From Allomuricauda sp. CAU 1633 (lineage in GTDB: Bacteria > Bacteroidota > Bacteroidia > Flavobacteriales > Flavobacteriaceae), in the NCBI RefSeq assembly GCF_017313225.1, contig NZ_JAFLNE010000007.1:1-64000 (forward strand): a DNA stretch of 64,000 nt, read 5' to 3'. The notes beneath the pieces are model-generated. The model was not told the DNA's origin, made no database searches, and saw nothing but the letters and a program-made list of their open reading frames with translations. A program made the translations under genes and the position numbers. Shown here piece by piece: positions 1 to 64,000 of this stretch. Within the stretch, counting starts at the first letter, position 1, and every line of letters begins with the position of its first letter.

Positions 1-105
1 AATATAGGGTGGCTGACTGCTCAAACAGAACCAATTGAAGGACTAGATGAAGCAGGAATTATGGAAGTCGCTAGGCAATCCGCTAGAGGGCTTGGACTTA
101 TTTAA
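1..105 (+). CDS. C-terminal end of an unidentified protein (cut by window edge)
   Basis: Frame 1 is open from the first base and stops at TAA (103-105), giving 34 residues that end in ARGLGLI. The family cannot be recognised from this tail. The composition (MEVARQSARG before the end) looks like real protein rather than a chance frame. It is followed by about 400 bases without a convincing gene and then an ssb of the type often found in mobile regions, so it may belong to an accessory element lying to the left. Confidence 0.45.
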   Translation, partial: NIGWLTAQTEPIEGLDEAGIMEVARQSARGLGLI

Positions 106-508
106 TTTATTTGCCTCGGTTTTGGCCGTTTAGTCAGGACTAAGCCTTCCCTTGAAAGCGGGAAGGGTATTGACAGGGCGTTTCGTTCTTTTCCATGTAA
201 GACTTTGTTCTGACCTTTCAGGTCGGCAGGATGCTCACGCAATGGGCTTCCGATTCGGTGGAAGCCTAACCGTGGAACATAGTACTTACCGTTCAAAAAA
301 ATGGGATAACACCCTTCCAAGAGAAAAACATGCTATTTAGTGTAATCTGATATATAGTTCCCAAGGGTATCTATTTCCAATTATTTACATCCGTTTACAA
401 ACGAAAACAAATGATTTAAGACCGACTCCTGTTTTTCGGCGGTTTTATGTTTGCCCTGTCGAATTGCAAGTTCGGCGGTATAAACTGTTAATCCTTAAAT
501 CTTTTATT
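106..508. other. 403-base gap with three successive hairpins; possible structured RNA
   Basis: No convincing gene is seen. Three short perfect inverted repeats follow each other: CCTTCCC (145-151) with GGGAAGG (160-166), GACC with GGTC around 211-223, and GGCTTCC (245-251) with GGAAGCC (260-266). The 62- and 72-residue frames that cross the stretch on each strand show no family features. A small inverted repeat CGTTT-AC-AAACG lies at 392-403, and TTCGGCGGT occurs twice (435-443 and 471-479), 36 bases apart, just upstream of ssb. This could be an RNA gene, a leader, or remnants at an element boundary; nothing in it matches tRNA, tmRNA, RNase P RNA or SRP RNA as far as can be judged by eye. Confidence 0.35.
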
Positions 509-841
509 ATGAATTCACTTAAAAACAAAGTACAGTTGATTGGAAACTTGGGTAATGACCCAGAATTGATTACCATGGAAAATGGCAGCAAACTGGCCAA
601 ATTTTCAATCGCTACCAATGAAACCTACAAAAATTCCGAAGGCGAAAAAGTAACTGACACCCAATGGCACAATGTAGTAGCCTGGGGGAAACTGGCCGAA
701 ATCGCGGAAAATTACCTTACTAAAGGCAAAGAAGTGATGATAGAAGGCAAGTTAATGTCGCGTTCCTATGAGACCAAAGAAGGAGAAAAACGCTACATCA
801 CTGAAGTTAAGTGCAACGAAATGTTGATGTTGGGAAAATAG
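509..841 (+). CDS. ssb: Single-stranded DNA-binding protein, short form
   Basis: A 110-residue OB-fold protein that coats single-stranded DNA in replication and repair. The N-terminus MNSLKNKVQLIGNLGNDPE, the motif KLAKFSIATNE, the aromatic/hydrophobic WHNVVAWGKLAEIAENYL and GKEVMIEGKL are the standard SSB core. The usual long, acidic, partner-binding C-terminal tail is absent: the protein stops right after the last beta-strand (MLMLGK). Such tail-less SSBs are common in Bacteroidota plasmids and integrative elements, so this is probably an accessory copy and not the housekeeping one. The ATG at 509 was preferred to an upstream in-frame start at 464 because it gives the conserved SSB N-terminus. 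An intrinsic terminator follows directly. Confidence 0.9.
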   Translation: MNSLKNKVQLIGNLGNDPELITMENGSKLAKFSIATNETYKNSEGEKVTDTQWHNVVAWGKLAEIAENYLTKGKEVMIEGKLMSRSYETKEGEKRYITEVKCNEMLMLGK

Positions 842-862
842 AATGTTTTGTAAATCATCGGA

Positions 863-890
863 AAAGGGGGCAATTTGTCCCCTTTCTTTT
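863..890 (+). terminator. Intrinsic terminator after ssb
   Basis: AAAGGGG (863-869) pairs with CCCCTTT (879-885) around a short loop, with further C-G/G-T pairing inside, and is followed by a pyrimidine run rich in T. Confidence 0.8.
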
Positions 891-972
891 TCTTTACCAT
901 GTTTTCAACATAACTTAATATAGAACTGCGTAACGCTTGGGGTGGTTTTACGTCTAATGAAGAGAGATTGCT

Positions 973-1389
973 ATGAAAACAAAAGCCCTATTATTCGTTT
1001 TTATTCTATTTCCTGGTCTTGTTTCCTTGGCGCAGGGAAATGCTGTCATTAATGACCTCCTATTTTATGAAAGGCTGGCAGAACGCGATGCTGCCTACGA
1101 GCAATCGGTCCAGTTTTCCAACGAACAAGATGAACGGGACTACTGGAATGATCAGAAGAACTTTGAGAATTTGCTCCAACAAAAAAATCCAAAGGCCTAT
1201 CAGGTGTATATCAGCAACAAGGCCCCATCCTATATTGATCACATTGAACAATGCCAAAGCGAATGTGTGCATGGCGATTTTTATAAAAGAGAAGCTGCCT
1301 TTTTCCTACTAAAAGCTTCCCAAGACCCACTGCGGGAGTTGTCACTTTCCAATGCTGCCAAAGGAAAAGTTCCGGGGCAATTCAAATAA
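973..1389 (+). CDS. Secreted hypothetical protein, copy 1 of a tandem paralogous pair
   Basis: 138 residues beginning with a clear signal peptide (residues 1-20, hydrophobic core LLFVFILFPGLVS, cleavage near SLAQ-G), so exported. The mature part is hydrophilic and helical in character. It shares with the next gene the pattern Y-x2-LA-x2-DAAYEQS, then E-x-DE-x-D-W-x-DQK, then AY-x2-Y, and two cysteines spaced C-x3-C (QCQSEC, near residues 94-98). No known family is recognised. The two genes are 108 bases apart and probably arose by tandem duplication. Function unknown; possibly a periplasmic or surface protein specific to Flavobacteriia. Confidence 0.75.
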   Translation: MKTKALLFVFILFPGLVSLAQGNAVINDLLFYERLAERDAAYEQSVQFSNEQDERDYWNDQKNFENLLQQKNPKAYQVYISNKAPSYIDHIEQCQSECVHGDFYKREAAFFLLKASQDPLRELSLSNAAKGKVPGQFK

Positions 1390-1497
1390 GGTAATTTCTA
1401 ACATTCAACTTTTTTAATTAGGGTATTTCTCCTTTTAGTTGTTCTACTATTGAAAACCTCAACTTTCGTAATCAAGTTTAATCGTAAAACTTAAAAT

Positions 1498-1926
1498 ATG
1501 AAACGGTCAGGTTTTGTTCTATTCCTTCTGATTTTTACCTTCTCCAATTCCATTTTGGCCCAAAACCATGATGGAAATCCCAATGCTAAAAAAATGTCTT
1601 TTTACTCACAGCTAGCCCAAAAAGATGCCGCTTATGAGCAGTCTCTGGTCTTGCATAGCGAGAAAGATGAGTTGGATTTTTGGAAAGACCAAAAACGCTA
1701 TGAACAAGACTTAAAGAAAAGTGATGAAGCGGCCTACAGAACATATATGAAAGAAAAAATAGAGGCCTATCATCAACATTTTGCAAGTTGCTCCATTTCT
1801 TGCTATCACACAAAACAACACCTTGAAAAGGCCAAAACGTATCTGTCTTATTCCAATGAAGAAAATGATAGGGTAATGTCAGAAAACCGTGTGCTGGAGA
1901 ATTTTCGTAAAGGAAGGATGGAATAG
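1498..1926 (+). CDS. Secreted hypothetical protein, copy 2 of a tandem paralogous pair
   Basis: 142 residues with an N-terminal signal peptide (LFLLIFTFSNSILAQ) and the same body pattern as the upstream gene: YSQLAQKDAAYEQS, EKDELDFWKDQKRYE, AYRTYMKEK and a C-x3-C pair (SCSISC). Sequence outside these blocks has diverged, so the duplication is not recent. The C-terminus is longer and charged (VLENFRKGRME). A bidirectional terminator follows at once. No enzymatic motif is visible; function unknown. Confidence 0.75.
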   Translation: MKRSGFVLFLLIFTFSNSILAQNHDGNPNAKKMSFYSQLAQKDAAYEQSLVLHSEKDELDFWKDQKRYEQDLKKSDEAAYRTYMKEKIEAYHQHFASCSISCYHTKQHLEKAKTYLSYSNEENDRVMSENRVLENFRKGRME

Positions 1927-1938
1927 TTTAAAAAAACA

Positions 1939-1962
1939 AATCCACTGATATAGTGGATTTTT
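1939..1962. terminator. Bidirectional intrinsic terminator
   Basis: AATCCACT (1939-1946) and AGTGGATT (1952-1959) form an 8-bp stem with a 5-base loop. A T-run follows on the plus strand and an A-run precedes it, so it can serve both the plus-strand secreted gene and the minus-strand small gene that ends at 1963. Confidence 0.8.
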
Positions 1963-2124
1963 CTAAGCAACTTTCTTTAAAAGGTCAAAGCAAGGACATT
2001 TTTTACACCGTTTGCTTTCCTTTTTCTTGTATTTCTCACAGCATTTTGACTTTAAGTTGCCATGGGATGACAATTCTTTCAGCAATGCCTTTTTAAGCTT
2101 CTTTTTCTCCTTCTTTTTACCCAT
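1963..2124 (-). CDS. Small Lys/Cys-rich protein (53 aa)
   Basis: A 53-residue frame from ATG (2124-2122) to TAG. It starts MGKKKEKKKLKKALLKELSS and continues with a Cys motif: CCEKY, then RCKKCPCFD. The four or five cysteines (CC ... C-x2-C-x-C) suggest a small metal-binding fold, and the strongly basic N-terminus could contact nucleic acid. It ends exactly at a bidirectional terminator, which supports it as a real gene. I believe similar small proteins occur in other Flavobacteriaceae, but no function can be given. Confidence 0.65.
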   Translation of the reverse strand: MGKKKEKKKLKKALLKELSSHGNLKSKCCEKYKKKESKRCKKCPCFDLLKKVA

Positions 2125-2204
2125 CAATGTGTAAACTGGTGGACGAAAATAATTATTTTAAATCAATCTAAATAAAAATTTAACACAATTGTAGTTTCAA
2201 TCAC

Positions 2205-3044
2205 TTAAAAATGAAGTGATACCCCCATGGTATTGGGACCGAATGAAAGATTCCAACTCACATTTTTAGGATTACGGCTGTTGTACTTTTCATCGTACTT
2301 TGAATCCAAATACTTGTCAATGGATTCCACAATAAAAATACTCAACACCGTACTGAAAGCCACATCAGAAACCCAGTGGAAATCATCCATGACCCGCACC
2401 AATCCGGGTATGGATCCTACGGTATATAGACCTATTTTCACCCAAGGACTTTTAAATTGTTTGGCAATGGCATACGCATTGCTAAAGGCCAGCATAGCAT
2501 GCCCTGATGGAAACGAATCATAGTCATAGACCCTATCCAAGTGAAACGGGTCAAATGTACTCGAGCTTGCACCACTTTTTGGTCGGGCCCTCCCAATTAT
2601 ACGTTTACTGACCTGTTGCAGAAACCCTCCGGCTGTGGCTGAAGAAATCAGGAGAACCCCAGTTCGTCGCAATTTTTCATTTTTGGTAAAAAGCCCGGCC
2701 AGATAAACCCCTCCAGTCAGCATATAATTGTTTTCAGGGCTTCCGTATTCGTGGCCGTAATCCATTACAAAATCCGGCACATCCTCACGAAAACCATTTT
2801 TCCAATCGTTTAGTTCATCGTCCACAGTAAAAAGAAGCAAGGTTCCCCCCGCCAAATAACCAAAGTTGGCCCAGTCATTTCCCTTCCAATGAAACGGACG
2901 TGAATAGGAATAGCCGACCCCACCAAACATATTACCTACATCATAGGTGAAATTATTCCAAAGTGTTTTCTCTTTTTCAGATGGAAGCTCTTGGCCCATC
3001 ATAGGCAAAGCAAACAGTACGATAAAGTATTTTACGAATCTCAT
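2205..3044 (-). CDS. PAP2-superfamily phosphatase, exported
   Basis: 279 residues, with a signal peptide (FIVLFALPMMGQ) and the three-part PAP2 active site: KRIIGRARP (K-x6-RP), PSGHAML in the middle, and RVMDDFHWVSDV (R-x5-H-x3-D). The family removes phosphate from lipid phosphates such as phosphatidic acid or undecaprenyl pyrophosphate on the outer face of the membrane. The C-terminus (FGPNTMGVSLHF) ends in alternating hydrophobic residues and an aromatic residue, as in outer-membrane-associated proteins, so this may be a periplasmic PAP2 protein joined to an outer-membrane segment. The physiological substrate cannot be told from sequence. It stands downstream of the histone-deacetylase-like gene on the same strand with a 29-base gap. 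Confidence 0.85.
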   Translation of the reverse strand: MRFVKYFIVLFALPMMGQELPSEKEKTLWNNFTYDVGNMFGGVGYSYSRPFHWKGNDWANFGYLAGGTLLLFTVDDELNDWKNGFREDVPDFVMDYGHEYGSPENNYMLTGGVYLAGLFTKNEKLRRTGVLLISSATAGGFLQQVSKRIIGRARPKSGASSSTFDPFHLDRVYDYDSFPSGHAMLAFSNAYAIAKQFKSPWVKIGLYTVGSIPGLVRVMDDFHWVSDVAFSTVLSIFIVESIDKYLDSKYDEKYNSRNPKNVSWNLSFGPNTMGVSLHF

Positions 3045-3073
3045 TGAGGTTGAAAACTAAGTAGTCGGTAAAA

Positions 3074-3976
3074 TTAAGCATAAATATCCTGTGCCAATCG
3101 AAATGTATTGGCATGCGCTTCCACAATTATTTTGATATCGGGGGAATAACCACCACCCATGCTGCATTGTACCGGAATTTTGGCATCGTGGCAGGTTTGC
3201 AATACAAAACGGTCGCGCTCCTTGCAACCCTCCAAGCTCAGTGCCAACGTTCCCAATTTGTCCGAAGCTAGCACATCCACACCGCAGAGGTAGAAGATAA
3301 AATCGGGTTGCACTTTTTCCAACAGTTCGGGAAGCGTCTTTTTTAATATAGAAAGGTATTTTTGGTCCGTAGTTCCCTTGTCCAAGGGTATATCCAAGTC
3401 CGAACTTTCCTTTTTAAAGGGGTAATTACCTTTGCCATGCATGGAAAACGTAAAAACAGAATGGTCGGTCTTGAATATTTCTGCTGTGCCGTTACCTTGA
3501 TGAACATCCAAATCAACAATTAAGATGTTGTTGGTCAATTTCTTACGATTAAGGTATCGGGCGCCAATGGCTTGGTCGTTCAACATACAAAACGCCTCTC
3601 CACGGTTAGAATAGGCATGGTGCGTACCCCCGGCAATGTTCATGGCAATGCCATTTTTCAAGGCAAACTCGCATCCTTTTAGGGTTCCATCTGCAATAAT
3701 GCGTTCTCGTTGTACCAATTCCTTACTCAATGGAAATCCAATTCTTCGGGCTGCACTTGGAGTCAGCTCTAGATTGACCAAATCTTTGAAATAAGTAGCA
3801 TCATGGACTTCCAAAATAGGGGAATCATCAGGAAGCGAAGGCTCAAAAAAATTAGCTTCGGTACAGGTTCCTTCATGAAGCAGTTGCTGGGGCAGCAATT
3901 CATATTTCATCATGGGAAATCGATGCCCATTCGGCAAGTGATGTTTGTAAATAGGGTGGTACGCTATTTTAAGCAT
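3074..3976 (-). CDS. Histone deacetylase / AcuC family amidohydrolase
   Basis: 300 residues of the zinc-dependent class I/II deacetylase fold. The catalytic pair is in GGTHHAYSNRGEAFC (about residue 114) and the zinc-binding Asp/His in DLDVHQGNGT (about residue 155); the second Asp is in YLCGVDVLASDKLG and the closing Gly-rich loop is SMGGGYSP. Bacterial members deacetylate acetyl-lysine proteins (AcuC acts on acetyl-CoA synthetase) or acetylated polyamines; which applies here is open. It lies 14 bases downstream of tex and may be co-transcribed with it. Confidence 0.88.
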   Translation of the reverse strand: MLKIAYHPIYKHHLPNGHRFPMMKYELLPQQLLHEGTCTEANFFEPSLPDDSPILEVHDATYFKDLVNLELTPSAARRIGFPLSKELVQRERIIADGTLKGCEFALKNGIAMNIAGGTHHAYSNRGEAFCMLNDQAIGARYLNRKKLTNNILIVDLDVHQGNGTAEIFKTDHSVFTFSMHGKGNYPFKKESSDLDIPLDKGTTDQKYLSILKKTLPELLEKVQPDFIFYLCGVDVLASDKLGTLALSLEGCKERDRFVLQTCHDAKIPVQCSMGGGYSPDIKIIVEAHANTFRLAQDIYA

Positions 3977-3990
3977 TGGCTGTAATTTCT

Positions 3991-6114
3991 TTATTGATGC
4001 AAGGCCAGCTGAATCCGTTTTCTGGCAACATCAACATCCAAAACCTTGACCACCACTTGTTGATGAAGGCTCACATGTTCGTTGACATCTTTTACAAAGG
4101 AATCCGATAAATTGGAAATGTGGATGAGTCCACTTTCTTTAATACCGATATCCACAAAACAACCAAAATTGGTAATGTTGTTTACAATTCCGGGTAACAA
4201 TTGACCTTGACGCAGATCTGTAATTTCCCGGATGTTTTGATTAAAAGTGAATACTTTTGCCTTTTCCCGGAGGTCCAATCCCGGTTTTTCCAGTTCCTTT
4301 AGAATATCCTCCAATGTAGGCAATCCAATGGTGTCCGTACAATAGGATTGCAGGTTGATTTTCTGTAAAGCTGATGTATTTCCGACGATTTCTTTCAGTT
4401 GGATGCTTTGATCTTTGGCCATTTTGGCGACGAGACTATAGCTTTCGGGGTGCACGGCGGAATCATCTAAAGGATTAGTTCCATTTTTGATGCGTAAAAA
4501 TCCAGCACTTTGCTCAAAAGCCTTTCCACCCAAACGAGCTACTTTTTTGATTTCCTCTCTGCTTTCAAAAGCCCCATTTTCATTTCGATAAGCCACGATA
4601 TTCTCGGCTAATTTTGGTCCAATCCCCGAAACATAGCTCAGTAAGGGAATGCTGGCCGTGTTAATGTTCACCCCAACAGCGTTCACGCAGCTTTCCACTA
4701 CCGAATCCAATGAGGATTTTAACTGGGTCTGGTCCACATCATGTTGGTATTGCCCCACACCTATGGATTTGGCATCGATTTTCACCAATTCAGCCAAAGG
4801 GTCGGCCAAACGACGACCAATGGAGACCGCACCCCGTACCGTAACATCGTAATTGGGAAATTCATCCCGGGCAATCTTGGAGGCGGAATAAATGGAAGCT
4901 CCAGCTTCGCTTACCACAAAAACCTCAATGGGATTTTTAAAAGAAATGCGTTTTACCAATTGTTCGGTTTCACGAGATGCCGTACCATTCCCAATGGCGA
5001 TGGCCTCAATTTTATAGGCATCGACCAAGGTGCTTATTTTTTTAATGGCTCCTGAGCTATCTCGCTGCGGTGGATGGGGATAAATGGTCTCGTTGTGTTT
5101 CAAATCGCCCTGCTCGTCCAGACATACCACTTTGCAGCCTGTTCGAAAACCAGGGTCAATGGCCAAAATACGTTTTTCACCCAGGGGAGCACCAAGGAGC
5201 AGTTGCTTTAGGTTTTTGGAGAACACTTCAATGGCCGAAGCATCTGCTTTTTCTTTCGCACTTTTTAGGAGTTCATTCGAGAGGGAGGGTAGCAAAAGAC
5301 GCTTGTAGGCATCTGCAATGGCCCATTCTATTTGTTCTGCACAGGCATTGTTCGATTTGATGATGCGCCGTTCCATATTTTGAAGAGCCCTTTCATCATC
5401 AATCTCAATTTTTACTCGGATAAATCCTTCTTTTTCGGCACGCATGATGGCCAAAAATCGGTGCGAAGGACATCGGCCCAACAGTTCGCTCCAATCAAAA
5501 TAATCCTGGAACTTCTGGGCCTTTTCATCCTCTTTTTTGGTCTTCACCACTTTAGTGGTGATAAGCGCATGTCGCTCTAACTGATTACGGAGTTGGTTTC
5601 GGATATCGGTACGTTCATTGATCCATTCCGCAATGATATGTCGGGCTCCTTCCAGTGCCTCATCTTCATTGACCACATCTTTACTAAGGTATTTTGAGGC
5701 AATAAACTCGATTTCATCATTGCGTTGCGCCATAATGATTTTGGCCAGTGGCTCAAGACCATTTTTCCGGGCCGTTTCCGCTTTGGTCTTCTTGCTTTTT
5801 TTGAAAGGGAGATAAAGATCTTCCAAACTGGTGAGATCCGTACAGTTTTGGAATTTTGCCTGCAATTCGGGTGTTAGGACTCCCTGTTCCTCAACTGCCT
5901 TAATAATGGCCGCCTTTCTCTTTTCCAATGCCTCAAACTGCGCTTTGTACTGCACAATGGCCCCAATTTGAACCTCGTCCAGATTTCCTGTCTTTTCCTT
6001 TCGATAGCGTGAAATAAAGGGAACGGTGCAATCTTCATTCAGCAGAGCCACAGTGTTCTCCACACTTTTTGCTGAAATCTGGGTGTGGTGTATGATAAAG
6101 GGAACAAGCTGCAT
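3991..6114 (-). CDS. tex: RNA-binding transcription accessory protein Tex
   Basis: 707 residues, a typical length for Tex. Order seen: N-terminal helical domain (RYRKEKTGNLDEVQ), YqgF/RNase-H-like domain starting ILAIDPGFRTGCKVV (about residue 314), helix-hairpin-helix (YVSGIGPKLAENIVAYRN, about residue 500) and a C-terminal S1 domain (PGIVNNITNFGCFVDIG, residues 635-707). Tex/Spt6-like proteins bind nucleic acid and influence transcription and stress responses. It heads a likely two-gene unit with the deacetylase-like gene. Confidence 0.95.
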   Translation of the reverse strand: MQLVPFIIHHTQISAKSVENTVALLNEDCTVPFISRYRKEKTGNLDEVQIGAIVQYKAQFEALEKRKAAIIKAVEEQGVLTPELQAKFQNCTDLTSLEDLYLPFKKSKKTKAETARKNGLEPLAKIIMAQRNDEIEFIASKYLSKDVVNEDEALEGARHIIAEWINERTDIRNQLRNQLERHALITTKVVKTKKEDEKAQKFQDYFDWSELLGRCPSHRFLAIMRAEKEGFIRVKIEIDDERALQNMERRIIKSNNACAEQIEWAIADAYKRLLLPSLSNELLKSAKEKADASAIEVFSKNLKQLLLGAPLGEKRILAIDPGFRTGCKVVCLDEQGDLKHNETIYPHPPQRDSSGAIKKISTLVDAYKIEAIAIGNGTASRETEQLVKRISFKNPIEVFVVSEAGASIYSASKIARDEFPNYDVTVRGAVSIGRRLADPLAELVKIDAKSIGVGQYQHDVDQTQLKSSLDSVVESCVNAVGVNINTASIPLLSYVSGIGPKLAENIVAYRNENGAFESREEIKKVARLGGKAFEQSAGFLRIKNGTNPLDDSAVHPESYSLVAKMAKDQSIQLKEIVGNTSALQKINLQSYCTDTIGLPTLEDILKELEKPGLDLREKAKVFTFNQNIREITDLRQGQLLPGIVNNITNFGCFVDIGIKESGLIHISNLSDSFVKDVNEHVSLHQQVVVKVLDVDVARKRIQLALHQ

Positions 6115-6162
6115 TTTCTTGATTCGTTAAGTATGATTTGTAATTGGGGCTTATTTTAAATA

Positions 6163-8238
6163 TTAATTGATGGTTTCCCCATTCCCAACCCCATCCTCAT
6201 CCGGATTCAAGAAAACGAGTTTTCCTTCTTTGTTCTCCGTCATCAAAATCATACCCTCACTTTCAACGCCACGGAGTTTTCTGGGTGCCAAATTCACCAA
6301 AACAGTCACTCTTTTGCCCACAATATCTTCCGGTTTAAAACTATTGGCAATCCCTGAAACAATGGTCCGGGTATCGAGACCGGTGTCCACTTTTAACACC
6401 AAAAGTTTATCGGCTTTCGGCATTTTTTCGGCTTCAATGATGGTTCCCACCCTCATGTCCAGCTTGCTGAAATCATCGTAGGTAATGGTTTCTTTTTGTG
6501 GGGTTACCTCTTTTTCCATTTGCGCATTGGTTTTTTTAGTGGCTTCTAGTTTGTCCAATTGTTGTTGAATCTCAGCGTCTTCAATTTTTCGGAAGAGCAG
6601 CTCACTTGGGTTGATTTGGTGACCTGAAGGGAGCAAAGTTTCTTGGGAACTTAAATTGTTCCAGTCGGTCTCGACTCCGCTCGACCTGACATTGAGAATG
6701 TTCTTTAATTTATCTGAAGTGAACGGTAGAAAAGGCTCGCTGAGAATGGCCAATCCTGTTGCAATCTGAAGCGCTACGTACATGATGGTTTTTACCCGTT
6801 CCTCATCGGTTTTGATAAGTTTCCAAGGCTCGGCATCGGCCAAATATTTATTTCCCAAGCGCGCCAAGTTCATCAATTCTTGACTTCCCTCACGGAAACG
6901 GTAGCGCTCCAACGAATTGGACAGGATTTCAGGATACCCTTTCAAGGTTTCCAAGGTTTCTTTATCTATAGCCTCAAACGCATTGGGATTGGGCACAATT
7001 CCATCGTAATATTTATGGGTCAAAACGGCCACACGGTTCACAAAGTTGCCAAAAATGGCCACCAGTTCGTTGTTGTTCCGAGCCTGAAAATCCTTCCAGG
7101 TAAAATCATTGTCCTTGGTTTCTGGCGCATTGGCCGTTAGTGCATATCGAAGCACATCTTGCATATCTGGGAATTCTTCCAAATATTCATGCAACCAAAC
7201 CGCCCAATTTTTGGAAGTGGATAGTTTGTTGCCTTCCAAATTCAAAAACTCATTGGCTGGAACATTTTCTGGTAAAATGAATTCGCCGTGAGCTTTGAGC
7301 ATGCTTGGGAAGATGATACAGTGAAAAACAATGTTGTCCTTACCGATAAAATGAACCAGTTTCGTCTCTTTATCCATCCAATACGGTTTCCAATCCTTTC
7401 CTTCGCGTTCTGCCCATTCTTTGGTGGATGAAATATAGCCAATAGGTGCATCAAACCATACATAGAGCACTTTTCCTTCGCCACCTTCAACCGGAACGGG
7501 AATTCCCCAATCCAAATCACGGGTAACGGCACGGGGTTTTAGACCTTCATCTATCCAAGACTTACATTGCCCGTACACGTTGGGTTTCCAGTCAGATTTG
7601 TGACCTTCCAGAATCCATTTTCGTAAAAAATCTTCGTACCGATCTAAGGGCAAAAACCAGTGCTTGGTCTTTTTTAGAACTGGAACACCACCAGTGATGG
7701 TAGATTTTGGGTTGATGAGGTCAGTAGCATTCAAGGAAGAGCCACAATTTTCGCACTGGTCGCCATAGGCTTCCCCATGACCACATTTGGGGCAGGTACC
7801 CACCACAAATCTATCAGCCAAGAACTGCTGTGCCTCTTCATCATAGAGTTGTTCGGTCTCTTCCTCAATAAAATCGCCTTGCTCGTACAGTTTTTTGAAA
7901 AAATCCGAAGCCGTTTCATGATGAACTTCGGCGGAAGTCCTTGAATAATTGTCAAAAGAGATTCCAAAGTCGGCAAAGGACTTTTTGATGATATTGTGGT
8001 ATTTATCAATAATTTCCTTTGGGGTAACTCCCTCTTTTTTGGCCTTCATGGAGATGGCCACCCCATGCTCATCGCTACCACATACAAAAGCTACATCGTG
8101 ACCTTTTAATCGCAAATAGCGGACATAAATATCCGCAGGTACATAAACACCCGCCAAATGACCAATATGTATGGGTCCATTGGTATAGGGTAGGGCTGAA
8201 GTGATAGTATATCTTGAAGGAGCTTTTGTCTGAGACAT
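6163..8238 (-). CDS. metG: Methionyl-tRNA synthetase
   Basis: 691 residues. The class I signature HIGHLAG is near residue 22 and KLSTSKNW (KMSKS equivalent) near residue 339. A zinc knuckle, [18 protein letters not shown], lies near 146-166. The C-terminal Trbp111-like tRNA-binding domain ([11 protein letters not shown] onward, about residues 586-691) promotes dimerisation. Start set at ATG 8238; the TTG two codons upstream is less likely. In the linker near residue 518 the protein carries RSSGVET, encoded by a palindromic repeat that also occurs in mfd, so the repeat was tolerated as an in-frame insertion. Confidence 0.97.
6667..6693. repeat. Dispersed palindromic repeat inside metG
   Basis: On the minus strand the segment has the core TCGAGCGGAGTCGAGA flanked by GG and CC. 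The copy in mfd has TCGAGCGCAGTCGAGA flanked by CA and TG, so the flanks differ but remain complementary. It encodes RSSGVET in the linker before the tRNA-binding region of MetG. Confidence 0.6.
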
Positions 8239-8302
8239 GTACAATTCTAATTAAGCTCCAAAAATACTCATTTTACGAGAAGCCTAAAATGGGATTTGGA
8301 TT

Positions 8303-8368
8303 AAAAAAGGAAACCTCCAAATTGTGCTCCCTAAATTGGGGTGAGGTGATGCACAATCGGAGGTTTCC
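8303..8368 (-). terminator. Long intrinsic terminator after the DUF1800-DUF1501 operon
   Basis: GGAAACCTCC (8309-8318) plus ATTGTGC (8321-8327) pair with GCACAAT (8351-8357) plus GGAGGTTTCC (8359-8368): a stem of about 17 bp with a small asymmetric interior loop and a 23-base loop. An A6 run at 8303-8308 becomes the U-run on the minus strand. Confidence 0.8.
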
Positions 8369-8398
8369 CGAAATGGATGATATAGATGTTCCGCTTTT

Positions 8399-10123
8399 TT
8401 ACATGATCATTACAGACTTACTCATGCGTTGGTCCGCTACGGATATACGATAAATGTATTTTCCAGTGGACAGACTGTCCCGCACTCGTTCCCTAATATT
8501 GATTTCGGTGGCACCTTCCAATAACATTTCATTGAAAACAGTACCCACTTTTTGTCCCAAAATGTTGAAGAGTTCAATATCAACATGGGCGGCAAAAGGC
8601 ATATCCAAATGGATATGGGGCATCCGTGGAGATGTTGGTGGATAATAAGGTGTGTGTACAATGTTGTTCACCAATTCTGGATCTGGTGTCATACCATCTT
8701 CACTTGGTGGTGTTTCCGGAAATGTTGGCGGATCGTTGTCCATGGCAATGTCATCAAACTCCTCACCACTACAGTTAAAACCTAGATCAATAGCCCTGTA
8801 CGTGTAGCCCAATAAATGCTGCTCCACAGCAGTTCTAGGTACGCAAAGCCATTCTGCAAGTACGGTTCCGTAGAGATCTCTAAAATCCATGGTGTACTCC
8901 AAGTTACCCCTACTGTTGGGGCTATCCAAAGATGGGTGGTCGCCCACAAAAGCACTTCCGTTGAGTCCTGATCCAAAGAATAGGGTAGGAGCCGCTTTTC
9001 CGTGATCGGTACCGTTGGAACCATTTTCAAAGATTCTACGACCAAACTCAGAAAAAGTCATGCTCAATACCTTATCATCTTGTTCGGTACAGGCCAAATC
9101 CTCATAGAAATTGTTGATGGCAATGGAAAGATTGGACATCAGTTGCTCGTGAACGATGGGTTGATTACCATGTGTGTCAAATCCGCCCATGGAAATCATG
9201 TAAACTTTTGTTCCAAGATTTCCTTTAATCAATTTGGCCAAAAGTGATAATTGTCTGGCAAAACCATTATCCTGATATTCCACGCAGGTAAGGGCATCGC
9301 CACGCTCATAAGCTTCGTGGATTTTGCCGGCGTACTCGTAAGTGGTATTGGCCACCCCACGCAAGAAACGAAGTTGATCACCGTACATACAGTCATCAAA
9401 TGGGGCCGTTTCAATATCGTAGAACAATCCGGTTTGGGCAATTTCTTCCAACTGATCAATATTGTTGGTCACAAAGGCATAATTGGTCTCTTCTCCCTGG
9501 AAGACCAAATTGGACAGGTTTCCAATTTGAATGGCCGCAGGTGCCTCTGGTGGGTTGATCAAATAATCTGGATAGATATTTTCAAAATGCCTACCCATCC
9601 AACCAGTAGGTTCACCGGTAAATCCAGTCGTGTTTAGATCGGTGTTGGCAAAAATATCGGATCCGGTAAAATGGGACAGACTTTGGTTTTCGTACCCCAC
9701 ACCATGAACGGCCTTAAACTGTCCTTCGCCCCATAGGGGTTCTAAGGAGCTCATGTAGGTGGGTACACCAAAATCATCGGTAAGTTTTAGGACTTTACTT
9801 TCAGGGATGTAGATGTTGGGCCTAGCATTAGCATAAGTATCATATTGTTGTATTGGGATGACCGTGCTCAATCCATCATTTCCTCCTGACAAGCGAATCA
9901 GAATCAATATGTTGTCAGTTTCTGCGGCGGCAATGGCGGCAGTTAGGGGTGATGGGGCAGAAGCCGAAATAAAGTTGCTTCCCAAGAACATGGAACCAGA
10001 ACCGGCAATACCCAAGGCTTGGATAAAGGACCGTCTGCTCCAATTTTTGTGTTCCAAATCGTGGCCTTTGTGTTCAAGACCTTTGTGTGGAGATGTATGG
10101 TGGTTGTGGTGATTATCGCACAT
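8399..10123 (-). CDS. DUF1501 secreted protein with Tat signal and T9SS sorting domain
   Basis: 574 residues. The N-terminus is unusually histidine-rich (8 His within residues 5-25), followed by a twin-arginine signal SRRSFIQALGIAG (residues 29-41). The DUF1501 body follows, recognised by LIRLSGGNDGLSTVIP, GGFDTHGNQ and TFSEFGRR; the family belongs to the sulfatase/alkaline-phosphatase-like fold. The last 75 residues are a type A T9SS sorting domain (IELFNILGQKVGTVF ... GKYIYRISV). It is therefore predicted to cross the inner membrane folded via Tat and then be handled by type IX secretion. The DUF1800 gene sits 11 bases upstream; the two families almost always occur as a pair. Biochemical role unknown. 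Confidence 0.88.
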   Translation of the reverse strand: MCDNHHNHHTSPHKGLEHKGHDLEHKNWSRRSFIQALGIAGSGSMFLGSNFISASAPSPLTAAIAAAETDNILILIRLSGGNDGLSTVIPIQQYDTYANARPNIYIPESKVLKLTDDFGVPTYMSSLEPLWGEGQFKAVHGVGYENQSLSHFTGSDIFANTDLNTTGFTGEPTGWMGRHFENIYPDYLINPPEAPAAIQIGNLSNLVFQGEETNYAFVTNNIDQLEEIAQTGLFYDIETAPFDDCMYGDQLRFLRGVANTTYEYAGKIHEAYERGDALTCVEYQDNGFARQLSLLAKLIKGNLGTKVYMISMGGFDTHGNQPIVHEQLMSNLSIAINNFYEDLACTEQDDKVLSMTFSEFGRRIFENGSNGTDHGKAAPTLFFGSGLNGSAFVGDHPSLDSPNSRGNLEYTMDFRDLYGTVLAEWLCVPRTAVEQHLLGYTYRAIDLGFNCSGEEFDDIAMDNDPPTFPETPPSEDGMTPDPELVNNIVHTPYYPPTSPRMPHIHLDMPFAAHVDIELFNILGQKVGTVFNEMLLEGATEINIRERVRDSLSTGKYIYRISVADQRMSKSVMIM

Positions 10124-10134
10124 AATGGTAGGGG

Positions 10135-11646
10135 TTATTTAAGTTGAAATTCGGGTTCTCTGGACAAATGACGCAAAAGCACATACACTTGGGTAGGTGC
10201 CTCCATGCTCACTGCCAGCATCCAAAGGCTCAATCCGCCCGTAATATAATCCGGGGAATAATAATTCTCTGGTACATCGTCAATTTTGAAGGCATCCATA
10301 GCCTTTTCAAAATCGGCGTCCGTCAACAGGCCTTTGGGAGTAAACTTGTTCACCAAGGCCCTAACCACTATTTCAGGATTGCTGGTATTGCTATCGGCAG
10401 CACCAACAGCATCCATGGCCAATGTCCTGAACTGCTCTGGGTTATCTTGAAAAAAGCGTTCCAAGAATACTTCAGAAGTCAGCCATCGCCCAATAATAAA
10501 ATTGGAGTTGATCCACTGGCGATCGCGTTGCCATCCAGCAACATCATAGGGATCAAATAATTCTTGACCAATTAGTCCGGCTGAATCTATCAGATTTATT
10601 ATGGTACCGTCATTGTATGCAAATCCGGTTTCCTTAACTAAATGGAAGTATAGGTCAAAAGGACTTTTAATGATTACCCCAATGGCGGTTTCATCAAAAA
10701 AGTGTTGACTCTTGAGCAATTGGCGCAATACCGGGGCAATTTCAAAATTGTTTGCAATAAAGGTCTGAGCCATCCCAGCAATGATATCCTGTGCATTGCC
10801 ACCTTCTTCTCCAGATGAATCGGGGTGTACGTAATATTCGTATAGTTTCATGCAGATGAAACCAGCAATCTCATTTGCTCTTTCATTAAAGAGAATATCG
10901 ATTACATCGTCATAGTCCCAATTTCCAGTCTGACCTAAAATGGTTTTACTGCCTGTGTTAAAGTCTTCGGGATTAAAGGTCACTTGGGTACAGCCTTCTT
11001 CACCTCGTTCTGTATATCCAGAAATGGCCTTGGCTGTTTCTATAATATCATTCTCGGTATATCCATTACCTTCTCCCAAAGTAAAGAGCTCATAAAGTTC
11101 ACGCGCGTAGTTCTCGTTGGGATTATCACCTCGGTTTCGGACTCCGTCCAAATAATAGAGCATGGCGCTGGTAAGTCCAATTTCATGAACAAAAGTCTTG
11201 AAGTTTCCGAGGGCGTTACGTTGCAGGCAATTCATGTAGTAGTACAAAAATTGGTTACAATTGTACACATCCAACTCGGTCACAAAGTGGTTGCTCCAGA
11301 AGAAACTCAAACGATCCCGGACACTGTTGTCCATAAGAGCATTCCCGTAAGCGGTTGTGAATTCCTCCAATTGGGCACGTCTCATTTCCCTGGCCAAATC
11401 GTCATCGGCGGGATAATTGGAATCGTTCCAATCTGCCCAAGCCGGGGCTGGAACCACTGGAGCCGCAAGGGCTTGATTTATTAAGTTGTCTACTAAATTT
11501 CCCGCTGTTTGTCCAACAGCAGCGTTAATGGTCTGTACTGAGGCACTGAAACCAAGCCTCCTGTACAAGTGGGCAGCACGTAACTCGTCCAAGGGAACAG
11601 TATACGGCGCCAACGTTGAGGAATTACAATTAATGAAGTATTCCAT
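10135..11646 (-). CDS. DUF1800 family protein, partner of the DUF1501 protein
   Basis: 503 residues, recognised by HLYRRLGFSAS at the start, RDRLSFFWSNHFVTE, NYARELYELFTLGEGNGYTENDI and FDPYDVAGWQRDRQWIN. No signal peptide can be seen at the N-terminus (MEYFINCNSSTLAPYTVPL), unlike its DUF1501 partner, so it is either cytoplasmic or carried out together with the Tat-targeted partner. First gene of a two-gene operon that ends at a strong terminator near 8303-8368. Function unknown. Confidence 0.85.
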   Translation of the reverse strand: MEYFINCNSSTLAPYTVPLDELRAAHLYRRLGFSASVQTINAAVGQTAGNLVDNLINQALAAPVVPAPAWADWNDSNYPADDDLAREMRRAQLEEFTTAYGNALMDNSVRDRLSFFWSNHFVTELDVYNCNQFLYYYMNCLQRNALGNFKTFVHEIGLTSAMLYYLDGVRNRGDNPNENYARELYELFTLGEGNGYTENDIIETAKAISGYTERGEEGCTQVTFNPEDFNTGSKTILGQTGNWDYDDVIDILFNERANEIAGFICMKLYEYYVHPDSSGEEGGNAQDIIAGMAQTFIANNFEIAPVLRQLLKSQHFFDETAIGVIIKSPFDLYFHLVKETGFAYNDGTIINLIDSAGLIGQELFDPYDVAGWQRDRQWINSNFIIGRWLTSEVFLERFFQDNPEQFRTLAMDAVGAADSNTSNPEIVVRALVNKFTPKGLLTDADFEKAMDAFKIDDVPENYYSPDYITGGLSLWMLAVSMEAPTQVYVLLRHLSREPEFQLK

Positions 11647-11815
11647 AGCAATGTCTGGCGTTAATTAGGTACATAGTTTTGGGGCAACTATATGTTTAGT
11701 TAACGTTGGGCGTGGTTCAATTCAGCCAACAAATTACAATCTAAACGCTTTAATCACCGTGAACTACCAAATTTTTCGATGAACTGCATGGTTTTTTTAA
11801 TATTTTTCCAAATCT

Positions 11816-12175
11816 ATGGGAAAACATAATGAATTTGGAAAGCAAGGTGAAGCACTGGCCGTAGCATTTTTATTGAATAGGGGTTATGAGATTTGTGCTC
11901 AAAATTATCGCTATCTAAAGGCTGAAATTGATATCATTGCAAGGCAAGGGGAAACAGTGGCCATTGTTGAGGTAAAGTCACGAAAAATGGGGTTTTTAGA
12001 GGATATTTCCACTACAATCAACGCTAAAAAAAGGAAGCTTTTGGTCTTGGCAGCAGATCATTATGTCCTAGAAATGGATTTAGATGTAGAGGTGCGTTTT
12101 GATGTGATTACCGTGATCCAAAAAGGAACAGATTTTGAAATTGACCACTTGGAAGATGCTTTTTATTTTTTCTAA
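11816..12175 (+). CDS. YraN / UPF0102 family endonuclease-like protein
   Basis: 119 residues with the restriction-endonuclease-like core: GKQGEALAVAFLLNRGYEI, then AEIDIIARQGETVAIVEVKSRK, the E-x-K being the predicted metal-binding residues. The family is widespread next to rnhB/rsmI in other bacteria; it is implicated in DNA processing but poorly characterised. Starts at ATG 11816 with a short leader. Confidence 0.9.
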   Translation: MGKHNEFGKQGEALAVAFLLNRGYEICAQNYRYLKAEIDIIARQGETVAIVEVKSRKMGFLEDISTTINAKKRKLLVLAADHYVLEMDLDVEVRFDVITVIQKGTDFEIDHLEDAFYFF

Positions 12176-12202
12176 CCATTTGTTTGTTTTGTAACAATAT
12201 GT

Positions 12203-12210
12203 TATTTTTG
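12203..12210 (+). promoter_or_regulatory. Bacteroidota-type -7 element TATTTTTG
   Basis: Matches TAnnTTTG, with TTTG motifs about 16 bases upstream (12183-12191) as a possible -33 element. It lies 22 bases before the ATG at 12233. Confidence 0.45.
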
Positions 12211-12232
12211 TACCAAATCAAACCAAACAATA

Positions 12233-12892
12233 ATGAAAACAATTTCTGCAGTAGTTGAGCATTACATTAAAAAGAAGCCTTTTCTGCAAACCGCACTTGC
12301 ACAGGGAATTATTAACCTTACTTCCTTATCGAGACAAATAAAACCTGAAATTGCCGATGCTTTGGGCAAAGATGTAAAGGACGGAGCCATTGTAATGGCA
12401 CTCAAGCGCCTTTCCGATGATTTGGAGTTCAGGGCCACCCACAGGATTGTAAAGGTGCTCAAAAATATTGGTGAGATAACCGTGCGATCTAACCTTACGG
12501 ATTATACCTTTTTAGCATCCGATACCATTCTACAACAACAAGCCCGATTGTTGGAAGAAGTCAATGAAAACCAAGATGTTTTTTATACGTCTTCCCGTGG
12601 GGTGAATGAAATCAACATTGTGATCAGCAATATTATGGACAGTGTGGTGGAAAAATACTTTAAACACGAACGTTGCACCCAAAAGGCTGAAGGACTGTCT
12701 TCCATCACCGTAAAATTACCCGCTGAAAATGTTTCCGTTCCTGGGATTTATTACTTTATTTTCCAACGCTTGGCTTGGGAGGGCATTGTGCTTTATGAGG
12801 TAATTTCCACTACCAACGAGTTTACCATTTTGGTGAATGAGGAGCAAGTGGATGTCGCCTTCAAGACCATCAAGGACCTTAAATTGTTATAG
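12233..12892 (+). CDS. ACT-domain-like regulatory protein
   Basis: 219 residues. The N-terminal part (AQGIINLTSLSRQIKPEIADALGKDVKDGAIVMALKRL) resembles a helical DNA-binding or regulatory region. The C-terminal part repeats ACT-like strands: SRGVNEINIVISN and IYYFIFQRLAWEGIVLYEVISTTNEFTILVNEEQVDVAF. Similar flavobacterial proteins are often labelled as aspartate-kinase-like because of the ACT repeats, but no kinase domain is present. An amino-acid-sensing regulator is the best guess. It has its own likely promoter. Confidence 0.6.
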   Translation: MKTISAVVEHYIKKKPFLQTALAQGIINLTSLSRQIKPEIADALGKDVKDGAIVMALKRLSDDLEFRATHRIVKVLKNIGEITVRSNLTDYTFLASDTILQQQARLLEEVNENQDVFYTSSRGVNEINIVISNIMDSVVEKYFKHERCTQKAEGLSSITVKLPAENVSVPGIYYFIFQRLAWEGIVLYEVISTTNEFTILVNEEQVDVAFKTIKDLKLL

Positions 12893-12965
12893 GACTGCTT
12901 TCTTTCACAGTGTTTTAGACTAAAATGGCCCCAATCCCGTTTTAGAACAAGACACTTTTGGAAGA

Positions 12966-14948
12966 ATGACCAAAAAAAGAATCTTTTTCGGACTGTTGGC
13001 CCTTTTGGTGCTCTATCTGTGCTATTTGGCCTATGTTTTCATCCTTTCGCCAAAGACCAATCTGCAGTCCATTTACCTTATTCCGAAGGATGCCGTTTTT
13101 GTGGTGGAATCAGAACATCCTGTTGACAGCTGGAAGAAAGTCAGTGAAAGTGAAGCATGGCACCACCTTCAGAAAAACAACTACTTTGCTGAACTGACGG
13201 AGAACATCCAAAAAGTGGATACCGTCTTCCAGAACAACCATAACCTTTTTGAGTTTTTTGATGGGCGGTCCCTTTTTATTTCCATCCACATGATTTCACC
13301 CAAGGATTATGGGATTTTTTATGTGTTGGATTTAAAACGTATCGCCAAGCTGCAACTGCTCAAAAGTTATTTCAACACCCTGCTCAACGAAGATTATGTA
13401 TTGAGCAAACGAAACTATCATGACCACGAAATTTTGGAGGTGCATGATCGAAAAAGTAAGGAGACCATGCATCTGGCCTTTATCAAGAACCAGTTGGTGG
13501 CATCTTATACCCATACACTTGTGGAAGCTTCCATTGACCAATACCAAGAGCCTGTAATTGGGCGTAACCTCAATTTTATTGAAATCAACCAGAAAGTGGG
13601 GCATGAGGATTTGTTCCGCATGTATGTGCAGTACAATTACATCGATGATTACATAAAACGATTTACAGACCAGCCATCGGATTGGGTAAAGCGAGCTAGT
13701 GAAAACTTCCTCTTTTCCGGTTTTTATTTTGATTTGGACAAGAACGGCACCTTGGTCGCCAATGGGTTTACCAATATAAGTTCCGTCAACGAAAATTATT
13801 TGGAGGCTTTGCAAAAGTCGGGAACCGCAGAACGCACCATTCCCCAAATAGCACCGAAACGTACCGCACTTTACATCAGTTATGGGTTTGATAGCTTCGC
13901 TGAATTCTACACGAATTTTGAAATGGTTCAGCAGAACGACCCCAAACAATTTGAAAACTATCAAGCAGGAATTGAAAAAGTGGAAAAGTTCCTGAAAATT
14001 GATGTCAAGGAAAACTTTGTTAGTTGGATAGGGGATGAAGTAGGACTATTGCAGATTCAGTCCCATATTTCTAAAGGAAAAAACGATATGGCCCTTGTTT
14101 TGAAGGCTAACGATATTGAAAAAGCGAAGACAAATCTGGGCTTTGTACTCAATCAAATCCGAAAAAAGACCCCAGTGAAATTTAAGGCTGTCAACTACAA
14201 AGCGTATGAAATCAATTTTCTGTCCATAAAAGGATTTTTCAAAATTTTACTGGGGAACAGGTTTGAAGAGTTTGATAAACCTTATTTCACCCAAATTGGG
14301 GATTATGTGGTTTTCAGTGATAACCCCAACACCCTGAAAAGCATTATTGATGATGTGGTGGATGGGGAAACCCTGTCCACTTCAGAGGAGTTTAGGAAAT
14401 TTGATGGCCGTTTTGAATCTGAATCGACCGTTTTTGTCTATAGCAATATTCCAGTGCTCTACAATAATATGTATGCCTTGGCAGATGGCACTACGAAACA
14501 AAAAATGCGTAAGAACAAGGATTTTATCATCTGCTTTCCCCAAGTTGGATTTCAACTTACCCCTGAGGATAATTTATTTGAAAGTCGATTGGTGCTCAAC
14601 TATCAAAATGTAGAGGAGGTAAAGAAGAATTCCCAGTTTGAGGACAAGGTTCAAATCCCAAATTCCAAAACCCAAAACTCAAATTCCACAGAAATTACTG
14701 AAGCTATTTTTGACCTCAAACCCATTTACCCCACAGATCTCAATGCAAAATCCTTTAGTAGAAGCTATGCGAATGGTTCTGTACGCTTTGAGGTCGACCT
14801 CAAGGATGGGTTAAAGCATGGTCGCTATACAGAATATTACTCAGATGGCACTGAAAAAATCACCGGCCGTTTCCGTAATGATGAGCAGGTAGGCACTTGG
14901 CGGTATTATGATTCGGATGGCAAAATGGTTTTGAGAAAACGATTCTAA
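12966..14948 (+). CDS. Membrane-anchored DUF3352-like protein with C-terminal YwqK/MORN-like repeat
   Basis: 660 residues. A single N-terminal membrane anchor (FFGLLALLVLYLCYLAYVFIL) is followed by a large extracytoplasmic domain beginning YLIPKDAVFVVESEHPVDSW, with repeated segments such as KNDMALVLKANDIEKAK and YVVFSDNPNTLKSIIDD typical of DUF3352-like proteins. The C-terminal 60 residues are YwqK-like repeats (GSVRFEVDLKDGLKHGRYTEY, FRNDEQVGTWRYYDSDGKMV). Between them, near residues 562-574, lies QIPNSKTQNSNS, encoded by a low-complexity repeat. The stop interleaves with that of the convergent gene. Function unknown. Confidence 0.7.
   Translation: MTKKRIFFGLLALLVLYLCYLAYVFILSPKTNLQSIYLIPKDAVFVVESEHPVDSWKKVSESEAWHHLQKNNYFAELTENIQKVDTVFQNNHNLFEFFDGRSLFISIHMISPKDYGIFYVLDLKRIAKLQLLKSYFNTLLNEDYVLSKRNYHDHEILEVHDRKSKETMHLAFIKNQLVASYTHTLVEASIDQYQEPVIGRNLNFIEINQKVGHEDLFRMYVQYNYIDDYIKRFTDQPSDWVKRASENFLFSGFYFDLDKNGTLVANGFTNISSVNENYLEALQKSGTAERTIPQIAPKRTALYISYGFDSFAEFYTNFEMVQQNDPKQFENYQAGIEKVEKFLKIDVKENFVSWIGDEVGLLQIQSHISKGKNDMALVLKANDIEKAKTNLGFVLNQIRKKTPVKFKAVNYKAYEINFLSIKGFFKILLGNRFEEFDKPYFTQIGDYVVFSDNPNTLKSIIDDVVDGETLSTSEEFRKFDGRFESESTVFVYSNIPVLYNNMYALADGTTKQKMRKNKDFIICFPQVGFQLTPEDNLFESRLVLNYQNVEEVKKNSQFEDKVQIPNSKTQNSNSTEITEAIFDLKPIYPTDLNAKSFSRSYANGSVRFEVDLKDGLKHGRYTEYYSDGTEKITGRFRNDEQVGTWRYYDSDGKMVLRKRF
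14651..14688. repeat. Low-complexity CAAATTCC-type repeat inside a coding region
   Basis: About 38 bases of degenerate units (CAAATCCC, AAATTCC, AAAACCC, AAAACTC, AAATTCC). It encodes an Asn/Ser-rich linker between two domains. I recall similar sequence stretches scattered in Bacteroidota genomes. Confidence 0.5.
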
Positions 14949-15448
14949 CCCTTTTTCAATTCATTCAAGAGTTCATTCAAATCTAAAGATTTAGTATACA
15001 TATCCAAAGAACCATCCTCTTTTTGCGGCCATTCTTCTTGTGGTCGGTCCCAATACAGCTCCACACCATTTTCATCGGGGTCATTAAGATATAATGCTTC
15101 GGAAACCCCATGGTCTGCTGCACCGGTCAAGGAATAGTTTGCTTCCAATAGTCGATTGAGGATGGTAGCTAAATCCTTTCGAGTTGGATATAGGATTGCC
15201 GTATGGAAAAGCCCAGCCGATCGTTGTGGAGCAGGTTGGGCACCTTTGCTGTACCACGTATTCAATCCAATATGATGATGATATCCCCCCGCCGAAATAA
15301 AGGCGGCTTGGTCACCGTAGGTTTGGGTGAGTTCAAAACCCAAAAGCCCACAATAAAAATCCAAGGCTCTTTGCAAATCGGAAACTTTGAGGTGTACATG
15401 GCCAATTCGAGTTTGGGCTGGAACGGAATACGCGGGTAATTTATCCAT
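14945..15448 (-). CDS. VOC family dioxygenase/glyoxalase-like protein
   Basis: 167 residues from MDKLPAYSVPAQTRIGHVHL. The paired beta-alpha-beta3 metal-binding fold is clear: IGHVHLKVSDLQRALDFYCGLLGFEL with His and GVSEALYLNDPDENGVELYWDRP with the metal-binding Glu. These resemble catechol-2,3-dioxygenase-like members. The ATG at 15448 was chosen over an upstream start at 15499, because the latter would add 17 non-conserved residues and reach into the promoter of the divergent gene. Its stop codon interleaves with that of the convergent upstream gene (14945-14948). Substrate unknown. Confidence 0.85.
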   Translation of the reverse strand: MDKLPAYSVPAQTRIGHVHLKVSDLQRALDFYCGLLGFELTQTYGDQAAFISAGGYHHHIGLNTWYSKGAQPAPQRSAGLFHTAILYPTRKDLATILNRLLEANYSLTGAADHGVSEALYLNDPDENGVELYWDRPQEEWPQKEDGSLDMYTKSLDLNELLNELKKG

Positions 15449-15533
15449 AGCTGTAATGATCAAATGCAAAGGTAGCCATTGGGATGATTCCAATAACAAT
15501 TGTTAACTTCAGGCCATATAAAAGCAAATCCCA

Positions 15534-16691
15534 ATGAAGCAATTTTTTCGAATTTCCTTTCTTTTTTTGTTCGTTACCAGTTTTAATTCCTTGGTGGCCC
15601 AAGAGATGCATTTTCCAGCGCGCTATGAAGCATGGAAAACGGCCGAAAAAAGTCAATTTAAATACAACGTGGAAGAGTTGAACACAGCTATTGATTTTGC
15701 CAAAAACAATGAATATTCAGGCTCCCGAGATTTGCGCCAAGCCATTTTGGAGGGATTCAAGAGAGAACCGTTTCATGAAATTTTAGGCCCCACCAAAAAG
15801 CGGGGTGGTCCCGCGGGAATGATCATTAAGGATGGATATCTGATTGCATCTTGGGGCGATACCCAACGAGTGGATATGACCTTTAGCGTCACTAAAAGCT
15901 TTTTGTCTACCATGGCAGGGCTGGCTGAAGACCAAGGATTGATTCAAAATGTAAAAGATAAGGCTGGGGATTATGTTTGGGATGGTACGTTTGATGGTGC
16001 GCATAATTCCAAAATCACATGGGAACATTTGCTGCAGCAAAATTCAGATTGGTCCGGGGAACTGTGGGGCGGCAAGGATTGGGCTGATCGCCCACCCAAT
16101 GAAGGAGGTTTGGACGATTGGAAATTCAGAACGCTTAACGAACCGGGCACTGTGATGGAGTACAACGATGTACGGGTAAATGTATTGGCGTATTCCTTGA
16201 CCCATCTCTGGCGAAAGCCCTTGCCCATGGTCTTAAAAGAACAGATCATGGACAAAATAGATGCCACACCCACATGGCGTTGGTACGGGTATGACCATGC
16301 TTGGACCGTGATTGATGGATTGAAAATGAAATCGGTAACGGGAGGAGGACATTCCGGCGCAGGATTATTTATTTCTGCGCAAGATATGGCCCGTTTTGGG
16401 TTGTTGTTCCTCAATAACGGGAAATGGAAAGACCAACAATTAGTGAGTGAAAGTTGGATCAAAAAAGCTACACAACCGTCAGTGCCCAATGTAAATTATG
16501 GGTATATGTGGTGGCTCAACCAAAAAGGATCCCGCCATTGGGAAGGAGTACCAGAACATGTATTTTATGCAGCCGGTTTTGGAGGCAACTTTATTGTGGT
16601 GGACCAAAAAAGCGGATTGCTTATTGTGACCCGTTGGTTGGAACCTTCACAAATTGGGGAATTCGTCAAGCAGGTGTATGCGGCATTTTAG
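15534..16691 (+). CDS. Secreted serine hydrolase, class C beta-lactamase fold
   Basis: 385 residues with a signal peptide (FFRISFLFLFVTSFNSLVAQ). Catalytic S-x2-K is in TFSVTKSFLSTMAG, the Tyr-x-Asn element in MEYNDVRVN, and the third box is near GGGHSGAGLF. Related proteins are esterases, D-aminopeptidases or 6-aminohexanoate-dimer hydrolases; true beta-lactamase activity is not implied. Exported by Sec. It overlaps the convergent VOC gene by 26 bases at the 3' end. Confidence 0.88.
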   Translation: MKQFFRISFLFLFVTSFNSLVAQEMHFPARYEAWKTAEKSQFKYNVEELNTAIDFAKNNEYSGSRDLRQAILEGFKREPFHEILGPTKKRGGPAGMIIKDGYLIASWGDTQRVDMTFSVTKSFLSTMAGLAEDQGLIQNVKDKAGDYVWDGTFDGAHNSKITWEHLLQQNSDWSGELWGGKDWADRPPNEGGLDDWKFRTLNEPGTVMEYNDVRVNVLAYSLTHLWRKPLPMVLKEQIMDKIDATPTWRWYGYDHAWTVIDGLKMKSVTGGGHSGAGLFISAQDMARFGLLFLNNGKWKDQQLVSESWIKKATQPSVPNVNYGYMWWLNQKGSRHWEGVPEHVFYAAGFGGNFIVVDQKSGLLIVTRWLEPSQIGEFVKQVYAAF

Positions 16692-17100
16692 ACATGTCCA
16701 TGTGTAGCATTCCCCAGCGATGCCCATCTAGGTCTATAAAGCCCATAACATACATCCAACCGTCTACTTCTGAGGGTTCTGCATATACGGTTCCGCCAGC
16801 ATTTTTGACCATTTCAGCAAACTCATCCACATATTCCTTGGTAGGAGCGTCAAGGTTCAAATAAGCTTCGGTTCCTTTGGAAGTATCTGAAATGGGATTT
16901 CCCGCAAAATGGGCAAAACGTTCTTCTGGAAAGAGCATCAACACTGTTTTGTTTTCATCAAGATAAAAACCCGCATATTCATTGTTTTTGGGTTGATTTT
17001 CGGTTTCTTGAAAGCCAAGGTTGTTGAAGAATTCTTTGGACTTTTTTACATCTTTTACAGGAAGATTGATCCAAAACGTCTTTACTTTATTGATTTTCAT
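16666..17100 (-). CDS. VOC family protein (glyoxalase/bleomycin-resistance-like)
   Basis: 144 residues. VKTFWINLPVKDVKKSKEFFNNLGF and, later, VYAEPSEVDGWMYVMGFIDLDGHRWGMLHMD are the two halves of a VOC module with metal-ligand positions near the end (GHRW). Members of this subgroup are often small stress-related proteins of unknown substrate. It precedes no other gene on its strand and is 6 bases from the NTF2-like gene upstream, so the two form an operon. Confidence 0.85.
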   Translation of the reverse strand: MKINKVKTFWINLPVKDVKKSKEFFNNLGFQETENQPKNNEYAGFYLDENKTVLMLFPEERFAHFAGNPISDTSKGTEAYLNLDAPTKEYVDEFAEMVKNAGGTVYAEPSEVDGWMYVMGFIDLDGHRWGMLHMDMSKMPHTPA

Positions 17101-17106
17101 AATGTT

Positions 17107-17463
17107 CTATTTGATTTTTGTAATATAAGATTTCATCTCCTTGATCTTCGGATTTTTAAACCCACTTAATTTATACACATCACAAAAAGCATAGGTGGCT
17201 GGCTTCCCATTTTGATCTTGGGCATGGATAATCCCATTTACGGCCGCGGTATTGCCATGGGTAATGATTTTATCGAGTTCCAGGCCACATTCAGACTGTA
17301 CCACGGATTCAATTTCTTTTCTGAACTCTTCCAAACCATTGATGGTTTTATCGCCCAACATGGTCCATTTGATATCCTGAGTCACGCTTTCAGCAATAAA
17401 CTGGGTATCCCCTTTGGCGAAAGCCTCATTAAATTTCTTTAAAAATTTTCCCTTTTCTGTCAT
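17107..17463 (-). CDS. NTF2-like / SnoaL-like small protein
   Basis: 118 residues from MTEKGKFLKKFNEAF. The cone-shaped alpha+beta barrel pattern is seen in the sequence AFAKGDTQFIAESVTQDIKWTMLGDKTINGLEEFRKEI followed by strands ending in YAFCDVYKLSG. Such domains bind small ligands or act as isomerases/hydrolases; nothing fixes the role. Start set at ATG 17463; a TTG three codons upstream is the alternative. First gene of a unit with the VOC gene. Confidence 0.8.
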   Translation of the reverse strand: MTEKGKFLKKFNEAFAKGDTQFIAESVTQDIKWTMLGDKTINGLEEFRKEIESVVQSECGLELDKIITHGNTAAVNGIIHAQDQNGKPATYAFCDVYKLSGFKNPKIKEMKSYITKIK

Positions 17464-17608
17464 GAGTATCAATTATTTACAGTAGTTCAAATATACAGGA
17501 GACATAGTATAGCGCACATGTGCAAAAACGACAATCCCGCGGGTCGATTCCGCCATGGGATGGAATTCTGAAAAATTGAAATGTTTTTTAAGAAGGTGTA
17601 TGAGGCTT

Positions 17609-20600
17609 TTAATTAGACAAAGAAAACTCTTGTTTGAATGGGCTTAAAACCTTCAACGCCTTTTCCACACTGGTAACTTTATCAAACACTAACAACAACC
17701 GAAGCCCATTCCGGGTTTGTTTTTCCTTGAGTTTGGCTTGTTGGGGATGGCTTTGCACATACTGTAACACTTGGGTAAAAGCAGGGCTTTGGTAGAAATC
17801 GGATTGTTGGTCGGCGATAAAGTATCCAATAAACTTGCCTTTTTTCAAGACCACTTTTTCTAATCCAAGATGGGTGGCAATCCATTTGATTCGGACAGAG
17901 TTCAACAAGTCTTCAGCTTGCTCTGGGAGTTCACCAAAGCGGTCTACCAGTTCAGCTTCATATTTTTGGAGCTCTTCCTCGTCCTGTACTTCGTTGAGTT
18001 GGGTGTAGAGGTTCAGGCGTTCAGTAATGTTGTTGATGTAGTCATCTGGGAAGAGCAATTCAAAATCAGTATCCAATTGCAGCTCCTTCACATAGGTTTT
18101 TTCCTTACCAGATTCCACTTCGTCATACAACTCCTTAAACTCATTTTCCTTGAGTTCCTCAATGGCCTCGGCCAATATTTTTTGATAGGTCTCAAACCCA
18201 ATCTCATTGATAAACCCACTCTGTTCCCCACCCAAAAGGTCACCAGCACCACGAATCTCCAAATCCTTCATCGCAATATTGAACCCGCTTCCCAGGTCGG
18301 TGAATTGCTCTAGGGCTTCGATACGCTTTCTGGCATCAGGTGTCATGACTTCATAAGGTGGAGTAATAAAATAACAGAAGGCCTTTTTGTTGCTTCGACC
18401 CACTCGACCCCGCATCTGGTGAAGGTCGCTCAATCCAAAATTATTGGCATTATGGATAAAAATGGTGTTGGCGTTGGTTACATCCAATCCACTTTCCACA
18501 ATGGTGGTGGAGACGAGTACATCAAACTCACCATTCATAAAGGCGAGCATGAGCTGCTCCAATTTTTTACCCTCCATCTGCCCATGGCCAATCCCAATTT
18601 TGGCATCAGGAACCAAACGTTGAATCATTCCAGCAACTTCCTTGATGTTCTCAATGCGATTATGGATAAAGAACACCTGTCCCCCCCGTTGAATTTCATA
18701 CGAAACCGCATCTCGGATAATATCCTCATTAAATCGAATCACTTGACTTTCTATAGGATATCGGTTGGGTGGTGGGGTGTTGATGACCGATAGGTCACGG
18801 GCCGCCATCAAACTAAATTGCAAGGTTCGTGGGATGGGTGTGGCGGTCAGGGTGAGCACATCCACATTTTCCTTAATGGAACGCAGTTTTTCTTTTACCG
18901 AAACCCCAAATTTTTGTTCTTCGTCCACAATAAGGAGGCCCAAATCCTTAAATTGCACATTTTTGTTCACCAGTTGGTGTGTTCCGATGATGATATCGAT
19001 TTTGCCTTCTCCCAATTGTTTCAAAATACTGGACTTTTCCTTGGCTGTTCTAAAACGGTTGAGGTAGTCTACTGTGACTGGTATGTCTTTTAAGCGTTCC
19101 TTAAAAGTTCTATTGTGTTGAAAAGCCAAAATGGTAGTGGGCACCAAAATAGCAACTTGTTTGCCGTTATCTACAGCCTTAAAAGCTGCGCGAATGGCGA
19201 CCTCGGTTTTTCCAAAGCCCACATCACCACAAATGAGACGGTCCATGGGGCGTTCGCTTTCCATGTCCTTTTTAACGTCTTGCGTGGACTTTTCCTGATC
19301 CAAGGTGTCCTCATAAATAAAGGAAGCCTCCAACTCGTGCTGCAGATAACTGTCTGGTGCATATTGAAACCCTTTTTCCAATCGTCTTTTGGCATACACT
19401 TGGATGAGGTCAAAAGCAATTTTTTTGACCCTACTCTTGGTCTTTTGTTTCAACTTTTTCCAAGCGGCGGAACCCAATTTGTAGATTTTGGGAGGGGCAC
19501 CATCCTTTCCATTGTATTTGGAAATTTTGTGAAGGGAATGGATGCTCACATATAAAATATCACGGTCGCCATAGATTAGTTTGATGGCCTCTTGTTTTTT
19601 GCCCTCTACATCAATTTTTTGAAGCCCACCAAACTTTCCAATTCCATGGTCAATGTGGGTGACATAATCCCCGATTTCAAGTTTGTTGAGTTCCTTTAAG
19701 GTGATGGCCTGTTTTTTGGCGTAGCCATTTTTTAAATGGAATTTATGGTACCGCTCAAAGATTTGATGGTCAGTGTAGCACGCTAGTTTTAAATCTAAAT
19801 CGATGAAACCCTGATAGAGTGGAAAAACCAATGTTTGGTAATGCACGGTTTGGTCCACTTCATCAAAAATGTCATGAAAACGCTTGGCCTGTTGTTCTGT
19901 GGAGCAGAAAATATAATTGGTGAAACCTGCTTCGCGATTATCATTAAGGTTTTCAATGAGCAGGTCAAATTTTTTGTTGAAAGAGGGTTGGGGTTTGGTG
20001 TTGAATGTCACATCGAGCGCAGTCGAGATGTCATTTTTAGTACTATTGATTTCAACAAATGAAAAATCCGCCAATTGTAATTTCAGCAAAGCTGAATCCA
20101 CAAAAAGTTCTTTGGGTTCTGCATGTTTGATTTCCTTGCTAAGTTTCTCAAAACTCTCTTCCGCCTTTGCAAAAAAGGAATCAATCCGGTCATAGATCAA
20201 AGCCGGGTTTTTGGCAAAAACTACGGTTTTGGGTGAGATGTATTTGAGAAAACTTTCTCGAGATTCCTGCAAAAACTTGTTCTCTACATTCGGGATGATG
20301 GTGATTTTCTTCACCTTATCCGTGGAAAGCTGGGTTTCCACATCAAAGGTTCGGATACTGTCCACTTCATCCCCAAAAAACTCGATACGGTAAGGTTCGT
20401 CATGCGAAAAGGAAAACACGTCCACAATTCCACCGCGAACAGAAAATTCACCAGGTTCCGTTACAAAATCTACGCGTTTGAATTGGTATTCAAAGAGGAC
20501 CTCGTTCAAAAAATCAAGGGAAAGAGTGTCCTCCAATTTTATTTTGAGGGTGTTTTTGTCCAACTCCTTTCGAGTAACCACTTTTTCAAAAAGTGCATCG

Positions 20601-21055
20601 GGATAGGTGACAATGACCGCAGGTTTTTTTCGGGAATTGATGCGGTTCAGCACTTCGGCACGAAGCAACACGTTGGCATTGTCGGTTTCCTCAATTTGAT
20701 AAGGTCTTCGGTAACTTCCGGGATAGAAAAGCACATCATTCTCACCAATCAACTGCTCCAAATCATTGAGGTAGTAGGCCGCTTCTTCTTTGTCATTCAG
20801 AATCAATAAAAAAGGAGCATCCGTCGCATCGAATACCTCTGAAATAACAAAGGAGAGCGAGGAACCTACCAATCCTTTAAGATTGATTTTGGCCTTGTTG
20901 TCCTGAGATTGGGCAATAGCATCCTGCAGTTTCCTGAGTGGGGGAGACTGTGCAAAAAGATGGGAAATGGGGGTTTTGGTCAATCCAAAAACTTTGCGGC
21001 AAAGATAACCTGAAATGCTTTTATGAAAAATGTTTTTTGAGTTTTTAGCCGTCAT
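17609..21055 (-). CDS. mfd: Transcription-repair coupling factor Mfd
   Basis: 1148 residues. It removes RNA polymerase stalled at DNA damage and recruits UvrA. The UvrB-like N-terminal module is present. The RNA-polymerase-interacting domain starts GDYVTHIDHGIGKFGG (about residue 468), Walker A is GDVGFGKTEVAIRA (about 610) and the Walker B DEEQ is VDEEQKFGV (about 712). The helicase motif VI region is HQMRGRVGRSNKKAFCY and the C-terminal TRCF domain ends the protein. Near residues 340-350 a palindromic repeat adds NDISTALDVTF. The ATG abuts an inverted-repeat element, so the 5' leader may be structured. Confidence 0.97.
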   Translation of the reverse strand: MTAKNSKNIFHKSISGYLCRKVFGLTKTPISHLFAQSPPLRKLQDAIAQSQDNKAKINLKGLVGSSLSFVISEVFDATDAPFLLILNDKEEAAYYLNDLEQLIGENDVLFYPGSYRRPYQIEETDNANVLLRAEVLNRINSRKKPAVIVTYPDALFEKVVTRKELDKNTLKIKLEDTLSLDFLNEVLFEYQFKRVDFVTEPGEFSVRGGIVDVFSFSHDEPYRIEFFGDEVDSIRTFDVETQLSTDKVKKITIIPNVENKFLQESRESFLKYISPKTVVFAKNPALIYDRIDSFFAKAEESFEKLSKEIKHAEPKELFVDSALLKLQLADFSFVEINSTKNDISTALDVTFNTKPQPSFNKKFDLLIENLNDNREAGFTNYIFCSTEQQAKRFHDIFDEVDQTVHYQTLVFPLYQGFIDLDLKLACYTDHQIFERYHKFHLKNGYAKKQAITLKELNKLEIGDYVTHIDHGIGKFGGLQKIDVEGKKQEAIKLIYGDRDILYVSIHSLHKISKYNGKDGAPPKIYKLGSAAWKKLKQKTKSRVKKIAFDLIQVYAKRRLEKGFQYAPDSYLQHELEASFIYEDTLDQEKSTQDVKKDMESERPMDRLICGDVGFGKTEVAIRAAFKAVDNGKQVAILVPTTILAFQHNRTFKERLKDIPVTVDYLNRFRTAKEKSSILKQLGEGKIDIIIGTHQLVNKNVQFKDLGLLIVDEEQKFGVSVKEKLRSIKENVDVLTLTATPIPRTLQFSLMAARDLSVINTPPPNRYPIESQVIRFNEDIIRDAVSYEIQRGGQVFFIHNRIENIKEVAGMIQRLVPDAKIGIGHGQMEGKKLEQLMLAFMNGEFDVLVSTTIVESGLDVTNANTIFIHNANNFGLSDLHQMRGRVGRSNKKAFCYFITPPYEVMTPDARKRIEALEQFTDLGSGFNIAMKDLEIRGAGDLLGGEQSGFINEIGFETYQKILAEAIEELKENEFKELYDEVESGKEKTYVKELQLDTDFELLFPDDYINNITERLNLYTQLNEVQDEEELQKYEAELVDRFGELPEQAEDLLNSVRIKWIATHLGLEKVVLKKGKFIGYFIADQQSDFYQSPAFTQVLQYVQSHPQQAKLKEKQTRNGLRLLLVFDKVTSVEKALKVLSPFKQEFSLSN
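20004..20035. repeat. Dispersed palindromic repeat inside mfd
   Basis: Left arm AATG(TC)ACATC pairs with GATGTCATT around the core GAGCGCAGTCGA. It shares TCGAGCGsAGTCGAGA with the metG copy. It is read in frame in mfd (NDISTALDVTF) in the UvrB-like region. Confidence 0.6.
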
Positions 21056-21116
21056 GCTTCGACTTCGCTCAGCATCCGAGCGATTTTATTTGTGCTGGGC
21101 CCTGAGCGGAGTCGAA
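21056..21116. repeat. Inverted-repeat element abutting the mfd start codon
   Basis: CTTCGACTTCGCTCA (21056-21070) and TGAGCGGAGTCGAAG (21101-21115) are inverted with one mismatch, separated by about 30 bases that contain a second small pairing (CAGCA with TGCTG). The element directly touches the ATG of mfd at 21053-21055. The CTTCGACT...GCTCA motif is a type of dispersed repeat often seen in Flavobacteriaceae. Confidence 0.65.
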
Positions 21117-21133
21117 GGGGTATTTTTGGAAAT

Positions 21134-21766
21134 CTAAACTTTTACCACAGTATCTTCCACAATGGCATACACTTCATCATCTTTTGAAGGATTTAGAGTG
21201 TGGGTGCCGGTAAATTCCCCGAAAGCGGGTAAAATCATCTGGTTTTTACTTTTAAAAAAGCAGGGAAGTCTAAGTTTCTGTCGCCCGGATCCATGCAATT
21301 TTACCGCGGGGTGAATGTGCCCACAAAAGGTAAAATGATTACTTCGCAGCTCAGGGTGATGCGTGAGTAAAAAGTTATCGATGATGAGTTCAGGGAAAAT
21401 TTCAATCCTCAGCTGTCTGTACTTTTCTGGATCGATGATATCGTGGTTGCCAGAGACCAAAATAATCTCGGCAGGGGTTTTGGCTACCCAATTTTCAAAC
21501 AATTCCCATTCTTTGTTCAAGGAAGAATGGAACAGGTCGCCTAAAAAACAGATTTGAAAAGGTTGGAAATCAGACACGATCTTGTCGAGCAGCACAAAAT
21601 TTTTATGGATGGCCTTTCTGGGCACCGCTGCCCCAAATTTTCTAAAATGTGAGACTTTACCTAGATGCACATCGCTGATAAGGAGCATGGATTTTTCTAC
21701 CCAAAATAATCCACCTAGAGGGTGGAGCAGAAACTGCTTATCCCGTATGTGGATGTCCAAGGTCAT
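21134..21766 (-). CDS. pdeM: Ligase-associated DNA damage response endonuclease PdeM
   Basis: 210 residues of the calcineurin-like metallophosphoesterase fold. The motifs are ISDVHLGKVSHFRKFG, LGDLFHS, VSGNHDIID, LTHHPE and FCGHIHPAV, which together supply the two-metal site. The family is named from clusters with a DEXH helicase, a ligase and an exonuclease. Here the helicase is nearby but a toxin-antitoxin pair sits between them, and no ligase or exonuclease is in the window. The ATG follows the toxin stop with no gap, so translation may be coupled. Confidence 0.88.
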   Translation of the reverse strand: MTLDIHIRDKQFLLHPLGGLFWVEKSMLLISDVHLGKVSHFRKFGAAVPRKAIHKNFVLLDKIVSDFQPFQICFLGDLFHSSLNKEWELFENWVAKTPAEIILVSGNHDIIDPEKYRQLRIEIFPELIIDNFLLTHHPELRSNHFTFCGHIHPAVKLHGSGRQKLRLPCFFKSKNQMILPAFGEFTGTHTLNPSKDDEVYAIVEDTVVKV

Positions 21767-22060
21767 TTACAGATTTAGTTTTGAGGGGTCTTGCCTTGAA
21801 TCCCAAACTAGATGGATTACAATTTCAGCTATTCGTATTTCATAAAAAATCTTGAAATCGCCCTTAATGAGAACACGAATGTTTTTCATGTCCGTCTTTA
21901 ACCCAATAAGGGGGTATTTTGCCAATAGTTTTACAGTCTCATAAATTTCCATGTTGAGTTTTCTGCTATACGTATTGGAATGGTTTCTTTGGCAGTAGAA
22001 TTCAAGAGTTTTGGTGAAGAGATTAGCTGCTTTTGAAGTCCAGACTATTTTTTTAGCCAT
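21767..22060 (-). CDS. RelE/ParE-family toxin
   Basis: 97 residues with the ParE/RelE pattern: IVWTSKAANLFTKTLEFY, then NMEIYETVKLLAKYPLIGLKTDMKNIRVLIKGDFKIFYEI and the basic, hydrophobic end IVIHLVWDSRQDP. Members poison gyrase (ParE) or cut mRNA on the ribosome (RelE); the missing catalytic residues cannot be judged without alignment. Its start overlaps the antitoxin end by 16 bases, and its stop touches pdeM. Confidence 0.8.
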   Translation of the reverse strand: MAKKIVWTSKAANLFTKTLEFYCQRNHSNTYSRKLNMEIYETVKLLAKYPLIGLKTDMKNIRVLIKGDFKIFYEIRIAEIVIHLVWDSRQDPSKLNL

Positions 22061-22278
22061 TCTTCATTTTTTTTGAAAACGGCATCGTTGGAAGTTATAT
22101 GGTTCGATTTGTAGTCCGAAATGCTCTCAGATATAAAGTTCTGTTCAAATTTTGAAAGCTTGTACTCTTTTTTTATTTCCTGGGAAGAGAGTATTTCCTT
22201 AAGAAGCAAAAGCGTTTCCTTGTCTTTTATTGACAGTAAATTTTTGATGATATCCGTCTGAAGATCTGCGATGCCCAT
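22045..22278 (-). CDS. Probable antitoxin of the RelE/ParE pair
   Basis: 77 residues, mainly helical (ADLQTDIIKNLLSIKDKETLLLLKEILSSQE), without an evident DNA-binding domain. The C-terminal half (SISDYKSNHITSNDAVFKKNEEWLKK) resembles toxin-wrapping tails of small Bacteroidota antitoxins. It precedes the toxin and overlaps it by 16 bases, the standard gene order. It lies 23 bases downstream of the helicase gene, so it may share that transcript. Confidence 0.7.
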   Translation of the reverse strand: MGIADLQTDIIKNLLSIKDKETLLLLKEILSSQEIKKEYKLSKFEQNFISESISDYKSNHITSNDAVFKKNEEWLKK

Positions 22279-22301
22279 ACACTCATTTTATGTAAAGTTA
22301 A

Positions 22302-24770
22302 TCATTTCATCAAGAGTTTTGTCATCCGTTTTATACGGTCCGCCAATTTTTCGTTGGACAATTTTTCCCGAAGCCTATCGGTAATAATTGGAAACGAGAA
22401 GGGGGTAGGCTGCTGGCATTGTTTCCAAACAATCTCTTGCTGGGCAATTCGTTCCAAGGCCATGCGCAAACGCCCTTCTTCCAATTGGTGCTCAAAAGTT
22501 TCGGTAAAAGCTTGTTGGTAAAGAAGGTTGTCGTCCTCAAAATCCTTGAAGACATCAAACAACAGCTCAGAACTGCTTTGCAGGTGTTTCATTTTCACGC
22601 CTTTTTCTGGATAACCGGTGAACACCATCCCACTGATCACAGCAATATCCCGAAACTTTCGGCGTGCCATTTCGTTGGAATTCAAACTTTTTTGAAGGTC
22701 GGAGAGCATGTATTCCGAAGTAAACAAATTGTTGTCCAAAATGGCTTGAATATCGAGGGGTTTGTCCGACAATAGTTCAAAACCATAGTCATTAAACGCA
22801 AGGGAGCAAGTAATGGGAGTCAATAGACTAATGCGATAGGCTAGTAGGCTACTCATGCCCTCATGGATGGCCCTACCTTCAAAAGGGTAAAAGATATGGT
22901 GGTGGCCATCGTTGGTCTCAAAAGTCTCAATAAGGAATTGATTGGGGAGTGGAACACTACTTTCTTCCCGTTGCTTGGCAAACATGGGGGCCAGTGATTG
23001 AATTTCCTTGGATTGTTTTGAAAAAGGGATTTCCGCCGTGTACAATTCTTGTCGTAACAATTCGGACATTTTAGCCGAAAAACTGAGTCGGCCACCCATC
23101 CAACTTGGCACTTTGTTGGTGCGTTTTGACGAATTCCGCACATGGGCAGCCATGCCCTTTATACGAATGAACTCCAAATTCCGCCCTGCAAAGGTGAAGA
23201 CATCTCCAGGACTCAATTTGGAAATAAAATACTCCTCAATGGAACCAATGTACCCTCCTTTTTGATAACGGACATGAATAGTAGCATCACCCACAATGGT
23301 CCCAATTTGAAATCGGTGTCGCATGGCAACGGCCCGGCTGTTCAACTTAAACCTTCCATCATCCTCAACTTCAACTTTTTTGTATTCATCATACGTTTTT
23401 AAGCTTTGACTGCCCATGACCAAAAAATTGAGAAGCCATTGCCATTGCTCTTCACTTATGGCCTGATAACAGAAGGTCTGTTTGATTTCAGGGTAGATTT
23501 CTTCGGGAAGAAAACCATCGGAAACCGCTAAAGTGGTCAGGTATTGGATGAGTACATCAAAACTGTTCAGGTATGGAATGCGGTCTTCCACGGCACTGTT
23601 CAAAACCGCCTTTTGCATGGCCGAAGCCTCAATAAGTTCCATCGCATGCGTTGGTAAAAAGTAAATCACACTTTCTTTTCCGGGACGATGCCCACTTCGG
23701 CCTGCCCGTTGTAAAAATCGGGCCACGCCTTTGGGGCCTCCAATCTGTACCACGGTTTCCACTGGGGCGAAATCCACTCCCAAATCCAAGCTTGAGGTAC
23801 AGACCACGGCCTTTAAACTTTCATTTCTGATGGCTTGCTCTACCCACAATCGAGTTTCCTTGTTGATGCTACCATGATGCATGGCGATTTCCCCGGCAAA
23901 CTCTGGATATTTTTCCAAAATTTTTTGGAACCAAATTTCACATTGACTGCGGGTGTTGGTGAAAAGCAAAGTGGTTTTGCTGTTTTTGATGATTGGCACC
24001 ACTTCGTCCAGTAGATGTAATCCCAAATGGCCCCGCCATGGAAAGGTTTCCATTTCTTTTGGGATGATGCTTTTGACCGTAATGAGTTTATTGAGATTGG
24101 CCTTGACCAAAACCGAGTTTTCCAAAGCTGCGGAGGATGGCCCCAATAAAACCTCTCGGGCCTGCTCCAAGTTGCCGATGGTCGCTGAGATGCCCCAAAT
24201 ACGCAAATTAGTACAAACTGTTTTTAATCGGGATAGGCCCAGTTCCATCTGAACACCACGCTTTGTACCTAAGAGCTCGTGCCATTCGTCCACTACGATC
24301 GCAGAGCAGTCTTTAAAAAGCTTGGTATACCCTTTTGAGGAAAGCAACAGTTGCAAACTTTCGGGTGTGGTAATCAATAGATCGGGCATGTTGGTGCGCA
24401 TTTTAGCCCGTTCTTTGGTTGAGGTGTCCCCAGTGCGAATGCCGACGGTCATTTGGGTTTCCAAGTCTTGTGTAATTCGCTCTGCGGATTGCTTAATTTC
24501 TTGGGAAAGAGCTCGAAGGGGAGTAATCCAAATGGCCTTTAATCCTTTCTTGTGTTTGGTTTTGTATTGGGGGTGATTCTTGATGTAATTCAGCACAATG
24601 GGAAACCATAGAGCGTATGTTTTTCCACTTCCGGTTGGAGCATTTAAAAGCCCATGTTTTCCATTCAAAAAGGCATTCCAGGTCTCTTTTTGAAAAGGAA
24701 AGGGTTCCCAGTTTTGTTGATGGAACCAGTTTTCGGCAATTTGAAAAAGTTCAGGCTCTTGTAAAGGCAT
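22302..24770 (-). CDS. Ligase-associated DEXH-box helicase (Lhr-like)
   Basis: 822 residues of a superfamily 2 helicase involved in DNA repair. Walker A is APTGSGKT (residues 44-51), the DEXH box reads VVDEWHELLG (about 162), motif III is WGISATIGN, motif VI is RFLQRAGRSGHRPG, and a winged-helix plus Lhr core domain follow. The family is usually adjacent to ATP-dependent ligase, a metallo-beta-lactamase exonuclease and PdeM. PdeM is downstream here, beyond a TA pair; ligase and exonuclease are absent from the neighbourhood (upstream is a divergent terB-like gene). Confidence 0.92.
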   Translation of the reverse strand: MPLQEPELFQIAENWFHQQNWEPFPFQKETWNAFLNGKHGLLNAPTGSGKTYALWFPIVLNYIKNHPQYKTKHKKGLKAIWITPLRALSQEIKQSAERITQDLETQMTVGIRTGDTSTKERAKMRTNMPDLLITTPESLQLLLSSKGYTKLFKDCSAIVVDEWHELLGTKRGVQMELGLSRLKTVCTNLRIWGISATIGNLEQAREVLLGPSSAALENSVLVKANLNKLITVKSIIPKEMETFPWRGHLGLHLLDEVVPIIKNSKTTLLFTNTRSQCEIWFQKILEKYPEFAGEIAMHHGSINKETRLWVEQAIRNESLKAVVCTSSLDLGVDFAPVETVVQIGGPKGVARFLQRAGRSGHRPGKESVIYFLPTHAMELIEASAMQKAVLNSAVEDRIPYLNSFDVLIQYLTTLAVSDGFLPEEIYPEIKQTFCYQAISEEQWQWLLNFLVMGSQSLKTYDEYKKVEVEDDGRFKLNSRAVAMRHRFQIGTIVGDATIHVRYQKGGYIGSIEEYFISKLSPGDVFTFAGRNLEFIRIKGMAAHVRNSSKRTNKVPSWMGGRLSFSAKMSELLRQELYTAEIPFSKQSKEIQSLAPMFAKQREESSVPLPNQFLIETFETNDGHHHIFYPFEGRAIHEGMSSLLAYRISLLTPITCSLAFNDYGFELLSDKPLDIQAILDNNLFTSEYMLSDLQKSLNSNEMARRKFRDIAVISGMVFTGYPEKGVKMKHLQSSSELLFDVFKDFEDDNLLYQQAFTETFEHQLEEGRLRMALERIAQQEIVWKQCQQPTPFSFPIITDRLREKLSNEKLADRIKRMTKLLMK

Positions 24771-24876
24771 TGTACTATTGATGACACAGCGAATTGAAAA
24801 TTACGAATTTCTTTTGGTGCTATTTTACCCGCTTTTTTTGTGATAAGATTTATATTTGTGCCACAAAATTTGAGAT

Positions 24877-25302
24877 ATGCCGATTTTAGATTTATACGAG
24901 CACGGAGACCACAGGAAAAACTTGGCGCACTTTGCCACTTTGGCTAGTTTGGCCGCTATTGATGGAGAGATCAATCCCAAGGAAAAAGCCATTTTGGAAA
25001 AGTTTGCCTTTAAACTGAACATTTCCGAGGATGAGTTCAAGGAGGTCATGAAAAAGGAGAACAAATATCCTATTGAGACTCCCCACAGTGGTGAAAAACG
25101 TTACAAAAGGCTTTTCGAATTTTTCCAAATCATTTTCTCGGACCATGAAATTGATGATGAGGAACGTTTTATGGTTGAGAAATATGCCATTGGTCTAGGT
25201 TTCCCTCCAAAATTGGCTTCTCAGATTATTGATAAATCCATTGCAATCTTTACTGGAAGAATCGATTTTGAGGACTACCACGAAATCGTAACGCGTAAGT
25301 AG
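24877..25302 (+). CDS. TerB-family tellurite-resistance-like protein
   Basis: 141 residues, all-helical with the TerB pattern: LAHFATLASLAAIDGEINPKEKAILEKFA and the acidic metal-binding repeat IIFSDHEIDDEERFMVEKYAIGLG. The DGEI and DHEI/DDEE acidic turns resemble those of stress-related TerB/DjlA domains. A TATATTTG promoter-like element is at 24851-24858. It ends 2 bases before the end of the convergent fbp gene. Actual role unknown. Confidence 0.75.
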   Translation: MPILDLYEHGDHRKNLAHFATLASLAAIDGEINPKEKAILEKFAFKLNISEDEFKEVMKKENKYPIETPHSGEKRYKRLFEFFQIIFSDHEIDDEERFMVEKYAIGLGFPPKLASQIIDKSIAIFTGRIDFEDYHEIVTRK

Positions 25303-25304
25303 GA

Positions 25305-26318
25305 TCAAGAGCTGGCCTTGGCCATAAACTCTTCTGCTTTTTCCACCATTTTTTTACTTCCGCAGAAAAAAGGAACCCTTTCGTGCAATTCAGTGGGCTC
25401 AATATCCATGATGCGGCGAAACCCATCACTGGCTTTTCCATTGGCTTGTTCTGCCAAAAAAGCCATGGGATTGCATTCATACAGCAAACGGAGTTTCCCA
25501 TTTTGCGCAACACTGCTCTTCGGGTACATGTAAATACCCCCTTTGATCATATTTCTATGAAAATCTGACACTAGAGAACCAATGTATCTGGAGGTGTATG
25601 GTCTATCTCCTTCCTCTTTTTGACAGTATTTGATATAGTCTTTGACACCTTGTGGAAAATGGATGTAATTCCCTTCGTTGACAGAGTAAATTTTGCCTGT
25701 TTCAGGAAATTGCATGTTTGGATGGGATAGGTAAAAGGTTCCTAGAGCGGGGTTTAAAGTAAAACCATTTACACCATGTCCTGTGGTGTATACATACATA
25801 GTGGAGGTTCCATAAATAATGTAACCCGCAGCAATCTGATTCTTACCCGGTTGTAAAAAATCCTCCAAAGTAACGGGGGTTCCTACAGGCGTTACTCTTC
25901 TGTAAATGGAGAAAATGGTTCCTACGGAAACATTCACGTCGATATTTGATGAACCATCCAAGGGATCAATAAGTACTACGTACTTGTTCTGGTGCTGCTT
26001 GTCAAAACTATTGATGGTAATGAAATCATCCTCCTCTTCCGATGCAATACCACAAACAATTTCTCGGTTTTTTAACGTCTGAATAAACTTTTCGTTCGCC
26101 AAAACATCAAGTTTCTGTTGATCTTCACCTTGTATGTTGGTGTCTCCAGCGTTGCCAATAATGTCAACTAGACCAGCTTTGTTTACCTCATGGTTCACTA
26201 CTTTGGCGGCCAAACGAATTCCGTTTAGCAGTCTAGAAAGTTCTCCGGATGTATATTGAAATGATTCTTGGTTGGCAATGATGAACTCACCCATAGTGAG
26301 TCGCTGGTTATCGGACAT
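25305..26318 (-). CDS. fbp: Class 1 fructose-1,6-bisphosphatase
   Basis: 337 residues. It hydrolyses fructose-1,6-bisphosphate in gluconeogenesis. The metal-binding segments are IASEEEDDF and [24 protein letters not shown], and the sugar/AMP-binding regions continue with [22 protein letters not shown]. The ATG at 26318 ([13 protein letters not shown]) matches the family start better than 26345. It is divergent from the GNAT gene. Confidence 0.95.
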
Positions 26319-26403
26319 AGGAAAGACTGTTTTATTTGAGAACAAATATCGGGCATTTTGTGAATCTAAAACGTTTTCGTAAGGCTAAAATTTTAGATAT
26401 TTA

Positions 26404-26411
26404 TAACTTTG
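26404..26411 (+). promoter_or_regulatory. -7 promoter element TAACTTTG for the GNAT-lysC unit
   Basis: Exact match to TAnnTTTG, 20 bases before ATG 26431. No perfect TTTG is seen at the best upstream distance. Confidence 0.5.
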
Positions 26412-26430
26412 AGTTTTATTTGTAACAATT

Positions 26431-26913
26431 ATGGAATATGTAATCCGAAATGCGAAGAAGGAGGATATGGCCCAAGTCTTGGCATTGGTGCAAGAGCTGG
26501 CCGATTTTGAAAAAGAACCCGAAGCCGTTGTAATATCAAAGGAAGATTTGGAAAAGGATGGTTTTGGGGAACAGAAACAGTTCCATTGTTTTGTTGCGGA
26601 GGTAAACGATGAAATTGTGGGGATTGCTTTGGTGTATCCTAGATATTCCACTTGGAAAGGACCTGCAATTCATTTAGAGGACCTTATCGTATCTGAGCGT
26701 ATGCGTGGCAGTGGTCTGGGGACTGCATTGCTGGATGAAGTAATAAAATATGGTCACGATCTTGGCGTTAGGAGAATCTGCTGGGAGGTTTTGGACTGGA
26801 ATGAACCTGCCATTGAATTTTATGAAAAAAAGGGTGCCAAGGTTCTCCGGGATTGGGATGTGGTGCAAATGGATGAGCGGGGCATAAAAAATTACATAAA
26901 TAGTTTAAACTAA
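26431..26913 (+). CDS. GNAT-family N-acetyltransferase
   Basis: 160 residues with the acetyl-CoA loop VSERMRGSGLGTALLDEVIKYG (R/Q-x2-G-x-G/A) and the family features VIRNAKKEDMAQVLALVQELADFE and RICWEVLDWNEPAIEFYEKKGAKV, the latter resembling diamine acetyltransferase-like members. It is 22 bases upstream of lysC and likely co-transcribed. Confidence 0.88.
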   Translation: MEYVIRNAKKEDMAQVLALVQELADFEKEPEAVVISKEDLEKDGFGEQKQFHCFVAEVNDEIVGIALVYPRYSTWKGPAIHLEDLIVSERMRGSGLGTALLDEVIKYGHDLGVRRICWEVLDWNEPAIEFYEKKGAKVLRDWDVVQMDERGIKNYINSLN

Positions 26914-26935
26914 TTTTTAGAAGAAGATATACTGA

Positions 26936-28186
26936 ATGAGAGTTTTTAAGTTTGGTGGGGCATCGGTTAAAGATGCCGATGCAGTTAGAAATGTAGTACA
27001 GGTGTTACAGGAAGTGGGCCATGAGGATACCTTGGTGGTTATATCGGCCATGGGCAAGACCACCAACGCCATGGAAAAAGTGGTGGAATCCTATTTTAAG
27101 GATAAAAATTCCATTACATCAGCCTTGCAAGAGGTCATAGATTACCATGATGGTATCTTGTCCAATTTGTTTGAAAATCCCAAACATCCCATTTACCAGA
27201 AGGTAAAAGTGCTTTTTGAAGAAGTCAAGGGGTTTTTAACGTGGAACAAGTCGCCCAAGTATGCTTTTGTGTACGATCAAGTGGTGGGCTATGGCGAATT
27301 GTTGTCCACAACGATCATCAGTGCTTACCTTAACGAGATTGGTTTGTCCAACACTTGGTTGGATGTACGTCAGTTGATTAAAACCGACAATAATTACCGT
27401 GATGCCCAGGTCAATTGGGAACGCACACAGGCCGAAGTATCGGCTAGGGTGGACATGTCCAAATTGAACATCACCCAAGGATTTTTGGGAAGCGATGACA
27501 ATAACTTTACCACCACTTTAGGTAGGGAAGGCTCCGATTATACTGCGGCCATTTTGGCGTATTGCCTTAATGCGGAATCAGTGACCATTTGGAAGGACGT
27601 TCCTGGTGTTTTGAATGCAGATCCCAGAAATTTTACAGAAACCCAGTTGTTGGAGCAAATATCGTATCGTGAAGCCATAGAGTTGGCTTTTTATGGAGCT
27701 TCGGTGATTCACCCAAAAACCCTTCAACCGCTTCAGCGAAAGGAAATCCCCCTGCATGTAAAATCGTTCCTTAATCCCAAGGATATGGGTACCACTGTAG
27801 GTAAAGGCGTTGGTATTGTCCCCAAGACACCTTGCTTTATTGTAAAAAAGAACCAAGTGTTGCTAAAACTCTCTTCATTGGATTTTTCATTTATTGTGGA
27901 GGACAACATCAGCGAGATTTTTAAACTGTTTCACGACCACCGTTTAAAGGTGGATTTGATTCAGAACTCGGCCATCAGTTTTTCGGTATGTTTGGACAAT
28001 AAGTTCAATAGTCTTCAACCCATGTTGGATGTGCTCAAACGAAAATTTAAAGTAGTATGTCACGAGGATGTCTCACTCTACACCATTAGACATTTTGATG
28101 ACAATTCGGTAAAATCGCTCCAAAACGGGAAATCCGTGCTTGTGGAGCAACGCGGTAAGGAAACGGTTCAGCTAGTGGTAAAATAG
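26936..28186 (+). CDS. lysC: Aspartate kinase (monofunctional)
   Basis: 416 residues. It phosphorylates aspartate as the first step toward Lys, Met and Thr. The catalytic N-terminus is FKFGGASVKDADAVRN, with the conserved TTLGREGSDYTAAILA and WKDVPGVLNADPR. C-terminal ACT-like segments (VLLKLSSLDFSFIVEDNISEIFKLFHDHRLKVDLIQ, written here in parts: FSFIVEDNIS and HRLKVDLIQNSAISFSV) would allow feedback control. Ends in VEQRGKETVQLVVK. Confidence 0.93.
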   Translation: MRVFKFGGASVKDADAVRNVVQVLQEVGHEDTLVVISAMGKTTNAMEKVVESYFKDKNSITSALQEVIDYHDGILSNLFENPKHPIYQKVKVLFEEVKGFLTWNKSPKYAFVYDQVVGYGELLSTTIISAYLNEIGLSNTWLDVRQLIKTDNNYRDAQVNWERTQAEVSARVDMSKLNITQGFLGSDDNNFTTTLGREGSDYTAAILAYCLNAESVTIWKDVPGVLNADPRNFTETQLLEQISYREAIELAFYGASVIHPKTLQPLQRKEIPLHVKSFLNPKDMGTTVGKGVGIVPKTPCFIVKKNQVLLKLSSLDFSFIVEDNISEIFKLFHDHRLKVDLIQNSAISFSVCLDNKFNSLQPMLDVLKRKFKVVCHEDVSLYTIRHFDDNSVKSLQNGKSVLVEQRGKETVQLVVK

Positions 28187-28270
28187 AGGCAATTCACATA
28201 CTTTTTTGCTCAGGAGGTCAATACCCGTAATTTTCTATCTTTACGCATACCTAAACAATACAGATAGTTC

Positions 28271-30091
28271 ATGGGGTTGGTTTCTGCGAAAGAAGTGGCT
28301 AAGGTGATTCACCTTGAAAAGTATGGATTCTTGGGCACTTTTGTGGGATGGCTCTTAATGGTGGCCACCAAGATTACGACCATAAATCGATTTTACAATA
28401 AAAACAAGGAACTCCCCGGCCCCGAATTTTTGGATGCCATTCTGGAGCACTATGAAATTGACTTTGAAATCCCTGAAGAGGATTTAAAACGACTGCCCAA
28501 ATCGGGTCCTTACATCACCATAAGCAATCATCCACTAGGAGGTATTGATGGGGTACTGCTACTGAAATTGTTGCTGAACGAGCGCCCTGATTTTAAGATT
28601 ATAGCCAATTTTTTGCTACACCGTATTGAGCCGTTGAAGCCTTATATCATGCCCGTCAATCCGTTCGAGGACCACAAGGATGCCAAGAGCAGCATTATGG
28701 GTTTTAAAAATGCACTGGCCCATTTGAAAGAAGGTCATCCCTTGGGGATTTTTCCAGCAGGCGAAGTTTCCACCTACAGGGATGAAAAATTGGTGGTTGA
28801 CAAACCATGGGAGGAAGCGGCCATTAAACTGATACGCAAGGCGGAGGTTCCTGTGGTGCCCATTTATTTCCATGCACGTAACAGCCGATTGTTTTATAGA
28901 CTGTCCAAAATGAACGATGTTTTCAGGACGGCCAAGTTGCCCTCAGAACTTACCTCCCAAAACAGAAGACCCATTAAAGTACGGATTGGACAACCGATAT
29001 CCGTGGCTACACAGAATGAGGAAGAGACTTTGGAATCCTACACGGAATTGCTTCGGAAGAAAACCTATCTACTGGCCAATGTATTTGAGAAGGAGCGTTT
29101 ATTGGACAAAGTGCCCACCAGTCTAAAAATTCCAAAGCCACCTAAAAAAATAGCAACGCAGGTCAGTACAAAAGTATTGGAAGGGGAGATTGAACGACTT
29201 CGGGAGAAAGATTGTCGTGTTTTACAAAGCAAAAACTACGAAGTATACCTTGCACAGCAACGGGACATGCCCTTCTGTTTAAATGAAATTGGAAGACAAC
29301 GTGAAATCACGTTTCGAGAAGTGGGTGAGGGAACCAACAATTCCATTGATTTGGATACGTTTGATTCCTATTACCACCACTTATTTCTGTGGGATAATGA
29401 TGAAAAGACCATTGTTGGGGCCTATCGAATGGGCTTGGGGTCCGAGATTTTTAAGAAATATGGTATTGATGGGTTTTACCTTCAGGACCTGTTCCGTTTT
29501 GAACCCGAACTTTATGGAATGATGGAACATTCCATAGAAATGGGAAGGGCCTATATTGTAAAGGAATATCAGCAAAAACCCATGCCTTTGTTTTTGTTAT
29601 GGAAAGGTATTGTGCACACAACGCTGAGGCACCCAGAGCATAAATATTTGATTGGAGGCGTGAGCATCAGCAACCAATTCTCCAACTTTTCCAAATCCTT
29701 GATGATCGAATTTATGAAATCCAACTATTGGGATCCCTATGTGGCCCAGTACATTCGCCCCAAAAAGGAATTCAAGGTACAGCTCAAGGATGCGGATAAG
29801 GAATTTGTGTTTGATGAGACCCAAGCCGATCTTAATAAATTTGATAAGTTGATCAGTGAGGTGGAACCGGGAAGCCTGCGATTGCCCGTTTTAATCAAAA
29901 AATACATCAAACAGAATGCAAAAGTGGTGGCCTTTAATGTAGATCCACTGTTTAATAATTCTGTGGATGGCTTAATGTATATTAGGATAGCCGATTTGCC
30001 CGAAGATACCGTAAAACCCGTAATGGAAGAGTTTCAAGCGGAGTTGGAACGAAAGATGGCAGAGGGGAATTCAACCCAAAATGAGAGTTGA
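28271..30091 (+). CDS. Two-domain acyltransferase (PlsC-type plus GNAT-like), ornithine/glycine-lipid type
   Basis: 606 residues. The N-terminal half is a membrane-associated PlsC-like acyltransferase with the H-x4-D box in ISNHPLGGIDGVLL and the acyl-acceptor region FPAGEVSTYRDE. The C-terminal half is a hemolysin-like GNAT acyltransferase (FLWDNDEKTIVGAYRMGLG, FELYGMMEHSIEMGRAYI region). The pair resembles bifunctional OlsF-type enzymes known from Flavobacterium, which make ornithine lipids by N- then O-acylation. Glycine-lipid synthesis is the other possibility. A TATCTTTA promoter-like sequence lies near 28237-28244. Confidence 0.82.
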   Translation: MGLVSAKEVAKVIHLEKYGFLGTFVGWLLMVATKITTINRFYNKNKELPGPEFLDAILEHYEIDFEIPEEDLKRLPKSGPYITISNHPLGGIDGVLLLKLLLNERPDFKIIANFLLHRIEPLKPYIMPVNPFEDHKDAKSSIMGFKNALAHLKEGHPLGIFPAGEVSTYRDEKLVVDKPWEEAAIKLIRKAEVPVVPIYFHARNSRLFYRLSKMNDVFRTAKLPSELTSQNRRPIKVRIGQPISVATQNEEETLESYTELLRKKTYLLANVFEKERLLDKVPTSLKIPKPPKKIATQVSTKVLEGEIERLREKDCRVLQSKNYEVYLAQQRDMPFCLNEIGRQREITFREVGEGTNNSIDLDTFDSYYHHLFLWDNDEKTIVGAYRMGLGSEIFKKYGIDGFYLQDLFRFEPELYGMMEHSIEMGRAYIVKEYQQKPMPLFLLWKGIVHTTLRHPEHKYLIGGVSISNQFSNFSKSLMIEFMKSNYWDPYVAQYIRPKKEFKVQLKDADKEFVFDETQADLNKFDKLISEVEPGSLRLPVLIKKYIKQNAKVVAFNVDPLFNNSVDGLMYIRIADLPEDTVKPVMEEFQAELERKMAEGNSTQNES

Positions 30092-30108
30092 GGAAATAAT
30101 TGCCCATT

Positions 30109-31116
30109 ATGAAACTGTTAGTTGCTATTTTTCTTTTTTTCACACTTCATATCCAATCCCAAGAGATTCAAGGAACCGTCGTTGATGCAAAGACCAAAAC
30201 GCCCATTTTCGGGGCATCGGTATATTACGATGGGAGTTCTGTTGGAACCATGACTGATGAAGATGGAAGTTTCAGTATACAACTTCCTTATCAAAACAAG
30301 GCCACTCTTGTCATCAGCCATTTAGGTTACGTGACCCAAAAAATACCAAACTTGCCTAGGGAAGCTGTACTTACTATTGCATTGGAGGAAGAAGTTGAAA
30401 GCTTGGAAGAAGTGGTACTTACTTCGGATCCTTTTACCAGAAAGGATAAAATGGAAGTCTTTAAATTAGAGTTCTTGGGAGATACACAGGGAGGTCGTGC
30501 CTGTGAAATTGTTAACGAGGAAGATGTTCACCTTTATTTCAATTCAGAAGATAACACCCTTTCAGCCTATAGCGACAAGCCTATTGTTGTCCAAAATGAA
30601 TACTTGGGATACCTTGTTCATTTTACTATTGAGGAGTTTAAAATTTTCTTCAAAACAAAAAATCTAAAACGAGTAGACAACATTTACCATACGCTTTTTG
30701 ATGGAACTACCCGTTTTTACGATACTTCCAACGGAGACTCTACTATTGCGGGCAGAAGGCAGCGAGCCTATTTGGGGTCGCCCAGGCATTTTATACGCGC
30801 GTGTTGGTACGGCGATGTTGAAAATCAAAATTTCAGGTTGAAAAAAGGGTCTAAGAATGTGGAAATATCTGATTTCATGGAGAAAAGCGGTGATTCATCA
30901 GGGGATTTACGAGAGGTTCAGTTCTATGGAGGTCAATTTATAATCTACCACAAGAAAAGGAGTAATTATAGGTCAACCCTCAAAATAAATCAAATGGACA
31001 CCACCTATATTATGGACAGATACGGTAATTACACACCCTTTGAAAGTTTGGTTTTTGGAGGGCACATGTCCAGCTATAGAATTGGGGATATGCTCCCCAT
31101 GGATTATGGCTTTTAG
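30109..31116 (+). CDS. Secreted protein with carboxypeptidase-regulatory-like (CNA-B-like) domain
   Basis: 335 residues with a signal peptide (LLVAIFLFFTLHIQSQ) followed by the carboxypeptidase-like regulatory domain IQGTVVDAKTKTPIFGASVYYDGSS with GTMTDEDGSFSIQL. This domain begins many SusC-like receptors, but the remaining 230 residues show no TonB receptor barrel. The rest holds DPFTRKDKMEVFKLEFLGDT and YIMDRYGNYTPFESLVFGGHM. Probably a periplasmic or outer-membrane-associated protein of unknown role. ATG 30109 was preferred to a TTG three codons earlier. Confidence 0.75.
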   Translation: MKLLVAIFLFFTLHIQSQEIQGTVVDAKTKTPIFGASVYYDGSSVGTMTDEDGSFSIQLPYQNKATLVISHLGYVTQKIPNLPREAVLTIALEEEVESLEEVVLTSDPFTRKDKMEVFKLEFLGDTQGGRACEIVNEEDVHLYFNSEDNTLSAYSDKPIVVQNEYLGYLVHFTIEEFKIFFKTKNLKRVDNIYHTLFDGTTRFYDTSNGDSTIAGRRQRAYLGSPRHFIRACWYGDVENQNFRLKKGSKNVEISDFMEKSGDSSGDLREVQFYGGQFIIYHKKRSNYRSTLKINQMDTTYIMDRYGNYTPFESLVFGGHMSSYRIGDMLPMDYGF

Positions 31117-31130
31117 AGACTGTAACTCTA

Positions 31131-31553
31131 TTAACCCATGAGTTCTTCCCGAACAAAATCGTGACAAAATTCCTTTATTTCATCTCTTGTACTTACAAAA
31201 GCTTCATGAATTTCTTGCTCTGAGCCATCAACTTTAGATGGGTCGACAAAATTTTGGTGCAAACGGCGAGCATTTTTGGCCGGGATAAACGGACAGTGTT
31301 CTTTGGCGTGGTCACATACAGTGATGATATAATCCCAATCGATACCGGCATATTCATCCACATGATTGGAGGTATGGTGCGAAATATCCACCTTATCCTC
31401 TTTCATAATGGATACCGCCATAGGGTTGAGACCATGGGTTTCAATTCCGGCACTATAGATGTTTGCCAGTTTCTCCTGAAAATGCTCTAAATACCCATGG
31501 GCCATTTGGCTACGGCATGAGTTTCCGGTGCAAAGCACCAATACGTTTTTCAT
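31131..31553 (-). CDS. arsC: Arsenate reductase, low-molecular-weight phosphatase (ArsC) type
   Basis: 140 residues. The P-loop is C-x5-R in LCTGNSCRSQMAHG (Cys8, Arg14), and the C-x6-C pair in TVCDHAKEHCPF corresponds to the two resolving cysteines of thioredoxin-linked ArsC. It reduces arsenate to arsenite. ATG 31553 gives the conserved start MKNVLVLCTGNS; a longer frame to 31613 is less likely. Last gene of the arsR-DUF6428-GNAT-arsC group. Without an efflux pump nearby, the arsenite exporter must be elsewhere. Confidence 0.9.
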   Translation of the reverse strand: MKNVLVLCTGNSCRSQMAHGYLEHFQEKLANIYSAGIETHGLNPMAVSIMKEDKVDISHHTSNHVDEYAGIDWDYIITVCDHAKEHCPFIPAKNARRLHQNFVDPSKVDGSEQEIHEAFVSTRDEIKEFCHDFVREELMG

Positions 31554-31578
31554 GTTTTTGGTTTTTTTGATATGATTT

Positions 31579-32070
31579 TTAGTTGATTCCAACAGTATCG
31601 CTACGCTTTTCAAATAGCAGATTGTCTTTCCAGACCCCTTGTATTTTACCTACTCGTTCGCGCTTGCCAATATAGCGAAAACCCACTTTTTCATGCAGTT
31701 TTATGCTTGCTTTATTTTCAGGAAAAACACCGGATTGAATAGTCCAAAATCCGGCATGTTCACTTTCTTCAATGAGCTTCTCCAAAAGTAATTTTCCGAC
31801 ACCTTTGCCACGGCTTCCAGAACCAATATACACGCTCACTTCGCCCACGCCTCCATATACACATCTGCTTGAAACAGGGGATAGGGCGGCCCATCCCAAA
31901 ATGATACTGTCTTGCTCTGCCACCAACCGACAGGTAGAAACATGGGCATTGTCCCAACTTTCATAGGTGGGAGCGTTGGTTTCGAAGGTGGCGATACCTG
32001 TGGCGATACCTTCAGTATAGATTTGACGTACCTGCTCCCAATCGGAAACTTGCATACTACGGATCAACAT
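31579..32070 (-). CDS. GNAT N-acetyltransferase, PAT/ArsN-like
   Basis: 163 residues of the phosphinothricin-acetyltransferase type: IYTEGIATGIATFETNAPTYESW, CRLVAEQDSIILGWAALSPVS, then VSVYIGSGSRGKGVGKLLLEKLIEE for the acetyl-CoA loop. In arsenic operons such enzymes are called ArsN1 and act on arsenical phosphinothricin analogues. Situated between DUF6428 and arsC, 9 bases after the DUF6428 gene. Strict substrate assignment is inference from context. Confidence 0.82.
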   Translation of the reverse strand: MLIRSMQVSDWEQVRQIYTEGIATGIATFETNAPTYESWDNAHVSTCRLVAEQDSIILGWAALSPVSSRCVYGGVGEVSVYIGSGSRGKGVGKLLLEKLIEESEHAGFWTIQSGVFPENKASIKLHEKVGFRYIGKRERVGKIQGVWKDNLLFEKRSDTVGIN

Positions 32071-32079
32071 AGTGTTATT

Positions 32080-32574
32080 TTAGCAACAACCTGATTCAGG
32101 GGAACAACCGGCCGATACTTCTTCCTTGACTTCGGATTTGGGTTCTACCCCACAGGTTTCCTTGGCCTTGCAATCTGTCTTCTCAACAGATAGTTTTAGC
32201 ACCAACGAATTGTTGTCCAGAGCGTAGTCATTTACAAAAAGCTGAGCAGTATGAAAATCTTCGTTACTGTACTCGAACTTGATTTCGGCATCTTGTACCA
32301 TGGGCTTTATGCGGTCCACCTTATTGAGTATGGCCAATGCTTTATACACGGACATAAAATCTCTTTTGCCTTTCTCTTTTGGACTTTCCCAGAGTTGCAC
32401 AATGGTTTCTTTCCAAAAATCGGTTCCAGCACCACAATCAACTGAATCAACGGTTATGTTTTTTACTTCGGTGATATGGTAATTGGCTCCAACTAACTTG
32501 TCTGGAGCATATTCAAAAAGCAGACTTTTGTCTTGATGTTGCTTTAATACGGATAGAAATTCTGATGTTTTCAT
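32080..32574 (-). CDS. DUF6428 family protein with Cys-rich tail
   Basis: 164 residues from MKTSEFLSVLKQHQ. The body (KLVGANYHITEVKNITVDSVDCGAG, MVQDAEIKFEYSNEDFHTAQLFVNDYALDN) matches the conserved flavobacterial family that accompanies ArsR regulators. The C-terminus is cysteine-rich (CKAKETCGVEPK ... AGCSPESGCC), which suggests metalloid or metal binding, though this is inference. It overlaps no gene and begins 3 bases after arsR ends. Confidence 0.82.
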   Translation of the reverse strand: MKTSEFLSVLKQHQDKSLLFEYAPDKLVGANYHITEVKNITVDSVDCGAGTDFWKETIVQLWESPKEKGKRDFMSVYKALAILNKVDRIKPMVQDAEIKFEYSNEDFHTAQLFVNDYALDNNSLVLKLSVEKTDCKAKETCGVEPKSEVKEEVSAGCSPESGCC

Positions 32575-32576
32575 AG

Positions 32577-32900
32577 TTAACAACAATTACGGTTAATATT
32601 GGAAAAGAACTGATGGAAAGAGTGTTGTAATTCCTCCCATCGTTCTTGGTTGATGCAATAACAAAGGTTTTTCCCCTCAAAAGTTCCTTTTAGGAGCCCA
32701 ATTTTTTTGATTTCATTCAAATGTTGCGATATAGTGGGTTGGGCCAGGCCAATGACATCCACCAGATCATTGCATATACAAGCATCCTGTTTACTGATGT
32801 ATTCCAAAATGGCCACACGTGCGGGATGGGCCAAAACTTTGGCGGCATGGGCCAGTTCATTGTGGGTGGGGGAAAAGATATGTGTTTTGGAAGCTCCCAT
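32577..32900 (-). CDS. arsR: ArsR-family metalloregulator
   Basis: 107 residues with a winged helix-turn-helix: AAKVLAHPARVAILEYISKQD, ACICNDLVDVIGLAQPTISQHLNEIKK. The C-x-C in ACICND at the recognition-helix region and the C-terminal CC (NINRNCC) fit an arsenite or thiophilic-metal sensor of the ArsR family. A perfect palindrome just upstream is the likely operator. First gene of the ars-like operon. Confidence 0.9.
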   Translation of the reverse strand: MGASKTHIFSPTHNELAHAAKVLAHPARVAILEYISKQDACICNDLVDVIGLAQPTISQHLNEIKKIGLLKGTFEGKNLCYCINQERWEELQHSFHQFFSNINRNCC

Positions 32901-32917
32901 AATTTGTATTGAGATGA

Positions 32918-32945
32918 CAAATATAAAATTAATATTGCAATATTA
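32918..32945 (-). promoter_or_regulatory. arsR promoter -7 element and overlapping 16-bp palindromic operator
   Basis: On the minus strand TATATTTG (complement of 32918-32925) matches the TAnnTTTG -7 element, about 18 bases from the arsR ATG. Immediately upstream, TAATATTGCAATATTA (32930-32945) is a perfect 16-bp palindrome occupying the spacer between the -7 and -33 positions, where a bound ArsR dimer would block RNA polymerase. Confidence 0.7.
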
Positions 32946-32962
32946 CGATAAAGATAGTAAAT

Positions 32963-32988
32963 AAAAAAGCCAGAAGAATATTTCTGGC
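32963..32988 (-). terminator. Intrinsic terminator of the TM2-protein gene
   Basis: GCCAGAA (32969-32975) with TTCTGGC (32982-32988), loop 6, with an A6 run (32963-32968) that becomes the U-run on the minus strand, just after the TM2 gene. Confidence 0.7.
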
Positions 32989-32996
32989 CTATTTTT

Positions 32997-33377
32997 TTAG
33001 AACCAAGGCTTTTTGCCCACTTGGTAAGTGTTGTAAAATTCCTCATCTGATTTGGTCAAATAGATGATGCCTTCTATAAGTCCTATGATTCCAGGAATCC
33101 AGGCTAAAAAGGCTCCGATAACAAAACAAACCAAAATATAAGCCACTATGGAAAAGCCCAATAGTATAAAACCTTCCTTGTTATATCCTAATATAAATTT
33201 ATGCACTCCAAGGGAGCCCAATAAAATTGCCAAGATTCCCGCCAGAATTTTCTTATTGTCACCTCCAGCGCTTTTAAGGCCCTCTGCAAATTCGTCAGCG
33301 GTTTTTTTGGCCTCTTCTTTAAAGTCTTTTGCAGCTTCCTCTGCTTGGTCTCCTAAGTCTTTTTTTTCTTCGGACAT
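32997..33377 (-). CDS. TM2-domain membrane protein
   Basis: 126 residues. A charged N-terminal helix (EEAAKDFKEEAKKTADEFAEGLK) resembling apolipoprotein/late-embryogenesis-like repeats is followed by a TM2 domain: ILAGILAILLGSLGVHKFILGYNKEGFILLGFS and a second segment AYILVCFVIGAFLAWIPGIIGLIEGIIYL, with the loop HKFILGYNKEG between the two transmembrane segments as in this family. Function unknown. Confidence 0.82.
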   Translation of the reverse strand: MSEEKKDLGDQAEEAAKDFKEEAKKTADEFAEGLKSAGGDNKKILAGILAILLGSLGVHKFILGYNKEGFILLGFSIVAYILVCFVIGAFLAWIPGIIGLIEGIIYLTKSDEEFYNTYQVGKKPWF

Positions 33378-33430
33378 GGTTTATAATGTGTTGGTTAAAC
33401 GATTTCTAAATGTAACAAATAATTCAATAC

Positions 33431-33817
33431 CTATAGAAATGCTTTATCAACAGGTTCCCAAAGCTCCAATTTATTTCCTTCTGGATCCATGATCCATCCA
33501 AATTTGCCATAGTCGTATTCCTCAATCTCTCCAACAATGGTAACCCCTTCTTTCTTTAGCTCTTTAAGCAATTCTACCAGGTTCTCTACCCTGAAATTCA
33601 TCATAAACTGCTTTTCACTGGGTTTAAAATAGGTAGTATCGTCCTTAAAAGGACTCCATTGGGTCATGCAATCATTACCTTCCTTGTCTTTCCACCAAAA
33701 GGAGCAGCCATACTGATCGGTATTCAATCCCAAGTGCGTTTTGTACCATTCCTTGACTTTGTCTGGATCCTTGGTCTTAAAAAAGAAGCCGCCCAATCCT
33801 GTAACTCTGTTTTTCAT
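33431..33817 (-). CDS. VOC family protein
   Basis: 128 residues. VTGLGGFFFKTKDPDKVKEWYKTHLGLNTD and the second half VTIVGEIEEYDYGKFGWIMDPEGNKLELWEPV make one VOC module with metal-ligand Glu in ELWEP. It is coupled to the DUF1801 gene, which overlaps it by 4 bases (ATGA-type junction), so they are translationally linked. Substrate unknown. Confidence 0.85.
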   Translation of the reverse strand: MKNRVTGLGGFFFKTKDPDKVKEWYKTHLGLNTDQYGCSFWWKDKEGNDCMTQWSPFKDDTTYFKPSEKQFMMNFRVENLVELLKELKKEGVTIVGEIEEYDYGKFGWIMDPEGNKLELWEPVDKAFL

Positions 33818-34269
33818 GTTTTCTTTTTTTTTTCATATAGTGTTATCCAATCCTGTGGTGTCATTTTTTTACACAGTTGCGCAATCAATGGGTAGGGGAT
33901 GGATTTTGTGTTCTTAAATCGGATGCAGCTTTTGCCCATATCCAATTTTGTTTTTACATATTTGGAATATTCGCCAACAAACCAGTCGTGTATTTTTTTG
34001 TCGGCATAGATTCCCGAGTGGTAGAGGGCAACAAAATGTTTTTGCGAAGCAATATTAATGAAGGGTAATGGCAACTTTGGCTCAACGTGGTATCCATCAG
34101 GGTACAACGAATGTGGAACCACATAACCAATCATTTTATAGCTGATGCACTCCTCAAAACCCTTAGGAAGATTATTTTTCACCGTATCCCGAAGTTGGGA
34201 CACTGCCTCTTTCCGGTCATCCGGCAATTTGCTGATGTATTCGTCAGGGGTTTTGGCGTCTATCGTCAT
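33814..34269 (-). CDS. DUF1801 domain-containing protein
   Basis: 151 residues from MTIDAKTPDEYISKLPDDRKEAVSQLRD. The pattern PKGFEECISYKMIGYVVPHSLYPDGYHVEPKLPLPFINIASQKHFVALYH is typical of the DUF1801/YdhG-like family. It is about the normal length. The upstream alternative start at 34326 adds a non-conserved stretch. Its stop overlaps the VOC gene start by 4 bases; role unknown. Confidence 0.85.
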   Translation of the reverse strand: MTIDAKTPDEYISKLPDDRKEAVSQLRDTVKNNLPKGFEECISYKMIGYVVPHSLYPDGYHVEPKLPLPFINIASQKHFVALYHSGIYADKKIHDWFVGEYSKYVKTKLDMGKSCIRFKNTKSIPYPLIAQLCKKMTPQDWITLYEKKKKT

Positions 34270-34276
34270 ATTGATG

Positions 34277-34783
34277 TTATTTTCGTTGTAATATAAGGGA
34301 TGAAAGCAGGGAGATGATGAATCCAATCACAAAAACGGTCATGGCCATTAATGCAAAGGAGAACAAAGGGTTTGAAAAAAGTTCTTTTTGCGACTCCATC
34401 TCGGCCAATTTTGCTTCAAACTCATCAGCCGGAAGCGATGCTTTCAAAGCTTCAACGCTGTGGTTGTAATATTCGGTCATAAACTCGGGATTGAGCACTT
34501 CGGTATAAAAAACATCAAGAATCCCAAAAGCCAAAGCAGTGATTAAACTAATTAAGATACCAATCAGAAGCGCTTTTTTAAAGCTTACCTTACCGTCATT
34601 TTCCTTGTCACGATACTGTTTGATGCCAAAAAAGACAAAACTCAAGGATAAAACCATGGAGATATACCCCAAAACTTCCTGCGAAAAATAGGGGAGGTCG
34701 TCAAACACGTACCAACTTAAAAGGAACAATACGCAAATGGTGATGGCCCCATACAAGCCAAACTTGGTAACCGTTTTTTTCAT
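34277..34783 (-). CDS. DUF4199 membrane protein
   Basis: 168 residues with four predicted membrane segments: FGLYGAITICVLFLLSWYV, LGYISMVLSLSFVFFGI, ALLIGILISLITALAFGILDV and LFSFALMAMTVFVIGFIISLLSSLIL. FFGIKQYRDKENDGKVSFKKALLIG is the hallmark stretch. A 7-base gap precedes the DUF1801 gene. A LuxR-type regulator lies upstream on the same strand. ATG 34783 chosen over 34810. Confidence 0.85.
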   Translation of the reverse strand: MKKTVTKFGLYGAITICVLFLLSWYVFDDLPYFSQEVLGYISMVLSLSFVFFGIKQYRDKENDGKVSFKKALLIGILISLITALAFGILDVFYTEVLNPEFMTEYYNHSVEALKASLPADEFEAKLAEMESQKELFSNPLFSFALMAMTVFVIGFIISLLSSLILQRK

Positions 34784-34882
34784 GGTCAATTGTATTAATG
34801 GTTGACTCAAAAGTAGGAGTTAGAGCAAAATCAAGGCTCATACTAAAGTACCAAAATCAGGGTATATTGACCTTAAAATCAA

Positions 34883-35299
34883 TCAAATGCTTAAAATTTG
34901 AAGATCTTTGGCCTTTTGGATGGCCTGAGTGCGGCGTTTGGCATCCAATTTTACCAAGAGATTGGATACATGGGTTTTAATGGTGCTTTCCGAAACAAAA
35001 AGTGTATCTGCAATTTCCTTGTTGGACAAGCCTTTTGAAATCTCAATCAATACTTCATATTCACGCTGGCTAATTCCAAGCTGTTCAATCTTTTCTAGAT
35101 CGATGGGAGGAATTGCGTTCTCCTTTTTTCTCAACGCTTTTTGATTGATATAGATACCTATGAAGAAAAAAGCAATAGCAATGATGGCAATGGTGATTTC
35201 AATTGAAATATCACCGGACAGATAGGCGTATTTGCTCAATTGAAAGAGAACGAGCAAGGCAATGATCAAGGCTGAAAAAACAAAAATGGTCTTTTTCAC
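34883..35299 (-). CDS. Membrane-anchored LuxR-family transcription regulator
   Basis: 138 residues. Two membrane segments (FVFSALIIALLVLFQLS and ISIEITIAIIAIAFFFIGIYI) precede a LuxR helix-turn-helix: GISQREYEVLIEISKGLSNKEIADTLFVSESTIKTHVSNLL (given in two parts: LSNKEIADTLFVSEST and IKTHVSNLLVKLDAKRR). No receiver domain is present. The membrane location of a DNA-binding domain recalls ToxR-like regulators. It is 99 bases upstream of the DUF4199 gene and 9 bases from the dehydrogenase upstream. Confidence 0.85.
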   Translation of the reverse strand: MKKTIFVFSALIIALLVLFQLSKYAYLSGDISIEITIAIIAIAFFFIGIYINQKALRKKENAIPPIDLEKIEQLGISQREYEVLIEISKGLSNKEIADTLFVSESTIKTHVSNLLVKLDAKRRTQAIQKAKDLQILSI

Positions 35300-35308
35300 C
35301 CACTAAAA

Positions 35309-36241
35309 TTAGCAAAATCTTGCTTTTACCTTGTCCACAATGGTTTGGGCCAACTTTTCCTTGCTTTCCACAGTCCAACCCGCTACATGGGGGGTAAGAA
35401 GTACATTTTTAGCTTTACGGAGATACTTGAATGCTTTGGGTTTTTGGATGAACATGTTCTCAAAGGACTTTTTTTCGTATTCCAGAACATCCAATCCTGC
35501 ACCCAATATTTTCCCTGATTTTAATGCCGTGACCAAATCTTCGGTGACCACACATTTTCCACGAGCGGTATTCAACAGCCAGAACGGTTTGTGAAAACCA
35601 TCTATGAATTCCGAGTTGACCATGCCGATGGTCAGTTCAGTTTGGGGAACGTGCAGGCTCACCACATCCGATTTTTGTTGAAATTCCATGATACCCACCT
35701 GGCGGGCATTATCATCGCCCACACCACCCACAATGTCATAACAAATGACCTCCACATCAAAACCCCGTAATTTTTTGGCGAAGGCCTTGCCCATGTTTCC
35801 ATAGCCAATTATCCCAACGGTTTTGCCATCAAGTTCAACGCCCCGGTTGCCTTCACGGTCCCATTTTCCTTTTTTTACCTCGCGGTTGGCCTTGGTCATT
35901 TTGTTTAGGAGGGACAACAACATGCCCAAGGTGTGTTCGCCTACGGCATTTCGGTTTCCTTCTGGGGCAGAAGCTAGAAAAATGTCTTTCTCCTTGGCGT
36001 ATGGGGTGTCTATATTTTCCAATCCGGCGCCAACGCGACCAATAAATTTTAAATTGGTGGCCTTGTCCAGAAATTGCTGGTCTATGGTAAACCGACTTCG
36101 GATGATAATTCCATCGTAGAGATGGATGCTTTTTTCAACCGTCTCCTTGGTGGAAGTGTAGTCTTCATGGTTTTCAAAACCCAATTGGGCAAACTGTTCC
36201 AACAATAAGGGGTGATTGGTGTCCAGGTGGAGAATTTTCAT
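35309..36241 (-). CDS. D-2-hydroxyacid dehydrogenase (phosphoglycerate dehydrogenase-like)
   Basis: 310 residues. The NAD-binding Rossmann loop is VGIIGYGNMGKAFAKKL, and the catalytic Arg, Glu and His regions are NTARGKCVV, GLDVLEYEKKS and TPHVAGWT. The family oxidises or reduces D-2-hydroxyacids, including 3-phosphoglycerate in serine synthesis; the substrate is undetermined. No C-terminal ACT domain is seen. Followed within 9 bases by the LuxR gene. Confidence 0.9.
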   Translation of the reverse strand: MKILHLDTNHPLLLEQFAQLGFENHEDYTSTKETVEKSIHLYDGIIIRSRFTIDQQFLDKATNLKFIGRVGAGLENIDTPYAKEKDIFLASAPEGNRNAVGEHTLGMLLSLLNKMTKANREVKKGKWDREGNRGVELDGKTVGIIGYGNMGKAFAKKLRGFDVEVICYDIVGGVGDDNARQVGIMEFQQKSDVVSLHVPQTELTIGMVNSEFIDGFHKPFWLLNTARGKCVVTEDLVTALKSGKILGAGLDVLEYEKKSFENMFIQKPKAFKYLRKAKNVLLTPHVAGWTVESKEKLAQTIVDKVKARFC

Positions 36242-36259
36242 GGGTCAAATATACAACTC

Positions 36260-36625
36260 CTAGATTTTTGGATAATGGGTTTGTGTTTTTTCATGCTGCA
36301 CTTTTCCGGTGTGAGCCGTGGTAAGTTTTTCAAACAGGAGAACATGTACTTCTTCACCATTTTTGGTCATGGGATTGTGTTCCACTCCCTTGGGTACGAC
36401 TATGATTTCCCCTTCGTTCACCACCTCGGTCCGGTCTCGAAATTGCATATACAAGGTACCTTTGATCACTTGGAAGAGTTCATCTTCGTACTCATGGGCG
36501 TGCCAAACAAATTCTCCTTGCAGTTTAGCCAAGAGCACTTGCATATCATCTACCACGGCAATTTGGTGCGGATGCCATTGTTTCGTGAACTCGGCATGTT
36601 TTTGTTTTAGATTGATGGATTTCAT
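36260..36625 (-). CDS. Cupin-domain protein
   Basis: 121 residues. Metal-binding motif 1 is WHAHEYEDELFQVIKGTLYM and motif 2 is EGEIIVVPKGVEHNP, so it is a single-domain cupin with full ligand set. ATG 36625 gives MKSINLKQKHAEF. Function unknown; co-directional with the dehydrogenase but separated by 18 bases. Confidence 0.85.
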   Translation of the reverse strand: MKSINLKQKHAEFTKQWHPHQIAVVDDMQVLLAKLQGEFVWHAHEYEDELFQVIKGTLYMQFRDRTEVVNEGEIIVVPKGVEHNPMTKNGEEVHVLLFEKLTTAHTGKVQHEKTQTHYPKI

Positions 36626-36656
36626 ATCGGTACTATAAATTAATAGAGCTTAGGAA

Positions 36657-37133
36657 TTATTCAGCCTGAATCATTTTTTTTATCAATACAATTTGTCCCA
36701 AGTGATAATAGCTATGTTCAATGACACCCTCTATATTTCGTTGGTACGTTCCATATTTTTCATCCACAAAGGGTTCATCAAATGTTGTGTCTTCCATGCG
36801 TTCCACATGTAATGTAAATTTTTCAGCGTTGACTACAAATTCGTGTATAAGATTCTTCCAGTCCGTTTCTGATTGGATTGGGGGCATGTCAAAACTGTAT
36901 TTATCCCTAATTTCAAGTGCTCCACCTTGGAACACATTCAAAATTCCGCCCAGATAATAATTAAGATGGTAGGTAAGCAGTGCTATGGAATTCAGGGAAC
37001 CTATTTTTTGAATGGCCTGTTGCTTGGTTACACTTTCTATTTGTTCTTTGATGTTGGTTTGGGCAACCCAGCGTCCGTTTAGCAGAACTTCTCTTAATCG
37101 TGACGCCATGAATTCACTTCTTGTAGTTTTCAT
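36657..37133 (-). CDS. DinB-like (DUF1572) protein
   Basis: 158 residues. The DinB fold is indicated by the helical run with SLNSIALLTYHLNYYLGGILN and the second histidine region GVIEHSYYHLGQIVLIKKMI. Such proteins are metal-dependent, often thiol- or stress-related, with unclear substrates. ATG 37133 was preferred to 37151. Downstream of mgtE by about 20 bases. Confidence 0.8.
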   Translation of the reverse strand: MKTTRSEFMASRLREVLLNGRWVAQTNIKEQIESVTKQQAIQKIGSLNSIALLTYHLNYYLGGILNVFQGGALEIRDKYSFDMPPIQSETDWKNLIHEFVVNAEKFTLHVERMEDTTFDEPFVDEKYGTYQRNIEGVIEHSYYHLGQIVLIKKMIQAE

Positions 37134-37154
37134 TGGAAAGAGATTGACCAAAAA

Positions 37155-38507
37155 TTAGATTCCCAAAATCAGTTTGGCAATCCAAAAATAAATCAAGATG
37201 CCAAAAATATCGTTGCTTGTGGTGATAAAAGGACCTGTGGCAATAGCGGGGTCAATGTTTCTTTTATGCAGGAACAAAGGGATAAAAGTGCCTATTAATC
37301 CGGCAACAACAATGACTACTACTAATGAGAGTGATATGGCCAAAGCGGTAGCAAAAGCCCCTTTCCAAATCCAAGTGAACAGCATGAGTAAAATGGCTAG
37401 AATGAGCCCATTTAAAAGTGCCAACAACATTTCTTTGATAAGACGGTTGCTTACACTTCCCTTGAGATCGTCGTTGGCAAGCCCCTGAACAATAATGGCA
37501 CTGGATTGCACCCCTACATTACCGGCCATGGCAGCGATCAATGGGGTAAAGTAAAATAAAACAGCATGTTTGGAAATCATTTCTTCAAACCCCCCCATGA
37601 TGGCTGCAGCTCCCAATCCGCCGAACAACCCCAAAATAAGCCAAGGCAAACGGGCGCGGGTAAGCTCCCAAATGCTGTCATCGGCTTCCACACCTTGCGA
37701 GATACCAGCCGCCATTTGATAATCCCTATCAGCTTCCTCACGGATCACGTCCACAATATCATCAATGGTGATTCGGCCCACCAACCTTCCAATTTCATCT
37801 ACCACTGGAATGGCCTCCAAATCGTATTTGGACATGATCTTGGCCACTTCTTCTCCTTTTTCGTTGACGTTTACGGCATCGACCTTGGCAATGTAAACAT
37901 CCTTGATATGCGTTTTGGTGGAGGTGGTGAGCAAGTCCTTTAGGGAAAGCCGGCCTTTTAGTTTGCCTTCGTCATCCACAACATAAATGGAATGCACTCG
38001 AGTAACATTTTCGGCCTGTGCTCGCATTTCCTTGACACATGTGGTGACGGTCCAATTTTCATTGACCTTTACCAATTCCTTGGCCATAAGCCCACCAGCG
38101 GAATCATCGTCATAACGCAAAAGATCTACAATGTCCTTGGCGTGATCTCGGTCTTCAATCTCAGAGATAACCTCTTGAATGATCTCTTTTGGAAGTTCGT
38201 TGATGATGTCCGCCGCATCATCGGTATCCAGTTCAGACAGCTCATCTGCAATTTCTTTGGCAGTAAGGTTTTTTAGAACAGCTTCCCTGATATCCTCATG
38301 CATTTCGGCCAGAATGTCCGAAGTCTTTTCACTATCCAAAAGTTTGATAAGATAGGTGGCTTCCTCCACATTTAGCTCGTCCGCTATCTCAGCTACGTCG
38401 GCATAGTGGAATTCTTGCATCATCGACTTCAGAGCACCATTTTTCTTGTCGGCAATCAGTTGTCGGATGTCTTCTAAAAGCTCTTCTGTAAGTTTAAACG
38501 GGATCAT
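37155..38507 (-). CDS. mgtE: Magnesium transporter MgtE
   Basis: 450 residues. It imports Mg2+ under control of its cytoplasmic N-terminal and CBS domains. Order: superhelical MgtE N domain ([36 protein letters not shown]), paired CBS domains ([30 protein letters not shown]) and five transmembrane helices at the C-terminus, with the pore-lining [19 protein letters not shown] and ending in [21 protein letters not shown] region. Its start overlaps the rsmA stop by 14 bases, so it is co-transcribed with rsmA. Confidence 0.95.
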
Positions 38508-39411
38508 TGGCTATCTTTTGGGTCAACGTTACAAAATCTGCCACACTGAGCTGTTCTGGGCGCTGGTCAAAGATAGTATCTTCTTTTAGATTATCGGAAA
38601 GGTTAAAGGTTTTAAGACTGTTGCGAAGGGTCTTTCTACGTTGATTGAACGCTGTTTTTACCACTTTAAAGAAAAGGCGCTCGTCACATGCCAAGTTGAG
38701 CTCTTTCTTTCGTGTGAGCCGCAAAACGCCTGAATCAACCTTTGGCGGAGGGTCAAATACCCCGGGAGGTACAGTAAATAAATATTCAGCATCGTAATAG
38801 GCCTGAACCAATACAGAGAGGATACCATATGTTTTGCTGCCAGGACCTTCACAAATGCGTTTCGCCACTTCCTTTTGAAACATTCCTGAAAATTCAGGCA
38901 CCTGCCGCCTCATTTCAAGCATTTTAAAAACGATTTGGCTGGAAATATTATAGGGGAAGTTCCCGGTGATGGCAAATTGCTCGTCCCCGTATAGTTCCTG
39001 TAAATCGAATTTGAGGAAATCAGCCTCAATGACATTGAGTCCATTATTTTTTTTGAAGATCCCCGTATGTTCCAAAGGAAAACTGTGGTTTAGGTACACA
39101 ATGGATTCCTCATCCAGGTCCATGGCCACCAAATCAATGCCCCGCATCAACAGATATTTGGTGAGTACACCCATTCCCGGTCCAATTTCCAAGACATTGG
39201 TGTATCCGTTCAAGGAAAGGGTATCTGCTATTTTTTGTGCAATGGCCTCATCTTTGAGAAAGTGCTGCCCTAAGTGTTTCTTGGCTTTTACAGCACCATC
39301 TTCCTGTCCGTTTTCCGCTTTTCTGGCTTTGCCGTTACCCAGCTTTCTTTTGTTCTTTCTGGACACAGGGGTTTTTTTGCAAGTTACTTGGAATTTTCGA
39401 TATACACCCAT
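38494..39411 (-). CDS. rsmA: 16S rRNA dimethyladenosine transferase
   Basis: 305 residues. It dimethylates two adenines near the 3' end of 16S r[16 protein letters not shown] is the KsgA N-terminus, [15 protein letters not shown] binds SAM, and [10 protein letters not shown] carries the catalytic N-x-P-Y. A basic, low-complexity extension (about 45 residues, [19 protein letters not shown]) comes before the conserved start. If translation begins at the GTG 39366 instead, the extension is shorter and there is no overlap with the upstream gene. As given it overlaps the GGCT-like gene by 28 bases. Confidence 0.9.
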
Positions 39412-39692
39412 GCCACGGTCCCGGATTCCAAATGGAATTTTTCCCGTTTGTAGGCACTGGTTTCATAGATATCGGCTTTTTTAAGGTCTGCTATGGAAAC
39501 TTTGTAGACCATGCCCTCAACCTTATCTTCTTCATTTTCGGTATGAAGCACCAAAGGGTATCGGCCATAGACGGCGTTTTCAAACCGTTTAAAGCCAGAC
39601 AGAAAGTCCGGTTTTCCATCTAAAATACGCCCAAAAATATACTCCTGTACCTGAAGATCCTGTAGGGTGCCATAGGTAAAAAGGTATTCCAA
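39384..39692 (-). CDS. Gamma-glutamylcyclotransferase-like (AIG2/GGCT) family protein
   Basis: 102 residues with [19 protein letters not shown] (the Y-G-T-L signature) and [16 protein letters not shown]. The acid catalyst is probably the Glu in VEGMVYKVS. The family includes gamma-glutamylamine cyclotransferases; bacterial roles are often unknown. Followed 4 bases later by the DUF4286 gene upstream and overlapping the start of rsmA. Confidence 0.8.
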
Positions 39693-39696
39693 TGGG

Positions 39697-40014
39697 CTAG
39701 GGTATTTGTTGATGGATGACTTCTAGTTCAGTTCTAAACGCCACAAACTTATTGGGAAACTTGTATTGGGCTTCTTCCCGTAACCGTTCGGCATCAAACT
39801 CGTAATAGCATTCCAAAGTTTTGCGGTCTGGAGTGGTATACTGAATGGAATAGGTGATACCTCCCATTTCTTCTTCCACCAAAACCTTGACCATTTTGGC
39901 ATGGGAGAACCGTCCTGTTTTTAACATATCTGGAATATGTTTGTCCCGCATCCAAATAAGCCATTCATCATGAACACTTTCATCGATGTTGATGGTAACG
40001 TTGTAAATCAGCAT
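39697..40014 (-). CDS. DUF4286 family protein
   Basis: 105 residues. MLIYNVTINIDESVHDEWLIW is typical, with MGGITYSIQYTTPDRKTLECY and RLREEAQYKFPNKFVAFRTELEVI. The family is small, ferredoxin-like in pattern and restricted mostly to Bacteroidota, without known role. It lies between the TPR-protein gene (36 bases upstream) and the GGCT gene (4 bases downstream). Confidence 0.85.
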   Translation of the reverse strand: MLIYNVTINIDESVHDEWLIWMRDKHIPDMLKTGRFSHAKMVKVLVEEEMGGITYSIQYTTPDRKTLECYYEFDAERLREEAQYKFPNKFVAFRTELEVIHQQIP

Positions 40015-40050
40015 TGCCCTTGAATTTCTTGGCTTAAATGTAGGGAAGAA

Positions 40051-41838
40051 TTAGTTAATGGCATCGCCCCGGAGCCTTCTAAAATTCTTTCGGGCTTGGG
40101 GAAAGTAATAACTATCCTGATAGTTGTAGATAATCTTCTCGTAATGGCTTTTGGCTTTTTCGGGCTCGTTCAAAATATTTCGGTAGAGTTCGCCCAGAGC
40201 AAAATGCGCATCATCGGCCAAAATTCCATCCGAATAGAATTCCACAATCTTTTTATAGTTGAACTCGGCACTTTCATAATCCTTTTGTGCTTCCAAAAGC
40301 TCTGCTTGTTTCAACAAGGCCTCATCCTCAATTTTTTCACCCTTATGATTTTGTAAGATGTCTTCCAAAACGGTTATGGCCTCCACATTTTTATTTTGAT
40401 AGGCCATCAAGTCAGCGCGGGCATATTTTCTCAACGCGGTTTGGGTAGAATCTTCCAAAGAGTTGTCTGAAATCAATAAACTCAATTGCATGGCATCATT
40501 GGCAATAAGCTGTGAGGTGGAACCCCGCAACACCTTCAACTGGGTAAGGGCCCAGTCAAAATCGCCTTTATAAAAACTGGTCTGCGCTACCTTAAAACGG
40601 GCATTTTGACCCAAAACATCATTTTTCAGACTTTTTTGCACTTGCGTAAAATTAATCAGTGCCTGATTGAATTGTTGATTGTAGACCAAAATATCACCCA
40701 AGGCCAATTTTACATAGGCCACGGCCATGCGGTTCATTGGGAGTTCCAAACTTTCCTTGAGCAAAGCAATAGCAGGTTCGGGACGCTCTCTCTTAAACGT
40801 AAGGAAATTGGCATAGGCAATCTGAAGTTGAAGCGTTCTGCTCTCATTTCCATACTCGGCCTCCAAATCCTGAAACTTTTTTTCAACTTCATCCAATGTC
40901 TTTTCCGTTGGGTCCAACAACTCAATGTCAATAAGATGGAGTTGGGCATTGAGCTTGGTTCTAGGGTCATCAGCGTTGTCCACAATATAGTCAAAAATGG
41001 CAGTGGCATTTTCCAAATCATTTTCTTCCAAGGCAATCTGCCCCAAATTTTCCAAACGATCCATGGAATTATCTTCCGAGCGCTTAAAAATGGCCTTTTC
41101 CTGACTGAAGGCACTGTTGTACTGTTTCTGTTGAATAAAAAGCCAGCTCAACAGTTCATTCCAGAGAATATCTGGGTTTTTCTGTGCATTTTGGAGCAGC
41201 ACTTTTCGCAGTAAAGCGTTATTGGAATCTGTTGGGTCTTCAGAAATAAAATCATCGATGTTGCGAAGTACGTTGGAGCGCGAGGTTCGTCCTTCCCATA
41301 TCAGGTTTAGGTAGGATTGGTACATTTTTTCAATGTCGCCTTGTTCCCCATAAATTCGCGCCAACTGAAAATCATAATTCAGCTCGGGCTTTAAGGCCAT
41401 GGCCTTGGAGTAGGCTTTTACGGCATAATCCAAGATGGCATATTTTTGAAATCGATAGCCGACACTGTACCCATAATTGGGATTTTCATCAATCTTTTGA
41501 ACGGCCCTTTCATAATATTCAGTAGCACGGTCGGCTTGGTTTTGAAGGGTATAATTATAGCCCAATTCAATAAAGAAAGTGGGAAATGCATAGGGGTCAT
41601 CTACCTTTTCTAAAAGGAAACTCTCCGCATCCTCGTACCGTTCCAATTGTTGGTAGCATGCAACCAGACCCTCGGAATAATCGGTGCGCCTTGGATTTTG
41701 TTCCACCAATTTTGCGTAAAAGACCACCGCTTTTTCGTAATCCCCATCATTAAAGTACTGCTTGGCCAAAAAGTCTTCTTGGGCATTAGCGTAGGTCAGT
41801 AGGCAAAAGCACGATATGAGAAATAAAAAGTATCGCAA
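40051..41838 (-). CDS. Secreted tetratricopeptide-repeat protein
   Basis: 595 residues with a signal peptide (FLFLISCFCLLTYANAQ) and about a dozen TPR-like repeats, for example YFNDGDYEKAVVFYAKLVEQNP, ALGDILVYNQQFNQALINF and FALGELYRNILNEPEKAKSHYEKII near the C-terminus. Such proteins act as periplasmic scaffolds; the partners cannot be named. It heads a run of genes down to mgtE on the minus strand. Confidence 0.88.
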   Translation of the reverse strand: MRYFLFLISCFCLLTYANAQEDFLAKQYFNDGDYEKAVVFYAKLVEQNPRRTDYSEGLVACYQQLERYEDAESFLLEKVDDPYAFPTFFIELGYNYTLQNQADRATEYYERAVQKIDENPNYGYSVGYRFQKYAILDYAVKAYSKAMALKPELNYDFQLARIYGEQGDIEKMYQSYLNLIWEGRTSRSNVLRNIDDFISEDPTDSNNALLRKVLLQNAQKNPDILWNELLSWLFIQQKQYNSAFSQEKAIFKRSEDNSMDRLENLGQIALEENDLENATAIFDYIVDNADDPRTKLNAQLHLIDIELLDPTEKTLDEVEKKFQDLEAEYGNESRTLQLQIAYANFLTFKRERPEPAIALLKESLELPMNRMAVAYVKLALGDILVYNQQFNQALINFTQVQKSLKNDVLGQNARFKVAQTSFYKGDFDWALTQLKVLRGSTSQLIANDAMQLSLLISDNSLEDSTQTALRKYARADLMAYQNKNVEAITVLEDILQNHKGEKIEDEALLKQAELLEAQKDYESAEFNYKKIVEFYSDGILADDAHFALGELYRNILNEPEKAKSHYEKIIYNYQDSYYFPQARKNFRRLRGDAIN

Positions 41839-41915
41839 TAGCTCATTTTATTTCAAATATAACGTAGAAAAGCGGGGGATTCTGTTAAGCGAATCCAAAT
41901 AAATCGATGAAATCC

Positions 41916-43187
41916 CTAGTCAATAGTATCAAAACCGCAGTAGGGAACCAAAACCTCAGGGATTTTAATACTGTTATCGGTTTGATAGTTCTCCAAGATG
42001 CCGGCCAAAACTCGTGGTAATGCTAAAGAACTTCCATTTAACGTGTGCGCCAGCTGACTTTTTCCGTTTTCATCCTTAAAACGAAGCTTTAATCGATTCG
42101 CTTGGAAGGTTTCAAAATTGGAAACAGAACTGATTTCCAACCATCTGTCTTGGGCCGTTGAAAATACCTCAAAATCATAGGTGAGGGCGGAGGTAAAGCC
42201 CAAATCGCCACCACAAAGCCGAAGGATTCGATACGGCAGTTTCAATTCCCGAAGGATATTTTTCACATGTTCCACCATCTCATCCAAAGCTTGGTAGGAA
42301 TTGTTGGGATGCTCCAAGCGCACAATCTCCACTTTGTCAAATTGGTGCAGTCGGTTCAAACCACGAACATGGGCCCCATAGCTTCCGGCTTCCCTTCTAA
42401 AACAAGGTGTGTAGCCTGTGTATTTGATGGGAAAATCACTTTCGGCCAAAATATCATCGCGATGCAAGTTGGTCACCGGCACTTCCGCAGTGGGAATCAA
42501 ATAAAGGTCATCTGCTTGCACATGATACATCTGGCCCTCTTTGTCAGGCAATTGTCCGGTTCCGTATCCAGATGCTTCATTGACCATGTGTGGCACCTGC
42601 ATTTCAGTATAACCGGCTTCGGTGTTTTTGTCCAAGAAATAAGAAATCAATGCACGCTGTAAACGAGCGCCTTTTCCTTTGTAAACTGGAAAACCCGCTC
42701 CGGTAATTTTTACACCGAGCTCAAAATCAATAATATCATATTTTTTGGCGAGTTCCCAGTGGGGTAATGCATTTTCGGTAAGAGTGGGCACATCGCCTTC
42801 AAGAAAAACCTCTTCGTTGTCTTCCTCGCTGTTCCCAGCAGGTACAGATTCATGTGGAATGTTGGGAATGAGGTACAATTGCTCCTGCAGAGCTTCCGCA
42901 GTGGCATTTAAATCATCACCCAATTGCTTTGAAGTTTCTTTCAGTCCAGCCGTTTTCTCTTTTAGGGCGTTAGCTTCCTGTGCTTTTCCAGATTTGAAGA
43001 GTATGCCAATTTCCTTGGAAAGTTTGTTGGATTCGGCCAAGGTGCTGTCCAATTCAGTTTGGATGGAACGTCTTTTTTCATCTAATTCGATAACTTTTGA
43101 CAGTATGGGTGCAGCATCGATATTGCGCTTTTTTAACGCTGCAATGATTTGTTCCTTGTTTTCCCTAATGGTCTGTAATTGAAGCAT
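41916..43187 (-). CDS. serS: Seryl-tRNA synthetase
   Basis: 423 residues (ATG 43187 gives MLQLQTIRENKEQ; an upstream start at 43226 is less likely). The N-terminal coiled-coil arm binds tRNA-Ser. Class II motifs: IPTAEVPVTNLHRDDI, motif 2 TGYTPCFRREAGSYGAHVRG and motif 3 NGSSLALPRVLAGILENYQ. CAAATTTA at 43205-43212 (TAAATTTG on the minus strand) is a likely -7 element, back to back with TACCTTTG at 43249-43256 for the divergent VOC gene. Confidence 0.96.
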   Translation of the reverse strand: MLQLQTIRENKEQIIAALKKRNIDAAPILSKVIELDEKRRSIQTELDSTLAESNKLSKEIGILFKSGKAQEANALKEKTAGLKETSKQLGDDLNATAEALQEQLYLIPNIPHESVPAGNSEEDNEEVFLEGDVPTLTENALPHWELAKKYDIIDFELGVKITGAGFPVYKGKGARLQRALISYFLDKNTEAGYTEMQVPHMVNEASGYGTGQLPDKEGQMYHVQADDLYLIPTAEVPVTNLHRDDILAESDFPIKYTGYTPCFRREAGSYGAHVRGLNRLHQFDKVEIVRLEHPNNSYQALDEMVEHVKNILRELKLPYRILRLCGGDLGFTSALTYDFEVFSTAQDRWLEISSVSNFETFQANRLKLRFKDENGKSQLAHTLNGSSLALPRVLAGILENYQTDNSIKIPEVLVPYCGFDTID

Positions 43188-43280
43188 GGCCTTATTTTGA
43201 GCGGCAAATTTAGGGAATTTACCCATCTTACACTACAACGTAAACAATTACCTTTGTACTGTCTAACTAAATAATCCAAT

Positions 43281-43661
43281 ATGATTTTTGAGCACTTTGC
43301 GGTGAACGTGGCTGATGCACCTTCGGTTGTGGAATGGTATGTGTCCAATTTAGGACTAAAAGCACGCGTAGCCGAGAAAAAACCTCCTTTTGTAACCTTT
43401 TTGGAAGATAGTACCGGACGTGTGGTAATTGAGTTTTATCAGCGTGCGGACGTTAAAGCCATGGACTATTCCAATGTAAATCCGTTGAATTTTCATGTAG
43501 CTTTTGTATCTGAAGATGCGGAACAGGATAAAAAACGGTTGATGGACATGGGTGCCACTTTTGAGCTGGACGTGAAGTTGGATGACGGAAGCTTTATTGT
43601 AATGCTCCGAGATCCATGGGGATTACCTTTACAATTGTGCCAGCGAGCCAACCCTTTTTAG
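43281..43661 (+). CDS. VOC family protein
   Basis: 126 residues. MIFEHFAVNVADAPSVVEWYVSNLGL and FVTFLEDSTGRVVIEFYQRAD, then FIVMLRDPWGLPLQLCQRA, make a single glyoxalase-like module with Glu and His-type metal ligands partly conserved. A TACCTTTG -7 element is at 43249-43256. The stop interleaves by 4 bases with that of the convergent HTTM gene. Substrate unknown. Confidence 0.85.
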   Translation: MIFEHFAVNVADAPSVVEWYVSNLGLKARVAEKKPPFVTFLEDSTGRVVIEFYQRADVKAMDYSNVNPLNFHVAFVSEDAEQDKKRLMDMGATFELDVKLDDGSFIVMLRDPWGLPLQLCQRANPF

Positions 43662-44995
43662 TCACTTGTTTTTGTGGAATCCGCTGATTGGCGGGGTAAA
43701 ATCCAATCATTGTGGGCGAAGTGTTTCCAAGGAACACTGGCCAAGTCCACTTTTGGGTCTATAAATTCGTAATATTCTCCACTGTTCACTTTGACTTTGT
43801 TCGTGACAAAAACTTCAATATCCTCGCCTTTTTTGGCATAGTCCTTTTTTAAACGCTGGGCAAATTTCCAGGCAAAATCGGGATAGCAGGCCACTCTTCT
43901 TCGTTGTTTTTTGGTGAGATAATCATCCAAATCAATAAAGTTGACCTTTTTCGTTTCCTTGTTCACGACACGGTAGCGGATGTTTCCGGAACGACTTCTA
44001 AGCATCATCCGCCAGCTTAATCGGTGCCCTTCCTCGGTCCAAAGCACGTCATCCTTGAATGCATAATGACGTAGTGGAAGCACCAGTTGGATGATGAAAT
44101 AAATCCCCAAAACCCCAACGATGATGTTCCTGTTTTTAGGCACTGTTAGTACTTGGTCTATGACAACTTCTTTGGTTTTCAGAAATATACTTCTAATAGT
44201 TTGTGGCTCAAAAAAGAAGACGGTAAAGGCCAAGGAGAGGTAGGGAAATATTCCTATCCTAAACACGTAGCTGTTGAACAAATGAAAAAACAGAGCTGTG
44301 CCAAAGGCTATTTTCCGGGTAGGTTTCCAAAGTAGGGCGGGTACAATGAGCAAATCAAAGAAAATACCAAAAAAGGCAACGATTTTGTGCACCCACTTTT
44401 GTTGTAGCAATTCACCTATGAGCGGGTAATCATCTTTGGACCGCATCAAAATTTCAATAATGCTAAAATCCAACCAATCCCCATATAATTTGGCCACGGA
44501 TGCGTAGGTGTACACAATGAACAATTGTAAAATTATGGTCCACCGTACCCAATTGGGCATGGTGTGCGACCGTAAGTTGGGATTCAATTTGGCGTCTAGG
44601 GAGGCATCTCGACCTGCTGGCAAAAAAGCCATAATGAATGCAAGCAGCATCAATAAATAGTAGTGATTGTTGTATGATGTTTTCTGCATCAGGTACACCC
44701 CGGTCCACATAACGGCAAATGCAAAGGTGCTAAGCCGATATTTATAGCCAAGGGTTATCAAAATCCCAAGGGTGCCCATGATGGCAAAATAGATATACAT
44801 ACCATTCCCCGGGAGCGGTTGAAGCCAGTCAAATCCTATAAAATTAAAAGTGAACTGGGGTTCAATCAAGGTTCTCCGGACCCATCCTGTGGCGATGGCT
44901 CCGTAACATTCGGCACTGACCAGAAGCCCGTAGAAAATTCGGAAAACAACGAGTTGGGCGTTGTCAATTTTCTTAAAAAGAAACTGATTCAGCAT
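43658..44995 (-). CDS. HTTM / vitamin-K-dependent-carboxylase-like membrane protein
   Basis: 445 residues with several membrane segments in the N-terminal two thirds (FYGLLVSAECYGAIATGWV, GTLGILITLGYKYRLSTFAFAVMWTGVYLM, IILQLFIVYTYASVAKLYGDWL and IFFDLLIVPALLW). The HTTM (horizontally transferred transmembrane) family is homologous to vitamin-K-dependent gamma-carboxylase. The soluble C-terminal part (SWRMMLRSRSGNIRYRV) matches. Bacterial function is not established. Stop codons of ribF and start of this gene touch, so both are in one operon. Confidence 0.85.
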   Translation of the reverse strand: MLNQFLFKKIDNAQLVVFRIFYGLLVSAECYGAIATGWVRRTLIEPQFTFNFIGFDWLQPLPGNGMYIYFAIMGTLGILITLGYKYRLSTFAFAVMWTGVYLMQKTSYNNHYYLLMLLAFIMAFLPAGRDASLDAKLNPNLRSHTMPNWVRWTIILQLFIVYTYASVAKLYGDWLDFSIIEILMRSKDDYPLIGELLQQKWVHKIVAFFGIFFDLLIVPALLWKPTRKIAFGTALFFHLFNSYVFRIGIFPYLSLAFTVFFFEPQTIRSIFLKTKEVVIDQVLTVPKNRNIIVGVLGIYFIIQLVLPLRHYAFKDDVLWTEEGHRLSWRMMLRSRSGNIRYRVVNKETKKVNFIDLDDYLTKKQRRRVACYPDFAWKFAQRLKKDYAKKGEDIEVFVTNKVKVNSGEYYEFIDPKVDLASVPWKHFAHNDWILPRQSADSTKTSD

Positions 44996-45925
44996 CTATT
45001 TGGAGATTAGGTCCAGCGAAAAATTCTTGTCTTTTTTCAATTGCTCCCGCAGTTCTTCAACGGAGTTGAACTTGTGCTCATCGCGAATGCGGTGTAAGAT
45101 CTCTACCTGTATTTTTTGCTCGTAGAGGTCGCCATCAAACTCAAAAAAATTGACCTCTATGCTTTTTTCGGTGCCGGCTACGGTTGGATTGAACCCAATG
45201 TTCATCATTCCAAAATACTTCTTCCCTTTAAGCATGCTTTTAACCACATAGGCTCCATTTTTTGGAATAAGCTTATAATCTTCGGCAATGTGGAGGTTTG
45301 CTGTGGGAAAGCCAAACTGTTTGCCCAATCCCTTCCCTTTTTTAATGGTTCCGGTGAGCATATAGGCATAGCTCAAATAGCTGTTGGCCGTGACCACATC
45401 CCCTTCCATAAGTGCATTTCTTATTTTGGTGGAACTTACGGAGACATCGTCAATTTCTTGTGCCGGGATTTCCTCCACTTCAAAATCCAAGGTGTCCCCA
45501 AAAGCGATCAGGTCTTGGATATTGGCATTTCGGTTACGTCCAAATCTGTGGTCGTAGCCAATAATGATTTTTTTGGCCTTTAGGCTGTTGACCAATATAT
45601 CTTGAACAAAGTCAGTTGCCGAAAGTCGCGAAAATGACTTGGTGAAGGGATGGATAACCAAATAATCCAATCCCAGACTTTCCATGATCTGGGTTTTTTC
45701 CTCAATGGTATTCAATAGTTTTATATCCGTATCTTTCTGCAATACCATCCTGGGGTGGGGGAAAAAAGTAAGTACCGTGGATTTTAATCCAGTGTTTTTG
45801 GCATTATTTGTGAGGCGTTCCAATATCTTACGATGTCCCAAATGAACACCATCAAAAGTACCGATGGTAATGACGGTTTGATTTGTAAGATGCTTAAAAA
45901 GAGAAATGTCTTGGATTGTTTCCAC
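44996..45925 (-). CDS. ribF: Bifunctional riboflavin kinase / FAD synthetase
   Basis: 309 residues. The FAD synthetase half starts ITIGTFDGVHLGHRKILERL and includes IIGYDHRFGRNRNANIQDL and SSTKIRNALMEGDV. The flavokinase half starts GTIKKGKGLGKQFGFPTANL. It makes FMN and FAD from riboflavin. Adjacent to, and upstream of, the HTTM gene (44995/44996). Confidence 0.95.
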   Translation of the reverse strand: METIQDISLFKHLTNQTVITIGTFDGVHLGHRKILERLTNNAKNTGLKSTVLTFFPHPRMVLQKDTDIKLLNTIEEKTQIMESLGLDYLVIHPFTKSFSRLSATDFVQDILVNSLKAKKIIIGYDHRFGRNRNANIQDLIAFGDTLDFEVEEIPAQEIDDVSVSSTKIRNALMEGDVVTANSYLSYAYMLTGTIKKGKGLGKQFGFPTANLHIAEDYKLIPKNGAYVVKSMLKGKKYFGMMNIGFNPTVAGTEKSIEVNFFEFDGDLYEQKIQVEILHRIRDEHKFNSVEELREQLKKDKNFSLDLISK

Positions 45926-45950
45926 CTAAATCAAGAAATAAAAAAAGGCT

Positions 45951-45958
45951 TATTTTTG
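45951..45958 (+). promoter_or_regulatory. -7 promoter element TATTTTTG for the metalloprotease gene
   Basis: Match to TAnnTTTG, 27 bases before ATG 45986. Confidence 0.45.
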
Positions 45959-45985
45959 AAATTCGACTGATGCCTTGCGTACTGT

Positions 45986-48900
45986 ATGAAAGCTAAATTA
46001 CATCTTGTTTTTTCAATAACCATACTTTTTAGCTGCTTTTGTACCTATGGGCAGCAAGCGTATTGGAAATCTGTTCCCAAACAATCCAACCTGAAGAGTG
46101 CATCAGTAAAGGACATGGGAAAGGCGCAAGCGCTTTTTTCATTGGATAAAAACCTTTTTTCAGAAAAGCTACAGGGATTTTCAGTTTCCAAAAATGGAAA
46201 ACAGATTGTATACCTGCCCGACAGTGATGGGAATGTGGTTCCTTTCGCACTTAAAGAAACCCCTGTCCTTCACCCAGAATTAACTGCCAAGTATCCTCAA
46301 ATAAAGTCTTTCACAGGGGTGAGCTTGGATGGAAAACATAAAATAAAACTTAGTAGTTCCCATAAAGGTATTGAAAGTATGGTGGTTGACCTGAACAATC
46401 AAAAAATAGCCTTTTTGGAACCTATGTTGAATGATGACAATTCGTATGTATTGTACAACAAGGGAGAGCGTTCAGAGTTGGAGAACAGCTTTCTGTGCAA
46501 GACCGAAGTACTATTGCAGGATAAAACAATGTCAGGTGGAGGCACGGGCAAAACCCTTGTGCCCTTGGTGGATGATCAGCTGCTCAGAAAGTACCGGATT
46601 GCAGTATCGGTTACTGGGGAGTATACGGAATACCATGGGGGTACAGTTGTGGATGCCCTAGCGGCCATCAATGCTACACTAACCCGCGTAAATGAGGTTT
46701 TTGAAACGGATTTGGGTGTTACACTGGAGTTGATTCCCAATAATGATTTGGTCATTTTTGCCGACCCTGATACTGATCCCTATAACGGTGGTCTTAATTC
46801 CCAAGTGCAGAATACACTCACTTCAACCATTGGTGAAGCCAATTATGATGTGGGACATTTGTTCCACCGAGTGGATGATCCTGAGCAAAACAACGGAAAT
46901 GCTGGCTTTATTGGAGCTGTTTGTTCCGATAACCAAAAAGGAAGTGCATTCTCCGCCGCATTTGAACCGGAAGGCGATGTTTTTGATTTGGATTATGTGG
47001 CCCACGAGTTGGGGCATCAATTTGGCGCAAACCACACGTGGTCCTTCGAATCTGAAGGAACTGGCGTGCAAGCAGAGCCTGCAAGTGGAAGTACCATAAT
47101 GGGCTATGCTGGAATTGTTCCCGGTAACAACGTAGCACCCAATGGGGATGATTACTTTCATTTTATCAGCATATTTCAAATATCGAATTACTTGCAATCT
47201 GTTGATTGTGCCCAAACTACCGTCCAGACCAATTCCCCCCCTGTATTAACACCCGTGGGAGATTATAATATTCCAAGAGGAACCGCATTTGTGTTGGAGG
47301 GCGTGGCAACGGACCCTGATGTTGGAGATGTGCTGACGTATACTTGGGAGCAAATTAATGATGGGGTGGTCACCACCAATACTTTTGGTTCCACTAACCC
47401 CAGTGGAGCTAATTTTAGGTCACTGCCACCAAGTGTTGACCCAGCACGGTATTTTCCCAGATTAACTGAAGTGGTACAAGGAAACTTAACGCAAGAAGGC
47501 CCATTGGTAAACGATGCATGGGAAACCGTTTCCGATATTGAACGGACCTTAAGTTTTGCTTTCACGGTTCGAGACAATGCAGCTGGTGGAGGACAAGTGG
47601 TTTCTGATGTGCTCGATGTAAATGTGTTTAAGGCGGCTGGTCCTTTTGTGGTAACATCGCAAGCTGCAAACGAAACCTATGTGGCAGGTTCCGCACAAGA
47701 GATTACTTGGGATGTGGCAAACACCAATAGTTCACCTATTGATGCACAAACTGTGGACATTTTTCTTTCATTGGATGGTGGAATGAGTTTTCCCATTGTT
47801 TTGGCGGATGACACCCTAAACGATGGTTCTGAGGAAATCCTTGTTCCAGGGGATATAACCAATTCGGCCCGAATTATGGTGAAGGCAAGTGATAATGTGT
47901 TTTTTGCCATCAACGCCTCTGATTTTACAATTGAACAATCGGAAGTGGTTTTGAGCTTTCAAGAGTTGTCTTTTACGGTGTGCCAACCTAACGATATAGT
48001 TGTTCCCTTTACGTATCAAACGTTTGGTGGGTTTAGTGAAATGTCAACTTTTTCCGCCGATGTGCCTGCGGGATTGTCAGCATCTTTTTTACCAACGCAG
48101 GCCAGTACTGATGATACAGCGGTGGACCTGACGCTTTCCAATACCAATGCCGTTGCGGCGGGGGTGTATGATATTATGGTAACCTCTACTTCAGCGTCAG
48201 TCACTAAGAATGTAACGATATCCCTGACCATTGGAGATGGAACCTTTCCTGATGCAGTCTTGGAGTCACCTGCCAATATGCAAACGGGCATCACTTTGAA
48301 TCCTCAACTGAGTTGGGCGGCCAATCCTTTGTATTCAAGCTATGATATTGAAGTGGCCACAGATGTTGGGTTTACGGATATTATCTCATCCGCAACAGTG
48401 CCATTTGCATTTTATCAGGTAAACGGATTGGAGGAACAAACCGAATATTTTTGGAGGGTCCGTCCCAACAATGATTGTGGAACAGGAACTTTTGGTGCTC
48501 CTTTTAGTTTTACCACAATTCAGGTAGATTGTAAAAGTGTAGAGCCTAGAAATGGCCTTCCTTTGGAGATTTCTTCCATAGCAACACCAACGGTGACCAG
48601 CTCGATACATTTTTTTGAAGACCTTCCCATTTCGGATATCAATGTGAATCTAGAGGTTGATCATACGTTTTTGGAAGACTTGATTATTAATTTAATTTCA
48701 CCAGCCGGGACTCGGGTTGCCCTTATCTCCAACACCTGTGGAGGGTTGAACAATATCAATGCCGTTTTTGATGATGATGGTGATCCTATTATATGCTCTG
48801 GTAACCCTGCAATCATGGGGACCGTTAGTCCACTAGGGTCGTTGGCATCATTTAATGGAGAGTCAATTTTGGGAGAATGGGTATTGGAAATCCAAGATAC

Positions 48901-49783
48901 TGCCCCAAGCGACGGCGGTGCGTTGATAGCTTTTTCCATGGATGTATGCGTGGAAGGGGCGTTTAGGCCCGATGAGGACGAGGATGGTGTTTTTGATGAT
49001 GGTGATGATCTATGTCTGGGCACACCAAAAGGAGTTGAGGTGGATACCAATGGCTGTCAGGTATTCCGATTTCCCTCAGACAATTTTGCAATAGTAATTC
49101 AAAGTGAAACGTGTAGAAGTAGCAATAATGGTACAATTGCCATAACACCATTTGACACTTCCATAACTTATACCGCTTTATTGGATGGGGGAGGAACACC
49201 ATCAACGGTGGACTTTACCGATGAGCATACATTCCTAAGCCTAAGTGCTGGAAATTATTCATTGTGCATTACGGGTGCCAATGGGTTGGTTACCTATCAA
49301 GAAACCTGTTTTGACATCAGCATCACGGAACCGGATATTTTGGATGTGGAAGCCACCACAAATGCCGAACTCTTGGATGTTAGCTTGAGCGGGGCCGACT
49401 TCTACAATGTAGAGCTCAATGGACTAGTAACACAAACGGAAAGTTCCAAGCTCCAGCTTCCATTGGCGGAAGGTAAAAATGTATTGAAGGTGTCTTCCAA
49501 CCTTCCGTGCCAAGGGGTTGTTGAAAAAACCTTGTTTTATTCCTCCAGTCCGGTGCTTTCCCCCAATCCCATAGATTCGGTTGCGGAAGTGTACTTAAGT
49601 GGGTACGAGGGCAATGTGGAAATCCAGATTTTTACTGCAGATGGGCGTTTGGTTCGAACAGATTCAAAAGCGGTGAGTGGGAACAATCTTGAGTTGGACC
49701 TATCTTCTTTATCTAGAGGAATCTATTATCTAGGGATAGAAAAGGCAGGGGTAAAGGAAATGTTTAAATTCATAAAAAGATGA
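45986..49783 (+). CDS. Reprolysin-type (M12B) zinc metalloprotease, T9SS-secreted
   Basis: 1265 residues. After a signal peptide (FSITILFSCFCTYGQQ) and a propeptide-like region comes a metalloprotease domain with HELGHQFGANHTW (about residues 340-352), matching the zinc motif H-E-x2-H-x2-G-x2-H of the metzincin clan. Beyond it are Ig/FN3-like segments, a proprotein-convertase P-like domain (DHTFLEDLIINLISPAGTRV, about residues 890-1000), a calcium-rich DEDEDGVFDDGDDLC stretch and the C-terminal type A T9SS sorting domain (VLSPNPIDSVAEVYL to the end). Secreted and probably surface-bound. The downstream lipoprotein gene overlaps by 4 bases. Confidence 0.93.
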   Translation: MKAKLHLVFSITILFSCFCTYGQQAYWKSVPKQSNLKSASVKDMGKAQALFSLDKNLFSEKLQGFSVSKNGKQIVYLPDSDGNVVPFALKETPVLHPELTAKYPQIKSFTGVSLDGKHKIKLSSSHKGIESMVVDLNNQKIAFLEPMLNDDNSYVLYNKGERSELENSFLCKTEVLLQDKTMSGGGTGKTLVPLVDDQLLRKYRIAVSVTGEYTEYHGGTVVDALAAINATLTRVNEVFETDLGVTLELIPNNDLVIFADPDTDPYNGGLNSQVQNTLTSTIGEANYDVGHLFHRVDDPEQNNGNAGFIGAVCSDNQKGSAFSAAFEPEGDVFDLDYVAHELGHQFGANHTWSFESEGTGVQAEPASGSTIMGYAGIVPGNNVAPNGDDYFHFISIFQISNYLQSVDCAQTTVQTNSPPVLTPVGDYNIPRGTAFVLEGVATDPDVGDVLTYTWEQINDGVVTTNTFGSTNPSGANFRSLPPSVDPARYFPRLTEVVQGNLTQEGPLVNDAWETVSDIERTLSFAFTVRDNAAGGGQVVSDVLDVNVFKAAGPFVVTSQAANETYVAGSAQEITWDVANTNSSPIDAQTVDIFLSLDGGMSFPIVLADDTLNDGSEEILVPGDITNSARIMVKASDNVFFAINASDFTIEQSEVVLSFQELSFTVCQPNDIVVPFTYQTFGGFSEMSTFSADVPAGLSASFLPTQASTDDTAVDLTLSNTNAVAAGVYDIMVTSTSASVTKNVTISLTIGDGTFPDAVLESPANMQTGITLNPQLSWAANPLYSSYDIEVATDVGFTDIISSATVPFAFYQVNGLEEQTEYFWRVRPNNDCGTGTFGAPFSFTTIQVDCKSVEPRNGLPLEISSIATPTVTSSIHFFEDLPISDINVNLEVDHTFLEDLIINLISPAGTRVALISNTCGGLNNINAVFDDDGDPIICSGNPAIMGTVSPLGSLASFNGESILGEWVLEIQDTAPSDGGALIAFSMDVCVEGAFRPDEDEDGVFDDGDDLCLGTPKGVEVDTNGCQVFRFPSDNFAIVIQSETCRSSNNGTIAITPFDTSITYTALLDGGGTPSTVDFTDEHTFLSLSAGNYSLCITGANGLVTYQETCFDISITEPDILDVEATTNAELLDVSLSGADFYNVELNGLVTQTESSKLQLPLAEGKNVLKVSSNLPCQGVVEKTLFYSSSPVLSPNPIDSVAEVYLSGYEGNVEIQIFTADGRLVRTDSKAVSGNNLELDLSSLSRGIYYLGIEKAGVKEMFKFIKR

Positions 49784-50466
49784 TCAGGAAGTTAGCAGCA
49801 GGGTGCATATTGGCCATTTTGGTTTCATGCGGGGGTAATGACGATCCACCACCAACTCCTACAGGGGCATCCCTGATCTTTCCTGAAGAAAATTCGGAGT
49901 GTACTACCGGCGTCAGTATAAATGAGTCATTGAGCCAGGTAACGTTCCAGTGGATGGCTTCTTCCAACACGGATAGGTATAGCTTGAGTGTGGTTAATCT
50001 GGATACCAATGTGCCCCAAACCATATCCACAGCGGCAACATCGGCCAGTTTGTCCATTGCCAAGGGCACGCCCTTCTCGTGGTCAGTCACCTCCATCAGT
50101 TCCAATTCTGATCAAACCGCAACAAGTGAAACCTGGCTGTTCTACAATGCGGGTTTTGAAACCACGTATGCTCCTTTTCCAGCACAGTTGGTAAACCCGG
50201 TTTCCGGTTCCACTGTTCAAAAAGATTTGGCCAATGAAGTGCTGTTGGAATGGCAGGGAGCCGATGTGGACAATGATATTACTTCTTTTGAGGTGTTCTT
50301 TTCTGATGAAAATCCACCTACAACTTCAATGGGCACTGTTGATTCAGAAACTATGGAGTTCTCCGTCACGGTGAATTCTGATACCGTCTATTATTGGAGT
50401 ATCATTACTACGGATTTGGAGGGAAACCGCTCGGATTCTGGAGTATTCGACTTTAAAGTATTTTAA
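49780..50466 (+). CDS. Lipoprotein with FN3-like domains, coupled to the metalloprotease
   Basis: 228 residues. A lipoprotein signal ILAILVSCGG puts Cys17 at the lipidation site; the following GNDDPPPTPTG is the acidic/proline-rich tether typical of Bacteroidota surface lipoproteins. The two C-terminal modules (SQVTFQWMASSNTDRYSL and NEVLLEWQGADVDNDITSFEVFFS) look like fibronectin-type III repeats. The start overlaps the protease stop by 4 bases (ATGA), so translation is probably coupled. It may anchor or chaperone the protease; this is inference. Confidence 0.85.
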   Translation: MIRKLAAGCILAILVSCGGNDDPPPTPTGASLIFPEENSECTTGVSINESLSQVTFQWMASSNTDRYSLSVVNLDTNVPQTISTAATSASLSIAKGTPFSWSVTSISSNSDQTATSETWLFYNAGFETTYAPFPAQLVNPVSGSTVQKDLANEVLLEWQGADVDNDITSFEVFFSDENPPTTSMGTVDSETMEFSVTVNSDTVYYWSIITTDLEGNRSDSGVFDFKVF

Positions 50467-51096
50467 CTAGGTGCCGTTAAACTGGTTCATGGTGTTTTTT
50501 ACTCCGGCAAACACAAAGGAACGGATAAGTTCTGTGGATTTTTTCAATCGCTCAGGAAGTGCTGCCGCTTCTTCCACATTCCATTGTCCTAAAACATAAT
50601 CCACCTGTCTTCCTTTGCTGAATTCAGCCCCCACACCAAATCGAAACCGAGGATATTGGGAGGTCTGCAAAGTATTTTGGATGTCTTTTAGCCCGTTGTG
50701 GCCACCATCGCTTCCCTTGGTCTTCAAGCGAATGGTTCCAAAAGGTAGGTTGATGTCGTCCGTGATGATAAGCACATTATCCAAAGCAATACTCTCCTTT
50801 TCCATCCAATAGTTAACCGCTTTTCCACTTAAATTCATATAAGTGGATGGTTTTAAGCATAGAATACTTCGTCCCTTATATTTAAAAGTGGCAACAGCGC
50901 CTAATTTGGCACTTTCAAAAGTGAGGCTTTCCTCTTCAGCCAAAAAATCCAACACCTTAAAACCGATATTATGTCGGGTTTCTTCATATTCTGCTCCGAT
51001 ATTTCCGAGGCCAACAACAAGGAATTTTTTCATAGGGTCAGTTTCTTGTAAAAGGGATTTTTGGGTACCCAAAAGGTTTTTTATAAACTGGAGCAT
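50467..51096 (-). CDS. pth: Peptidyl-tRNA hydrolase
   Basis: 209 residues. It releases tRNA from prematurely dropped peptidyl-tRNA. Family blocks: FLVVGLGNIGAEYEETRHNIGF with the catalytic His, LKPSTYMNLSGKAVNYW and DDINLPFGTIRLKTKGSDGG. An N-terminal extension (MLQFIKNLLGTQKSLL) is kept here because such extensions are seen in this family; the alternative ATG at 51033 would give a shorter form starting MKKFLVVG. Confidence 0.93.
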   Translation of the reverse strand: MLQFIKNLLGTQKSLLQETDPMKKFLVVGLGNIGAEYEETRHNIGFKVLDFLAEEESLTFESAKLGAVATFKYKGRSILCLKPSTYMNLSGKAVNYWMEKESIALDNVLIITDDINLPFGTIRLKTKGSDGGHNGLKDIQNTLQTSQYPRFRFGVGAEFSKGRQVDYVLGQWNVEEAAALPERLKKSTELIRSFVFAGVKNTMNQFNGT

Positions 51097-51123
51097 CTAG
51101 GAACCATTTTGTCTAAAAATACA

Positions 51124-51164
51124 AAAGCATCCCAAATTTCACATTAGTAAAACCGGGATGCTTT
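51124..51164 (-). terminator. Intrinsic terminator of rplY
   Basis: AAAGCATCCC (51124-51133) pairs with GGGATGCTTT (51155-51164), a 10-bp stem with a 21-base loop. On the minus strand it is followed by TTTTGTATTTTT-like sequence, just before pth. Confidence 0.75.
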
Positions 51165-51181
51165 GTGTTAAGGTCTAAAGA

Positions 51182-51841
51182 CTATTCAGTAGCCTCAGCT
51201 GCTGGGGCTTCAGCTCCGCCTTCACCTTCAGCAGTAGCTTCTGCACCTTCTTCTGTTCCTTCTTCATCTTCATCTTCAAGTTCTTCATCAACAGAAGTTC
51301 TGGAAGCTTTCACCTGTACAATAGCTGTGCTATCTGGGTGCAAGATGGTATAGTCGTCATTCAACACGGTTTCAACAGCAATGGTACCACCAATTCTTAG
51401 TTTGGAGATATCCACAGTGATAAAATCAGGAAGTAGATCAGGCAATGCCTTAATGGAAAGTTTACGCTTTCTGAACAGCAAACGACCACCGTTTCGTACC
51501 CCTGGGGAATTTCCTTCCAAACGAACAGGAATGTTCATGGTAACAGGTTTGTCCTCAAACAACTGATAGAAATCGATGTGAAGGATTTTATCGGTTACGG
51601 GATGAAACTGAATGTCCTGTAAAACGGCACTCAACTTTTCACCACCCTCCAATTTAATCACAACCGTGTGTGCGTTGGGGGTGTACACTAAATCTCTAAA
51701 CGAGATTTCATCAGCTGAAAAGTGCAATGGCTTATCCCCTCCGTACAGCACGCAAGGGACCTTTCCAGCATTACGTAAGGCTTTGGTAGATACCTTGCCC
51801 ACGCTTTCTCTTTGGGATCCTTTGATAGTAATTGACTTCAT
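51182..51841 (-). CDS. rplY: 50S ribosomal protein L25 / general stress protein Ctc
   Basis: 219 residues. [35 protein letters not shown] is the L25 5S-rRNA-binding start. A second beta domain ([20 protein letters not shown]) follows. The last 35 residues are a highly acidic, alanine-rich tail ([20 protein letters not shown]) common in this group. Last of the prs-rplY pair; a terminator follows before pth. Confidence 0.96.
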
Positions 51842-51861
51842 TGTTATATATTAAAATTGAT

Positions 51862-52803
51862 TTACATTAAAAATTTTGATGATATTGAGGTGTTGTGGTG
51901 TACCCGGTGCATGACATCTGCAAAAAGGTCGGCACAACTCAATACCTTTATTTTTTTCTTGGTCTCATCGATGGGAATAGAATCGGTAACGATCAATTCC
52001 GACAACTTTGACTTTTCTATTCTTTCATACGCTTTGCCGGACAACAATCCATGTGTGGTGACAGCTCTAACGCTTACCGCTCCTCTTTCCATCATTAAAT
52101 CTGCAGCCTTGGTCAGCGTACCAGCAGTATCCACCATATCATCCACCAAAACCACATTTTTTCCCTGCACATCACCAATGAGTTCCATGTGGGAAATGAC
52201 ATTTGCCTTGGCGCGTTGCTTGTAACAGATGACCACATCACACTCCAACGCTTTGGAATACGCGTAGGCTCTTTTGGAACCACCCATATCTGGGGAAGCA
52301 ATACAGAGATTGTCCAAATTAAGCCCTTTCAAATAAGGTAGGAACAAGGTCGATGCAAAAAGATGATCCACCGGTTTTTCAAAGAACCCTTGAATCTGAT
52401 CGGCATGGAGGTCCATGGTGATGATTCGAGTGGCACCAGCCGTCTCCAACATTTTAGCAACCAATTTTGCGGCAATGGGAACGCGAGGTTTATCTTTCCT
52501 ATCCTGACGGGCCCATCCAAAATAGGGCATTACCGCAGTAATATGTCTTGCGGAAGCCCGCTTGGCAGCATCGAGCATCAAAAGCATTTCCATTAAATTC
52601 TCCGAGCTTGGGTTTGTGGACCCAATGATAAAAATGCGCGCACCGCGAATGGATTCTTCGAAAGAAGGCTGAAACTCTCCGTCGCTGTATCTGGAAAACT
52701 GAATCTTTCCCAAATCAGCACCATAAGAAGCCGCTATCTTCTGACCAAGGTCAACACTTTGCGTGCAAGCAAAAATTTTGGGCTCGGGAACTTGATATGC
52801 CAT
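51862..52803 (-). CDS. prs: Ribose-phosphate pyrophosphokinase
   Basis: 313 residues. It makes PRPP from ribose-5-phosphate and ATP. The ATP flexible loop region is ASPDMGGSKRAYAYSKALE and the PRPP loop VVLVDDMVDTAGTLTKAADL; the metal site is in ITMDLHADQIQGFF. The active-site segment DSIPIDETKKKIKVLSCADL ends the protein. Its promoter is directly upstream. Confidence 0.97.
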   Translation of the reverse strand: MAYQVPEPKIFACTQSVDLGQKIAASYGADLGKIQFSRYSDGEFQPSFEESIRGARIFIIGSTNPSSENLMEMLLMLDAAKRASARHITAVMPYFGWARQDRKDKPRVPIAAKLVAKMLETAGATRIITMDLHADQIQGFFEKPVDHLFASTLFLPYLKGLNLDNLCIASPDMGGSKRAYAYSKALECDVVICYKQRAKANVISHMELIGDVQGKNVVLVDDMVDTAGTLTKAADLMMERGAVSVRAVTTHGLLSGKAYERIEKSKLSELIVTDSIPIDETKKKIKVLSCADLFADVMHRVHHNTSISSKFLM

Positions 52804-52853
52804 TGCAAACTCTTGTTAACTAGCTTTTTGAAGCGCTTTTTTCTAAAGAGGTG

Positions 52854-52861
52854 CAAATTTA
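52854..52861 (-). promoter_or_regulatory. -7 promoter element of prs
   Basis: The complement reads TAAATTTG, an exact TAnnTTTG match, 51 bases upstream of the prs ATG (52803). TTTA about 18 bases further upstream could be the -33 element. Confidence 0.55.
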
Positions 52862-52901
52862 AAAATTAATTCGGGTTGCTAAAGGAATAAAGCAAGTATT
52901 T

Positions 52902-52934
52902 TTTGGTGGTAAATGAAATTATTTTTTAGCTTTG
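52902..52934 (+). promoter_or_regulatory. Promoter of the tRNA-Leu locus
   Basis: TTTG (52902-52905) and TAGCTTTG (52927-52934) form a Bacteroidota-type -33/-7 pair with a 21-base spacer. The tRNA fragment starts 36 bases downstream. The inserted GIY-YIG gene now lies between this promoter and the intact tRNA. Confidence 0.55.
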
Positions 52935-52970
52935 CATCCGCAATTAAAATAAGCCACTATAATTGCTTAT

Positions 52971-53020
52971 GCCTTGGTGGCGGAATTGGTAGACCTGTCT
53001 GCCGACAGGCAGGCGCGCTG
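52971..53020 (+). pseudogene. 5' fragment of a tRNA-Leu gene, interrupted by a palindromic repeat
   Basis: Identical to the first 24 bases of the intact tRNA-Leu (GCCTTGGTGGCGGAATTGGT then AGAC), and to GCGCTG after removal of a 20-base palindrome (52995-53014). After 53020 the sequence departs from the tRNA. The fragment holds the acceptor 5' strand, D arm and first part of the anticodon stem only, so it cannot make a tRNA. Confidence 0.85.
52995..53014. repeat. Palindromic repeat in the tRNA-Leu fragment
   Basis: CTGTCTGCCGACAGGCAGGC lies exactly between AGAC and GCGCTG of the D-arm sequence. Its core CCTGTCTGCCGACAGGCAGG is nearly palindromic. The CCTGCCTGTCGGCAGGCAGG-like repeat is common in Flavobacteriaceae. 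Confidence 0.7.
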
Positions 53021-53039
53021 AAATTGAAATATTGACCCG

Positions 53040-53288
53040 TTGATTAGTGTCTATGCGATATCAAGTTTGGAACATAACTACATTTATGTGGGGATGACAT
53101 CCAATTTGAAAGAAAGGATTGCAAGGTACAATTCAGGAAGAGAGCGGACAACAAAGTTTTATGCTCCGTTTAAGCTGATTTATTCAGAGGAATGTTTGGA
53201 TAGATTATCGGCACGAAAAAGGGAAAAATATTGGAAGTCGGGCGTGGGTAAGGAAAATTTGCGAAAACTCAGAGATGAGTTAACATAG
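53040..53288 (+). CDS. GIY-YIG endonuclease-like protein
   Basis: 82 residues from a TTG start (no in-frame ATG; an in-frame stop lies just upstream). The catalytic domain is VYAISSLEHNYIYVGMTSNLKERI (GIY-YIG as VYAI-YVG, then R in LKERIARYN) and the later region KFYAPFKLIYSEECLDRLSARKREKYWKSG carries the conserved E and K/R residues. The small single-domain form resembles UvrC/homing-endonuclease-like proteins that sit next to tRNA or rRNA genes in Bacteroidota. Its stop codon is 2 bases before the intact tRNA-Leu; upstream is a truncated copy of the same tRNA. It is probably a homing-type insertion; cutting specificity unknown. Confidence 0.8.
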   Translation: MISVYAISSLEHNYIYVGMTSNLKERIARYNSGRERTTKFYAPFKLIYSEECLDRLSARKREKYWKSGVGKENLRKLRDELT

Positions 53289-53290
53289 AT

Positions 53291-53372
53291 GCCTTGGTGG
53301 CGGAATTGGTAGACGCGCTGGATTCAAAATCCAGTTCTTTCGGGAGTGTGGGTTCGATTCCCACCCAAGGTA
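53291..53372 (+). tRNA. tRNA-Leu (anticodon CAA)
   Basis: 82 bases. Acceptor GCCTTGG (53291-53297) pairs with CCAAGGT (53365-53371), with one G-T pair. The anticodon stem CTGGA/TCCAG (53318-53334) encloses TTCAAAA, anticodon CAA at 53325-53327. The long variable arm (class II) and T stem GTGGG/CCCAC with TTCGATT fit tRNA-Leu. CCA is not encoded. Downstream a strong terminator follows; the tRNA 3' end is the likely attachment site of the island that begins here. Confidence 0.95.
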
Positions 53373-53375
53373 CTT

Positions 53376-53410
53376 AAAAACCCTGATAATAAATTGATTA
53401 TCAGGGTTTT
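53376..53410 (+). terminator. Strong intrinsic terminator after tRNA-Leu
   Basis: AAAACCCTGATAAT (53377-53390) and ATTATCAGGGTTTT (53397-53410) make a 14-bp stem with a 6-base loop; a T-rich tail follows (GTCTTTCTAT). Confidence 0.85.
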
Positions 53411-53433
53411 GTCTTTCTATAAGTGACGTAAAA

Positions 53434-53637
53434 GTGACGGTTTTTGAGATAAAAAATGATAAAATTACCACTCTAAAACTTCAGGATCTGTCCAGTCTTA
53501 TGGATAAATTTAGTCACAAATTTTCTAAAGGTCCTAACCCTATAACAAGTAAATTATCGGCGGTAAAGCGTAATTATGATCTCAGCATTAGAAGTGTAAT
53601 ACTGTGGCTGTTATATTTTATATCAATTAATAACTAA
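53434..53637 (+). CDS. Doubtful small open frame next to tRNA-Leu
   Basis: GTG-initiated, 67 residues (SLMDKFSHKFSKGPNP in the middle and a hydrophobic end VILWLLYFISINN). No family recognised. It could be a remnant of a gene at the left edge of the mobile island or a chance frame. The GTGACG motif is repeated at 53423-53440 (GTGACG-TAAAA-GTGACG). Confidence 0.3.
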   Translation: MTVFEIKNDKITTLKLQDLSSLMDKFSHKFSKGPNPITSKLSAVKRNYDLSIRSVILWLLYFISINN

Positions 53638-53950
53638 TATTTTGAATGTTGCCATGATATATGGTTAGAGAGAACAGTTTAATGCCTATCTTTAGATGAA
53701 TATATTTTGTTCAAACCCTTTTCTAAAGTCTTACTACTATCTTATTGCCCGTAGAGAAAAGGTTTTTTACACATCTATTTACAAATATTTCACAATTCTT
53801 CAGGGTACGGGAATCAAAAATAAAGTCGTATTTCCTTTATAAGCTTTGATGTTTTAACATAGAAGTGACATCTGTAGCACATGATTTGAGAACACAATGT
53901 TTTGAGATGCTGTGCTGCGGAAACGAGTAATTAAACCTAAAATTAATAGA
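53638..53950. other. AT-rich gap of 313 bases
   Basis: No gene is seen. A weak imperfect hairpin (AACC-TTTTCT with AGAAAAGG-TT, about 53717-53765) is followed by a T-run and may be a terminator. The last part probably holds the leader and promoter of the next gene but no clear -7 match was found. Confidence 0.4.
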
Positions 53951-54856
53951 ATGGCAGACAAGGCAGATTTGGATTTTACGTACACCACCATAGACAAAAT
54001 ATTCCGTTTAAGTATGGGTGAAACCGCAGATTACAGCGGTGCCAAGTACGATGGTGATTTCTCAATGTCCTTGGAAGAGGCGCAAAAGGAAAAGAACAGG
54101 TTTATAGCGGACAGCCTCAATATAGATGGGGAAAGTAAGGTGTTGGATATGGCATGTGGCTGGGGTCCATTCTCCCATTTTATCACAAAGGAAAGGGGGG
54201 CAATCAGTATTGGATTGACCTTGTCGAAGGGTCAAGCGGAGGCATGCCAAAAAAATGGACTAAATGTGTTTGTAAAGGATTGCCGGTATGTAAAACCGGA
54301 AGATTTTGGAACCTTTGATGCCATAGCTTGTATAGGAGGTTTAGAACATTTTTGTTCGGTTGAGGAGTGGAAAGAGGGGAATCAAGAAAAGGTATATAGT
54401 GATTTTTTCAGAACCCTTAATGATTTATTGCCAAAAGGAGGTAGGTTCTACATGCAGACCATGACGTTTAGCAAAAACATGATCGATTTTGAAGAACTGG
54501 ACGTCAAGGCCAAAAAAGGCTCAGCAGCCCATGTCATGGCACTGATGGTCAAAGAATTTCCGGGTTCATGGTTGCCCTACGGCCCAGAAATGGTGATACG
54601 AAATGCCGAACCAAACTTTAGATTGATCTCGCAAAGTAGTGGTAGACTGGACTATATTGAGACGATAAGCCAATGGCGAAAGAAGTTCAGGAAGTTCAAC
54701 CTGAAAAAATATTGGCTCTACTTATCCCTAGTACCCAAATACGTTATTGACAAGGAATTTAGACATCAAGTGGCCGTCTTTAAAATCAGCCCAAACAAAA
54801 TATGCTTTGAAAAGGAAATAATGGACCATTATCGGTTGGTGTTTGAGAAAATTTAG
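53951..54856 (+). CDS. SAM-dependent methyltransferase, cyclopropane-fatty-acid-synthase-like
   Basis: 301 residues (ATG 53951; 53912 is a less likely upstream start). The SAM-binding motif I is VLDMACGWGPFSHFI, followed by GLTLSKGQAEACQ and the post-motif FDAIACIGGLEHFCSVEEW. The pattern DLDFTYTTIDKIFRLSMGE-TADYSGAKY is that of the mycolic-acid/CFA synthase branch. The substrate may be an unsaturated lipid or a small metabolite. First protein gene of the island; its function within it is unclear. Confidence 0.85.
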   Translation: MADKADLDFTYTTIDKIFRLSMGETADYSGAKYDGDFSMSLEEAQKEKNRFIADSLNIDGESKVLDMACGWGPFSHFITKERGAISIGLTLSKGQAEACQKNGLNVFVKDCRYVKPEDFGTFDAIACIGGLEHFCSVEEWKEGNQEKVYSDFFRTLNDLLPKGGRFYMQTMTFSKNMIDFEELDVKAKKGSAAHVMALMVKEFPGSWLPYGPEMVIRNAEPNFRLISQSSGRLDYIETISQWRKKFRKFNLKKYWLYLSLVPKYVIDKEFRHQVAVFKISPNKICFEKEIMDHYRLVFEKI

Positions 54857-54916
54857 ACAGTCAAAAGTTTATTGATCAAATCCTTGGAATTGAGGAAGAC
54901 CATTCAAAATAAATGA

Positions 54917-55477
54917 ATGAAATTATATATAAAATACATGGTCAGTCTTCGCTGCAAAATGTTGGTAAAGGAAGAATTGACAAAGTTGGGACTGGATTAT
55001 GTTACCTTGAATCTGGGCATGGTGGAAACTAAGGAGGAAATTACCCATGAAAAGAGAATCCAACTCAAAAATAATCTGCTGAAGTCTGGATTGGAATTAT
55101 TGGATGACAAAAAGAGCATATTGATTGAAAAAATCAAGAATGCAATAATCGAAATGATCCATCATACCGATGAGATACCAAAAACCAATTACTCCGGGTA
55201 TTTAAGTGAAAAATTAGGGTACGACTACACGTATTTGTCCAACACGTTTTCAGAGGTGAAAGGAATCACTTTGCAGCATTATATCATTAAACACAAAATC
55301 GAAAGAGTAAAAGAGTTGCTCCTATATGACGAACTCAATCTTACCGAAATAGCATATAAACTTCATTATAGTAGCTCCGCACATCTCTCCAATCAATTTA
55401 AAAAAGTCACCGGTCTCACACCCTCCTATTATAAAAAGTTAAAGGAAAAAAGGACGCAAAACTTGGAAAACCTGTGA
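54917..55477 (+). CDS. AraC-family transcription regulator (flavobacterial short form)
   Basis: 186 residues. The N-terminal ~65 residues (LYIKYMVSLRCKMLVKEELTKLGL, ferredoxin-like pattern) look like a small sensory domain; the linker is SGLELLDDKKSILIEKIK. The C-terminal ~100 residues are an AraC DNA-binding domain with two helix-turn-helix units: YLSEKLGYDYTYLSNTFSEVKG and LNLTEIAYKLHYSSSAHLSNQFKKVTG. Probably regulates neighbouring island genes; signal unknown. Confidence 0.85.
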   Translation: MKLYIKYMVSLRCKMLVKEELTKLGLDYVTLNLGMVETKEEITHEKRIQLKNNLLKSGLELLDDKKSILIEKIKNAIIEMIHHTDEIPKTNYSGYLSEKLGYDYTYLSNTFSEVKGITLQHYIIKHKIERVKELLLYDELNLTEIAYKLHYSSSAHLSNQFKKVTGLTPSYYKKLKEKRTQNLENL

Positions 55478-55582
55478 TATATGTAAAGTTTAATATTATT
55501 TATGTAGCAAACCCCACCTAATTCTATCGCACCTTTGTTTATTGCTGATAATTATATAATCAGCTTGATAACAAATCATACT

Positions 55583-55741
55583 ATGGACATATTTAAAAAA
55601 AATATATCGGTTAAAGGGATTCTAGAAAAACTTCTCAGTCTTTACCCTCCGATTATTGAAAGCTTAAGGTTAAAAAATGAAGAAGAAAGTGAATTGAACA
55701 AAAGTTTAGTGCCTAGGTTGATTCGAATTAAAAATAATTGA
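55583..55741 (+). CDS. Small protein (52 aa) after the AraC regulator
   Basis: MDIFKKNISVKGILEKLLSLYP then ESLRLKNEEESELNKSLVPR. It is hydrophilic with a leucine-rich helix, and a terminator follows. A longer frame from 55535 uses a TTG start and adds nothing recognisable. No family known; moderately likely to be real. Confidence 0.45.
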   Translation: MDIFKKNISVKGILEKLLSLYPPIIESLRLKNEEESELNKSLVPRLIRIKNN

Positions 55742-56048
55742 AAGTAATCTTTAATGCAATGTTGGCTCATATGCTTTGAAGCAATTTAATTTGTTGATAC
55801 GTGCTTTTAAATTTTTAGAAGCCCAAAAAAGAGCAGGAACTAAAAAACACTGCTCTTTTTTCTTGTTGTTACTTACCCTTGCCCAATAGAACATTTTACA
55901 ATCATAGTCCCAGCCATTCCAACTATCCTAAGCCAACAATAAACATTCGGTTGTGAGAAAATGTGTAATCTTTTTTATTCTGTTCATAACAATGCTCATG
56001 CTGGCAAGCACATTGCCATGAAGCAATGACAACTTAAATAAATATACT
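55742..56048. other. 307-base gap with a strong terminator
   Basis: Contains the terminator at 55825-55861 and no convincing gene. The later part (55862-56048) holds the promoter of the basic small gene; TAATCTTTTTT (55968 region) is a weak -7 match. Confidence 0.5.
55825..55861 (+). terminator. Intrinsic terminator in the island
   Basis: AAAAAAGAGCAG (55825-55836) pairs with CTGCTCTTTTTT (55850-55861) around a 13-base loop, ending in T-rich sequence. Confidence 0.85.
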
Positions 56049-56165
56049 ATGTCAAAAGAAAGAGAAGGAAAGAAAAAGTCTGGAAAAACACTGCCTTCAA
56101 AAACCCCTAAAGAAAAAAAGGCGGCAAAAAGGGCCAAACGGAATGCCAAAAACAGGTCGGAATAG
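56049..56165 (+). CDS. Small strongly basic protein (38 aa)
   Basis: Starts MSKEREGKKKSGKTLPSK and ends KRAKRNAKNRSE. About 40% Lys/Arg with an alanine-rich helix. The same type of protein occurs in many Bacteroidota, usually unannotated; it is probably nucleic-acid-binding. It lies directly upstream of the cupin gene, the frames being offset (a longer cupin start at 56143 would overlap it). Confidence 0.6.
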   Translation: MSKEREGKKKSGKTLPSKTPKEKKAAKRAKRNAKNRSE

Positions 56166-56199
56166 AGGGGAAGGGATACTAATCTTAATACCATTAATT

Positions 56200-56532
56200 A
56201 TGGACAAGGGTGAATTTGAGGAATCCATCACGTTTAACTTGGCGGATATACTGGAGTTCAATTCCAATTCCATTGTGGTAAAAAACATAAGTGTCCAGAA
56301 CAACTGTATCATACAGGCATTCGCATTTGATTTCGGCAAGGTGTTGTCCCATAGTGAATCCCCTTTTATTCGATTCGTCCATATCATTGAAGGAAAAGCC
56401 GAGGTTGTGATAAACGGTAATTCTACTTTTATGCGGAGAGGGGATTCCATAATTATACCTGCATTTACACCCTGCTCCTTTGAAGCAAATCATAAATTTA
56501 AGATGTTATGTACCACTATAAAAAATGAATGA
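56200..56532 (+). CDS. Cupin-fold ligand-binding protein, AraC-sensor-like
   Basis: 110 residues from MDKGEFEESITFNLADILEF. The cupin motif is VIEGKAEVVINGNS then RRGDSIIIPAFTPCSFEA; the metal-binding histidines of the first motif are largely missing (only one His in FVHIIEG), so it may be a non-catalytic sensor. Resembles the ligand-binding domain of AraC regulators without a DNA-binding part. Directly upstream of the DUF1611 operon (33 bases). Confidence 0.6.
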   Translation: MDKGEFEESITFNLADILEFNSNSIVVKNISVQNNCIIQAFAFDFGKVLSHSESPFIRFVHIIEGKAEVVINGNSTFMRRGDSIIIPAFTPCSFEANHKFKMLCTTIKNE

Positions 56533-56565
56533 CCCGTCTATTTCATCTACACAAAAGAATATTCA

Positions 56566-56787
56566 ATGAAAAGAAATGCCACAAAAAAAGAATACCAAAG
56601 AGGAGATCTTGTTTACGCAAAGGTAAGGCCGACGGTACTGCTTGTGGTGCGATTGTATGTTCGTAAAGTCTACTACTGTGCTATCCAGAACGACCCGGCC
56701 AAAAATGAATTGGTTTATTTGGCCAGCGAGCTTAAACCGTATGTAGGTAATCTATCTACTATTAAACATGAACAACTGACATTATGA
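56566..56787 (+). CDS. Small conserved Bacteroidota protein (73 aa), first gene of the DUF1611 operon
   Basis: KKEYQRGDLVYAKVRPTVLLVVRLYVRKVYYCAIQNDPAKNELVYLASEL: the pattern (GDLVYAK then VVRxY then YYCxIQNDPxxxELVY) is common in Bacteroidota, but no function is known. The stop overlaps the DUF1611 start as ATGA (56784-56787). Confidence 0.7.
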   Translation: MKRNATKKEYQRGDLVYAKVRPTVLLVVRLYVRKVYYCAIQNDPAKNELVYLASELKPYVGNLSTIKHEQLTL

Positions 56788-57863
56788 AAGAAAGCGCACT
56801 AGTTTATTGTGAAAACGAATTTGGGAATATAGACGGTAAAGTGGCCAATGGACTTATTAGACAATCGGAAAGGTATACCATTGTTGGAGTCATAGACAGT
56901 ACCAAAGCCGGACAAGATGCAGGTGAGTATCTTGATGGTGTAAAAAACACTATTCCAATTTTTAAAAGCATTGAAAGTGCCCTGGAAGAATTGGGCAGTA
57001 TTCCGAAATACTTTATCTATGGCATCGCCCCTCTCGCTTCATTTTTAGACAATGAACAAAGAGAGATTATTTTTACAGCTATGAAGAGTGAGATGGACAT
57101 CATTAATGGTCTTCCAGAATTTTTTAGCGATGATCCGCAATTTTCCAAGATGGCCCATGTGCATGGGGTAACCATCCAGGATGTGCGAAAGCCGCCTGGA
57201 CGTGAAAACCTTCACAATTTTACTGGACGCATCCAAAATGTAAAAGTTCCAATAATCACAGTAATGGGAACTGATTGTGCTGTTGGCAAAAGAACCACTG
57301 CCTTATTTTTGGTGGAAGCACTTCGGAATGAAGGCTTGAATGCAATTTTTGTCACCACTGGTCAAACCGGCCTCCTCCAAGGTTCCGAATATGGGGTGGC
57401 AGTAGACGTACTAACCTCTGGGTTTGCCACGGGAGAAGTTGAGCATGCTATTCTGAATGCTTGTGAGAAAGAGGAACCCGATATCATTGTAGTGGAAGGC
57501 CAAGGAGCTTTGAGTCATCCCGCATTTACCTCTTCAAGCGCCATCTTGCGTGGTGCAATGCCCGATGCCATTATTTTACAACACCCTCCCAAGCGAAAAA
57601 GCTATTGTGATTATCCCAAAATTCCAATGTTGGGGCTACTTGGTGAGATCGAAATGATAGAGATGTTCTCCAAGGCCAGGGTAATAGCAATTACCGTCAA
57701 CCATGAAAAGATGGACATTGCTGAAATAAGCCAATTCATTACGAGATGTGAATCCGAATTTAATCTGCCCGTCACAGATGTTTTGAAGTATGGGTGCGAT
57801 AAATTGGTAAAAGCATTACTCAGGACATTTCCAGAGCTTGCAAGGGAATCTGTGTCCGTTTGA
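56784..57863 (+). CDS. DUF1611 family P-loop protein (DgcN-like)
   Basis: 359 residues. A Rossmann-like N-terminal domain is followed by a P-loop domain with the Walker A GTDCAVGKRTT (about residues 161-172), FVTTGQTGLLQGSEYGVAVD, EPDIIVVEGQGALSHPAF (Walker B-like) and LQHPPKRKSYCDYPKIP. DUF1611 proteins such as DgcN were shown in marine Proteobacteria to N-acetylate D-glutamate before racemisation. Here the operon lacks the DgcA epimerase partner and has a PLP racemase instead, so the substrate may differ. Co-translated with the next gene (TTG start over TGA). Confidence 0.82.
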   Translation: MKESALVYCENEFGNIDGKVANGLIRQSERYTIVGVIDSTKAGQDAGEYLDGVKNTIPIFKSIESALEELGSIPKYFIYGIAPLASFLDNEQREIIFTAMKSEMDIINGLPEFFSDDPQFSKMAHVHGVTIQDVRKPPGRENLHNFTGRIQNVKVPIITVMGTDCAVGKRTTALFLVEALRNEGLNAIFVTTGQTGLLQGSEYGVAVDVLTSGFATGEVEHAILNACEKEEPDIIVVEGQGALSHPAFTSSSAILRGAMPDAIILQHPPKRKSYCDYPKIPMLGLLGEIEMIEMFSKARVIAITVNHEKMDIAEISQFITRCESEFNLPVTDVLKYGCDKLVKALLRTFPELARESVSV

Positions 57864-58945
57864 ATCTTCCGAGAATAGATATTGATTCTGCGAAAATTGC
57901 ACATAACGTCCAACAATTGACAACGCTTTATGGCACCAAAGGCATCAAAATAATAGGAGTCACCAAGGTCATTGGCGGAGATCCGGTCATTGCTGGGATG
58001 ATGGTGAAAAATGGCATCAAAACCTTGGCGGACTCCAGATTGGAAAATATCCAGAGAATGCGCAAAGCTGGTATACGGGCGCAGTTTATGTTGCTCAAGT
58101 CACCAGCCCTTAGCCAAGCGGAAGAAGTGATCACCCATACCCATATTAGCCTGAATTCGGAACTCATAGTACTCAAGGAACTTTCAAAATGTGCCTTGAA
58201 AAATCATAGTATCCATAAGGTAATCTTAATGGTGGAACTTGGAGATTTGCGTGAAGGAATCATGCCTTCGGAAATGGAGAATATGGTAAGGGATGTAATT
58301 AGCTTGAAAGGCATCGTTTTGATTGGGATTGGTACAAACCTCGCTTGTTTAGGTGGAATAGCGCCTGATTCTGATAATATGGCTGAGCTATCCTCCATTG
58401 CTGGGCATTTGGAAAACAAGTTCAATATTTCCCTGGACATAGTGTCCGGGGGGAGCTCTGCTAACTACCGTTGGTTCAGATCATCGAAAGATGTGGACAG
58501 GATAAACAGCTTGCGTTTGGGAGAGTCTATTTTTCTGGGACGGGAAACACTTTGTAGAGAACCCATCCCTGGACTTTTTACCGATATATTTACCCTTGTG
58601 GCCGAGGTTATTGAAGCAAAACAAAAACCTTCCCAACCTTATGGTAAAGTCTATCAAAATATGAACGGTAAAATACTCCACTTCAAAGATCATGGGTTAA
58701 TGAACAGGGCCATTTTGGGCATTGGCTTGCAGGATGTTGTGGTTTCTGGAATTGTCCCGAAACAAAATGTGACCATTTTAGGAGCAAGTAGCGATCATAT
58801 CGTGGTAGATAACAATAAGGCAAATTTAGAGGTGGGCGATACTGTAACATTCGATCTTAACTACAATGCCTTGTTGAGAGGACTGAACTCCCCATATATA
58901 ACAAAAAATCATGTCAACTATCAAGAATGCAAAGAAGTATTGTGA
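57860..58945 (+). CDS. PLP-dependent racemase of the alanine/ornithine racemase family
   Basis: 361 residues, beginning at TTG 57860, which overlaps the upstream TGA. The alanine-racemase-fold PLP lysine is Lys36 in IIGVTKVIGGDP; PNATLE-type motif KTLADSRLENIQRM is the ornithine/YggS-like helix. Phosphate-binding region GGSSANYRW and the C-terminal beta-domain ends LLRGLNSPYITKNH. Family members racemise Ala, Ser, Glu or ornithine. Here it would interconvert L/D forms of the amino acid handled by its neighbours. It overlaps the next gene by 35 bases. Confidence 0.88.
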   Translation: MNLPRIDIDSAKIAHNVQQLTTLYGTKGIKIIGVTKVIGGDPVIAGMMVKNGIKTLADSRLENIQRMRKAGIRAQFMLLKSPALSQAEEVITHTHISLNSELIVLKELSKCALKNHSIHKVILMVELGDLREGIMPSEMENMVRDVISLKGIVLIGIGTNLACLGGIAPDSDNMAELSSIAGHLENKFNISLDIVSGGSSANYRWFRSSKDVDRINSLRLGESIFLGRETLCREPIPGLFTDIFTLVAEVIEAKQKPSQPYGKVYQNMNGKILHFKDHGLMNRAILGIGLQDVVVSGIVPKQNVTILGASSDHIVVDNNKANLEVGDTVTFDLNYNALLRGLNSPYITKNHVNYQECKEVL

Positions 58946-59606
58946 AGTTGTGGAAGCCAGAGATACCCGAAACAAGATCTTGGCCCCGACCATTCCAATC
59001 AGGGAAAATCACGCCGCCCTAAAAAGTTTAAAAGAGGCAGGTCTTCATTTGATTTTTGAATCCTCGTTCATGGATGGCTATCAATATTTGGTCCGGGAAG
59101 ATATGATCGAAAAAATAGCCCGTATAAGTCAACGATTGGATGCGCAAAATAAGACCTTGATCATCCGTTCCGCATGGAGGTCCTTTGAACATCAACAGCT
59201 ACTTTGGGAAACCAAATTTATATCCTTTGGAAGAATGCAAAGGATGCATCCTGAAAAGTCTTTTAAAGAGATTGAAGAGATGGTCAGCCATTTTATTGCT
59301 CCGCCCCAAAAGTCAATGCATACCACAGGTGGAGCAATAGATGCATTGATCTATGATGACGTTAATGATTGTGTCATGGACTTTGGGACGAATACTGGGC
59401 TGGAAATCAAGCTCTCAAAGCAATGTTACCCCTACCACCCGGGCATTGGCCCTGAAGCGAAGAAGAATAGGGCCCTGTTGATAGGATTGTTTGAAGATGA
59501 AGATTTTGTGTGTGATCTTAAAGAATATTGGCATTTTGATTATGGCGATGTCATGTGGGCCATTGGAAAAGAAAAGGAATATGCCATTTATGGCTCGATA
59601 ATGTAA
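58911..59606 (+). CDS. D-alanyl-D-alanine dipeptidase, VanX-like M15 family
   Basis: 231 residues. The zinc-binding and catalytic motif is SMHTTGGAIDALIY (S-x-H-x2-G-x-A-x-D, about residues 135-145) and the second part EYWHFDYGD (E-x-W-H, about residues 204-212), as in VanX/DdpX. It lacks an obvious signal peptide, so it is predicted cytoplasmic like VanX. It hydrolyses D,D-dipeptides. Translationally coupled to the racemase by a 35-base overlap; the operon ends here. Confidence 0.87.
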   Translation: MSTIKNAKKYCEVVEARDTRNKILAPTIPIRENHAALKSLKEAGLHLIFESSFMDGYQYLVREDMIEKIARISQRLDAQNKTLIIRSAWRSFEHQQLLWETKFISFGRMQRMHPEKSFKEIEEMVSHFIAPPQKSMHTTGGAIDALIYDDVNDCVMDFGTNTGLEIKLSKQCYPYHPGIGPEAKKNRALLIGLFEDEDFVCDLKEYWHFDYGDVMWAIGKEKEYAIYGSIM

Positions 59607-59750
59607 TTAAGATAAGCTTTCAAGGAATCAGACCAAGGATAGATAGTTTTTTGCCTCATTGGACAATCTGTGATTTATGCAAGATTGGTTTGGTTCAGTG
59701 TAACAGTTTGGGGATGTGAAATCCCATCTTTGCAATTAAACACAATTACT

Positions 59751-60599
59751 ATGGATAATGACCCTATAAGAGAAATAAAAAATGCACTGAAAAAGAGTCA
59801 ATGGAGAAATTTGTTCATTATTACCGTATTGGCGGTACTTCTAATTGTATTTAAACCATGGGTGCAGATTGGGGCAGGTGAAAGAGGTGTTGTCCAAAAT
59901 TTCGGGGCAGTACAGGATAAGGTATTGAATGAAGGGATTCACTTCAAAATACCAGTAGTACAAACCGTGATTCCCATGGATGTTAAAATTCAAAAAATCA
60001 TGACAGATGCCGCTTCTTCATCCTCAGATCTTCAGGATGTGGATTTATCTGTTGCACTTAATTATCACATTATACCCGATAAAGCTAATTTGGTTTATCA
60101 AACCATTGGTGTGGAATTTAAGGAGCGTATTATTGACCCTGCCATTCAAGAGGTGATGAAAGCAGTGTCGGCCAAGTATACCGCAGAAGAATTGATTACC
60201 AAAAGACCGGCAGTAAGCTCGGAAATGCAAGAAGCCCTTACTTCTAGATTGCTTGTTTCGAACATATCCGTTGATGCCTTTTCTATCATCTCATTTAGTT
60301 TTTCTCAGACGTTTACCGATGCGATTGAGGCAAAACAAACCGCTGAACAAAATGCATTGAAGGCAAAAAGGGACCTGGATAGGATAAAAGTCGAAGCTGA
60401 GCAGACCATTGCTGCAGCAACTGCCGAAGCAGAGGCACTTCGTTTACAGAAAATGAATATTTCACCCGACCTAATTGAACTCAGGAAGATAGAAGCAAAC
60501 CTAAAGGCCATAGAAAAATGGAATGGGATTTTGCCCCAAGTAACGGGTGCAGGCGCCATTCCCTTTATTGGTGTGGGAGATGTTATTAGGAACAGATAA
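59751..60599 (+). CDS. Prohibitin-family (SPFH/band 7) protein
   Basis: 282 residues (ATG 59751). Single membrane anchor LFIITVLAVLLIVF (residues 21-34) followed by the band-7 start IGAGERGVVQNFGAVQDKVL, GIHFKIPVVQTVIPMDVKIQ and the coiled-coil end (AIEAKQTAEQNALKAKRDLDRIKVEAEQTIAAATAEAEAL). Prohibitin-like proteins form ring complexes in the membrane, sometimes protecting against stress or phage. 145 bases downstream of the dipeptidase; separate transcription unit. Confidence 0.88.
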   Translation: MDNDPIREIKNALKKSQWRNLFIITVLAVLLIVFKPWVQIGAGERGVVQNFGAVQDKVLNEGIHFKIPVVQTVIPMDVKIQKIMTDAASSSSDLQDVDLSVALNYHIIPDKANLVYQTIGVEFKERIIDPAIQEVMKAVSAKYTAEELITKRPAVSSEMQEALTSRLLVSNISVDAFSIISFSFSQTFTDAIEAKQTAEQNALKAKRDLDRIKVEAEQTIAAATAEAEALRLQKMNISPDLIELRKIEANLKAIEKWNGILPQVTGAGAIPFIGVGDVIRNR

Positions 60600-60621
60600 T
60601 TGATCATCATTGAATTTAAAC

Positions 60622-60843
60622 ATGGAGACGATAATCACTAAGTTTATATTGATTCACTTCATAATGGGAGGTATTAGAGGGTTTTATAGATATCTTATGA
60701 TTGAAAAACACCAATACAATTACTATGATCATTCCATGAAACTTGGAGGAAAATTGGCCCATAATTTGTTATATGGCACTTTCAATTCAACTACTCTTTT
60801 CATTTCAGTTTGTTTGACCGTCCTGGTATTTTTTATCTCTTAG
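60622..60843 (+). CDS. Small membrane protein (73 aa)
   Basis: Two hydrophobic segments: ITKFILIHFIMGGIRGFY and STTLFISVCLTVLVFFIS, with a positive loop between. No family recognised. 22 bases after the prohibitin gene, so probably co-transcribed. Confidence 0.6.
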   Translation: METIITKFILIHFIMGGIRGFYRYLMIEKHQYNYYDHSMKLGGKLAHNLLYGTFNSTTLFISVCLTVLVFFIS

Positions 60844-61247
60844 GAAGCACATACTGCCGATATAGAAATGTATCTTTTTCCATAACTTTTTGATAGAATT
60901 AAGTCTATTTTTCTATAGTAATTGACTTGATTTCAGATTGAGTTCCCTAATTCTTAAGTAACAATTAGCATTGCTGTTACAATAATCCTAAATAAAGAGT
61001 ATTTGTTCAAAATATTGGGCAAACATCGGCTGTTCATCTGTATACAGAAATTCCTGTTGGTATCAATTGTATGAGAGACCGCCTTATCACGTAAACGTCA
61101 AGATGGTTGCCAAATATGATGTAAAAACTGTTTTGGGAAAGTGGTAAAGGACAATTGAATTATATCGGAACAATGAATAATGGTGTTGAATACCTTATGC
61201 CTTCTCAATAATTTCCTCCTTATCTGCCAAAACATTAAATTAGGTAA
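60844..61247. other. 404-base gap, probably holding a decayed gene
   Basis: A GTAACA ... TGTTAC inverted repeat lies at about 60958-60980. The remaining part contains a coding-like remnant broken by frameshifts (see separate entry). No promoter or RNA gene is certain here. Confidence 0.4.
61028..61211 (+). pseudogene. Frameshifted remnant of an unidentified gene
   Basis: One frame reads YERPPYHVNVKMVAKYDVKT and VLGKW then stops; a second frame picks up at 61125 and reads QLNYIGTMNNGVEYLMPSQ to the TAA at 61209-61211. A third gives HLYTEIPVGINC further upstream. Together they look like one protein interrupted by at least one base change. The original family is unknown. Confidence 0.35.
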
Positions 61248-61973
61248 ATGAACGACAGCATCAGTAAATACTTGCTCTTATTGTGTATTGCATATGCCTA
61301 TATACGGCTGTTTATAGCTTATATAAGATTCTTTGCAAGATATATGTTCAATGAAAAGGTTGGATGGGACAAATACATTGAAAGGCCCCGATTGGTATTT
61401 TATGGTATTGGCCTACTTCTGATGCATACCACCTATTCTAAGATTATGAAAGATACACAGGAATCTTTAAGTGTATATTCCATTTTAAATCTTGTAGTCT
61501 TTGTTCAAGGATTTGTGTTTAGCCAGATAACATGGTCCAAGATGTTCAAAGGTGTTTTTATTCCAAGTATCAAAAAGAAGTTGCGTTCGTCCAAGAATTT
61601 CAATATCTCCGCATCCAAATCGCATTTGGACAAGCTGTATGATGAACTTGTCAGGTATGAAATGCTAAGACTTGAACAAACTACTAGGGAGGATTTTCTA
61701 AATGCGCTTACCAATAATTGGAATGCACACGAATCCAAAATCCATTTTAACTTGGACTCCCCAAGTGCCAGAGAGTTTTATGAGTTCTTTACGGCATCTT
61801 TTCCAAGCAACTCAATGACCTTAAAGGACTTCTTCGAGACCTCCAATGTTATCCGAAGACCGGATGGCAGACCTTACAACTATTCCACCATAAAGAACGC
61901 GCCGATACGTACCCCTGTTTCCAAGCGGAATGGAGATCTGCAGGTTGTTTTTTCATCTTTCCAAAACCAATAG
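61248..61973 (+). CDS. Membrane protein with conserved soluble C-terminus, mobilization-associated
   Basis: 241 residues. Three or more membrane segments (LLLLCIAYAYIRLFIAYI, LVFYGIGLLLMHTTY and ILNLVVFVQGFVFSQITW) are followed by a soluble part, FNLDSPSAREFYEFFTASFPS then MTLKDFFETSNVIRRPDGRPYNYSTIKN. I recall this last segment from mobile elements of Flavobacteriia next to helix-turn-helix and mob genes. Function unknown. Confidence 0.6.
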   Translation: MNDSISKYLLLLCIAYAYIRLFIAYIRFFARYMFNEKVGWDKYIERPRLVFYGIGLLLMHTTYSKIMKDTQESLSVYSILNLVVFVQGFVFSQITWSKMFKGVFIPSIKKKLRSSKNFNISASKSHLDKLYDELVRYEMLRLEQTTREDFLNALTNNWNAHESKIHFNLDSPSAREFYEFFTASFPSNSMTLKDFFETSNVIRRPDGRPYNYSTIKNAPIRTPVSKRNGDLQVVFSSFQNQ

Positions 61974-62073
61974 GATTACCTACAATTCCAATTTGGATAC
62001 ATGGCATGCAATGCTGACATTTCCTTTTGTTTCCCTTGCTAGTTTAGTTCCATCGTCACATAAAAATGGGAAA

Positions 62074-62367
62074 ATGGATTATTTTGAACTAATGGAGAAA
62101 TTGGACCGAATTGAACGGTTATTGGTCTCCAACAAGGAAGTATTGACACTCGAGGAAACCTGTGAGTATACGGGTATTTCCAGAAGTTATCTGTACAAAC
62201 TGACCGCAGCTAGGGAAATTCCCCATTCCAAGCCCAATGGGAAAATGATATTCTTTGAAAAGAAGAAGCTCAATGAATGGTTATTGCAAAATGGAAGAAA
62301 ATCCAAAATGGAAATTGAGGATGCGGCCATTAAATACACCCTTAAAAGGAGAAATGGCCAATTGTAG
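62074..62367 (+). CDS. Excisionase/MerR-type helix-turn-helix protein
   Basis: 97 residues from MDYFELMEKLDRIERLL. The HTH is LTLEETCEYTGISRSYLYKLTAAREIPHSKPNGKMIFFEKKKLNEWL (given in parts: LTLEETCEYTGISRSYLY, AREIPHSKPNGKMIF), the standard HTH_17/Xis pattern with helix-wing. Such proteins regulate mobile-element excision or transfer genes in Bacteroidota. A longer frame from 61930 overlaps the previous gene. Confidence 0.82.
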   Translation: MDYFELMEKLDRIERLLVSNKEVLTLEETCEYTGISRSYLYKLTAAREIPHSKPNGKMIFFEKKKLNEWLLQNGRKSKMEIEDAAIKYTLKRRNGQL

Positions 62368-62410
62368 AACAATGCATTTGATCTTGCGTCTGAGTGGAAA
62401 TTCAAGATGT

Positions 62411-62457
62411 GTCATTGTCATGACAAATCTTGCTTTTGCTCCCGGAGGTCGCAAAAG
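62411..62457. other. Candidate origin of transfer (oriT)
   Basis: The gap between the HTH gene and mobC has a perfect palindrome TTGTCATGACAA (62415-62426) and an inverted repeat CTTTTGC (62433-62439) / GCAAAAG (62451-62457) with an 11-base loop TCCCGGAGGTC. Position directly 5' of mobC and relaxase is where oriT is found in MOB systems of this kind. Nic site not identified. Confidence 0.5.
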
Positions 62458-62468
62458 ATGATGGAAAT

Positions 62469-62765
62469 ATGAAAAAGGAGTTCGTCCAGTTCCGATGCTC
62501 GGTCTACGAGAAGAAACTGCTGAAGGTAAAGGCCAGAAAGAGCGGTCTATCCATCAGTGAATACTGTCGCCGAGCAGCATTCAATGACAGGATAATTGAG
62601 CGGATGACCGATGAGCAAATTGAGGCCTATAAAATGTTGGTGAAATACCAAAGGAACTTCAAACTGATCACCAATATGTTCCGCAAACGCAACCCAAAAT
62701 TGGCAGAAGAAGTAGCCCAACTGGCCAATGAAATACGACAGCACCTTATAAGCTTCAAAAAATGA
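62469..62765 (+). CDS. Mobilization accessory protein MobC-like
   Basis: 98 residues from MKKEFVQFRCSVYEKKLLKV. The ribbon-helix-helix-like start (QFRCSVYEKKLLKVKARKSGLSISEYCRRAAF) binds DNA in relaxosomes; C-terminal helix KMLVKYQRNFKLITNMFRKRN. Overlaps the relaxase start by ATGA (62762-62765). A longer frame from 62430 would extend into the inverted repeat. Confidence 0.82.
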   Translation: MKKEFVQFRCSVYEKKLLKVKARKSGLSISEYCRRAAFNDRIIERMTDEQIEAYKMLVKYQRNFKLITNMFRKRNPKLAEEVAQLANEIRQHLISFKK

Positions 62766-63631
62766 TAGGAAAGGGTAAAGCAATATCACACACTGCAGCT
62801 TCCATGAGCTATGGACTGAAGGAAGAAAAGGATTCAGAAATTATCCACAGTCAATATCTGGCCGGGGAAACTCCAAGGGAAATTACGGAGGAGTTCAGGG
62901 TCATTCAACAGCAGAACGAACTATGCAAAAAGAACACGCTCAGCTTTGTGCTAAGCCCGACGATAGAGGACGGTAAAAAACTGGAAGCGAAACAACTGAA
63001 AGAAATGACCGAACGGTTCCTTAAAGAAATGAGGTTAAAGGAAAATCAGGCTGTGGCCTTTGTACACAGGGACAAGGAACACGTACATGTCCACCTCTAT
63101 GTGAACCGGATAAGCTTTGAGGGAAAGGCCTACAATGACAGTTTCATTGGAAACCGGAGCCAACAAATGGCCGAGAAGGTGGCTAAACAGATGAACCTCA
63201 CTACAGTAAGGGAGGTGCAACAAGAAAAGTTGTATAGGATGAATGAAATCAGGTCGGAAATACAGCGGATCCATGAAAAAGTCATGGCCAAGGAGCGGCC
63301 AAGGGATTTTGACCAGTATATCAAATCGATGGAGGAGAACAAGGTGAAAGTCATCCCGAGTATCAACAGACAGAACCAATTACAGGGCTTTCGGTTCGAG
63401 TACAAAGGAACGAACCTTAAAGGTAGGGAGGTGCACCGTTCCATGTCCATGGGCAGAATTGCGGGCCAAATGAACTTTGAGAAGGACAGGGTACAAAGAA
63501 TGGCAAAGGACAGGAGCATGGAACTTTTGGGTAGGACAGTGAATGTCCCATCCAATTTGGCAGCAACCATTGCCAAGAAAACAATAAAACTGGCCATCAA
63601 AGTGGTCAGGGATACGGGAATAGGAATCTAA
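62762..63631 (+). CDS. Relaxase/mobilization nuclease (MobP/VirD2-like)
   Basis: 289 residues. The three-histidine metal motif is HRDKEHVHVHLYVNRISF (about residues 100-117; H-x-D-x2-H-x-H-x-H-x3-NR). The N-terminus MIGKGKAISHTAASMSYGL is that of Bacteroidota relaxases; the catalytic Tyr or Ser cannot be fixed by eye but a Tyr lies in MSYGL. Nicks the oriT strand and leads transfer. Its own conjugation machinery is not in the window, so the element is presumably mobilizable. Confidence 0.9.
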   Translation: MIGKGKAISHTAASMSYGLKEEKDSEIIHSQYLAGETPREITEEFRVIQQQNELCKKNTLSFVLSPTIEDGKKLEAKQLKEMTERFLKEMRLKENQAVAFVHRDKEHVHVHLYVNRISFEGKAYNDSFIGNRSQQMAEKVAKQMNLTTVREVQQEKLYRMNEIRSEIQRIHEKVMAKERPRDFDQYIKSMEENKVKVIPSINRQNQLQGFRFEYKGTNLKGREVHRSMSMGRIAGQMNFEKDRVQRMAKDRSMELLGRTVNVPSNLAATIAKKTIKLAIKVVRDTGIGI

Positions 63632-63641
63632 ATAGTATACC

Positions 63642-64000
63642 ATGGCAAAACTTGATGAAATAGCGGAACTGTTGACCGAGGAGATAAGTGAGTTTGAAAA
63701 GAGCATCGCACGATTGGAAAAGGTGCATGATGGCATGCAGAACCTTCAACTTAGGCCTGATACTGCTGGGATTGATGCACTCTTGAAAGGGTACAGCAAC
63801 AATCAAAAGAAAAACATTGAGGAACAGCAAAAACTGATGCAACGGATTCTTCGCAAGGTGGAGAAATCAATTTTGTTGCCAAGTTGGGCCATAAAACTGT
63901 CTTGGGGATTGTTGGTGTGTGTCCTTTTGGTCATCGGATTTTCGGTCTATCAGGTATCAAGGATATCCAAGAAAGAAGAGGCTGCATATATGAAAGGCCG
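63642..64000 (+). CDS. Membrane protein next to relaxase, cut by window edge
   Basis: The N-terminal 119 residues are visible: MAKLDEIAELLTEEISEFEK with a coiled-coil-like run (NNQKKNIEEQQKLMQRILRK), then a membrane segment LSWGLLVCVLLVIGFSVY and charged RISKKEEAA. It lies 10 bases after the relaxase and belongs to the mobilization unit. A similar gene follows relaxase in other Bacteroidota elements; role unknown. The end is outside the window. Confidence 0.7.
   Translation, partial: MAKLDEIAELLTEEISEFEKSIARLEKVHDGMQNLQLRPDTAGIDALLKGYSNNQKKNIEEQQKLMQRILRKVEKSILLPSWAIKLSWGLLVCVLLVIGFSVYQVSRISKKEEAAYMKG

Follow-up and report, generated by a model that had tools for sequence, protein, structure and literature searches.

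In Allomuricauda sp. CAU 1633, a DUF1611 P-loop protein, an ornithine-racemase-like PLP enzyme, and an M15 metallopeptidase are encoded by overlapping genes that form a conserved cassette. The usual partner of DUF1611 is an enolase-type epimerase, as in the DgcN-DgcA pair, which is replaced here by a PLP racemase. All three genes are intact and evolve under purifying selection, and they recur as a conserved unit that also takes in AraC, cupin, and SPFH genes. Judged from sequence, the unit may be a horizontally spread D-amino-acid module inside a stress-type cassette, converting an L-amino acid to its D-form and then to an N-acyl-D-product, a reading that we prefer tentatively and hold at somewhat less than even confidence. 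The analysed stretch, called the window, comprises the 64,000 nucleotides at positions 1 to 64,000 of contig NZ_JAFLNE010000007.1 (assembly GCF_017313225.1).

Gene order, conservation, and mobility

The core unit occupies positions 56566-59606 of the + strand and begins with a small 73-aa protein without Pfam match (56566-56787), whose reading frame terminates within the ATGA that starts the gene of the 359-aa DUF1611 protein (56784-57863). The gene of the 361-aa racemase (57860-58945) starts with a TTG at 57860 that overlaps the DUF1611 stop, and the start of the gene for the 231-aa M15 zinc peptidase (58911-59606) overlaps the racemase 3' end by 35 bases. These overlaps had been described in an earlier, sequence-only reading of the window; the coordinates were confirmed and identical overlaps are found in a second operon copy on the same contig as well as in Flagellimonas oceanensis. 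Between the window copy and the second copy, dN/dS was 0.10 for DUF1611, 0.13 for the racemase, and 0.16 for M15.

The sequence-only reading had made the unit depend on the three genes recurring together in other genomes, and they do so in the family, in the genus, and in another class. In 397 genomes of the host's family, where close and distant racemase matches were separated, all 15 close racemases adjoin DUF1611 and 13 of them also M15 (the two loci without M15 lie at contig ends); none of the 16 distant racemases has DUF1611 or M15 within 1.5 kb. In the genus, the unit is kept at 12 of 12 places outside its own genome and is patchily distributed, being present in 13 of 71 genomes. It also occurs in another class of Bacteroidota (L076) with 58-65% identity, and in one genome the racemase and M15 are fused in frame. 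The distance correlations among the three proteins (0.95, 0.90, and 0.95 over 19 loci) are given little weight because common descent alone yields such values.

The unit is bigger than earlier noted, as AraC, cupin, SPFH, and a 77-aa gene usually travel with it. Twenty loci in which DUF1611 is partnered by such a racemase (Orr-type loci) were compared with 20 epimerase-type DUF1611 control loci. A short AraC-type regulator (54917-55477) is found in 20/20 Orr-type loci, the cupin (56200-56532) in 19/20, and the SPFH/band-7 protein (59751-60599; open from 59670) in 16/20, each with 0/20 in the controls, although these counts are not independent because the 20 loci are related. The cupin frame opens at 56143, and 109-111-aa forms in several relatives match the ATG at 56200. 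The 77-aa hydrophobic protein without Pfam match (60610-60843) is present in 15/20 Orr-type loci, and a sigma factor and a desaturase in 9/20 each (0/20 each in the controls). A CMAS/cyclopropane-synthase-like methyltransferase (53951-54856; open from 53912) is accessory, being found in 3/20. All of these window genes lie on the + strand, on which the Bacteroidota promoter pattern had no exact match between 53401 and 60900.

The sequence-only reading had placed the operon on an island with mobilization genes, a placement that does not hold. F. oceanensis is colinear with the contig over 53527-60834 (92.7%) and over 64205-68163 (90.2%; contig coordinates outside the window), and the 3.4 kb in between are missing at its locus. 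This block runs from 60835 to the window end at 64000 and on to contig position 64204, carries a relaxase (62762-63631) and an excisionase-like HTH gene, and is a separate insertion outside the cassette; the operon as cargo of the relaxase element was thus rejected. A relaxase-like gene lies within 8.5 kb in 1/20 Orr-type loci, and relaxase-like genes (52 and 56% identical) occur elsewhere in the 19-kb stretches of two relatives (L045 and L047). The block shared with F. oceanensis starts about 150 bp downstream of a tRNA-Leu (CAA; 53291-53373, + strand). A repeat of the tRNA end as att site was rejected, as the last 14-20 tRNA bases occur only once in the 84 kb examined. It might be argued that the three genes lack any functional link and are chance neighbours within one mobile element, as the patchy distribution in the genus and the relaxase nearby in the window would allow. 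The conservation in another class at the identity given above, the gene overlaps, the racemase-M15 fusion, and the contrast with the control loci speak against such a chance neighbourhood, which we regard as extremely improbable and have rejected.

Families of the three proteins

The family assignments of the sequence-only reading stood, as all three proteins exceed their Pfam cut-offs. The DUF1611 protein matches PF07755 with 217.8 bits (cut-off 25) and PF17396 with 74.7 bits (cut-off 22.6) and contains a Walker-A-like GTDCAVGKRTT (57267-57299). The racemase matches PF01168 as its single domain (86.3 bits, cut-off 24.1), and the M15 protein matches PF01427 (42.7 bits, cut-off 27).

The D-glutamate pathway formed by DgcN and DgcA (EC 2.3.1.312 and 5.1.1.25), as described in later papers and in the annotated reference record, resembles the window unit in pairing a DUF1611 enzyme with one that alters amino-acid configuration. 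Compared with the DUF1611 protein of Pseudoalteromonas sp. CF6-2, the annotated reference record, the window protein is 30% identical across 75% of its length; the P-loop, TGQ, and EGQG motifs are in common, and the alignment shows a common P-loop and EGQG core. Its earlier identification as DgcN was not upheld, given 158.1 bits against the cut-off of 480 of the NCBIfam model (NF041892); an epimerase-partnered family member likewise falls under this cut-off (237 bits). The window unit further differs in that a PLP racemase takes the place of the enolase-type DgcA, in lacking dgcR, and in its extra M15 gene and AraC/cupin/SPFH neighbours.

The racemase shares its family with the ornithine racemase Orr (which occurs with OraE and OrtB) but stays under the Orr cut-off (NF040742; 374.2 vs 480 bits), as do two plasmid-borne partners of DUF1611 (367.2 and 243.5 bits) and the racemase-M15 fusion (405.8 bits). 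One relative with 42% identity passes the Orr cut-off (505.7 bits), as a true ornithine racemase, and lies within an ornithine-degradation cluster. No ornithine-degradation neighbours, aminomutase, or thiolase genes were found among the window cluster genes scanned. In a second 42%-identical relative the racemase is fused to an arginase-like domain, near genes for a D-amino acid dehydrogenase and an agmatinase. The window racemase fails the alanine racemase model (Alr, TIGR00492; 40.6 vs 168 bits), and the Alr C-terminal domain PF00842 is absent from it in the Pfam scan. Its putative PLP lysine, Lys36 (57965-57967), pairs in alignment with the presumed PLP lysine of an alanine racemase and is kept in 15/15 aligned racemases. 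That the enzyme is the cell's own alanine racemase was rejected, as PF01168 is found at five places in the genome, one of them far stronger (190.1 bits).

The zinc/catalytic motifs of M15, as given in PMC3610138, are intact (SxHxxGxAxD at 59313-59342 and ExxH at 59523-59534) and invariant across 19 aligned proteins. The predicted structure is too uncertain for use (mean pLDDT 41), and a PDB sequence search gave no match at E up to 0.1. The motifs are shared with VanX and DdpX of the M15 family, and a signal peptide is not evident by eye. Membership in this family would suit the earlier idea that the operon alters a peptidoglycan precursor, here taken to be as in VanX-type glycopeptide resistance. 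However, the protein is far below both equivalog cut-offs (VanX, NF033115, 24.7 vs 320 bits; DdpX, PRK10178, 43.8 vs 176 bits), its partners are a racemase and a DUF1611 gene rather than Van or Ddp genes, and no Van-type ligase or lactate dehydrogenase was found among the cluster genes scanned, so that a peptidoglycan change is very improbable. The operon as a defence system was rejected, as PADLOC returned one weak match for the five proteins submitted (M15, 17.6 bits).

Isomerase partners of DUF1611

A stereo-isomerase lies within 1.5 kb of DUF1611 in 26 of 29 family loci, 18 with an epimerase and eight with a racemase; one of the 18 also has a threonine-synthase-like gene, and the remaining three loci have such a gene only. 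Within 8.5 kb, a stereo-isomerase was found at 19/20 non-racemase DUF1611 loci, and an isomerase is beside DUF1611 in 5/5 DgcN-type plasmid or archaeal records examined. On the DUF1611 tree, the partner type changes four times, which is the minimum, compared with a mean of 21.4 after shuffling (0/200 as low). An epimerase is absent within 8.5 kb of DUF1611 in all 20 Orr-type loci, which agrees with the earlier remark that pairing DUF1611 with a PLP racemase departs from DgcN-DgcA. To our knowledge, no activity has been assigned to any member of the racemase-partnered clade. For the largely uncharacterised DUF1611 family, a testable rule is obtained: a stereo-isomerase gene usually stands alongside and its class tracks the DUF1611 subfamily, with a few partnerless exceptions such as a Vibrio nigripulchritudo plasmid and phage AD1, where no isomerase is annotated.

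Possible reactions and stress setting

According to the preferred D-amino-acid module, the racemase would act in the cytosol on a free amino acid, probably a basic, ornithine-like one, and interconvert its L- and D-forms, and the DUF1611 enzyme, a DgcN relative, would acylate the amino group of the D-form, thereby pulling the reaction from L over D to N-acyl-D. The two 42%-identical relatives of the racemase, the ornithine racemase and the arginase-fused protein, speak for a basic substrate. M15 may be an accessory cytosolic zinc hydrolase that cuts a D-residue-containing dipeptide or amide and feeds or limits the pool, and the role of the N-acyl-D-product would not be nutritional but would lie in stress tolerance or envelope physiology. 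A PLP racemase requires a free alpha-amine, and racemisation would therefore come before acylation, the reverse of DgcN followed by DgcA; this argument would not hold for a DUF1611 enzyme acylating a side-chain amine. The earlier idea of racemising an already acylated amino acid misfits PLP chemistry as we know it, and the DgcN-DgcA order would need to be reversed. As the racemase-partnered branch would be unable to run that order, a different product is predicted.

Alternatively, the unit could serve salvage: dipeptides with D-residues would be cleaved by a cytosolic M15, the racemase would convert the released D-amino acid to the L-form to support growth, and any excess of D-amino acid would be acylated or detoxified by DUF1611. 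The intact, invariant M15 motifs and the in-frame fusion are in line with this, as are two distant racemase loci that contain an SSF symporter, in one case along with Alr and an M20 peptidase, and a DUF1611-epimerase pair in Halorussus that adjoins an NlpC/P60 peptidase and resembles a salvage layout. However, M15 is absent from the opened flanks of all seven proteobacterial DUF1611-racemase pairs, which are carried by Vibrio and roseobacter plasmids, and the recurrent genes scanned include no recognisable transporter or gene of amino-acid catabolism. For these two reasons dipeptidase-first salvage, proposed earlier, is unlikely to be the core function. The companions, moreover, are regulator, cupin, and SPFH genes, and an acyltransferase would be superfluous if a PLP racemase yielded the L-form directly. 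Overall, we consider salvage possible but rather unlikely. Still less probable is that DUF1611 is an ATP-dependent amide-forming enzyme joining a D-amino acid to another group, with M15 hydrolysing the product. The complete P-loop kept in the aligned racemase-partnered DUF1611 proteins, the M15-racemase fusion, and the phage AD1 DUF1611 gene overlapping a putative asparagine-synthase gene would fit such a cycle, but the plasmid pairs without M15 do not, and PMC11747546 describes DgcN, the closest relative with a name, as an N-acetyltransferase.

Returning to the D-amino-acid module, a broader and rather doubtful proposal is that mobile marine stress cassettes carry it as a biosynthetic route, in which a basic-amino-acid racemase and a DUF1611 acyltransferase would deliver an N-acyl-D-amino acid as protective solute or signal, with turnover by M15. 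The whole DUF1611 family might then consist of D-enantiomer-selective acyltransferases, with the partner isomerase deciding whether the route is catabolic (enolase-type epimerases) or biosynthetic (PLP racemases). If an N-acyl-D-amino acid is indeed made under stress, metabolic cargo would be added to mobile stress cassettes. Among the open-licence PMC papers listed, and in passages of PMC10845958, PMC11747546, and PMC12363236, no description of the DUF1611-racemase-M15 unit was found, nor was one of a D-amino-acid module as stress-island cargo found among the open-licence PMC papers listed.

The AraC, cupin, SPFH, sigma-factor, and desaturase neighbours speak for a stress setting, although SPFH, AraC, and cupin genes do not prove a stress role. 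Mobile stress-tolerance islands such as heat-resistance loci are known chiefly for their chaperones and proteases; the window cassette differs in having no chaperone gene and no Hsp20, Clp, or FtsH among the genes scanned. For three of the seven plasmid pairs, the flanks seen, whose gene tables are incomplete, contain neither an annotated chaperone nor HflK/HflC. The likeness to these islands lies in the mobile setting and in the other four plasmid pairs, which are near GroES/GroEL, Hsp20, or HflK/HflC.

Conservation of the cassette

The PLP racemase and M15 peptidase genes of the window lie directly downstream of the DUF1611 gene in the unit at 56566-59606, whose coordinates and overlapping arrangement were confirmed when re-read from the sequence. 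All three are on the forward strand: DUF1611 at 56784-57863 (matches to PF07755 and PF17396), the racemase at 57860-58945 (PF01168), and M15 at 58911-59606 (PF01427). The host is placed near Flagellimonas/Muricauda within the Flavobacteriaceae, based on the named nearest loci. SxHxxGxAxD and ExxH, described as the zinc and catalysis motifs of M15 (PMC3610138), are retained in 19 of 19 aligned M15 proteins.

A neighbourhood survey for this trio, proposed in the sequence-only reading, showed that it recurs in the family, the genus, and one genome of another class. Among 397 family genomes, 30 had a racemase match (E up to 1e-30) at a total of 31 places, 15 of which (14 genomes) were at least 51% identical and 16 only 32-37%. 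DUF1611 was found beside all 15 close racemases and within 1.5 kb of none of the 16 distant ones; for M15, the counts were 13 of 15 and 0 of 16. Both close racemases lacking M15 are located at contig ends: in G016, 280 bases without an M15 match follow the racemase, and in G390 the racemase itself is truncated. Within the genus, the cassette occurs in 13 of 71 genomes, with DUF1611 and M15 at all 12 places outside the host's own. In the phylum survey (E up to 1e-45), 61 of 395 genomes had a racemase match; neighbours were counted at 29 places other than the host's own that were given as loci (31 further places lie outside this count). Of these 29, one, in another class, had both DUF1611 and M15 and the remaining 28 neither within 1.5 kb. 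Identities at the other-class locus were 65% for DUF1611, 59% for the racemase, 58% for M15, and 77% for AraC. In G177 (L055 9099-10892), racemase and M15 form a single in-frame protein of 597 amino acids.

The wider neighbourhood, within 8.5 kb of DUF1611, was examined using the window's proteins as tblastn queries (E up to 1e-6; half of the query length covered). The racemase-type set comprised 20 loci from 19 genomes (without the contig-end loci of G016 and G390), which are related to one another and do not represent 20 independent events; AraC was present at 20, cupin at 19, SPFH at 16, the 77-aa gene at 15, and a sigma factor and a fatty-acid desaturase at 9 each. None of these six was found at any of 20 epimerase-type control loci from the same family (the G081 locus not included), 19 of which had the epimerase within that distance. 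On the window's contig, the sigma factor and desaturase genes lie just past the window end.

The sequence-only reading had placed the unit on an island with mobilization genes. This has to be revised, as contig positions 53527-60834 and 64205-68163 are colinear with F. oceanensis and the relaxase belongs to an insertion relative to that species (60835-64204). When window positions 53527-60834 are compared with stretch L040, the CMAS, AraC, and SPFH proteins are 98-100% identical, DUF1611 91%, and the racemase 86%, a mosaic that suggests recombination within the cassette.

A second full cassette copy is located on the same contig about 85 kb away (~139.0-146.3 kb; L007 9048-16280). The two copies share 72% identity in AraC and the small ORF, 92% in DUF1611, 86% in the racemase, 89% in M15, and 93% in SPFH, cupin also being present, and the dN/dS between them is 0.10-0.16. 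The second copy adjoins glycosyltransferase and PIG-L genes, a second SPFH gene, and what we take to be a BON-like gene; the window's relaxase had no match in this stretch. The module is real, conserved, and mobile, and adds a new variant to the DUF1611-isomerase theme.

Partners of DUF1611 in the family and on plasmids

DUF1611 scored above the cut-off in 77 of the 397 family genomes. Among the 29 family loci newly given as loci, the partner within 1.5 kb was a DgcA-like epimerase at 18 (one also with a threonine-synthase-like gene), the racemase at 8, and a threonine-synthase-like gene alone at 3. The host itself has both partner arrangements, since a third DUF1611 on another contig (L008 4239-7434), belonging to a separate subclade, lies between a gene resembling threonine synthase (419 bits; cut-off 266) and one resembling L-Ala-D/L-Glu epimerase. 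Elsewhere, an epimerase adjoins DUF1611 in all five DgcN-type records opened, and the Pseudoalteromonas sp. CF6-2 plasmid record has the gene order dgcR-dgcN-dgcA. The window's DUF1611 has the P-loop, TGQ, and EGQG motifs in common with DgcN, but its score of 158.1 lies below the DgcN cut-off of 480; the shared motifs make a similar chemistry likely.

On a quick tree of 59 DUF1611 proteins with hand-set partner labels and long-branch warnings, partner type required four changes, the minimum (shuffled mean 21.4, 0 of 200 as low). The racemase-partnered group alone required three, because the partnerless V. nigripulchritudo protein and the V. coralliilyticus protein group with the plasmid ones.

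A racemase match (E up to 1e-30) was present in 18 plasmid records. Ten of these were opened, and in seven the racemase gene is immediately preceded by DUF1611, the two genes overlapping by 4 bases (Vibrio europaeus, V. lentus, V. cyclitrophicus, V. parahaemolyticus, Aliiroseovarius, Ruegeria conchae, and Phaeobacter). The other three (Shinella, Sinorhizobium, and Photobacterium) had the racemase without DUF1611 in the opened stretch. M15 was absent from the 15-19 kb opened around each of the seven pairs, so the core is likely DUF1611 plus racemase, with M15 as an accessory. Chaperone or HflK/HflC genes lie near four pairs: GroES/GroEL in V. europaeus (with two Hsp20 genes) and Phaeobacter, and HflK/HflC in Ruegeria and V. 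parahaemolyticus (the latter also with NhaA); none were annotated around the other three in the PLSDB gene tables, which are incomplete. In V. coralliilyticus, DUF1611 adjoins HflK/HflC without a racemase, and its frame ends, by eye, in a racemase-like tail, suggesting that the racemase was lost.

Several further features were observed. The DUF1611 of the V. nigripulchritudo plasmid (L110 6896-8065) has an altered P-loop, and no adjoining racemase is annotated there; Erwinia and Dickeya jumbo phages (34 records) encode a DUF1611 protein, whose gene in phage AD1 (L153 3956-5873) overlaps a putative asparagine synthase gene; no epimerase is annotated beside DUF1611 in either this plasmid or AD1. 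The Roseobacter-group pairs (L107, L108, L109) have three similarly placed genes upstream of DUF1611, one coding for a repeat protein that, by eye, probably carries a signal peptide, and the Vibrio pairs (L104, L105, L112, L113) have a T2SS-pilotin-like lipoprotein gene downstream of the racemase.

Proposed reaction, role, and substrate

The reaction and purpose of the module are what we infer from these data. PLP racemases form a Schiff base with the free alpha-amine of their substrate. An N-acylated amino acid should therefore not be accepted, which would make the DgcN-then-DgcA order impossible for this module. In the simplest order, the racemase would convert an L- to a D-amino acid, after which DUF1611 would acylate the D-form. 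Lys-39 and Tyr-265 are described as the two bases of alanine racemase (PMC8142540).

Salvage, the nutrition-side reading of the module, is a strong rival: in Halorussus, a DUF1611-epimerase pair lies beside an NlpC/P60 peptidase, and a symporter gene was present at both distant racemase loci scanned, one of which also has Alr and an M20 peptidase. No transporter was recognised among the recurrent cassette genes scanned. The module instead keeps company with AraC, cupin, and SPFH genes and, in the case of some plasmids, with chaperones or HflK/HflC, for which reasons we favour a stress role over nutrition.

Two relatives bear on the racemase substrate. One, 42% identical, scores 505.7 for Orr (cut-off 480) and clusters with OraE, OrtB, and a GlmL-like gene; Orr yields D-ornithine in the ornithine pathway (PMC8803604). 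The other, on the Shinella plasmid (L106 7001-8788), is also a 42% relative and is fused to an arginase-like domain. Its neighbouring genes encode a D-amino acid dehydrogenase, an agmatinase, and a 5-guanidino-2-oxopentanoate decarboxylase, and the locus resembles an operon for D-arginine catabolism. By analogy with these relatives, the substrate of the window's racemase is likely basic.
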